This document shows, piece after piece, positions 1 through 32,434 of a DNA stretch of 32,434 nucleotides (position 1 is the first letter of the stretch; each line of letters opens with the position of its first letter). The stretch is from Erysipelotrichaceae bacterium. Lineage in GTDB: Bacteria; Bacillota_I; Bacilli_A; Acholeplasmatales; Anaeroplasmataceae. The stretch is taken from NCBI GenBank assembly GCA_015059145.1, contig SVAZ01000015.1:1-32434 (forward strand), given 5' to 3'. Position numbers and translations under genes: made by a program. The notes under the pieces were generated by a model. It saw nothing but the letters and a program-made list of their open reading frames with translations, was not told the origin of the DNA and ran no database searches.

Positions 1-80
1 TTATTAAAGCCGTTTTTTTGTTTTTGCTAAAAAATTAATACTATGTTTATATTTCGATTATTTTTTCAGCTTTAGTTTTA

Positions 81-86
81 TATACT
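81..86 (+). promoter_or_regulatory. Possible -10 element of spoIIGA
   Basis: TATACT at 81-86 lies seven bases before the ATG at 93. No good -35 box is seen 16-18 bases upstream. A partial Spo0A-box-like TTCGATT lies at 53-59 (5 of 7 bases match TTCGACA). Spo0A-activated promoters often have a poor or displaced -35, so a promoter is possible, but this is weak evidence in AT-rich DNA. The rest of 1-92 shows no gene; the T-rich start could be the tail of an upstream terminator. Confidence 0.3.
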
Positions 87-92
87 ATTGCC

Positions 93-812
93 ATGAGATA
101 TTTAGAAATTATTATTTTAATTAATTTAGCAATTCATTTGTCATTTATAATGGTTGCAAATTATATTTTTAAACAAAAGAAAAATAGGCTAATGATTTTT
201 TTATCTTGTATTTTAGATATTATTTATATATTAATGTATGTCTATATACCTTATATATTGGAGCCATATAGATTTGTTTTTATATTTATAATATCAATAT
301 TACCATTTGTAACTAAAGGGCTTATTAAAGCATTAATGTTATTATTGGTATATTTGTTGTTGAATTTTACTTTAGGAGGGAGTGCAGGAATCCTATATAA
401 GATAATAAATAACTTCTATGTAGTATTAATTTCCTTATTTATAATTTTATTAATTATATCCATTTGCTCATTATATAAAAAAACTCATTCATATAATTCA
501 TCTTTTATATATCCTGTATTTATATCTGATGGAATTCATTCCTTTTATTTAGATGGATATTGTGACACAGGTAATTTTTTAACTACTGATGAGAATATAC
601 CAATTGTTTTTTTAAATAGAAAAATTAGTATAGGCAGATATAAAAGAAATATAATAGTAACAACTGTTTCTACTAAAAAGGAAATTATGCTATATGAGGT
701 TAAGGAATTTAAAATTAAAATTAAAAATAAATATGTTAAAAGAGATGTATATATAGCTTATGCAGATATATCACACATGGTGATGTTTGGACTAAATATA
801 TTGGGAGGGTAA
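93..812 (+). CDS. spoIIGA: SpoIIGA, membrane aspartic protease that processes pro-sigma E
   Basis: 239 residues. The first ~127 residues are very hydrophobic and form about five membrane segments. A soluble C-terminal domain follows, with a retroviral-type aspartic protease motif, DTGN at residues 158-161 (Asp158 the likely catalytic residue), then an IPIVFLN stretch as in SpoIIGA. In the family the protease dimerises in the septal membrane during sporulation and removes the pro-sequence of sigma E in the mother cell. It lies one base before sigE, the usual order. It is shorter than the ~309-residue Bacillus subtilis protein, and the C-terminal part looks trimmed. The frame is open from 39, but no ATG, GTG or TTG occurs before 93 and no Shine-Dalgarno sequence precedes it. 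Family assignment rests on motif, topology and synteny. Confidence 0.9.
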   Translation: MRYLEIIILINLAIHLSFIMVANYIFKQKKNRLMIFLSCILDIIYILMYVYIPYILEPYRFVFIFIISILPFVTKGLIKALMLLLVYLLLNFTLGGSAGILYKIINNFYVVLISLFIILLIISICSLYKKTHSYNSSFIYPVFISDGIHSFYLDGYCDTGNFLTTDENIPIVFLNRKISIGRYKRNIIVTTVSTKKEIMLYEVKEFKIKIKNKYVKRDVYIAYADISHMVMFGLNILGG

Positions 813-813
813 T

Positions 814-1521
814 ATGTTATTTTTTAAGCTTTTAAAGAAGTTTATTAGAGTTCCTGATGAGGTTTGCTATTTATATAATCAAATGTCTTTGCCAGAGCCA
901 TTAACAGATGAAGAGGAAAAGGAATATGTAAGTAGATGCGTTAATGGTGATATAGAGGCAAGAAACCATCTTATTGAGCATAATATGAGGCTTGTAGTAT
1001 TTATTGCTAAAAGGTTTGAATCTCCTAAGGTTTTATTAGAGGATTTAATTTCAATTGGATCTATGGGATTAATTAAGGGAGTAGAGACATTCAAGCTTGA
1101 TAAAAATATAAAGCTAGGAACTTATGCCTCTAGATGTATAGAAAATGAAATATTAATGTTTCTTAGAAAGGTTTCAAAGCAAAAGGTTGAGATATCTCTT
1201 GATGAGCCTCTTAATATAGATGGAGATGGTAATGAATTATTATTGTCTGATGTTATAGCCAATAATGATAGCCATGCATTAGATGAAGTTCTTAAGGATG
1301 AAAAGGAAAGAGTAATGTATCAGGCTATAGAAAAGCTTAAGCCTCGTGAAAAAGAAATTATTATTTTAAGATATGGTCTTTATAATACAGATAGCTATAC
1401 TCAAAAAGAGGTTGCAGATAAATTGGGTATTTCACAGTCTTATATATCAAGATTAGAAAAAAGAATAATGAATAAATTAAAAATTGAAATAGAAAGAAAA
1501 TTAACATTAGTTTCCAAATAA
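814..1521 (+). CDS. sigE: RNA polymerase sigma-E factor (mother cell), pro-protein
   Basis: 235 residues. It has sigma-70 region 2 (RLVVFIAKRFE ... LEDLISIGSMGLIK ... GTYASRCIENEILMFLR) and region 4 (LKPREKEIIILRYGL ... YTQKEVADKLGISQSYISRLEKR). The SLDEPLNIDGDGNELLLSDV stretch between them is typical of sigma E/K. The first ~22 residues are a basic, hydrophobic pro-sequence ending near DEVCYLYNQ, somewhat shorter than the 27 residues removed in B. subtilis. In the family, sigma E directs early mother-cell transcription after SpoIIGA cleaves the pro-sequence. A GGGAGGG ribosome site at 803-809, inside the end of spoIIGA, precedes the ATG. The gene is co-transcribed with spoIIGA and its stop touches the sigG leader. 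Sigma K is the alternative, but position and the adjacent protease favour sigma E. Confidence 0.95.
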   Translation: MLFFKLLKKFIRVPDEVCYLYNQMSLPEPLTDEEEKEYVSRCVNGDIEARNHLIEHNMRLVVFIAKRFESPKVLLEDLISIGSMGLIKGVETFKLDKNIKLGTYASRCIENEILMFLRKVSKQKVEISLDEPLNIDGDGNELLLSDVIANNDSHALDEVLKDEKERVMYQAIEKLKPREKEIIILRYGLYNTDSYTQKEVADKLGISQSYISRLEKRIMNKLKIEIERKLTLVSK

Positions 1522-1522
1522 T

Positions 1523-1551
1523 GCATAAAAACGTAAAAGCCTCCCATATTA
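1523..1551 (+). promoter_or_regulatory. Candidate sigma-G-type promoter for sigG
   Basis: GCATA at 1523-1527 and CATATTA at 1545-1551, 17 bases apart, fit the forespore sigma-G consensus as I remember it from B. subtilis (GHATR, 17-18 bases, CATnHTA). The start of transcription would fall near 1558, just before the sigG ribosome site. This would allow sigma G to activate its own gene, as in B. subtilis. Seen by eye only. Confidence 0.5.
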
Positions 1552-1571
1552 AATATGAAGGGAAAGATTAT

Positions 1572-2342
1572 ATGCATAAGGTAGAAATAACTGGAGTAGA
1601 CACATCTAAGCTTAAAACGTTGACAAGTGATGAGATGATAGAGCTTCTTTTACTTGTAAAAGAAGGAAATTTAAAAGCTAGAGAAAAAATGATACAAGGT
1701 AATTTAAAGCTTGTATTATCAGTGCTAAAAAGATTTAATGATAAAAAGGAATCATTAGATGATTTATTTCAAGTTGGTTGTATCGGATTAATGAAGGCAA
1801 TTGATAATTTTGACTTATCACATAATGTCAAATTTTCAACATATGCCTGTCCAATGATAATTGGAGAAATTAGAAGGCATTTACGTGATAATGGAGCTAT
1901 TAGAGTTTCTAGAAATTATAAAGACATTGCCTATAAAGCAATTGCTTTTAAGGATAAATATATATCAGAAAAACATCATGAGCCAAGCATAAATGAAATT
2001 AGTGAGGCAATAGGCGCTGAAGCAGTAGATATAATTTTAGCGTTAGAGGCAATTCAGGATACTATTAGCATGTCCACTCCAATATATGATAATGGTGGAG
2101 ATGTCATTGAGCTTGAGGATCAAATAAGTGATAGTAATGATTTGTTTGATGAGTTTTTAAAGAATAATATGATTAAGGAAGCGTTTAAAAGATTATCTAA
2201 TAGAGAAAAGACTATAATTTATGATAGATACTATTTAGATAAGACTCAAATGGAAATTGCAAATGAGCTTTGTATATCTCAAGCACAGGTTTCAAGACTA
2301 GAGAAGAATGCTTTAAAGGAAATGTATGATTATATGAAATAG
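1572..2342 (+). CDS. sigG: RNA polymerase sigma-G factor (late forespore)
   Basis: 256 residues from the ATG at 1572. The N-terminus (MHKVEITGVDTSKL) aligns directly with the start of B. subtilis SigG (MSRNKVEICGVDTSKL). Region 2 holds DDLFQVGCIGLMKAIDNFDL, NVKFSTYACPMIIGEIRR and HLRDNGAIRVSR. Region 4 holds LSNREKTIIYDRYYLDKTQMEIANELCISQAQVSRLEKNA. In the family it drives late forespore genes, including those for DNA-protecting small proteins and germination receptors. I prefer 1572 to the upstream in-frame ATG at 1521. An AAGGGA ribosome site lies at 1558-1563, the 1521 start has none, and the extra 17 residues match nothing in the family. The candidate sigma-G promoter lies between the two ATGs. 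The stop is built into the terminator stem. Confidence 0.95.
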   Translation: MHKVEITGVDTSKLKTLTSDEMIELLLLVKEGNLKAREKMIQGNLKLVLSVLKRFNDKKESLDDLFQVGCIGLMKAIDNFDLSHNVKFSTYACPMIIGEIRRHLRDNGAIRVSRNYKDIAYKAIAFKDKYISEKHHEPSINEISEAIGAEAVDIILALEAIQDTISMSTPIYDNGGDVIELEDQISDSNDLFDEFLKNNMIKEAFKRLSNREKTIIYDRYYLDKTQMEIANELCISQAQVSRLEKNALKEMYDYMK

Positions 2343-2364
2343 GTGATATTCACCTATTTTTTTT
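2337..2364 (+). terminator. Rho-independent terminator after sigG
   Basis: TAGGTGA (2340-2346) pairs with TCACCTA (2350-2356) around a three-base loop. A to T pairs extend the stem at the base and a run of eight T follows. The TAG stop of sigG is part of the left arm. Confidence 0.9.
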
Positions 2365-2367
2365 AAT

Positions 2368-2396
2368 TTGAAAATTTATATTAATTGTGATATTAT
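2368..2396 (+). promoter_or_regulatory. Sigma-A promoter of ppa-ychF
   Basis: TTGAAA (2368-2373), 17 bases, then TATTAT (2391-2396), preceded by TGA as in an extended -10. It lies just after the sigG terminator and 20 bases before the ppa start. Confidence 0.75.
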
Positions 2397-2415
2397 ATTT
2401 TAGAGGTGTATAACG

Positions 2416-2943
2416 ATGAATATATGGCATGATATTGATAATGATAGAATAACTAAGGATGAATTTTTAGCTTGTATTGAAATTCCTAAGGGTAGTAAGA
2501 AAAAATATGAGCTTGATAAGGAAACTGGAATGATAATATTAGATAGAATATTATATACATCTACTCATTATCCAGCTAATTATGGTTTTATTCCTAGAAC
2601 ATATTCTCAGGATAAGGATCCACTTGATGTTTTAATTTTGTGTAATGAATCATTTGATCCACTTGTATTGGTTAGATGTAAACCAATAGGAGTTGTTAAA
2701 ATGATTGATAATAATGAGTGTGATGAGAAAATTATTTCAGTTTGTATTAATGATCCATCAATGAATTGTTATAATGATATAGCTGATTTACCTCAGCATC
2801 TTTTTGATGAAATTACACATTTCTTTACTGTTTATAAAACACTAGAGTCTAAGGAAACAGTAGTAACAGAAATTTGTGGTTCTGATGAGGCTAAGAAGAT
2901 TATTGAGCAATCATTAAGGGATTATAATGAGATATACAGGTAG
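2416..2943 (+). CDS. ppa: Family I inorganic pyrophosphatase
   Basis: 175 residues, the normal size for the soluble bacterial family I enzyme. It hydrolyses pyrophosphate to two phosphates in the cytoplasm and pulls biosynthetic reactions forward. Family marks are EIPKGSKKKYELDKETG near residues 22-38, YPANYGFIP, the signature DKDPLDVLIL with its metal-binding Asp residues, and RCKPIGVVKMID followed by DEKIISV. The GAGGTG ribosome site is at 2403-2408. It lies 15 bases before ychF and probably shares its transcript. Most Bacillus species use the unrelated family II enzyme, so a family I enzyme here is a small lineage marker. Confidence 0.93.
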   Translation: MNIWHDIDNDRITKDEFLACIEIPKGSKKKYELDKETGMIILDRILYTSTHYPANYGFIPRTYSQDKDPLDVLILCNESFDPLVLVRCKPIGVVKMIDNNECDEKIISVCINDPSMNCYNDIADLPQHLFDEITHFFTVYKTLESKETVVTEICGSDEAKKIIEQSLRDYNEIYR

Positions 2944-2958
2944 TAAGGAGAATTATTT

Positions 2959-4059
2959 ATGGCATTAACAGCAGGTATTGTAGGCTTACCAAATGTAGGT
3001 AAATCTACGTTATTTAACGCAATAACAAAAGCAGGTGCATTAGCGGCAAATTACCCATTTGCGACTATTGAGCCTAATGTTGGTATGGTAGAGGTACCAG
3101 ATGAAAGATTATATATTTTATCGGGTATGTATAATCCAAAAAAGACTACACCAGCAGTATGTGAATTTACTGATATTGCAGGACTAGTTAAGGGTGCTTC
3201 AAAGGGGGAAGGTCTAGGAAATCAATTTTTAGGAAATATTAGAAATTGTGATGCAATTTTAGAGGTTGTACGTTGCTTTGAGGATTCTAATGTAACTCAC
3301 GTTGAAGGCAGTGTAGATCCTATTAGAGATGCGCAAATTATTAATTTAGAATTGATTTTATCTGATTTAGAGCAGGTTGAAAAAAGAATTCCTAAGATAG
3401 AGAAAAAAGCACAATCTAAGGTGGATGATGCGGCTTTTGAATATGCACTTTTAAAGAAATTACAAGCTCATCTTATTGAGGAAAAGCCAATTAGATTGCT
3501 TGATTTTGATTCAACTGAAATGAAATATATTGGTAACTATGGATTCTTAACATCTAAGCCATTTATGTATGTTGCTAATGTTGCTGAGGAGTTTATTGCT
3601 GATCCAGAGCAAGATAGTGTATATTTAAAATTAAAGGCATATGCAGAGGAAACAGGATGTAAGTGTATTGCTATTTCGGCTGAAATTGAATCTCAACTTG
3701 CAGTGCTAGATGAAGAAGAAAAACAAATGTTTTTAGCTGATTATGGTGTTACTGAACCTGGATTAAATAAGCTAGTTAGAGAAACTTATGATTTATTAGG
3801 ATATGCAACCTATTTTACTACAGGTCCTGACGAATGTCGTGCTTGGACTTTTAAAAAGGGAATGCTTGCTCCACAATGTGCAGGTATTATTCATACTGAT
3901 TTTGAGCGTGGATTTATTCGTGCTGAAACTGTTGCATATGATGATTTAATTAAATGTGGTAGTCATTTAAAGGCTAAAGAAGCAGGTCTTGTTAGACAAG
4001 AGGGTAAGGATTACACGGTTAAAGATGGCGATATTTTGCTATTTAAATTTAATGTTTAA
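2959..4059 (+). CDS. ychF: YchF/OLA1-family nucleotide-binding translation-associated ATPase
   Basis: 366 residues, full length. The Obg-like nucleotide-binding domain shows GLPNVGKST (G1, residues 9-17), the FATIEPNVG switch region and DIAGLVKGASKGEGLGNQFL (G3). The G4 segment reads NVAE instead of NKxD, the known reason YchF prefers ATP to GTP. A coiled-coil insert and a C-terminal TGS domain (TTGPDECRAWTFKKG ... IHTDFERGFIRAETV ... YTVKDGDILLFKFNV) follow. The family binds ribosomes and is linked to stress control; its exact job is unsettled. The AAGGAG ribosome site sits in the 15-base gap after ppa. No clear hairpin terminator follows. Confidence 0.97.
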   Translation: MALTAGIVGLPNVGKSTLFNAITKAGALAANYPFATIEPNVGMVEVPDERLYILSGMYNPKKTTPAVCEFTDIAGLVKGASKGEGLGNQFLGNIRNCDAILEVVRCFEDSNVTHVEGSVDPIRDAQIINLELILSDLEQVEKRIPKIEKKAQSKVDDAAFEYALLKKLQAHLIEEKPIRLLDFDSTEMKYIGNYGFLTSKPFMYVANVAEEFIADPEQDSVYLKLKAYAEETGCKCIAISAEIESQLAVLDEEEKQMFLADYGVTEPGLNKLVRETYDLLGYATYFTTGPDECRAWTFKKGMLAPQCAGIIHTDFERGFIRAETVAYDDLIKCGSHLKAKEAGLVRQEGKDYTVKDGDILLFKFNV

Positions 4060-4119
4060 TTTATTTTTTGACATTTTTAACCTGTTTTTTAATTTTATAT
4101 ATCTATTTTAAATCAAATG

Positions 4120-4128
4120 TGATATAAT
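4120..4128 (+). promoter_or_regulatory. Extended -10 promoter of the small lipoprotein gene
   Basis: TGATATAAT at 4120-4128 is a perfect extended -10. The -35 region is poor. A TTGACA at 4068-4073 is too far upstream to pair with it. The start codon follows at 4158 behind an AAAGGAGGA ribosome site. Confidence 0.6.
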
Positions 4129-4157
4129 AAAATTAGCAAAATAAAGGAGGAAAAAAT

Positions 4158-4508
4158 ATGAAAAAGATTAAATTTTTATTGGGTCTATTCGTATGTGCTG
4201 TTGCAGCATTAGGCCTATGCTCATGCTTTGGAGTATCTCAAATGTATGCTGATAAGATCAACAAAGCTGCTGAAAAGGATGAGCATATTACGTATTCTGA
4301 GGTGTTAGAAACACTTGGTGATGAGGCTGTTGATATTACTGCATTAAAGACTGGTGTTATCGTTGCTGTTAAGGGTTGTGACTCTTTAGAGGATATCAAG
4401 GAAAAGATTGACAATGAAGAAGATGTTAAGGGTATCGTTGTTACTGTAGTTTTAGGTAAAGCTACAAGCGCTAGTTATAAAGTAATCACAGCTGATGATT
4501 TAAAGTAA
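4158..4508 (+). CDS. Small predicted lipoprotein of unknown function
   Basis: 116 residues. It has a basic start (MKKIK), a hydrophobic core at residues 6-20 and a likely lipobox LCSC with lipidation at Cys23, so an exported, membrane-anchored protein is predicted. The mature part of ~93 residues is mostly charged helix-like sequence (YADKINKAAEKDEHITYSEVLETLGDE) followed by a more beta-like segment (TGVIVAVKG ... VKGIVVTVVLGKATSASYKVI). I do not recognise the family. A very strong ribosome site (AAAGGAGGA), its own promoter and its own terminator suggest a well-expressed single gene. It borders the jet operon, but the terminator and the separate jet promoter argue against a shared transcript. 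Confidence 0.75.
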   Translation: MKKIKFLLGLFVCAVAALGLCSCFGVSQMYADKINKAAEKDEHITYSEVLETLGDEAVDITALKTGVIVAVKGCDSLEDIKEKIDNEEDVKGIVVTVVLGKATSASYKVITADDLK

Positions 4509-4527
4509 AAGTAATTAGTTAAGAGTT

Positions 4528-4560
4528 AAAAAGCAGAGCTTTTTCTGCTTTTTTTCTTTT
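4528..4560 (+). terminator. Rho-independent terminator after the lipoprotein gene
   Basis: AAGCAGA (4531-4537) pairs with TCTGCTT (4544-4550) around a six-base loop, extended by flanking A and T, and followed by a T-rich tract. Confidence 0.9.
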
Positions 4561-4592
4561 TTATTAAAAAAGAAAATATTTCTTATTATTCA

Positions 4593-4621
4593 TTGAAAAA
4601 TATTCATTTTTTTGTTAAAAT
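4593..4621 (+). promoter_or_regulatory. Promoter of the jetABC-sepF operon
   Basis: TTGAAA (4593-4598), exactly 17 bases, then TAAAAT (4616-4621), preceded by TGT as in an extended -10. Transcription would start near 4628, about 33 bases before jetA. No operator-like repeat is evident around it. Confidence 0.75.
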
Positions 4622-4660
4622 AAAATGAAGGTTTTATATTTATGATTGGGGGCGACTAAA

Positions 4661-6070
4661 ATGGATTTTTTTGATATAATATCAGATAATTTTTTCTCGC
4701 TGTTATCTAGTAAAAATAAAAGGATATATTTAGCAAGTATTTTGCAAGCTTTTAAGGTATATGAAAATGGTTCTATTTTAGGTATCGATAAAAAGGTTGT
4801 AGTTGATGATTTGGTTTATTTTTTAGATACGAATTCTTATTTATATGACGTTGAAGACGAAGAGGATGAGGAAGCAAATCCTAAAAGCAAGAGGGAACTT
4901 GCTAATTATATTTTAAGAAGAATGGAAGAATGTGGCTGGATATATGTTGATGTTACAAACGATTATGAGGAAATATTAAATTTTACTGATGCAGCTATTA
5001 TTATATGTGAGGCCATTTTAAAGGCATATCCACAATTTGATGCTAATGATGACTTCTCAAGTGAATTTATTAATCCTAATGAATATCAGGGATATATTTA
5101 TTCAATTTATTCATTGTTAAATCAATCTGATAATGTTGAATATGCATTAATCTTTTCATTAGTATATTCAAACACAAAGCAGCTTATTAGAGCAATTCGT
5201 AGATTAGATGCAAGAATGAAGGATTATATTCAATCTGTAATTGATAATAGTGAAATTAAGGATTTAATGGAAAAGCTTATTTTATATAAGACAGATGTAT
5301 ATGACTCAAGCTACGTTAAGCTTAAGGTTTCTGATAATATTAATCGTTATAGATTAGGTATTATAACAAGATTAAAGGAAATGCAAAATGATGATGTAAT
5401 TGTTAAAGCTATTGCTAATAATTATATTATGACATCTAGAACAATTGAGGAAGCTGAAAGTAAGGCTGTTCGTTATATAGATGAGGTAATTGATGCATTT
5501 AATGCGATAGAAGAATTCATTTCTGAAATTGATAATAAAAATAGAAATTATGTAAATTCAACTATTGGTAAGATTAAATTCTTATTAAGTGAAGAGGATA
5601 ATGTAATAGGTAAAATAAATACTATTTTAAAATACGTAAAGGATAGTAACAAAAATGGTAAGATAGATAAGGCGCTAAAGCTAGTAGATAGCTTACATGC
5701 TCTTAGAGTTCAAAAGGCATTGTCAAATAATTCTTTATATACCCCACGTGGTTCTTATACTAGAACTTATAGTCAAATACTTGATGACGTTGGCTTGGAT
5801 TCTTTTGAAATGACACCAGAATTTTTAGAACAATTTAAGTCATCTTATAACGAGGATTACATTGCTTCTTTTATGGATACTTATATGATTGATAATTTTA
5901 TGAGAGCTTCACAGATTATTGATTATAATTGTGGAGATGATTTGGTTATAATGCTAGTATATTGTGTTATCTATGCAGTTGACAAAAATCATATTGTTGA
6001 GTTGTGTGATAACATAATTGATCATAAGAAATTTAGACTGAGAGATTTTATTATTAAAAGGAGAGTTTAG
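4661..6070 (+). CDS. jetA: JetA: Wadjet/MukF-like kleisin subunit
   Basis: 469 residues from the ATG at 4661. A TTG at 4646 could add five residues, but the G-rich ribosome site at 4648-4655 fits the ATG. The start, MDFFDIISDNFFSLLSSKNKRIY, resembles Firmicute Wadjet JetA proteins. An N-terminal winged-helix-like region (about 1-120) with a strongly acidic loop (EDEEDEEAN) is followed by a long helical part (about 170-345) and a C-terminal domain. JetA proteins act like MukF/MksF: they bridge the heads of the SMC dimer and carry JetB. Two bases separate it from jetB. Identity is by family resemblance plus position before a clear jetB and jetC. Wadjet subtype cannot be settled by eye. Confidence 0.82.
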   Translation: MDFFDIISDNFFSLLSSKNKRIYLASILQAFKVYENGSILGIDKKVVVDDLVYFLDTNSYLYDVEDEEDEEANPKSKRELANYILRRMEECGWIYVDVTNDYEEILNFTDAAIIICEAILKAYPQFDANDDFSSEFINPNEYQGYIYSIYSLLNQSDNVEYALIFSLVYSNTKQLIRAIRRLDARMKDYIQSVIDNSEIKDLMEKLILYKTDVYDSSYVKLKVSDNINRYRLGIITRLKEMQNDDVIVKAIANNYIMTSRTIEEAESKAVRYIDEVIDAFNAIEEFISEIDNKNRNYVNSTIGKIKFLLSEEDNVIGKINTILKYVKDSNKNGKIDKALKLVDSLHALRVQKALSNNSLYTPRGSYTRTYSQILDDVGLDSFEMTPEFLEQFKSSYNEDYIASFMDTYMIDNFMRASQIIDYNCGDDLVIMLVYCVIYAVDKNHIVELCDNIIDHKKFRLRDFIIKRRV

Positions 6071-6072
6071 GG

Positions 6073-6654
6073 ATGTTAGATGCTTTACAAAATATGACAA
6101 TAACACAGCAGAATCAATTTAGAGATACTGCTAATAAATTACTTTCTTGTACATTCTTATCTCGAGATAAAAGAGACAATAAGGAAAGCTATTATTTCTT
6201 AATGAGCTACAAAGAGGTATTTGATGAATTCTTTGATATTTTAGGCTATGAAATTGAACTAGACATGCCTACTGGTAGCGTAATGCTTACAGGCGCTTCA
6301 TCTTCAAATACTTTAAAGCTTAAAAGAGATGAATCTTTAATTCTATTAATTGTTCGACTTTTATATCATGAAAAGATGAAGGATACCTCATTAAATGAGA
6401 ATATAGTATGCTCAGTGAGTGATATTCATGAAAAGTATGATTATTTAGAAATAAAAAAGAAATTAAATAAAACAGATTTAGTTTCGTCTTTACGCTTATT
6501 ACGTAGATACAACCTTATTGAGGTTACTGGTGACTTGTCATCATCAGCGTGTAAGGTGGTAATATTGCCTACTATTCTTATGGCAATTAAGAGTGAAGAT
6601 ATTACTGAGGTGTTTAATACAATCAATAGATTAGCTCACGAGGAGGGAAAGTAG
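6073..6654 (+). CDS. jetB: JetB: DUF4194/MksE-like KITE subunit
   Basis: 193 residues. The pattern of a short N-terminal helix, a QFRDTANKLLSCTFLSRDK segment, a central LKRDESLILLIVRLLYHEK helix and a later winged-helix-like stretch (LVSSLRLLRRYNLIEVTGDL ... VVILPTILMAI) is that of JetB/MksE (DUF4194) proteins. These dimerise and bind the kleisin JetA, supporting the SMC complex. The size is typical. It is translationally coupled: two bases after jetA and one base before jetC. The ribosome site AAAAGGAG lies in the end of jetA. Small-subunit sequences diverge fast, so much of the confidence comes from the operon. Confidence 0.82.
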   Translation: MLDALQNMTITQQNQFRDTANKLLSCTFLSRDKRDNKESYYFLMSYKEVFDEFFDILGYEIELDMPTGSVMLTGASSSNTLKLKRDESLILLIVRLLYHEKMKDTSLNENIVCSVSDIHEKYDYLEIKKKLNKTDLVSSLRLLRRYNLIEVTGDLSSSACKVVILPTILMAIKSEDITEVFNTINRLAHEEGK

Positions 6655-6655
6655 T

Positions 6656-9600
6656 ATGAAAAAGCTTGTTAAAGTAAGATTAATCAATTGGCACTACCTT
6701 TCTAATGAGACTATTGAGATGGATGGTAACATATTATTAACTGGTCCAAATGCATCTGGTAAGTCTACAATTATGGATGCTATTACATATGTATTAACTG
6801 CCGGTGATACTGCGTTCAACCTTGCAGCTAATGATAAAGGTAAGCGTGACCTTAGAGGATATGTAAAATGTAAGCTAGGTATGGATGATAGAGAATATCT
6901 ACGTAATGGAGATGTTTCTGGTCATATCGCATTACAATTTCATGATGAAAGAACAAATACAGATTTCACTGTAGGTGCAGTAATTGATGCATTTGGTGAT
7001 TTGACTCCGGTAAAAACTTTATTTTATAGAAGCTTTGAGCCTATTTCAGATTCAATGTTTGTATCAGATGAAAAAACTATTTATGGTACAGTTGAATTTA
7101 GAAAGCACAATGCATTATTTGAATATTTCTTAACTAAGAAGGATGCAAAGCGTGGATTTAGAAATGCATTTGGTTCTATAAATGAAGATTTTTATAGATT
7201 AATTCCTAAAGCATTAGCGTTTAAGCCTATTGCTGACGTTAAGGATTTTATTTACCAAAATATTCTTGAAGAAAAGGAAATTGATGTTACAGCTATTAAA
7301 GATTCAATTCGTTCATATAAGGAGTTAGAATTAACGCTTAAACAAATTCAAGGTAAAATTAATGATCTTAAGGAAATAGAGGATGTATATAAGGAAATCT
7401 CTAATATAGAGGATCATAAGAATTATATTGAATATTTAATGCATTTATTTGATGTTGAAAATGTTAGAAAAGAAATTCAAAATGCTAAAAAGCAAATTGA
7501 AAAGGAAGAAACTCTAAAGGCATCAAAGGAGCAAGAATTAGCTGATTTAGATTCAGAATTACTTTCTTTACAAGAACGCTCTAGAGAATTATATAATTTG
7601 TTGAGTAATAATGATGTATTTAAGGCTGAAGAATATATTAATAGAGAAATATTGAAAACTCAAGCAAGTATTACATCACTAGAGGCAAATCAAAATAATT
7701 TTTTAAAGAGGGTTTCTAATTTTAAGGATATTATTAACCAGCTAAGAAAGATTTCTGATGATAAAATTTATAATGATGCATATAATATTGGTCTAACTAA
7801 TATTAATCAAAATAATGTAGAAGAAGCTAAGACTAGATTGATTGATTTACAATCTAGATTACAACAAATTAGAAATAAGGAAAATCAAGAGCTAGGTTCT
7901 TTAGAAAGTGAAAAGAGAACTTTAATTGCTCAAATTAATGAGATTTCTGTTGCGTTGAAGAGCTTAGAGGAAAATAGAGTTAATTTCCCTCCTCAATTAA
8001 TCCAATTAAGAAATGAGATTCAAGAGGGTTTAAGAAGAGTTTATAATTACGACATTAATGTTCATATTTTTGCTGAAATTTGTGAAATTAAAAATCAAGA
8101 GTGGGCAGATACAATTGAAATATTCCTGGGTAATCGTAGATTTAATCTAATAGTAGAACCAAGATATTTTGATCAAGCATTACAAATCTATTCTAGAATT
8201 AAGGATAGATATCGTTTATATGGTATTGGTTTAGTAAATACTAAGCAAATTTCAAAATATACTTCATATGAGAAGAACTCATTAGCTTCTATTATTGATA
8301 GTGAAAATACTGACGCTAGAGCTTATATAAATTACACATGTGGTAATGTAATTATGTGTGACAATGCAATGGAATTAGAAAAATATTCTACATCCATTAC
8401 TAATGATTTATTGATTTATCGTGGATATACCGTTTCTAACTTAAATCCTAATGTGGATAAGCCTTTCATTGGTAAGAATGCTGCTAGTCGTGCATCTTCA
8501 ATATGGCAGGCTAAGGCTGCAGAGGCTAAGGGTAAATATGTTGAATTAAATGAAAGAATGGAAAATATTACAACTGAGCTAGAGCTTATTGAAAGAATTG
8601 ACATTCGTCCTATCCTTGAGGATTTAGATAAGGAGCTACAATTACAAAAGGAAAAGTATGCATTAGAAGACTTAAACAAGCAAGTTCTTCGTCAAAGAAA
8701 TGCTACTCCATCTGAGCTTCAAGATGATTATGAAAAGGTACTTCATAGCATTAAATCTATTGATGATAAGAAGATTGGATTCAGTATGGAAATTGGTGGT
8801 ATTGGTATACGTATTCAATCCTTAAATGAATTAATTGCTAATAAGACAGAGGAGCTTGATACTTTAACCTTAAATCTTAAGGATTTAGCAAAGGGCTCTG
8901 TTGTTATTGAGCAACAAGCTAAGGATGAATATAATACAATTATTTCATCATCTAACTTCAAGCAGGCTTTAGAAGGATATCAAGAAAGATATAGAACTGA
9001 ACAAGCTTCATATACAACACTATGTGATAACTTGGTTAGTAAGCAATATGCATATATTAATAAGTTTAATTCAACTTTCAGCATTGGTCTTACTGAAATT
9101 AAGAAATACATAGCAGAGCTTAATAAGCTTGAAAAGAGTGAGCTTATCACTTATGAACAAAAGGTTCGTCAAGCAAGAGAAGCAGCTGAGGTTGTATTTA
9201 AAGAGGATTTCATTGCTAAGCTAAGAAATAACATTTTAACTGCTGAGCAAGAAATCGGTAAAATTAATGAGACATTATCATCAATCACATTTGGTAATGA
9301 TAGATATGAATTTATATTCCCTCGTAGTAGTGAATATGCTCAATTCTATGAAATGGTTACATCTGAATTAGTTGATTTAAATCAAGGTTTATTCACTTAT
9401 GATTTCCAAAATAAATATACTGAGCAAATTAGTGAATTATTTGAAAGCTTATCTGTTGATGAGTTGAATAGTAATGGTGCTATTAATAAGTTTACTGACT
9501 ATCGTACATATATGGATTACGATATAAGAATTACTAACCTAAATGGTGAAACAATGACTTATTCAAAGGTATTTAAGGAGAAGTCCGGAGGTGAAACTCA

Positions 9601-9895
9601 GGTTCCATTCTACGTTGCAATAATAGCTTCATTTGTGCGTTTATATACAAAGACAGGCTTTGCAGGTGGAGATCCAATTGGTTTAGTAATGTTTGACGAG
9701 GTATTCGATAAGATGGATGGTAACCGTATGCGTGCGATGATGAATTTCATCAACTCAATGCCACTTCAGGTTATTATTGCTTGTCCGCCTCAAAGAATGG
9801 AGATATTAAGTGAGTTTTCTTCAACCACTTTAGTTATGGTTCGTCAAGGAACTAAGGCCCAAGTACTTCACATGAATAAAAAGGAGACTGAATAA
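6656..9895 (+). CDS. jetC: JetC: MukB-like SMC ATPase of a Wadjet-type complex
   Basis: 1079 residues. The head N-half has a Walker A, GPNASGKST, at residues 30-38. Long coiled coils at about 215-445 and 620-900 flank a globular hinge-like domain at about 450-615. The head C-half carries the ABC signature SGGE at 977-980 and Walker B VMFDE with Asp1014-Glu1015, followed by IIACPPQRMEIL. All ATPase motifs look intact. JetC proteins are SMC motors that extrude DNA loops with JetA and JetB, and in Wadjet present small circles to the nuclease JetD. Length and motif spacing match JetC rather than Smc (which has a different hinge) or RecN/SbcC. One base separates it from jetB before it and from the SepF-like gene after it. 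No jetD follows. Confidence 0.9.
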   Translation: MKKLVKVRLINWHYLSNETIEMDGNILLTGPNASGKSTIMDAITYVLTAGDTAFNLAANDKGKRDLRGYVKCKLGMDDREYLRNGDVSGHIALQFHDERTNTDFTVGAVIDAFGDLTPVKTLFYRSFEPISDSMFVSDEKTIYGTVEFRKHNALFEYFLTKKDAKRGFRNAFGSINEDFYRLIPKALAFKPIADVKDFIYQNILEEKEIDVTAIKDSIRSYKELELTLKQIQGKINDLKEIEDVYKEISNIEDHKNYIEYLMHLFDVENVRKEIQNAKKQIEKEETLKASKEQELADLDSELLSLQERSRELYNLLSNNDVFKAEEYINREILKTQASITSLEANQNNFLKRVSNFKDIINQLRKISDDKIYNDAYNIGLTNINQNNVEEAKTRLIDLQSRLQQIRNKENQELGSLESEKRTLIAQINEISVALKSLEENRVNFPPQLIQLRNEIQEGLRRVYNYDINVHIFAEICEIKNQEWADTIEIFLGNRRFNLIVEPRYFDQALQIYSRIKDRYRLYGIGLVNTKQISKYTSYEKNSLASIIDSENTDARAYINYTCGNVIMCDNAMELEKYSTSITNDLLIYRGYTVSNLNPNVDKPFIGKNAASRASSIWQAKAAEAKGKYVELNERMENITTELELIERIDIRPILEDLDKELQLQKEKYALEDLNKQVLRQRNATPSELQDDYEKVLHSIKSIDDKKIGFSMEIGGIGIRIQSLNELIANKTEELDTLTLNLKDLAKGSVVIEQQAKDEYNTIISSSNFKQALEGYQERYRTEQASYTTLCDNLVSKQYAYINKFNSTFSIGLTEIKKYIAELNKLEKSELITYEQKVRQAREAAEVVFKEDFIAKLRNNILTAEQEIGKINETLSSITFGNDRYEFIFPRSSEYAQFYEMVTSELVDLNQGLFTYDFQNKYTEQISELFESLSVDELNSNGAINKFTDYRTYMDYDIRITNLNGETMTYSKVFKEKSGGETQVPFYVAIIASFVRLYTKTGFAGGDPIGLVMFDEVFDKMDGNRMRAMMNFINSMPLQVIIACPPQRMEILSEFSSTTLVMVRQGTKAQVLHMNKKETE

Positions 9896-9896
9896 T

Positions 9897-10241
9897 ATGG
9901 CTCTATTTAAGAGGAAGACAAATGATTATGAAACTGCTTCTAGAGGCTTAAATGAATCACAAACTGCTGCAGATAAGTTAATTATCGAGCAAATGAAGGA
10001 TGATGATGAGTTTGCTGCAAAGCTTGTTGATAATCTAAAATCAGGGTCTCCATTAATACTTAATTTTGATGGTCTAGGTGACTTTGCTGCGAATAAAATG
10101 CTTGCATTTTTTGCAGGTGCCACATACGCTTGTGAGGGTAAAACTGTTAAGATTAATGAGACTACATATTTGTTTGCAAGAAGAGTAGAATTCCTTGATG
10201 GCTCATTACAACGTTTTATCCAAACATTACCTAAAAAATAA
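9897..10241 (+). CDS. sepF: SepF-like cell division protein, last gene of the jet operon
   Basis: 114 residues. Residues ~26-97 match the SepF core fold. DEFAAKLVDNLKSGSPLILNFDGL corresponds to the helix and strand read as adhLKsgrPVivNLe in SepF. Then come a helix ending FFAGATYACEG (SepF: FLSGavYAldG) and KINETTYLFARRVEF (SepF: kIGdkiFLltP). SepF links FtsZ filaments to the membrane at the septum. The N-terminus MALFKRK is a short candidate membrane-binding helix. The linker is much shorter than in B. subtilis SepF (about 150 residues) and there is a ~17-residue C-terminal extension. It starts one base after jetC with an AAGGAGA ribosome site inside the jetC end, and no promoter is seen, so expression depends on the jet transcript. 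It occupies the place of jetD. Confidence 0.78.
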   Translation: MALFKRKTNDYETASRGLNESQTAADKLIIEQMKDDDEFAAKLVDNLKSGSPLILNFDGLGDFAANKMLAFFAGATYACEGKTVKINETTYLFARRVEFLDGSLQRFIQTLPKK

Positions 10242-10248
10242 TAATTTT

Positions 10249-10280
10249 AAATAAAGGTCATATTTGACCTTTATTTTTTT
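10249..10280 (+). terminator. Strong rho-independent terminator closing the jet-sepF operon
   Basis: AAATAAAGGTCA (10249-10260) pairs perfectly with TGACCTTTATTT (10265-10276) around a four-base loop, with T residues continuing. It lies eight bases after the SepF-like stop, so the four genes form one bounded unit. Confidence 0.92.
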
Positions 10281-10289
10281 TAAAACTTA

Positions 10290-10298
10290 TGTTATAAT
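10290..10298 (+). promoter_or_regulatory. Extended -10 promoter of the GGDEF gene
   Basis: TGTTATAAT at 10290-10298. The -35 position falls in the terminator T-tract and is poor. The start codon is at 10339 behind GAGGTGAT. Confidence 0.6.
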
Positions 10299-10338
10299 AC
10301 GTATGCTATATACGATTATTTATGAATGAGGTGATAAA

Positions 10339-11379
10339 ATGGCCTACACAAAAGAGGATTTGAAAATATTTTCTTTTTTTGATGATAAAAATATCAGTGC
10401 CACTTTAGATTTCTTAACAGGAGTAGTAAATCGAGAAAATATTGTCAATTTAGTAAGAGATTTCGTTGATATTAGAATTCCATTTACGTTATATCTTTTA
10501 GACATTGATAATTTTAAGATTGTAAATGATGAAAGTGGACATCAGGTTGGAGATATGCTATTAAGACAAATAGCCAATGAGCTTATTAGTATAACAAAAG
10601 GTAAAGCAATTGTTGGTAGATATGGTGGAGATGAATTTATTATTATTTCTTTAGACACTATTGATTATCAATCTACATGGGATTTTTCAAAGCTTATACT
10701 AAATCATATTAGAACTAAAAAAATTTCTATTGTCGATGATAACTATATAACTATGACTCTTGGAGCTGTTGCATATCCTAACAATGCTCTACATTATGAT
10801 GAATTGATGCTTAAGGCTGATAAGGCCTTATATAGAGGAAAGAAAAAAGGTAGAAATTGCTTTATCATATATGATGAAGAGAAACACAAGGATATCGATA
10901 TTTCCTCTAAGTCTGAAATAATGAGTGATATGGTTGATCATGTCTATAGATTATTAGTTGAAAAGAATGATTTGCAATATAGAATTAGTGATGCTTGTGG
11001 CTATTTTAATAACATTTATGGCATTTCATTTTATTATTTAAATAATGAAGGAAAAATATATACTCTGGCTAATAAAACAGATATTAAAATAAATGATTTA
11101 GATGTTTCTATCTTGAAGCCTGTATTTAATGATAAGGAAAGCTTTGCCATTAATAATTATTCATATATTAAGGATAAATATCCTGAATTCCATGAATATT
11201 GCTGGGATAATAAAGTGATGGCAATTATAGTAGAAAAATTATATTCATACAACACCCATTATGGATATCTTTTAATTGTTGATCATAACATTAAAAGAGT
11301 TTGGCAAAAGGATGATAAGATATTATTTTCATTCTTTTCAAAGCTAATTGGTTTGGTTTTAAATAACGAAAAAAAATAA
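10339..11379 (+). CDS. GGDEF-domain diguanylate cyclase with C-terminal GAF-like region
   Basis: 346 residues. A GGDEF domain fills about residues 20-185: LTGVVNR, LLDIDNFKIVNDESGHQVGD, the catalytic RYGGDEF (GGDEF at 96-100) and ADKALYRGKKKGRN. All active-site motifs look intact, so it should make cyclic di-GMP from two GTP. The product-inhibition site (RxxD, eight to five residues before the RYGG Arg in PleD-type enzymes) reads KGKA here, so feedback control is probably absent. Residues ~200-346 form a second domain with alternating strands and helices that could be GAF-like; that is a guess. No membrane segment is seen, so it is a cytoplasmic enzyme with its output domain in front of the sensor. 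It has its own promoter and terminator. No PilZ or EAL gene is present in the window. Confidence 0.88.
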   Translation: MAYTKEDLKIFSFFDDKNISATLDFLTGVVNRENIVNLVRDFVDIRIPFTLYLLDIDNFKIVNDESGHQVGDMLLRQIANELISITKGKAIVGRYGGDEFIIISLDTIDYQSTWDFSKLILNHIRTKKISIVDDNYITMTLGAVAYPNNALHYDELMLKADKALYRGKKKGRNCFIIYDEEKHKDIDISSKSEIMSDMVDHVYRLLVEKNDLQYRISDACGYFNNIYGISFYYLNNEGKIYTLANKTDIKINDLDVSILKPVFNDKESFAINNYSYIKDKYPEFHEYCWDNKVMAIIVEKLYSYNTHYGYLLIVDHNIKRVWQKDDKILFSFFSKLIGLVLNNEKK

Positions 11380-11382
11380 TAT

Positions 11383-11416
11383 AAAAAACTGCATTTCAAT
11401 TATGCAGTTTTTTTAT
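11383..11416 (+). terminator. Rho-independent terminator after the GGDEF gene
   Basis: AAAAAACTGCAT (11383-11394) pairs with ATGCAGTTTTTT (11402-11413) around a seven-base loop. It is symmetric enough to work in both directions, but no convergent gene exists. Confidence 0.9.
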
Positions 11417-11436
11417 TTTTTCACATGATATTTTTA

Positions 11437-11482
11437 TTGACTTATATTATTAAAACTAATATAATGTTGAATGTCAAACATT
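11437..11482 (+). promoter_or_regulatory. Promoter of marR-ABC operon with candidate MarR operators
   Basis: TTGACT (11437-11442), 17 bases, TATAAT (11460-11465): a near-consensus promoter. Two inverted repeats overlap it. TTATATTA (11442-11449) and TAATATAA (11457-11464) are seven bases apart, in the spacer and -10. AATGTT (11463-11468) and AACATT (11477-11482) are eight bases apart, across the -10 and start point. Either could bind the downstream MarR protein for autorepression. AT-only palindromes are common here, so the second is the better candidate. Confidence 0.6.
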
Positions 11483-11497
11483 TTTTGGAGGTTATTT

Positions 11498-11932
11498 ATG
11501 AGTTATCAAATTGGCGGATTATTTAGAACTATTTCTAATAAGATGAGACGCAAGGCAGAGAACCTTTCTTCAATTAAAAAACTAGATGAATTAAGTGGAA
11601 CTAATGGTTATATAATAGGATTTATTAGTAGATATGAATTTCCTGTTTATCAAAAGGATATTGAAAATGAATTTGGTATTACACGATCTACAGCTTCTAA
11701 GGTTTTAACACTTATGGAGAAAAAAGACTTGATAGTTAGAAGCTCTGTTTCTAATGATGCAAGGCTTAAGCAAATAATATTAACACCAAAAGCTAAGCTT
11801 TTGCATTCAAATATGATAATAGAACTAGATGAATTTGAAAGACAGCTTTTAAAGGATTTTAATGATTCTGATAAAGCTAAATTATTAGAATTATTAACAA
11901 GAATAGATAATAATTTAGAAGGAGGTATATAA
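11498..11932 (+). CDS. MarR-family transcriptional regulator
   Basis: 144 residues from the ATG at 11498, which has a GGAGG ribosome site at 11486-11490. An upstream in-frame ATG at 11471 has none and lies inside a putative operator. The winged helix-turn-helix is clear: VYQKDIENEFGITRSTASKVLTLMEKKDLIVRSSVSNDARLKQIILTPKAKLL, with the DxRxK wing typical of MarR. N- and C-terminal helices for dimerisation surround it. It starts a three-gene operon two bases before an ABC exporter subunit. In this arrangement MarR proteins usually repress the operon and release DNA on binding a drug or metabolite; the ligand cannot be told. Cytoplasmic. Confidence 0.92.
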   Translation: MSYQIGGLFRTISNKMRRKAENLSSIKKLDELSGTNGYIIGFISRYEFPVYQKDIENEFGITRSTASKVLTLMEKKDLIVRSSVSNDARLKQIILTPKAKLLHSNMIIELDEFERQLLKDFNDSDKAKLLELLTRIDNNLEGGI

Positions 11933-11934
11933 TA

Positions 11935-13683
11935 ATGTTTAAAACGTTGATAAAAAGTGTTAGAGAATATAAGGTGCCTAGTATTTTAGCACCACTATTT
12001 GTAATGCTAGAGGTTATTTTAGATGTAATAATTCCATTATTAATGGCAAGGCTTATTGATAATATGAAAACTAGTGATGTTAAAATGATGATTATTTTAA
12101 TTGTATTGTTGTTAGCAGGTGCATCATTAGCTCTATTATTTGGATTCTTATCAGGAAAATTTGCTGCTCAAGCTGCATCTGGCTTTGCTAAGAATTTAAG
12201 AAAGGATATGTTCTATAAAATACAAGAATATTCTTTTGAAAATATTGATAGATTTTCAGCTTCATCTTTAGTTACACGTATGACTACAGATGTTAGTAAT
12301 ATGCAAATGTCATATGGCTTAATTATAAGAGTCGCAGTTAGAGCACCATTTATGCTGATATCTTCAATTATAATGGCCTTTACAGTTAATAAAACATTAG
12401 CATTAGTATTTTGCTGTGTTGTACCTGTGATGCTTATTACATTCGGTTTTATTATTAAATTTGCTATGAAGCTATTTAAGAGTGTGTTTAAAAAATATGA
12501 TAAATTTAATGAATCAATTCAAGAAAATATAAATGGTATTAGAGTTGTTAAAACATATGTAAGAGAATCTTATGAGCAAGAAAAATTCAATAGAGCGTCT
12601 GATAGTTTACGTAAGGATTTTACTAAGGCTGAAAGAATTGTTGCTATTAATAATCCTGTTATGCAAGGTGCTATGTATATTGTATTTATGGCAATTACTA
12701 TTATAGGTGCACATATTTGTATAAATACAGCTAATCAAGTAACTCCAGATTTAACAACTGGTCAGCTTCAATCATTATTAACATATGGTATTCAAATTTT
12801 ATTTTCAGTCATGATATTATCTCAAATTGTAGTAATGCTTACTATTTCATTTGAGGGTGGAAGAAGAATTAGCGAGGTTATAAATGAAAAGAGTACATTG
12901 GCAAACTGTGATAATCCAATTTATGAGGTTAAGTCTGGATCTATCGAGTTTAAAAATGTTTCTTTTAAATATAGCAAGACTGCAGAAAAGAATGCTCTTG
13001 AAAATGTAAATTTAACTATTCCTACAGGTTCAACAGTTGGTATTATTGGTGGTACTGGATCATCTAAAACAACTTTAGTTAATTTGATTTCTAGATTATA
13101 TGATGTCACTGAAGGTGAGCTATTAGTTGATGGGATTAATGTTAAGGATTATGATTTAAAAACATTAAGAGATAATGTGGCAGTTGTTTTACAAAAGAAT
13201 GTATTATTCAGTGGTACAATAGCAGAGAACTTAAGATGGGGTAAGGAGAATGCTACTTTAGAGGAGCTTGAGGAGGCGTGTAAGCTTTCTTGTGCTGATG
13301 AATTCATTAATAGATTCCCTGATAAATATGAAACTTACATTGAACAAGGTGGTACTAATGTTTCAGGTGGACAAAAGCAAAGATTATGTATCGCAAGAGC
13401 TTTATTAAAAGCACCTAAGATATTAATTTTAGATGATTCTACTAGTGCAGTTGATACTAAGACTGATGCTGTTATTAGAGATGGTTTTAAAAAGTTTATT
13501 CCTGAAACCACTAAAATTATAATTGCGCAGAGAATCGCCTCAGTAGAGGACGCTGATATGATTATTGTATTAGATGGTGGTAAAATAAATGGAATTGGAA
13601 CACATAAGGAGCTTTTAAAGTCTAATGATATTTACAAAGAGGTTTATGATGTTCAGGTTCAAAATAAAGGAGGTAATGAATAA
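11935..13683 (+). CDS. ABC exporter half-transporter, subunit with degenerate ATP site
   Basis: 582 residues: an exporter-type transmembrane domain of about six helices (1-310) and an ATPase domain (about 330-575). The ATPase motifs deviate. Walker A is GGTGSSKT, with Ser for the usual Gly before Lys. The Walker B end is LILDDSTSAVD, with Asp for the catalytic Glu. The switch is IIAQRIASV, with Gln for the H-loop His. The signature VSGGQ is intact. This is the pattern of the degenerate partner in heterodimeric exporters such as BmrC or TM287. With the next gene it should form a multidrug or lipid/peptide exporter in the cytoplasmic membrane. The coupling is tight: two bases after marR, and its TAA overlaps the next ATG (TAATG). 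Confidence 0.93.
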   Translation: MFKTLIKSVREYKVPSILAPLFVMLEVILDVIIPLLMARLIDNMKTSDVKMMIILIVLLLAGASLALLFGFLSGKFAAQAASGFAKNLRKDMFYKIQEYSFENIDRFSASSLVTRMTTDVSNMQMSYGLIIRVAVRAPFMLISSIIMAFTVNKTLALVFCCVVPVMLITFGFIIKFAMKLFKSVFKKYDKFNESIQENINGIRVVKTYVRESYEQEKFNRASDSLRKDFTKAERIVAINNPVMQGAMYIVFMAITIIGAHICINTANQVTPDLTTGQLQSLLTYGIQILFSVMILSQIVVMLTISFEGGRRISEVINEKSTLANCDNPIYEVKSGSIEFKNVSFKYSKTAEKNALENVNLTIPTGSTVGIIGGTGSSKTTLVNLISRLYDVTEGELLVDGINVKDYDLKTLRDNVAVVLQKNVLFSGTIAENLRWGKENATLEELEEACKLSCADEFINRFPDKYETYIEQGGTNVSGGQKQRLCIARALLKAPKILILDDSTSAVDTKTDAVIRDGFKKFIPETTKIIIAQRIASVEDADMIIVLDGGKINGIGTHKELLKSNDIYKEVYDVQVQNKGGNE

Positions 13684-15620
13684 TGGCTGGTCAAATGAAA
13701 AAAGGTAAGCCAGGCTTTTCTAAGGAAAGCTTTAAAACTTTACCTAAGCTAATTGGCTATTTATTTAAACATTATAAGTTTCCAATGATTATCGTATTTT
13801 TATGCTTATTAATTACTTCAATTGTTGGTGCTTGTAATACTATTTTCCTTCAACAAACTATTGATACTGTAATTACACCTGGAATTGAAAATGGCTTTGA
13901 TTCTGTTAAGGATAGATTATATAATATTTTATTAATTATGGTTTGTGCCTATTCGATTGGTATATTATGTGTAATCATCCAATCTCAAATAATGGCACGT
14001 GTTGGTCAAGGCTTTTTAAATCATCTTCGCAAGGATATGTTTAATAAGATGGAAACTTTACCTATTAAATATTTTGATAGAAATCCTCATGGAGATATAA
14101 TGTCTAGATATACTAATGATGTTGATGCTGTAAGACAATTTGTAACTCAAACATTATTACAAGTATATTCAACTGCATTTACAATCATCTTTATAATTTC
14201 TATGATGCTATTTTATAGTGTATGGCTTGCATTGATATCTTTTACAAGTATATTCTTTGTAATTCTAATAATTAAATACATTGGTTCTAGATCAGCTAAG
14301 AACTTTATGAAGCAGCAAATTAATACTGGTAAGGTTGAAGGCTTTATAGAGGAAATGATGAATGGTCAAAAAGTAGTCAAGGTGTTTAATCATGAGGAAG
14401 AGGCTAAGAAGGGCTTTGATACTTTAAATGATGAATTATATGATTCAGCTAAGAATGCTCAATACTATGGTAATATATTGATGCCTATTTTAGGTAATTT
14501 AGGAAATGTTATATATATAGTTATTGCGTCTGTAGGATTTATACTATCATATTTTTCATTATATAATTTAAGTATTCAAGGATTAATTACTGGTAATACC
14601 TTGATTTCAGTGGGTGTTGTTGCATCATTCCTAGGAATGAGTAAAAATTTTAGTAATTCCATTGCTCAGGTGTCACAGCAATTTGCCATGGTTGCTATGG
14701 CTATGGCAGGTGCTACACGTATATTTGATTTAATGAATCAAGAGCCTGAGGCAGATGAGGGCTATGTTACACTTGTAAATGCTAAATATGATGAGACTGG
14801 TAATTTAGTAGAAACTACAGAGCGTACCCATATATGGGCATGGAAGCATCCTCATAAGGCTGATGGCACAGTGACTTATACTGAGCTTAAGGGTGATATA
14901 GTTTTAGAAAATGTTGATTTCGGTTATTATGAGGATAAGATTGTACTACATGATATTAATATTTATGCTAGACCTGGTCAACAAATTGCCCTAGTTGGTG
15001 CTACAGGAGCTGGTAAAACTACTATTACTAATCTAATTAATAGATTCTATGATATTGCAGATGGTAAGGTTAGATATGATGGAATTAATATTAATAAGAT
15101 AAAAAAGGATGATTTAAGACGTTCTTTAGGTATTGTTTTACAAGATACAAATTTATTTACTGGTACAGTAATGGAGAATATACGTTATGGTAGATTAGAT
15201 GCTACTGATGAAGAGGTTTATGAGGCAGCAAAGCTTGCAAATGCTTATGATTTTATCACTAGACTTCCAGAAGGCTTTAATACTATGCTTACACATGATG
15301 GCTCTAACCTTTCTCAAGGACAACGTCAATTAATATCAATTGCTCGTGCTGCATGTGCTGATGCACCTGTAATGATATTAGATGAGGCAACATCATCAAT
15401 TGATACAAGAACTGAAAGCTTAGTTCAAAAGGGTATGTCACAATTGATGGAGGGTAGAACTGTATTTGTTATAGCTCATAGATTATCAACTATTCGTAAT
15501 TCTGATTGTATAATGGTTTTAGATCAAGGTAGAATAATTGAACGTGGAGATCATGAATCCTTATTAAAGGAAAAGGGTACATACTATCAATTATATACTG
15601 GTGCATTTGAATTAGAATAA
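13683..15620 (+). CDS. ABC exporter half-transporter, catalytic subunit
   Basis: 645 residues: an N-terminal extension, about six membrane helices (about 30-340), a ~60-residue insertion before the ATPase domain (ERTHIWAWKHPHKADGTVTY) common in Firmicute BmrD-type subunits, then the ATPase. Walker A GATGAGKTT, Walker B MILDEATSSID with the catalytic Glu, and H-loop VIAHRLST are canonical. The signature is LSQGQ instead of LSGGQ. It thus supplies the working Walker motifs of one site and the altered signature of the other, matching the degenerate motifs of its partner. Expected to act as the second half of a heterodimeric exporter. Substrate unknown. A terminator follows six bases after the stop. 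Confidence 0.94.
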   Translation: MAGQMKKGKPGFSKESFKTLPKLIGYLFKHYKFPMIIVFLCLLITSIVGACNTIFLQQTIDTVITPGIENGFDSVKDRLYNILLIMVCAYSIGILCVIIQSQIMARVGQGFLNHLRKDMFNKMETLPIKYFDRNPHGDIMSRYTNDVDAVRQFVTQTLLQVYSTAFTIIFIISMMLFYSVWLALISFTSIFFVILIIKYIGSRSAKNFMKQQINTGKVEGFIEEMMNGQKVVKVFNHEEEAKKGFDTLNDELYDSAKNAQYYGNILMPILGNLGNVIYIVIASVGFILSYFSLYNLSIQGLITGNTLISVGVVASFLGMSKNFSNSIAQVSQQFAMVAMAMAGATRIFDLMNQEPEADEGYVTLVNAKYDETGNLVETTERTHIWAWKHPHKADGTVTYTELKGDIVLENVDFGYYEDKIVLHDINIYARPGQQIALVGATGAGKTTITNLINRFYDIADGKVRYDGININKIKKDDLRRSLGIVLQDTNLFTGTVMENIRYGRLDATDEEVYEAAKLANAYDFITRLPEGFNTMLTHDGSNLSQGQRQLISIARAACADAPVMILDEATSSIDTRTESLVQKGMSQLMEGRTVFVIAHRLSTIRNSDCIMVLDQGRIIERGDHESLLKEKGTYYQLYTGAFELE

Positions 15621-15625
15621 TTTAT

Positions 15626-15658
15626 AAAAAGGTATACTTATCTGGGTATACCTTTTTC
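15626..15658 (+). terminator. Rho-independent terminator after the ABC exporter
   Basis: AAAAAGGTATAC (15626-15637) pairs with GTATACCTTTTT (15646-15657) around an eight-base loop. The T run is short. Confidence 0.85.
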
Positions 15659-15667
15659 GTCATTATA

Positions 15668-15676
15668 TGATATAAT
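15668..15676 (+). promoter_or_regulatory. Extended -10 promoter of the M28-type peptidase gene
   Basis: TGATATAAT at 15668-15676, directly after the previous terminator. No convincing -35. Transcription would start close to the GGTGAG ribosome site at 15683. Confidence 0.55.
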
Positions 15677-15692
15677 TTAAGTGGTGAGTAAT

Positions 15693-16673
15693 ATGCGATT
15701 TAAAAATATTAGTGATGTATCTAATCATATTATAGATAATCATATGATTAGAAAATCTAAAAAACAAAAAACTGAATTTATAAATTATTTAATTAGTAAT
15801 TTAGGCTTTGAGGCTAAGGTTGAAAAAAGTACATTTTGTAGAAATGTAGTTGTAGGCAATTTAGAAAGTGCAAAATATGTATTTACTGCACATTATGATA
15901 CTTGTGCAACTTTATTTTTTCTTTCTAATTTTTTAACACCAAAAAATAAATTTATATTTATCTTATATCAATTATTGCTTACGGCTTTAATAGTTGGTAT
16001 ATCATTTTCTATTGGTGCTATCGGTGCTTTTATAACAAATTTTATAAATCCATATTTTATAGGTGATATTTTTCTTTTTTGCTTTGTAGGAACATTGTTT
16101 TTATTCATTTTCCAAATGCTAGCTGGCTATAGAAATAAGAATAATTACAATGATAATACTAGTGGTGTTGTTACATTAATTGAATTGATGAAAAGAATGC
16201 CAAAAGAATATTTGAATGATGTATGCTTTGTTTTTTTTGATAATGAGGAAAAGGGGTTGTTGGGCTCTCAAGCATTTAATAGTAAGCACAAGAAGCTTAT
16301 GAAGGATAAGCTACTATTTAATTTCGACTGTGTATCAGATGGAGATTATTTTCTATTTGTATATAAAAAGCTAGATCAAGTGATTATAGATAAATTGTAT
16401 CAGTGCTTTAATAGTAGCAATAAGCATTTAGAAATAATTAAAGCTGGTAAGGCAATATATCCCTCTGATCAAAAATCATTTAAAAATGGTGTTGGTATAG
16501 CAGCATTCAATAAGGGCAAAAGGATTGGTTTATATATGAATAAAATTCATACTAAAAAGGATGTTATTTTTGAAGAGGAAAATATCAATTTATTAGTAAA
16601 AACATTCTTAAAATTTGTTTCTGGAAATGATTTTGTATTATTTGATAATGAAAATTTAGAATTAGAAAAATAG
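15693..16673 (+). CDS. M28-like zinc peptidase with an internal membrane hairpin
   Basis: 326 residues from the ATG at 15693 (GGTGAG ribosome site at 15683-15688; GTG codons at 15681 and 15684 lack one). The di-zinc ligand series of M28 aminopeptidases is complete. His67 (AHYDT) comes first, then Asp154 (YNDNTSG), the Glu185-Glu186 pair (DNEEKGLLGS), Asp212 (FDCVSDGD) and His286 (NKIHTKKD), with PSDQKSF in between. Unusually, about 60 residues between HYDT and NDNTSG (about 88-146) are very hydrophobic and should form two to three membrane helices, placing the catalytic domain at the membrane. No signal peptide is seen, so the active site is probably cytoplasmic. Substrate unknown. Single gene with its own promoter, unlinked in function to its neighbours as far as can be seen. 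Confidence 0.82.
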   Translation: MRFKNISDVSNHIIDNHMIRKSKKQKTEFINYLISNLGFEAKVEKSTFCRNVVVGNLESAKYVFTAHYDTCATLFFLSNFLTPKNKFIFILYQLLLTALIVGISFSIGAIGAFITNFINPYFIGDIFLFCFVGTLFLFIFQMLAGYRNKNNYNDNTSGVVTLIELMKRMPKEYLNDVCFVFFDNEEKGLLGSQAFNSKHKKLMKDKLLFNFDCVSDGDYFLFVYKKLDQVIIDKLYQCFNSSNKHLEIIKAGKAIYPSDQKSFKNGVGIAAFNKGKRIGLYMNKIHTKKDVIFEEENINLLVKTFLKFVSGNDFVLFDNENLELEK

Positions 16674-16675
16674 GC

Positions 16676-16704
16676 TTTACTTTATTAGAAAAAAATTGTA
16701 TAAT
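16676..16704 (+). promoter_or_regulatory. Promoter of the T-box-ileS unit
   Basis: TTTACT (16676-16681), 17 bases, TATAAT (16699-16704). It overlaps the end of the M28-type gene. Transcription would start near 16711, just ahead of T-box stem I. Confidence 0.75.
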
Positions 16705-16710
16705 TTGTAA

Positions 16711-16938
16711 TGTGTAAAAATGTTGATCTCATCCGTAATATGCATCAGGTTTTAGAGAGCTGCTGGCTGGTGGAAAGTAGTAAAATGAGTGTATTAGAAT
16801 CAATGAGGGAGTTGGTCCGAGGATAAGTCGTATCCGTTAGCCGCGTTAAGGTAAATTGAGTGCTATAAGTATTTTTATTTATAGAACTAAGGTGGTACCG
16901 CGATAATTCGTCCTTAGATTTTTTTCTAAGGATTTTTT
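16711..16938 (+). ncRNA. T-box riboswitch, isoleucine-specific, controlling ileS
   Basis: The conserved T-box AAGGTGGTACCGCG is at 16889-16902. Its TGGT bulge can pair with the ACCA end of uncharged tRNA-Ile. Stem I is closed by CTCAT (16728-16732) with ATGAG (16803-16807), and the specifier-loop codon just before the closing strand is ATC (16799-16801), isoleucine. The AGAGAGC and GCTGGTGGAAAG elements of distal stem I are also visible. The terminator is TCCTTAGA (16911-16918) with TCTAAGGA (16925-16932) and six T. The alternative antiterminator uses the TCC of that left arm. Uncharged tRNA-Ile should therefore turn on ileS. Confidence 0.95.
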
Positions 16939-16957
16939 TATTTTAGGAGGAAGAAAG

Positions 16958-19660
16958 ATGAAGGATTATAAGGATACCCTATATATGGGTAAAACAGACT
17001 TTGAAATGCGTGGTAATTTAAATAATAAGGAGCCATTAATTCAACAAAAGTGGAAGGATATGGATCTTTATAATGAGAGAATTAAATTAAATGAAGGCAA
17101 GAGAGAATATACTCTACATGATGGTCCTCCATATGCAAATGGAGACATTCATTTAGGTCATGCCTTAAATAAGATTTTAAAGGATTTTGTTGTTCGTTAT
17201 AAGAACATGAACGGCTTTAAGTCTGTATTTATTCCAGGATGGGATACTCACGGCTTACCAATTGAAAATGCACTTCAAAAGGCTGGTGTATCTAGAAAGG
17301 ATAAGACTACAGCTGAGTTTAGAAATTTATGTACTGAATATGCTTATAAGCAAGTAGAACGTCAAAGAAAGGGATTTGAACGCTTAGGTGTATTAGGAGA
17401 TTTTGAAAATCCATATATTACTTTACAGCATGATTTTGAGCGTGATCAAATTTTAGTATTTGCTAAGATGGCTGAGCGTGGTTTAATTTATAAGGGATTA
17501 AAGCCTGTTTATTGGTCTCCATCAAGTGAATCTGCGTTAGCTGAGGCTGAAATTGAATATAAGGATAAGGAGGATTCTTCAATTTACTTTAGCCTACCTG
17601 TTAAGGATGGTAAGGGTGATTTTGAGGGTGCATCATTCCTAGTTTGGACTACAACTCCTTGGACTTTACCTGCAAACCTTGCAGTATGTGCTGGTCCTCA
17701 AATCGAATATGTTGTTGCACAAACTGAAAAGGGTAAGTTTATTTTTGGTAGAGAGCTATTAGAAAAGCTTACTGAATTATTAGAATTAGGAGATGTTGAA
17801 ATTTTAAGCTACTATAAGGGTACTGATTTAGAAGGATTACAATATACTCATCCTTTATATAATAGAGTTTCTCCATGTATTTTAGGTGATTATGTTTCTA
17901 CATCAGATGGTTCTGGTTTAGTACATATCGCTCCTGGTCATGGTGAGGACGACTTTATGGTAGGTAAGCAATATAATTTAGATATTTTATGTCCTGTTGA
18001 CTCTAAGGGTTATATGATGAAGGAAGCTGGAAAATATGAAGGTATGTTCTATGCTGAATGTAATGAAGAGGTTATTAAGGATATGGAGGCTTGTGGCTGC
18101 TTATTAAAGTGTGTTAAGATTAACCATAGCTACCCACATGACTGGAGAACTAAAAAGCCTGTTATCTTTAGAGCAACTCCACAATGGTTTGCATCTATTG
18201 ATCCAATTAAGGATGATATTTTAAAGGCAATCAATAATGTTACATGGAATCCTAAGTGGGGAGATGTACGTATTTCAAATATGATTCGTGATCGTCATGA
18301 TTGGTGTATTTCTCGTCAAAGAGCTTGGGGTGTTCCTATCCCAGTATTCTATGCTGAAAATGATGAAGAAATTCTAGATCAAAACGTATTAAAGCACGTT
18401 GCTGAATTATTCGGTCAGTATGGTTCAAATGTTTGGTTTGAGCGTGAGGCTAAGGATTTATTACCTGAGGGATTCACTCATCCAGGTAGCCCTAATGGTA
18501 AATTCCGTAAGGAAACTGATATTATGGATGTTTGGTTTGATTCAGGCTCTTCATATATGCTACTTCAAAGAAGAGGCTTACAATATCCAGCTGATTTATA
18601 TTTAGAGGGTTCTGACCAATATAGAGGTTGGTTCAATTCATCTATTATTACAGGTGTTGCAACTACAGGTGTTGCGCCATATAAGACTGTAGTATCTCAC
18701 GGCTTCACATTAGATGGTGAAGGTAGAAAGATGAGTAAGTCTTTAGGAAATACTGTAGATCCTATTAAGGTTTGTAATGAATCAGGTGCTGATATTCTTC
18801 GTTTATGGGTAGCATCTGTTGAATACCGTGCAGATATGCCTTTATCTAAGGATATCTTAAAGCAGGTTTCTGAATCATATAGAAAGATTAGAAATACATT
18901 AAGATTCTTATTATCAAATACATCTGATTTCAATCCTAAGGATTCATTACCTTATGAGAAGCTAGAATTAGTTGATAAGTATATGTATATTAAGCTTCAA
19001 AAGTTTATTAAGCAAATTAAGGATAATTACGATAATTTCGATTTTGGTGAGGTATATCGTAATGTAAATAGCTATATTGCTAATACATTATCTGCATTTT
19101 ATTTAGACTTTACTAAGGATATTTTATACATTGAGGATCCTAAATCAAATAAGAGATTATCTACTCAAACAGTATTCTATCAGGTTTTATTAGCATTAAT
19201 TAAGCTATTAACACCAATCCTACCTCATACTATGAGTGAGGCATATGATTCTTTACAATATAAGGAAGCTAAGGATGTTTATTTAACTGATATGCCTATT
19301 GTAGATGAAAAGCTAGATTCTCGATTAGAAGCCAGCTTTGATGAATTTATGGATTACCGTGATGTTGTATTAAAGGCTTTAGAGGAAGCAAGAGCTAATA
19401 AGGTTATTGGTAAGAGCTTTAATGCTAAGCTTACTATTACATTAGATGAAAAATCAAAGAAGATTTTCGATTTAATCAAGGTTGATGCATCTCAATTGTT
19501 AATTGTATCTCAGCTAGAATTTGCTGATGGAAATTCTTTTGATGTTAAGGTAGAGCCTGCTACTGGAGATACTTGTGCAAGATGCTGGATGATTGTTCCT
19601 TCAATCAATGAAGAAGAACTATGTCCAAGATGCAATTCTATTGTTTTTAAGATTCGCTAA
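16958..19660 (+). CDS. ileS: Isoleucyl-tRNA synthetase
   Basis: 900 residues, close to the 921 of B. subtilis. It charges tRNA-Ile with isoleucine in the cytoplasm. Class I motifs are the HIGH-type HLGH (in PPYANGDIHLGHALNK) and KMSKS (GEGRKMSKSLGN). The editing domain shows LVWTTTPWTLPANLAV and HIAPGHGEDDF, and HDWCISRQRAWGVPIP and DVWFDSGSS are typical IleS stretches. The C-terminal zinc finger CARCW ... CPRC is complete. An AGGAGGAAG ribosome site follows the T-box terminator. In B. subtilis ileS also lies downstream of sigG and sepF, an order partly kept here. Shadow frames on both strands within it are not genes. Confidence 0.98.
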   Translation: MKDYKDTLYMGKTDFEMRGNLNNKEPLIQQKWKDMDLYNERIKLNEGKREYTLHDGPPYANGDIHLGHALNKILKDFVVRYKNMNGFKSVFIPGWDTHGLPIENALQKAGVSRKDKTTAEFRNLCTEYAYKQVERQRKGFERLGVLGDFENPYITLQHDFERDQILVFAKMAERGLIYKGLKPVYWSPSSESALAEAEIEYKDKEDSSIYFSLPVKDGKGDFEGASFLVWTTTPWTLPANLAVCAGPQIEYVVAQTEKGKFIFGRELLEKLTELLELGDVEILSYYKGTDLEGLQYTHPLYNRVSPCILGDYVSTSDGSGLVHIAPGHGEDDFMVGKQYNLDILCPVDSKGYMMKEAGKYEGMFYAECNEEVIKDMEACGCLLKCVKINHSYPHDWRTKKPVIFRATPQWFASIDPIKDDILKAINNVTWNPKWGDVRISNMIRDRHDWCISRQRAWGVPIPVFYAENDEEILDQNVLKHVAELFGQYGSNVWFEREAKDLLPEGFTHPGSPNGKFRKETDIMDVWFDSGSSYMLLQRRGLQYPADLYLEGSDQYRGWFNSSIITGVATTGVAPYKTVVSHGFTLDGEGRKMSKSLGNTVDPIKVCNESGADILRLWVASVEYRADMPLSKDILKQVSESYRKIRNTLRFLLSNTSDFNPKDSLPYEKLELVDKYMYIKLQKFIKQIKDNYDNFDFGEVYRNVNSYIANTLSAFYLDFTKDILYIEDPKSNKRLSTQTVFYQVLLALIKLLTPILPHTMSEAYDSLQYKEAKDVYLTDMPIVDEKLDSRLEASFDEFMDYRDVVLKALEEARANKVIGKSFNAKLTITLDEKSKKIFDLIKVDASQLLIVSQLEFADGNSFDVKVEPATGDTCARCWMIVPSINEEELCPRCNSIVFKIR

Positions 19661-19663
19661 TTT

Positions 19664-19692
19664 TTGACAATATATTAAAAAAATGATAAAAT
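19664..19692 (+). promoter_or_regulatory. Promoter of the unknown gene and deoCD
   Basis: TTGACA (19664-19669), exactly 17 bases, TAAAAT (19687-19692) preceded by TGA (extended -10). One of the best promoters of the window. No terminator was seen between ileS and this promoter. Confidence 0.8.
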
Positions 19693-19714
19693 TATAACAA
19701 TAGGTGGTGATATT

Positions 19715-20569
19715 GTGGATTTTCGATTTTACTTTTTAAAAGAAGGAACTAGAATATATGATAAGAGTGATTTATTTAACTTTTTTCAGTCTAATCCTAA
19801 TGTAACTTTAGAAAAAAGACTTGATGATCGAATCTATATTTATCACCACCCAATTTTAAATTTTGAGGCTAAATTTATTATTACTTCAAAATCATGTATT
19901 CCACATTTAGAAAGATTAAGTCCGAAATTTTTTGATGTAAATTTCTTAGTTGAGTTTAATATATTATTACCTACCTATGCTGTAGAATTAATTTTAGATA
20001 TAGTTGAGGAAATTGTTAGAATATTTAAATTCCATATTTATAATCAGGCTTTTGAGGATGTTAGTCCATTTAGACGTGCGATGATGATTAAGGCCTTTGA
20101 TGCTTGGAAACGTGCATATAAGGATAATCATGAAGAGGAAATAGCTATGTATAATAGATTAGATCCTCAAACAATTTCACAGGTTTATGGTTATTTATTA
20201 CGCAAGCCTAAGCTTGAATTATTATTAGATAAGAATAAAGTAAACATTTCAAATTACTTTTTCTTACATGCAGAACGTTCTAGAACTGCCTTTGTTGCAA
20301 TAACATGGGATGGCTGTTCCTCATTTATATTACCACCAGCAGTGGATATTTTATATTTAGATGATGGTAAGAATAGAAAGTATTTTCCTATGAGTGAGGT
20401 TTTACAAAAAGCAGAAAGATTGTTCAGACCTCTTGATGGTTATGGAATAATTCAAATGCTTGATGTTAAAAATACTAGTAAGCTCCATAAAATTTTAACC
20501 AAGGAAAAGTTTGCTCCACTTACTGCAGAGCTTAAGGTTTTATCTATGGATAAGATTTTAGATATTTAG
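19715..20569 (+). CDS. Conserved-looking protein of unknown function
   Basis: 284 residues, starting at GTG 19715 behind GGTGGTGAT. I do not recognise the family. The sequence is soluble and mixed alpha/beta, with no signal peptide or membrane helix. Notable stretches are YIYHHPILNFEAKFII (about 42-57), a helical part with VSPFRRAMMIKAFDAWKRAYKD, and a C-terminal half with HAERSRTAFVAITWDGCSSFILPPAVDILYL. There is no obvious nucleotide-binding or catalytic motif. The N-terminal half reads like a sensing or scaffold domain, but this is only an impression. It has its own strong promoter and is followed 25 bases later by deoC, so it may be co-expressed with nucleoside salvage. Confidence 0.75.
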   Translation: MDFRFYFLKEGTRIYDKSDLFNFFQSNPNVTLEKRLDDRIYIYHHPILNFEAKFIITSKSCIPHLERLSPKFFDVNFLVEFNILLPTYAVELILDIVEEIVRIFKFHIYNQAFEDVSPFRRAMMIKAFDAWKRAYKDNHEEEIAMYNRLDPQTISQVYGYLLRKPKLELLLDKNKVNISNYFFLHAERSRTAFVAITWDGCSSFILPPAVDILYLDDGKNRKYFPMSEVLQKAERLFRPLDGYGIIQMLDVKNTSKLHKILTKEKFAPLTAELKVLSMDKILDI

Positions 20570-20594
20570 AATGTTTATTTGAAAGGATGATATT

Positions 20595-21263
20595 ATGTTA
20601 AAGTCCAAATATATTGATCATACTATTTTAAAAGCAACTGCTACTTTTGATGATATTTTAAAGCTTTGTAATGAAGCTAATGAATATCATTTTGCATCTG
20701 TTTGTGTTAATCCTGCTAATGTGTCATTAGCACATAAGCTACTTACAGATACTGATGTTTTAGTTTGTACTGTAATTGGTTTTCCTTTAGGTGCTAACAC
20801 ATCACAGGTAAAAGCCTTTGAAACTACTCAAGCGATTGCTGATGGTGCTGATGAAATCGATATGGTTATTAATGTAGGTCAAGCAAAAGCTGGTAATTGG
20901 GATTATGTATATGAGGATATCAAGGCTGTTGTAGATGCTGCTAACGGTGTTTTAGTTAAGGTTATAATTGAAACATGCTATTTAACTGATGAAGAGAAGG
21001 TTTTAGCTTGCAAGGCGGCAGTTAAGGCTGGTGCTGATTTTGTTAAGACATCAACTGGCTTTGGTACTGGTGGTGCAACTGTTAGTGATGTTGAATTAAT
21101 GAAGAAGACTGTAGGAGATTCTTGTAAGGTTAAGGCTTCTGGCGGTATAAGAAGTATTGAAGATTTTGATGCGATGATTAATGCTGGAGCTGATAGAATT
21201 GGCTGTAGCGCAGGTGTTAAAATTATGCAAGGTGTTAAGGAAGATTTCGGAGGTAATTATTAA
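20595..21263 (+). CDS. deoC: Deoxyribose-phosphate aldolase
   Basis: 222 residues, full length. It splits 2-deoxyribose 5-phosphate into glyceraldehyde 3-phosphate and acetaldehyde in deoxynucleoside breakdown. Family marks are [32 protein letters not shown] with a catalytic Asp near 89, FVKTSTGFG with the Schiff-base Lys151, and KASGGIR with the assisting Lys180. The ribosome site is GAAAGGATG in the 25-base gap. Its TAA overlaps the deoD ATG (TAATG), so the two enzymes are translationally coupled: DeoD releases the sugar phosphate from purine nucleosides and DeoC consumes it after isomerisation. The isomerase, DeoB, is not in the window. Confidence 0.97.
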
Positions 21264-21985
21264 TGGCTAATATACCTACTCCACATATTCAATGTACTGA
21301 TCCGTCAATGATTGCCAAGGTTGTTTTAATGCCTGGTGATCCTTTACGTGCAAAGTACATTGCTGATAATTATTTAACTAATGTTGTTTGTTTTAATACA
21401 ACAAGAAATATGCTAGGCTATACTGGAAAATATAATGGTAAGCCTATTACTGTAATGGGTTCTGGTATGGGTATGCCTTCAATTGGTATATATTCATATG
21501 AGCTATTTAATTTCTATGATGTTGAAGCCATTATTAGAATTGGTTCGGCAGGCTCATATGATGAGGATTTAAAGGTTTATGATACTGTATTAGTTACTGA
21601 GGCTTTTTCTGAATCTAGCTATGCAAAGGTAGGTTTTGGAATCCGTTCTAAATCTCTTAAGAGTAATTCAGGCTTAAATAAGAAGCTTAGAAATGCTGCA
21701 CAAAAGCTTGGAATTGAAATGAAGGAAGCTAAAATTCATTCATCTGATGTTTTCTATGGTGATGATCCAAATCATTGGAAGGAGTTACATGATAAGTTTA
21801 ATTGTAAGTGTGTAGAAATGGAAAGCTTTGCTTTATTTGCTAATGCTAAGGTATTAGGTAAAAAGGCTGCGTGCTTATTAACTATTTCAGACTCTTTTAT
21901 TACTCATGAGGTTACTAGCGCTGAGGAAAGACAAAATTCATTTAATAATATGATGAAGATTGCTTTAGAGCTAGCTAAGAAATAA
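21263..21985 (+). CDS. deoD: Purine nucleoside phosphorylase, DeoD type
   Basis: 240 residues, the size of hexameric DeoD enzymes. It reversibly splits purine (deoxy)nucleosides with phosphate into base and (deoxy)ribose 1-phosphate. Motifs are MPGDPLRAKYIA (phosphate site), NMLGYTGKYNGKPITVMGSGMG, YSYELF, RIGSAGSY, VEMESFALFANA and the base-site TISDSF with the catalytic Asp. It has the short DeoD architecture, not the trimeric PunA type. The gene follows deoC with a one-base overlap and is closed by a strong hairpin, so the unit is unknown gene-deoC-deoD. Confidence 0.96.
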   Translation: MANIPTPHIQCTDPSMIAKVVLMPGDPLRAKYIADNYLTNVVCFNTTRNMLGYTGKYNGKPITVMGSGMGMPSIGIYSYELFNFYDVEAIIRIGSAGSYDEDLKVYDTVLVTEAFSESSYAKVGFGIRSKSLKSNSGLNKKLRNAAQKLGIEMKEAKIHSSDVFYGDDPNHWKELHDKFNCKCVEMESFALFANAKVLGKKAACLLTISDSFITHEVTSAEERQNSFNNMMKIALELAKK

Positions 21986-21991
21986 TATTAT

Positions 21992-22023
21992 AAGGAAGAC
22001 CACGTCTTCCTTTAATTTTTTTA
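21992..22023 (+). terminator. Rho-independent terminator after deoD
   Basis: AAGGAAGAC (21992-22000) pairs with GTCTTCCTT (22004-22012) around a three-base loop, followed by a T-rich tract. No promoter was seen between it and the next start at 22037, so the M16 pair may rely on readthrough or on a promoter I missed. Confidence 0.9.
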
Positions 22024-22036
22024 GTAGGAGGTTATC

Positions 22037-23233
22037 ATGAATTATAAAATTCAAACTGATAAATTTCACAGAATCATATTTAAAAAATATAAAATTAGAA
22101 AAATTAATCCTCGTGAACAAACGATTAGAAATTTATTATGCTTTTATCAAGGCTTGTGTTGTCAAAGCTATCCATCTGAGGATGTATTTAATTTATTTCA
22201 ACAATCAGCTTATGATATGCGCTTTAGTGTAAATTGCTCAAGCATTGGAAGCTATAGTGTTATTAGCTATACCTTAAAGGCTGTAGATCCAAAATATATT
22301 AATGATTCTAATTATACTTATGAATTTTTAGAAAACGCCTTTACGACATGTATAGAGCCTTATATTGTCGATGGTAATTTTGATGCTATTACCTTTAAAA
22401 AGGTTAAGGAAATTTATAATAGTAATCTTTTATATAATTTAGATAATGAGGCTAAAAAGGCTCAAACAAATGTAATTTCAAATTATTTTAAAGGCACAAT
22501 AAAGGATTTTAATCCTGATGGTAGTATAGAAGAGCTTGCGAAAATAACTTGTAAAAGGCTTTATAATTATTATAAGAAAATAGAATTTGATGAGGAATGC
22601 TCATATGTGGTTGGTGATATTGATAATTCATATTCTATTAATTTAAATTCTACAATGACACCTAAGCATAATTATTTTTTTAAAAAAAGAGGAGTATGTG
22701 AGGAATTAATTATTGATAATGCTAAAACTAAACAAGCATATTTAGAAATTATCTATGATGGTAAAATATTTCCTGACAATAAATTATTTTATCCCATGAC
22801 ATTTATAAATTACTTATTTGGAGGTAGCTCAAATTCTAAGCTTTTCAGTATTTTAAGAGAAAAATATGGCTTATGTTATTCTATATTTTCTACTCATATG
22901 GGGGCTAGTGGTATTATATTGGTTTCAGCAATTATTAATAAGCATGACTTATCTAATGTTTTAGAAAAAATTGATGAAGCATTTAATATCTTGCTAGATG
23001 AGGTTAACTTAGAAGAAATAAAAAGGTATTTCCTTTTAGAAAGAAAGGGAAGAACAGATTATTTAGAAACCTATATTAATGATCACTTCATGGATACATA
23101 TTTTCAGGATTCACCTTTAACAAATCAGGAAGAAGAGCTGATTAATAATGTTTCTTTAGCTGATATTAAAAAAGCTTATAAAAAGCTTAGAAAGAGTTTT
23201 ATTTATGTATATGGAGGTGATATAGATGAATAA
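22037..23233 (+). CDS. ymfF: M16-family peptidase-like protein, YmfF type, without the zinc motif
   Basis: 398 residues. It has the two-lobed M16 (insulinase/MPP-like) layout but lacks HxxEH in the first lobe. The second lobe keeps the substrate-binding motif FGGSSNSKLFSILREKYGLCYSIFS, whose Arg and Tyr serve the partner's active site in M16 heterodimers. In Firmicutes YmfF is paired with YmfH, and the similar AlbE/AlbF pair matures or exports a peptide. The gene here ends eight bases inside the start of the catalytic partner, which supports a fixed pair. The AGGAGG ribosome site is just ahead. No precursor peptide gene is visible near it. Soluble, no signal sequence. Confidence 0.85.
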   Translation: MNYKIQTDKFHRIIFKKYKIRKINPREQTIRNLLCFYQGLCCQSYPSEDVFNLFQQSAYDMRFSVNCSSIGSYSVISYTLKAVDPKYINDSNYTYEFLENAFTTCIEPYIVDGNFDAITFKKVKEIYNSNLLYNLDNEAKKAQTNVISNYFKGTIKDFNPDGSIEELAKITCKRLYNYYKKIEFDEECSYVVGDIDNSYSINLNSTMTPKHNYFFKKRGVCEELIIDNAKTKQAYLEIIYDGKIFPDNKLFYPMTFINYLFGGSSNSKLFSILREKYGLCYSIFSTHMGASGIILVSAIINKHDLSNVLEKIDEAFNILLDEVNLEEIKRYFLLERKGRTDYLETYINDHFMDTYFQDSPLTNQEEELINNVSLADIKKAYKKLRKSFIYVYGGDIDE

Positions 23234-24476
23234 TTATTTTACATATACAGCAATAAATGGATTAAATGTAATATATTATAAGAAAAAAGGCTTTGTTAAA
23301 TCCTTTTGTGGTATTGGCTGTAAATATGGTGGAGCTAATGTTAACTATAAATTTAAAGGGAAAAAATATAAATCTCCATATGGTATAGCTCATTTTATTG
23401 AGCATAAGCTTTTTGAAATGCCTGATGGTACAGACGCATTTACTATTTTTAATACACAATATGCAACTGCTAATGCATATACTGCACCAGATAAGACATT
23501 ATACTATTTTACAAAAAACGATGACATATATGATTCTTTAAAGCTATTATTAGAAATGTACTTTACACCTACCTTTACTACACTTGGTATAGAAAAGGAG
23601 AAGAGTATTATAATTAGTGAAATCAATATGTATAAGGATAATCCATCATATAGAATGAACATTAAGGGTGTTAATCAACTATATCCAAATGACGATTATT
23701 CATATCCAATAATAGGAGATGAGGAAAGTGTAAGCAATATAACTAAGGAAGACCTATATGATGCCTATGATGCATTTTATACTCCAAACAATTCAGTATT
23801 ATGCATTGTTGGGTATTATGATGAAAATGAGCTTTTTAGGTTTATAGATAAGGTATTAGAGGGGTTAACTATAAGAAATACTATTACTGCAGAAAAGCTT
23901 AAAACAGTAACATCAAGGCTGCCTAAAAAATCTATTTCAATTGAAGAGGCTGTTTCACAAACTGAGGCAATGATATTACTTAGAAATGATAAGATAAACA
24001 ATTTAGATCCAATTTCATGTGAAAAGGTATTAGGTATTTTAGAAGCAATATTAAATGTTTCTAGTCGCTATTATCAGGAATTATATAATAAAAAATATTT
24101 CGAAAATGATATTGATTATCAGGTTGTTACCTTTAATGAGTCTTCTTATATAATGATAAGTGCTCCAACCAAAAAGCCTAAGGCTTTTATCAATTCCATA
24201 ATAAATAAGATTATGTCGTTATCTAAGGAGGATATAGATTCTATATTAGTTGATGTATATTTAAAATATTTAAAATCTTCTAGTATTTTAAAATTAGATT
24301 CAATAGAAGCTCTAGGTGATACACTCTTATCACTTGCACTTGAAGATATTGATTACTTTAAAGCTTTAGAAGATATAATTAATCTTTCTTATAATGATTT
24401 ACTTGAAATTATAGATGATATTCGTAATTCTAGTTTTACTAGCCTAATATTTAAACCAAAAAGTGGAAATGAGTAG
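23226..24476 (+). CDS. ymfH: M16-family zinc peptidase, YmfH type
   Basis: 416 residues. The inverted zinc motif HxxEH is intact (His56, Glu59, His60 in HFIEHKLFE). The distal zinc ligand is probably Glu132 in SIIISEINMY, at the expected spacing. The first ~220 residues form the catalytic lobe and the rest a degenerate lobe. It should form a heterodimer with the preceding inactive partner to make a closed peptidase chamber for short peptides. Overlap with the preceding gene is eight bases. Cytoplasmic by sequence. The physiological substrate of YmfF/YmfH pairs is not established to my knowledge. No clear GC-rich hairpin follows. Confidence 0.9.
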   Translation: MNNYFTYTAINGLNVIYYKKKGFVKSFCGIGCKYGGANVNYKFKGKKYKSPYGIAHFIEHKLFEMPDGTDAFTIFNTQYATANAYTAPDKTLYYFTKNDDIYDSLKLLLEMYFTPTFTTLGIEKEKSIIISEINMYKDNPSYRMNIKGVNQLYPNDDYSYPIIGDEESVSNITKEDLYDAYDAFYTPNNSVLCIVGYYDENELFRFIDKVLEGLTIRNTITAEKLKTVTSRLPKKSISIEEAVSQTEAMILLRNDKINNLDPISCEKVLGILEAILNVSSRYYQELYNKKYFENDIDYQVVTFNESSYIMISAPTKKPKAFINSIINKIMSLSKEDIDSILVDVYLKYLKSSSILKLDSIEALGDTLLSLALEDIDYFKALEDIINLSYNDLLEIIDDIRNSSFTSLIFKPKSGNE

Positions 24477-24542
24477 AAAAATTCGACAAGTTTATAAAAT
24501 AATATAAAATATTATAATAAAAATTTTGATTTATTATATATA

Positions 24543-24551
24543 TGATATAAT
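24543..24551 (+). promoter_or_regulatory. Extended -10 promoter of ssb, with an AT-only hairpin overlapping it
   Basis: TGATATAAT at 24543-24551 is a perfect extended -10. The same bases belong to a weak stem, TTATAT (24536-24541) with ATATAA (24545-24550), followed by T7, which might end the ymfH transcript. A leader of about 93 bases without a recognisable riboswitch or strong fold precedes the ssb start at 24651. Confidence 0.5.
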
Positions 24552-24650
24552 TTTTTTAAATCTCAATATTTCAATGATTTGAATTACAATTTTAGGAATT
24601 TTGGTTTTACCTGCTTTAATGATATAAAAGGATCGAAAGGAGGAAAATCA

Positions 24651-25013
24651 ATGTATAACTATTTTATGGTTGTAGGTAGATTGTGTAACGATATTGATGT
24701 AAAACAGCTTGGTGACGGCCGCAAGGTTGTTAATCTAACTTTGGCTGTTGGTAGAGAATTTAAAAACAATGATGGGACATATTCTACTGATTTCATAAGG
24801 ATAAGCCTATGGGAATTTTTGGCTGACATAGCTAGCGATAATTTGAAAAAGGGTAGAGTTATAGGAGTTAAGGGTAGAATATCTCCTAGACATGAAACTC
24901 TTCAGTCAGGTGCGGTAGTTCCAATTAATGATTTAATTGGAGAAAGAATTGTATTTTATGATAGCATAAATGAGGCTTCTAGCATAGAAGCAGATATGGA
25001 GGATGAGAGCTAA
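24651..25013 (+). CDS. ssb: Short single-stranded DNA-binding protein
   Basis: 120 residues from the ATG at 24651, which follows an ideal AAAGGAGGAAAA ribosome site. The frame can be read from TTG 24579, but that adds unrelated sequence. It is an OB fold of the SSB/PriB type: MYNYFMVVGRL, DGRKVVNLTLAVGRE, TDFIRISLWEFLADIASDNLKKGRVIGVKGRI and a C-terminal strand near IVFYD. SSB coats single-stranded DNA in replication and repair. The usual Gly/Pro-rich tail ending in an acidic DDxPF tip is missing; the protein ends IEADMEDES. It could therefore be a secondary SSB, with a full-length one elsewhere. Single gene with its own promoter and terminator. Confidence 0.85.
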   Translation: MYNYFMVVGRLCNDIDVKQLGDGRKVVNLTLAVGREFKNNDGTYSTDFIRISLWEFLADIASDNLKKGRVIGVKGRISPRHETLQSGAVVPINDLIGERIVFYDSINEASSIEADMEDES

Positions 25014-25032
25014 CTTATAGCTCTCTTTTTTC
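25005..25032 (+). terminator. Rho-independent terminator after ssb
   Basis: GAGAGCTA (25005-25012) pairs with TAGCTCTC (25018-25025) around a five-base loop, then T6. The ssb stop codon TAA (25011-25013) lies in the left arm. Confidence 0.9.
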
Positions 25033-25055
25033 TTCCATTTTTTTTATTTATATTA

Positions 25056-25061
25056 TATAAT
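25056..25061 (+). promoter_or_regulatory. Probable -10 element of the thyA operon
   Basis: TATAAT at 25056-25061 in a very AT-rich stretch. No good -35 at the right distance. An AGGTGAT ribosome site follows before the ATG at 25079. Confidence 0.4.
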
Positions 25062-25078
25062 ATAAAATAGGTGATATT

Positions 25079-25945
25079 ATGAAACAATATTTAGATTTAT
25101 GTAAAACAATCTTAGATAATGGAATTAAGAAGGAAGATAGAACAGGTACTGGTACAATATCTTATTTTGGCTATCAAATGAGATTTGATTTAAGTGAAGG
25201 TTTTCCTTTGTTGACTACAAAAAGAGTACATTTAAAAAGTATTATACATGAGCTTTTATGGTTCATTTCAGGTGATACAAATATCAAATATTTAGTTGAT
25301 AATGATGTTCGAATTTGGAATGATTGGCCTTTTGCTAGCTACCAAAAATCTAGCGATTATAAAGGAGAAACAATTGAGGAGTTTGCTGCTAAAGTAAAGG
25401 AAAGCGATGAATTTGCAAAGAAATGGGGTAATTTAGGACCTGTTTATGGTAAGCAATGGAGAAATTTTTCTGGAGTAGATCAGTTAGAGGATTTAATAAA
25501 TCAAATTAAAAATAATCCTACTAGTAGAAGATTAATTATTTCTGCTTGGAATCCAGGTGAAATTAGTGAAATGGCTTTGCCTCCATGTCATTGCTTTATG
25601 CAATTTTATGTTAATGACAACAAATTATCTTGTCAGCTTTATCAAAGAAGTGCAGATGTATTTTTAGGAGTTCCTTTTAATATTGCATCTTATGCATTAT
25701 TTACAATGATGATTGCACAGGTTACAGGCTTAGAATATGGTGTTTTTGTTCATACTATTGGTGATGCTCATATATATTTAAATCATCTTGAACAAATTGA
25801 TAAGCAATTAAAAAGAGAGCCTCGTGCTTTACCTAATATGAAAATAAATCCTAATGTTAAATCAATTTATGATTTTAAATTTGAAGATTTCGAATTAGAG
25901 GGCTATGATCCTCATAAGGGTATTAAAGGAAAGGTAGCAGTATAA
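25079..25945 (+). CDS. thyA: Thymidylate synthase (ThyA)
   Basis: 288 residues. It converts dUMP to dTMP using 5,10-methylenetetrahydrofolate and releases dihydrofolate. Motifs are the phosphate-binding EDRTGTGT near residue 19, [32 protein letters not shown], the catalytic Cys170 in [33 protein letters not shown] and the [12 protein letters not shown] signature. All expected active-site segments are present. One base separates it from dfrA, which recycles the dihydrofolate, a classic pairing. It heads a thyA-dfrA-plsC-unknown unit. Confidence 0.98.
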
Positions 25946-25946
25946 T

Positions 25947-26417
25947 ATGATTAATATGATTTGGGCTATGGATGAGAATCATCTAATTGGTGATGGTGAT
26001 AGAATTCCTTGGCATATTAAAGATGATTTAGTATATTACAAAAATAAAACTAAAGGACAAATTGTTCTTATGGGGGAAGCTACCTATTATTCATTAAAGG
26101 GATATTATAAGACACGCCCTTTACCTTATGGAACTATTTATGTTGCATCTATTAATAAGGAGCTTAAGCTTCCTGATGCAATTGTAATAAATGATGTAGA
26201 TTCATTCCTTAGTAATTTTAAAGATGAGCTTTGGGTTGTAGGTGGAGCTACAATTTATATGCTTTCATTACCTTATGCTGATAAATTATATATTTCTTTT
26301 GTTAAGGGTGAGCATAAGGGCGATAAATATTTTCCAAATATTGATTTTTCAAAGTATAAGCTAACTTGGCAAAATGATACAGAAGAGGTTAGATATACTT
26401 TATATGAAAGGGTGTAA
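25947..26417 (+). CDS. dfrA: Dihydrofolate reductase, divergent in the cofactor site
   Basis: 156 residues. It reduces dihydrofolate to tetrahydrofolate with NAD(P)H. The N-terminus aligns without gaps to the E. coli enzyme in the key part: Trp22 and the proton-relay Asp27 fall in PWHIKDDL. The VVGGATIY motif (97-104) is the usual GGxxIY. The strand normally reading MGRxTxESI reads MGEATYYSL here, so the position of Arg44, which contacts the NADPH 2'-phosphate in E. coli, holds Glu. The next stretch (GYYKTRPLPYGTIYVASIN) is also unusual. The fold and catalysis should be kept, while cofactor choice is open. Coupled to thyA (one base) and plsC (three bases). Confidence 0.93.
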   Translation: MINMIWAMDENHLIGDGDRIPWHIKDDLVYYKNKTKGQIVLMGEATYYSLKGYYKTRPLPYGTIYVASINKELKLPDAIVINDVDSFLSNFKDELWVVGGATIYMLSLPYADKLYISFVKGEHKGDKYFPNIDFSKYKLTWQNDTEEVRYTLYERV

Positions 26418-26420
26418 TTT

Positions 26421-27218
26421 ATGTTTTTCATATTTTTGTTTTTAATTTTTGCATGTGGATATAGCTATCTATTTTATGCATTAATTAATCAGGAGCTAAT
26501 TTATTTATGTGCATGGATTCCACTTGGAATTATTGTGGCATTAATAACTGTAGTCATGATTGTTATTAATATTTTTTGGATTGGTAGCTTTACTAAGCCA
26601 AAGAAGTTTCTTAAGCATTTTACTTTAAGACAGGTTGTATGGCTAGTGCTTAAGTATTTAAGAATAAAGCTTGTAATCGAGGGGAAAGAAAACATTCCTC
26701 AAGGGACTTATGTTATATATTCTAATCATAAATCTAATATGGATCCTTTAATGCTTTATTATGCAATGCATAGAAAGGTTACTGCAATTGGAAAGAAATC
26801 ATTATTTAAAACTTCAATTATGAAAATGGTTGGCAAATGCTTTGATGCTATAGCTCTTGATAGAGAAGATGATAGAGAAGCAGCAAAATCAATTGCTTCT
26901 GGTATAAAGAAGGTTAAAAATGGTTTGCCAATTATAATTTTCCCAGAGGGTGGAATTAAATCACGTGAAACTGATGAGATGGTTAATTTAAGAGCAGGTG
27001 CTTATAAGCTTGCTACTAAAGCTAATGCACCAATCCTTCCTTGTAGTATTATTGGTAATTCTAAGATTAAAACTAAGAAACGTTTTGAGAAGGTTATTGT
27101 AAAGATTATTTTCCACAAGGCTATAGAGCCACAGGATTATGAAAATATGAATACTACTGAAATTGGTAATATGGTTGGTGAAATTATTAATAACGGAGTA
27201 AAATCTGCTAATATCTAG
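26421..27218 (+). CDS. plsC: 1-acyl-glycerol-3-phosphate acyltransferase (PlsC family)
   Basis: 265 residues. Two hydrophobic segments (about 1-24 and 28-56) anchor the protein, followed by the acyltransferase domain. The catalytic HX4D box is His103-Asp108 in SNHKSNMDPL. Block III is FPEGGIKSR (174-182), a mild variant of FPEGTRSR. Block IV is near APILPCSIIGN. The enzyme adds the second acyl chain to lysophosphatidic acid to give phosphatidic acid at the inner face of the membrane. It follows dfrA by three bases and precedes an unknown membrane-anchored gene by 12 bases. There is no functional link to folate genes beyond shared expression. Confidence 0.92.
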   Translation: MFFIFLFLIFACGYSYLFYALINQELIYLCAWIPLGIIVALITVVMIVINIFWIGSFTKPKKFLKHFTLRQVVWLVLKYLRIKLVIEGKENIPQGTYVIYSNHKSNMDPLMLYYAMHRKVTAIGKKSLFKTSIMKMVGKCFDAIALDREDDREAAKSIASGIKKVKNGLPIIIFPEGGIKSRETDEMVNLRAGAYKLATKANAPILPCSIIGNSKIKTKKRFEKVIVKIIFHKAIEPQDYENMNTTEIGNMVGEIINNGVKSANI

Positions 27219-27230
27219 GAAGGTGATTTC

Positions 27231-27779
27231 ATGCTTAAGGTATTTTTAATTTTGTTGGCGGTTGCTTTAGTTTTTGGTGTTATAACTGCTATTGTTTTAA
27301 ATGCTTTAAAGAAAAATTCTATACTTACTATGTATAATGATATTGAAGGTCTTTTTGAGGATATTATTAATTCTAATCCTAATTTAAATTGTAAATTTGA
27401 TAGATTTAATACTACTGATTATGATTATATATTTTCTACTCCTGCCTATGATTATTACATAAAGATTGTTCCAAACATGTCCAATCAAGAAATTTGTGTT
27501 AATAATGCAGTTAAATGGCAGCTTAGGAAATCTTTTAATGATCAAACTTTAAGATTTGTTGAAGGTATCGATGGTTTAATGAAAATGGAAATGGATGAAA
27601 CTAAAGCCTATAAAAAGCTTTTTATAGTATATCCAAATGCTAGATCTCTTTTAAAGTATATTAATGAATGTGAAATGGTATTTGTAAGTCCAACAACTGA
27701 TGTTTATGGGACAAATATTATTCCTTATTTAGCTATAAAGGAGAATCCTAATTTAATAGTTTTAGAAAAAGAAATATAG
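27231..27779 (+). CDS. Membrane-anchored protein of unknown function
   Basis: 182 residues with an AAGGTGAT ribosome site. One N-terminal membrane segment (about 3-26, LKVFLILLAVALVFGVITAIVL) is followed by a basic KK and a soluble, probably cytoplasmic domain of ~150 residues. That domain has alternating strands and helices (CKFDRFNTTDYDYIFSTPAYDYYIKIVP, then NNAVKWQLRKSF, and later KLFIVYPNARSLLKYIN). I do not recognise it. The strand-Asp-strand-helix pattern faintly recalls restriction-endonuclease-like folds, but I see no full PD-(D/E)xK motif. Last gene of the thyA unit; its stop lies in a terminator stem. Confidence 0.75.
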   Translation: MLKVFLILLAVALVFGVITAIVLNALKKNSILTMYNDIEGLFEDIINSNPNLNCKFDRFNTTDYDYIFSTPAYDYYIKIVPNMSNQEICVNNAVKWQLRKSFNDQTLRFVEGIDGLMKMEMDETKAYKKLFIVYPNARSLLKYINECEMVFVSPTTDVYGTNIIPYLAIKENPNLIVLEKEI

Positions 27780-27802
27780 CACGCTATATTTCTTTAATTT
27801 TT
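27771..27802 (+). terminator. Rho-independent terminator ending the thyA unit
   Basis: GAAATATAG (27771-27779) pairs with CTATATTTC (27784-27792) around a four-base loop, followed by a T-rich stretch. The TAG stop closes the left arm. The stem is AT-rich, so some readthrough into mutS2 is possible. No clear mutS2 promoter was seen. Confidence 0.7.
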
Positions 27803-27819
27803 GAATGGGTGTGATATAA

Positions 27820-30135
27820 ATGTTTGATTTAAAAACATTAGAATTTAATAAAATTTTAGATATTCTAAAGGGATATTGTAAAACTAAATATGCTCAATCT
27901 ATAGTTTCTACCTTATCTCCAAGTGAAGATTATGATGAGGTTATGAGGCTCAATAATGAAACTAAAGAGGCATATCAAGCTGTTGTGAAGTATGGTGATA
28001 TTCCTTTGGGTGGATTATATGAAGTTAAAGATTCTATTAATAGAACTAATATTGGTGGTTCATTAAATGAAGCTGAGCTATTAGATATTGTTGGCTTATT
28101 AGATTGTAGTACTAATGTAATGAAATATTTTAAAACACTTGATGGGATGAAGCTTGAGCTACCTTCATTAAAAAGCTATACTGAAAAGCTAGAAGTACCG
28201 CAGGCTTTAAAAACATCTATTACTTTAGCTATTACTCCTGATGGTAAGGTTTCTGATAATGCATCCAGAGAGCTATTTATGATTAGACGTAACATTACAT
28301 CTCTAGAAAACAGATTAAGATCCAAGCTTAATGAATTATTAATTTCAAAGGCTGGACAGCTTACTGAGCAGCTTATTGTGATGAGAGATGGAAGAATGTG
28401 TTTACCAGTTAAAATAGAATATAAAAATAACTTTGGTGGTATTGTGCACGATATATCATCATCAAATACCACTTGCTATATTGAACCACAATCTACTTTA
28501 GAAACCGCTAATCAAATCGATTTATATAGAGCTCAAGAGAAAAAAGAGGTTTTAACTATTTTAAAAAATCTTTCGTTACTTGTTGCGGCAGACTCTGATA
28601 TGCTTTTACAGGATTTAGAATGTCTTACGTCATTAGATATTATCTATGCTAAGGCATTAATGGCTAAAGAGCTTGATTATAATGAAGTAAATATTAAGGA
28701 TAACCAGGAATTTAATATTAAAAAGGCTAAGCACCCTTTGATTGCTAAGGAAAAGGTAGTTCCTATTGATATTGAAATTGGAAAAAAATTTGATTGTATT
28801 ATAATTACAGGTCCTAATACAGGTGGTAAAACAGTTGCCTTAAAAACAGTTGGATTACTTCATTTAATGGTTTATAGTGGAATGATGGTGCCTGCTAGCA
28901 TGGATTCAGAATTTGGTATGTTTGACTCTATTTTAGTTGATATTGGTGATGAGCAATCTATAGAGCAATCTCTTTCTACTTTTTCATCACATATGACTAA
29001 AGTAATTAATATAATTAATACCGCTAGCTTTAAATCCTTAGTGTTAATTGATGAGCTAGGAAGTGGTACTGATCCAAAAGAAGGAAGTAGTCTTGCGATT
29101 GCTATTATCAACCATTTAAAGAGCTATGGTAGTAAGATGATTTGTACTACGCATTATAGTGAGCTAAAGAATTATGCTTATAATAACGATAGAGTATGTA
29201 ATGCATCTGTTGAGTTTAATACAAATACTCTTCTTCCTACATATAAGATTTTATTAGGTGTACCAGGTAAAAGTAATGCAATTGAAATTGCTAATAGATT
29301 GGGTCTTAATGCAAAGATAATTGAAAATGCAAAAAATGATTTAAATAGTAATTTGAGTAATTCCTCTTTATTAATGAATAATCTAGAAGAGGAAATGACA
29401 AATTTAAGGAATAAAGAAGCTGAGCTTGAGCATAAGATTAATCAGTACAACGAAATGCTTAATAGTCTTCAAAATGAAAAATTTAACCTTTCTAAGCAAA
29501 CTAATAAAATAATTAGTGATGCAAAGAAGGAGGCTAAAAATGTATTAGGTAAGGCTCAAGAGGAAGCGGAAGCCTTAATTAGTGAAATTAAGGTTATGAG
29601 TAGTGAGGCTTATAAGGAACATGAGCTAGCTAGCCTTAAGCATAAGGTAAGAAGTCTAGATGTTGATGAAACATTAGAAGAGGATAGCTATGAATTTCAA
29701 GAGGGTGACTTTGTTTTCGTTAAGTCTTATGAAAAATATGGTACTATCTCTAAAATTAAGAAGGATAAGTACACAGTAAATATTGGACAATTTCAGATGG
29801 ACTTTAAGAAGGCAGAGCTTCAGCTTTCAGCTAAGCCTAAGGAAAAGCCTAAAAAGGTTACACAGCTATCTGGCTATAATCCAGCATCTCATGCATCTTT
29901 ATCATTAGATTTAAGAGGAAAAAGATATGAAGAGGTCAGCTTTTTAATGGATCAATATTTGGATCAAGCTATTTTAGGGAATTTAGAATGCGTTACTATC
30001 ATTCACGGCTTTGGTACGGGTACTATTAGAAATGCAGTTCAAAATTATTTAAAAAATTGTCCATATGTAAAAAGCTATAGATATGGTAAAGAGGGCGAAG
30101 GCTTAAATGGTGTTACCGTTGTTTATTTAAAATAA
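27820..30135 (+). CDS. mutS2: MutS2 ATPase with Smr domain
   Basis: 771 residues, full length. The N-terminal core and lever domains lead to the MutS-type ATPase with Walker A GPNTGGKT (about 331-338) and Walker B VLIDELGSGTDPKEGSSLA. A coiled coil with KOW-like stretch (EFQEGDFVFVKSYEKYGTISKI) follows, and the C-terminal Smr domain shows LDLRGKRYEEV and HGFGTGTIR. In Bacillus MutS2 rescues collided ribosomes; in other bacteria it has been linked to limiting recombination. It lacks the mismatch-binding domain of MutS. It starts a unit with a thioredoxin-like gene 11 bases downstream, a pair often neighbouring in Firmicutes (mutS2-trxA). Confidence 0.97.
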   Translation: MFDLKTLEFNKILDILKGYCKTKYAQSIVSTLSPSEDYDEVMRLNNETKEAYQAVVKYGDIPLGGLYEVKDSINRTNIGGSLNEAELLDIVGLLDCSTNVMKYFKTLDGMKLELPSLKSYTEKLEVPQALKTSITLAITPDGKVSDNASRELFMIRRNITSLENRLRSKLNELLISKAGQLTEQLIVMRDGRMCLPVKIEYKNNFGGIVHDISSSNTTCYIEPQSTLETANQIDLYRAQEKKEVLTILKNLSLLVAADSDMLLQDLECLTSLDIIYAKALMAKELDYNEVNIKDNQEFNIKKAKHPLIAKEKVVPIDIEIGKKFDCIIITGPNTGGKTVALKTVGLLHLMVYSGMMVPASMDSEFGMFDSILVDIGDEQSIEQSLSTFSSHMTKVINIINTASFKSLVLIDELGSGTDPKEGSSLAIAIINHLKSYGSKMICTTHYSELKNYAYNNDRVCNASVEFNTNTLLPTYKILLGVPGKSNAIEIANRLGLNAKIIENAKNDLNSNLSNSSLLMNNLEEEMTNLRNKEAELEHKINQYNEMLNSLQNEKFNLSKQTNKIISDAKKEAKNVLGKAQEEAEALISEIKVMSSEAYKEHELASLKHKVRSLDVDETLEEDSYEFQEGDFVFVKSYEKYGTISKIKKDKYTVNIGQFQMDFKKAELQLSAKPKEKPKKVTQLSGYNPASHASLSLDLRGKRYEEVSFLMDQYLDQAILGNLECVTIIHGFGTGTIRNAVQNYLKNCPYVKSYRYGKEGEGLNGVTVVYLK

Positions 30136-30146
30136 AGGGTGATACT

Positions 30147-30443
30147 TTGATAATTGAATATAATGGTGGTAATTTATCAGGTGAATGCTTAGCATTTTTT
30201 TACGCTTCCTGGTCATCTAGATGTAATCTACATGATAATGCGTTAAAAAGAATTGAGTATGAAAATAAGGGTTTGAAGATATTAAGAATCAATACATCTA
30301 AATACCATATTTTAAAGGAAAAATTTACTATTAAAAAAATACCAACATTTATATTATTAAATGATGATAATATTGTATCTAGAGTAGATGGATACACTGA
30401 TCAATATTCATTATGTAAATGGATTAAAAATTATAGGAGTTAA
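30147..30443 (+). CDS. Thioredoxin-like protein with one active-site cysteine
   Basis: 98 residues, starting at TTG 30147 behind GGGTGAT. The thioredoxin fold is recognisable: strand LAFFYASW, the active-site loop and the cis-Pro segment KKIPTFILL (Pro66), then DGYTDQYSL. The usual WCGPC reads WSSRC (residues 22-26), so the nucleophilic first Cys is Ser and only Cys26 remains. Normal dithiol reduction is not expected. It might bind proteins, act through the single thiol, or be a diverged relic. The 98-residue length is slightly short of typical thioredoxin. It sits between mutS2 and thiN with short gaps and is part of that transcript. The frame is open and its family features are otherwise well kept. 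Confidence 0.82.
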   Translation: MIIEYNGGNLSGECLAFFYASWSSRCNLHDNALKRIEYENKGLKILRINTSKYHILKEKFTIKKIPTFILLNDDNIVSRVDGYTDQYSLCKWIKNYRS

Positions 30444-30444
30444 T

Positions 30445-31056
30445 ATGAAAGCAGTTGTAGTGATTGGAAATAATTATAGTTTTAATAAAGATGATTTTAA
30501 GGATTCCTATGTCATAGGTGTAGATAGAGGAGCTTTATTATGCTTAGAGAATAATATTAAAATGAATATTGCTGTTGGTGATTTTGACTCTATTTCTGCT
30601 GAGGCTTTGGATTTGCTTTACAAGGAAACAAATGTAATTAAATTAAATCCAATCAAGGATGAAACTGATACCTTTGAAGCACTTAAATATTGTAATGGAT
30701 ACGATGAAATTATAATATTAGGTGGTATCACTGGAAAAAGAATTGAGCATTTTTATGCTAATTTATTGTTGTTAGAGCAAAATACTAAAATAAAAATCAA
30801 AGATGATAATTCTTTGATTTTTACTACTGATAAAGGTGTAATCATTCCTAAAAATGAATATAAATATATATCTATTTTTTCATTAGATGATAATACTAAT
30901 ATTTCACTTCAAGGATTTAAATATAATTTAGACTATTATAATTTAAAAAGAATTAATTCACTTGGTGTATCTAATGAGGTTTCAGATTTAATCGGTAAGA
31001 TTACATTGCATAATGGTAGAATAATTATACTATGCAGTAAGGATGATAATATATGA
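30445..31056 (+). CDS. thiN: Thiamine pyrophosphokinase
   Basis: 203 residues from the ATG at 30445, which has a TAGGAG ribosome site. An upstream in-frame ATG at 30388 lies inside the preceding gene and would add unrelated residues. It transfers pyrophosphate from ATP to thiamine to make thiamine diphosphate. Family marks are VIGVDRGALLCLENN, AVGDFDSIS, the substrate-site KDETDTFEALKYC and LGGITGKRIEHFYANLLLL (usually GATGGRLDH). The C-terminal beta domain is present. It ends with TGA, the only TGA stop among the genes here, and overlaps the next gene by four bases (ATGA). Proximity to mutS2 and trx is positional only. Confidence 0.93.
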   Translation: MKAVVVIGNNYSFNKDDFKDSYVIGVDRGALLCLENNIKMNIAVGDFDSISAEALDLLYKETNVIKLNPIKDETDTFEALKYCNGYDEIIILGGITGKRIEHFYANLLLLEQNTKIKIKDDNSLIFTTDKGVIIPKNEYKYISIFSLDDNTNISLQGFKYNLDYYNLKRINSLGVSNEVSDLIGKITLHNGRIIILCSKDDNI

Positions 31057-32348
31057 AATCATTTTATAAATATTTAATTCCTTCAGTTATAGCTACTGTA
31101 TTTTTATCAACATATGCTATAATTGATGGAATGTTTATAGGGCAAAAAATTGGTGATATTGGTCTTTCTGCAATAAATTTTGCTTGGCCAATAACATCAT
31201 TTCTTCAAAGTATTGGAATTGCTTTAGGATTATCTGGAGGAATATATATTTCCTCTTTAAATGGTAAAGATAAAATAGAAGAAGCTAATAGAATGAAGCT
31301 TACTGTAATTATAATTATTTCAATTATTTCTATAATTATGGGAATTACTATTTATTTCTTTAGTAGACCATTATTAAGCTTGTTTGGTGCTAAAGGTACT
31401 ACACTTGATTTAGGACATAGATATATCAAAATTATTTTAATAGGTTCACTTTTTCAAATGCTTGGAATTGGACTAACTCCACTTTTGAAGAATAGTGGTA
31501 AAGTCAAAATAGCTGCTGCAGCTGGATTTACTTCAATTGGAATAAATTTAATATTAGATTACATTTTTATGTATCCAATGAATTTAGGATTAGAGGGTGC
31601 TGCATTAGCTTCTGTACTAGCACAATTTTCATCCTTCATAGTTTGTATAATTCCATATATAAAAGAATTAAAGGGTGTTTATTTTACTAAAGAAAGCATG
31701 AAAAAGCTTTTCACTGGTGCTATTGCTCCGTTTGTTTTGAATTTCTCATATTCATTTATAATTATATTAACAAATGCATTATGCATGAATTATGGAGGGG
31801 ATGAGGCAGTTGCAGCATATACCTTACTTTCTTATTTGTTATATATAATTGGAGCTATTGGAACTGGTGTAGCTGATTCAATTCAACCATTGTTTTCGTA
31901 CAATCATGCTCAAGCAAACTATAAGGATAATTATCGTATGCTGCGTAAATGCTTGCTTATTAGCTTTATTTTATGCTTGCTAGCTTCATTATTATTTTTC
32001 TTTCTAAGAAATCCATTAGAAAAGCTATATAATTTGTCTTCACTAGCCTGTGAATATTATGAAAAGGCTATTATATATTATTTAATTGGATTTATATTTG
32101 TTTCCTTAATAAAGGTAATATGCTCATATTTCTATTCTATAAATGATAAAATGCGAGCCAATATAATTACATTATCTGAGCCAATTATTTTAACTCCACT
32201 TGTATATTTAATATTATGCTTAATATTAAATATAAATGGTGTTTGGATTAGTTTTACCATTATACAGGTATTATTATTGCTAATCGGAATATTCTTACTT
32301 TATAGAAGAAATAAATATGATTCAATTATGCAAAATGATTTGATATAA
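31053..32348 (+). CDS. MATE-family efflux transporter
   Basis: 431 residues with about 12 membrane helices in two related halves. The first half begins SFYKYLIPSVIATVFLSTYAIIDGMFIGQKIGDIGLSAINFAWP, as in many Firmicute MATE proteins. The central and second-half segments (LKNSGKVKIAAAAGFTSIGINLILDYIFMYP and NALCMNYGGDEAVAAYTLLSYLLYIIGAIGTGVADSIQPLFSYNHA) are typical of the NorM/MepA/DinF group. It should export a compound across the cytoplasmic membrane in exchange for Na+ or H+. The substrate cannot be told. Being next to thiN does not make it a thiamine carrier. The ATG overlaps the thiN stop, so the two are translationally coupled. Confidence 0.93.
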   Translation: MKSFYKYLIPSVIATVFLSTYAIIDGMFIGQKIGDIGLSAINFAWPITSFLQSIGIALGLSGGIYISSLNGKDKIEEANRMKLTVIIIISIISIIMGITIYFFSRPLLSLFGAKGTTLDLGHRYIKIILIGSLFQMLGIGLTPLLKNSGKVKIAAAAGFTSIGINLILDYIFMYPMNLGLEGAALASVLAQFSSFIVCIIPYIKELKGVYFTKESMKKLFTGAIAPFVLNFSYSFIIILTNALCMNYGGDEAVAAYTLLSYLLYIIGAIGTGVADSIQPLFSYNHAQANYKDNYRMLRKCLLISFILCLLASLLFFFLRNPLEKLYNLSSLACEYYEKAIIYYLIGFIFVSLIKVICSYFYSINDKMRANIITLSEPIILTPLVYLILCLILNINGVWISFTIIQVLLLLIGIFLLYRRNKYDSIMQNDLI

Positions 32349-32434
32349 TAAAGAAAAGGCGGTGATTAACTATTATTATTCAAGTACTAATTTATAAAAA
32401 AATAATAAAAGTTAATTACTCAAGACTAAAAATC
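32341..32434 (+). promoter_or_regulatory. Extended -10 and ribosome-site-like sequence at the window end
   Basis: TGATATAAT (32341-32349) overlaps the MATE stop, and AGGCGGTGA follows at 32357-32365. A gene may begin here, but no ATG, GTG or TTG lies at the right spacing with an open frame. A frame from ATT codons at 32372 stays open to the end for 21 codons, which is not significant. No hairpin seen. Confidence 0.3.

Follow-up and report, generated by a model that had tools for sequence, protein, structure and literature searches.

SepF is the membrane tether of FtsZ. In the stretch of DNA analysed here (32,434 nucleotides, referred to as the window), a gene for SepF directly follows the three genes of a JetABC complex, raising the question of whether this complex serves plasmid defence or the chromosome, and why a division gene is attached to it. 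All features described below lie on the forward strand. The kleisin gene jetA (4664..6070) matched PF18982 (E = 1.2e-73) and the PADLOC model JetA1 (1.6e-111). Next in the row is jetB (6073..6654), whose KITE subunit matched PF13835 (4.8e-29), MksE PF21980 (2.6e-07) and JetB1 (2e-61). The SMC ATPase gene jetC (6656..9895) matched JetC1 (1e-302), with Walker A, signature and Walker B motifs recognized by pattern, and sepF (9897..10241) completes the row. The Pfam and PADLOC matches agreed with the assignment of the first three genes to kleisin, KITE and SMC subunits in the initial annotation, and the open reading frame coordinates confirmed the row of four genes with gaps of 2, 1 and 1 bases. 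Note that jetA was given the ATG start at 4664; the ORF list has a TTG in the same frame at 4646.

Terminator-like hairpins lie on both sides of the row, one 3' of the upstream gene (4528..4553) and one with a T run 3' of sepF (10249..10276), where a terminator had been predicted. A terminator-like site within 120 bases 3' of sepF was present at 21 of 54 loci of the window's family, compared with 0.2 expected from mononucleotide shuffles. The promoter predicted at 4593..4621 (TTGAAA-17-TAAAAT, with TG before the -10 element) fared less well: the site is present, but such sites were not above chance in the region (40 observed versus 41.7 expected), and it is therefore considered plausible only. 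From the gene anatomy alone we infer that jetABC and sepF are probably expressed together in a single transcript.

The assignment of the fourth gene to SepF was upheld by profile and fold comparison, a test set beforehand. In the HMM search its product scored 39.3 bits, above the cut-off of 27 (PF04472, E = 7.8e-10). The single sequence reached B. subtilis SepF (3zih) only at E = 0.15; a profile of 17 family members found it at 7.6e-08. When the structural model (pLDDT 85.5) was compared with the PDB by Foldseek, 14 of the top 16 matches were titled SepF (target TM 0.72-0.90), and both other matches were 3p04 chains (C. glutamicum, uncharacterised protein). SepF-FtsZ complexes were among the matches. 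The genome search returned one SepF match in the window's genome, and FtsZ with a P-x-W-L tail was found in 11/11 family genomes looked at. Family SepF proteins share a short basic N-terminus (approximately M-x-L-F-x-K-K), a candidate membrane-targeting helix, although the model is of low confidence there (residues 1-3 and 7-9).

Has SepF been recruited to a Jet operon, or jetABC to a division locus? In a SepF tree built from few columns, all 54 family rows fell on one side of a branch with a support of 92. Relatives carry sepF in a cluster with the order ftsZ-(ychF)-yggS-sepF, followed further downstream by ileS. Both landmarks of this ancestral division cluster are present in the window, ychF at 2959..4059 (PF06071, 1e-37) and ileS at 16958..19660 (PF00133, 1.7e-143). 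By hand tally, ychF lies at most three genes upstream at 30/46 assessable family loci, and ileS at most three genes downstream at 17/45. The window also carries a spoIIGA-like gene (PF03419, 2.5e-14) and two sigma-70-family genes with sigma-70 regions (93..2342), which we take, partly from their place, to be sporulation sigma factors; in Bacillus, the genes of this segment are presumably the usual neighbours of ftsZ and sepF. By tree and gene order, the SepF of the window is the ordinary one, inherited and still located between ychF and ileS; the branch support and old gene order led us to reject a new jet-associated gene. In the window's family, jetABC occupies the yggS slot directly before sepF. 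This arrangement indicates that SepF did not join jetABC but that jetABC occupies the ancestral neighbourhood of sepF.

The junction recurs in related genomes. sepF stood directly 3' of jetC in 54 of the 55 sampled family genomes, the contig of the 55th ending inside jetC, and the possibility of a one-off neighbourhood was rejected. The spacing lay within -26 to +10 bases at 53 of the 54 loci, and the jetC stop and sepF start usually touch. Among genomes of other families, 82 had both genes detected, and none of these showed the same arrangement. The named family contigs were all (10/10) from metagenome bins or uncultured isolates. The window's family consists of gut bacteria.

Why the junction is kept has a simple candidate answer, namely that jetABC landed upstream of a promoterless sepF, so that separation would silence a division gene and shared expression would bring no benefit. 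This account addresses only the retention of the junction and is compatible with a condensin role of JetABC. Outside the family, yggS directly preceded sepF in a tight pair at 10 of the 12 sepF loci looked at (L144 and L213 being the exceptions), and the upstream gene, whichever it is, may therefore supply the sepF transcript. Moreover, jetABC occurs elsewhere in related families without linkage to sepF. Against such an accident, the junction is unbroken at all 54 loci reaching past jetC despite many rearrangements of the flanks, although this comparison overstates selection on the junction, because genes that share an operon are separated less often than genes from different operons. Gaining a sepF copy with its own promoter would also seem easy. 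On balance we regard a frozen accident as a serious contender that falls somewhat short of even odds.

We next consider plasmid defence. JetA, JetB and JetC all match type I Wadjet models, and the locus could in principle be a Wadjet carrying a stray sepF. However, no JetD was found among the ORFs of the window operon or by homology search of the window's genome, and the locus is therefore neither a complete Jet (Wadjet) system nor a Wadjet defence system. JetD is rare in the order, with matches in 7-9 of 150 genomes (seven over its cut-off). Within the family, 4 of 55 genomes carried JetD-bearing Wadjets, as additional copies on separate contigs. JetC itself was present in 55/55 family genomes, not patchy as would be expected of defence genes. 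In a JetC tree of 55 loci hand-chosen to cover families, all 18 family rows formed one clade; genera with several rows grouped together, with weak support (64) for the window's genus. JetC ATPase motifs were recognized in 54 of 55 rows using wide patterns. Loss of the IFDR motif, the JetB contact for JetD, gave no signal either way as a mark of nuclease loss: inspection by eye revealed the motif in none of the JetB rows, not even in those from JetD-bearing loci. Anti-plasmid defence, already contradicted by the missing JetD, was thus rejected as highly improbable.

The distribution of condensins fits a chromosomal role. Among 150 genomes sampled from the larger group that makes up the order, Smc (TIGR02168, E <= 1e-40) was found in none, the same search being positive in 11 of 14 controls. 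ScpA was likewise found in 0/150 (9 of 14 control genomes positive), and the window's genome, which is 94.4% complete, had no match to Smc or ScpA by homology search. JetC was detected in 125/150 genomes, mostly without JetD. JetABC therefore looks like a replacement for Smc-ScpAB, as judged from gene content, and not like a defence system borrowed for division. In a class sample of 296 genomes, 11 had JetC and ScpA, 70 JetC alone, 124 ScpA alone and 91 neither. JetD stood beside JetC in 7 of the 11 genomes with JetC and ScpA versus 2 of the 70 with JetC alone (coordinates compared by hand; Fisher test, ignoring kinship). JetC, Smc and ScpA were all without a match in 25 of the 150 order genomes, and in another family of the order (f5) 11 of 13 genomes were listed without JetC. 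The near absence of JetC from f5 and the 91 of 296 genomes with neither gene indicate that JetABC does not necessarily make up for the loss of Smc. Note that three order genomes in which neither SepF nor JetC was matched (G118, G139 and G143) were taken as outside the window's family, because the no-match rows run nearest kin first.

We therefore favour, with a probability of roughly 70%, a housekeeping operon in which a nuclease-free JetABC would act as the chromosomal condensin and be co-produced with the only SepF of the cell. JetABC would extrude loops on the chromosome, causing compaction and separation as MksBEF and MukBEF do. A single transcript with translational coupling may set how much condensin and SepF are made relative to each other, and when. 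Since sepF would have no promoter of its own at the locus, the genes for chromosome segregation and for Z-ring anchoring would now have to be expressed together.

Does the linkage extend to the proteins? SepF or the Z ring might bind JetABC and thereby recruit this loop extruder to where the cell divides, so that DNA is cleared or pulled out of the septum as it closes. Such mechanical coupling would add to the housekeeping operon and does not exclude it. The family-wide fixed linkage of what is apparently the only condensin with the only SepF is in its favour, and there is a precedent in C. glutamicum, where MksBEFG is described at poles and septa in a DivIVA-dependent manner (PMC10123090). 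However, comparison of 17 or 18 family rows with 16 other rows revealed no family-specific indel of at least 4 columns in JetA, JetB or JetC (80%/20% rule). Nor did these proteins contain an FtsZ-tail-like motif, and mimicry of the FtsZ tail or an acquired domain in JetABC was dismissed on the same set of rows. In family SepF no extra domain was seen; it resembles the SepF of relatives without jetC linkage. We regard such coupling as unlikely, and the role in asymmetric sporulation division raised in the initial annotation was not supported. The fuller scenario, in which a former defence complex became the family's only condensin and acquired a connection to the Z ring, with SepF from the shared transcript drawing JetABC to the septal membrane and loop extrusion removing DNA from the closing septum of cells without Smc, appears equally doubtful.

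In the open-licence literature we found no report of SepF together with JetC and none of SepF in Anaeroplasmataceae, both being weak negatives. If the housekeeping reading is correct, a nuclease-free relative of a plasmid-defence motor took over the role of Smc-ScpAB, a case that bears on how MukBEF and MksBEF arose. In a single family, segregation of the chromosome and anchoring of the Z ring would then be linked at the level of genes, a connection testable with four genes.

How does the operon compare with known systems? It shares the kleisin, KITE and SMC subunits and the order jetA-jetB-jetC with type I Wadjet (JetABCD; MksBEFG; EptABCD), but has sepF in the place of JetD and occurs in every family genome sampled. 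With the yggS(ylmE)-sepF cluster of Firmicutes it has in common the same sepF and its place between ftsZ/ychF and ileS; the difference is that jetABC, not yggS, lies directly upstream. MksBEF of Pseudomonas aeruginosa is also a nuclease-free Jet-like complex, and we know of no sepF link for it. MukBEF of enterobacteria belongs to a protein family separate from JetABC and is, to our knowledge, not linked to any Z-ring anchor gene. P. aeruginosa has SMC too (PMC7485682), whereas no sampled genome of the window's order has a Smc or ScpA match. MukBEF apparently replaced Smc-ScpAB across a whole lineage (PMC10586767). A full jetABCD is described for Bulleidia. Finally, MksBEFG of C. glutamicum is a Jet-type complex tied to a division and polarity protein, DivIVA (PMC10123090). 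There the tie is a dependence of localisation and the nuclease is present; here it is a link at the level of the genes, in an operon without the nuclease.

The four open reading frames on the forward strand, jetA (4664..6070), jetB (6073..6654), jetC (6656..9895) and sepF (9897..10241), are separated by gaps of 2, 1 and 1 bases, as described in the initial annotation. Its kleisin, KITE, SMC and SepF identities were confirmed by Pfam and PADLOC, which assigned the products as JetA, JetB, JetC and SepF; the SepF assignment came from Pfam (39.3 bits, cut-off 27), with no match for SepF in PADLOC. In the PDB, the single window SepF sequence weakly matched SepF 3zih (E 0.15), and a profile from 17 SepF members of the window's family, Anaeroplasmataceae (f1), matched 3zih at 7.6e-08. 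The predicted structure of the fourth product (pLDDT 85.5) resembles solved SepF structures: 14 of the 16 top matches were titled SepF, including SepF in complex with the FtsZ tail, and the remaining 2 were 3p04, an uncharacterised C. glutamicum protein.

A single transcript with one promoter and a terminator had also been proposed. The promoter is no more than plausible, promoter-like sites such as the one at 4593..4621 being no commoner than expected by chance. Terminator-like hairpins flank the unit on both sides (4528..4553 and 10249..10276), compatible with a single transcription unit, and a terminator-like site lies within 120 bases downstream of sepF at 21 of 54 f1 loci (0.2 expected from mononucleotide shuffling).

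The jetABC-sepF unit is real and family-wide among the sampled genomes. Far from being a one-off, sepF lies directly behind jetC in 54/55 f1 genomes, where the SepF domain shares the strand of jetC and starts 63-194 bases past the JetC match; at the 55th locus (genome G087) the contig terminates within jetC. The distance from the jetC stop to the sepF start is -1 at 29 loci, +2 at 8 and +1 at 3, lies between -26 and +10 at 13 more, and is 67 in genome G011. A hand tally placed ychF among the three genes preceding jetA at 30 of the 46 f1 loci that could be assessed (9 could not), and ileS among the three following sepF at 17 of 45 (10 could not). Elsewhere, genomes with both genes showed no adjacency (f2, 0/3; f3, 0/44; f4, 0/1; f5, 0/2). 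In 8 f3 genomes the two genes are far apart on one contig; in the others they are on different contigs. Among 49 JetC-bearing genomes of the class outside the order, SepF was matched in 32, by coordinates never beside jetC; in four f24 genomes a single contig carries the two, about 74-93 kb apart.

At 10 of 12 non-f1 sepF loci examined (f3, f5, f7, f12, f24) yggS is immediately upstream of sepF, the exceptions being L213 (f23) and L144 (f17). The wider order in f3, f5 and f24 is tgt-ftsZ-...-yggS-sepF-...-ileS-...-deoC-deoD. G011, whose row branches first among those of f1 in the JetC tree, has ftsZ-...-ychF-jetA-jetB-jetC-sepF-ylmH-ileS-surE-...-deoC-deoD, and no yggS match was found within three genes either side of the unit at f1 loci. 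These gene orders indicate that sepF kept its place and that jetABC came to occupy the yggS slot. In the SepF tree all 54 f1 rows fall on the same side of one branch (support 92, few columns). In the window, the unit is preceded by a spoIIGA-like gene, two sigma-70-family genes, ppa and ychF, and followed by ileS, deoC and deoD. The spoIIGA-like and sigma-70-family genes (93-2342) adjoin the division cluster in a family that a Bacilli survey, in the portion available, describes by reference as non-spore-forming and peptidoglycan-deficient (PMC10868615). They agree with the survey's own finding of sporulation genes in most Anaeroplasmataceae genomes; peptidoglycan genes were found in 40-60%.

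The window's own genome (1.43 Mb, 34 contigs, 94.4% complete) contains a single SepF match, the window's sepF, and no JetD, the Wadjet nuclease, was found in it. A Wadjet defence system, as the gene names imply, was rejected because of this absence. Across 150 genomes of the order, JetC was matched in 125 (55/55 in f1), SepF in 118, FtsZ in 114 and JetD in 9 (7 above cut-off). ScpA and canonical Smc were matched in 0/150, with control searches positive in 9/14 and 11/14 named genomes, respectively. The 25 genomes with no JetC match speak against a simple rule. They include 11 of the 13 f5 genomes listed, in which FtsZ and SepF were matched and JetC, ScpA and canonical Smc were not; these possibly lack a condensin or contain another SMC type.

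In a class sample of 296 genomes, 11 had JetC and ScpA, 70 JetC only, 124 ScpA only and 91 neither (Fisher p 2.4e-12, treating genomes as independent of kinship). JetD was matched anywhere in 9/11 JetC+ScpA versus 5/70 JetC-only genomes, and adjoined a JetC in 7/11 versus 2/70 (coordinates compared by hand, then tested statistically). Thus, JetC is mostly part of an armed Wadjet where ScpA is retained, and mostly without an adjoining nuclease where ScpA is absent. Loci L114-L118, from f12 genomes in which ScpA is retained, have JetABC without neighbouring JetD.

In an unrooted JetC tree (55 rows, quick search, with a warning of long branches), the 18 f1 rows form a single clade (support 99) that groups with nuclease-free JetCs of f2, f4, f23 and f24 (support 100), and JetD-bearing Wadjets branch around this group. 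Separate from this group are further JetCs lacking a nuclease, those of f3 (along with a phytoplasma-like row), f11/f21 and f7 (together L092, L086-L091 and L093-L099), so that several losses of JetD are probable, although an unrooted tree of this kind cannot distinguish loss from gain. Extra JetD-bearing copies in f1 genomes G007, G052, G056 and G060 are on other contigs and at other tree positions. In genome G026 a JetD-like gene (L125, G026:C80) lies on a contig where no type I JetC was matched.

Patterns for the Walker A, signature and Walker B motifs are retained in 54/55 JetC rows; only L119, a far row, departs from this. In 11/11 f1 genomes examined, the end of FtsZ consists of a charged linker and a P-x-W-L tail, and the tail also occurs in the six relatives from other families that were examined; with this intact tail, the usual SepF partner would be available. 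The f1 FtsZ proteins (L214-L222, L167, L169) have 391-437 residues, with the charged stretch ahead of the conserved tail, compared to 378-388 in four f3/f5 genomes examined. Three genomes of the window's genus (G052:C86, G075:C120, G083:C6) encode a second, shorter FtsZ-like protein of ~337 residues, below the family cut-off. Neither f1-specific indels of at least 4 columns nor an FtsZ-tail-like motif was found in JetA, JetB or JetC of f1. The best-supported step is therefore shared expression, by which condensin and SepF would be tied through one unit; physical contact between JetABC and SepF is a guess.

Judged from sequence, the unit is best read as a housekeeping operon combining a replacement condensin with a Z-ring anchor. 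Of this reading, the better-founded part is that Smc-less genomes carry a nuclease-free Jet complex; functional coupling of JetABC to division is less settled. Open-licence literature yielded no report of SepF together with JetC or with Anaeroplasmataceae, and the text of an Acholeplasma genome study (PMC4221730) contains no smc, scpA or sepF. Among known systems, as far as the available excerpts describe, Smc-ScpAB was apparently replaced by MukBEF in enterobacteria (PMC10586767), P. aeruginosa has the nuclease-free, Jet-like MksBEF in addition to SMC (PMC7485682), and MksBEFG of C. glutamicum is located at septa and poles in a manner dependent on DivIVA (PMC10123090).
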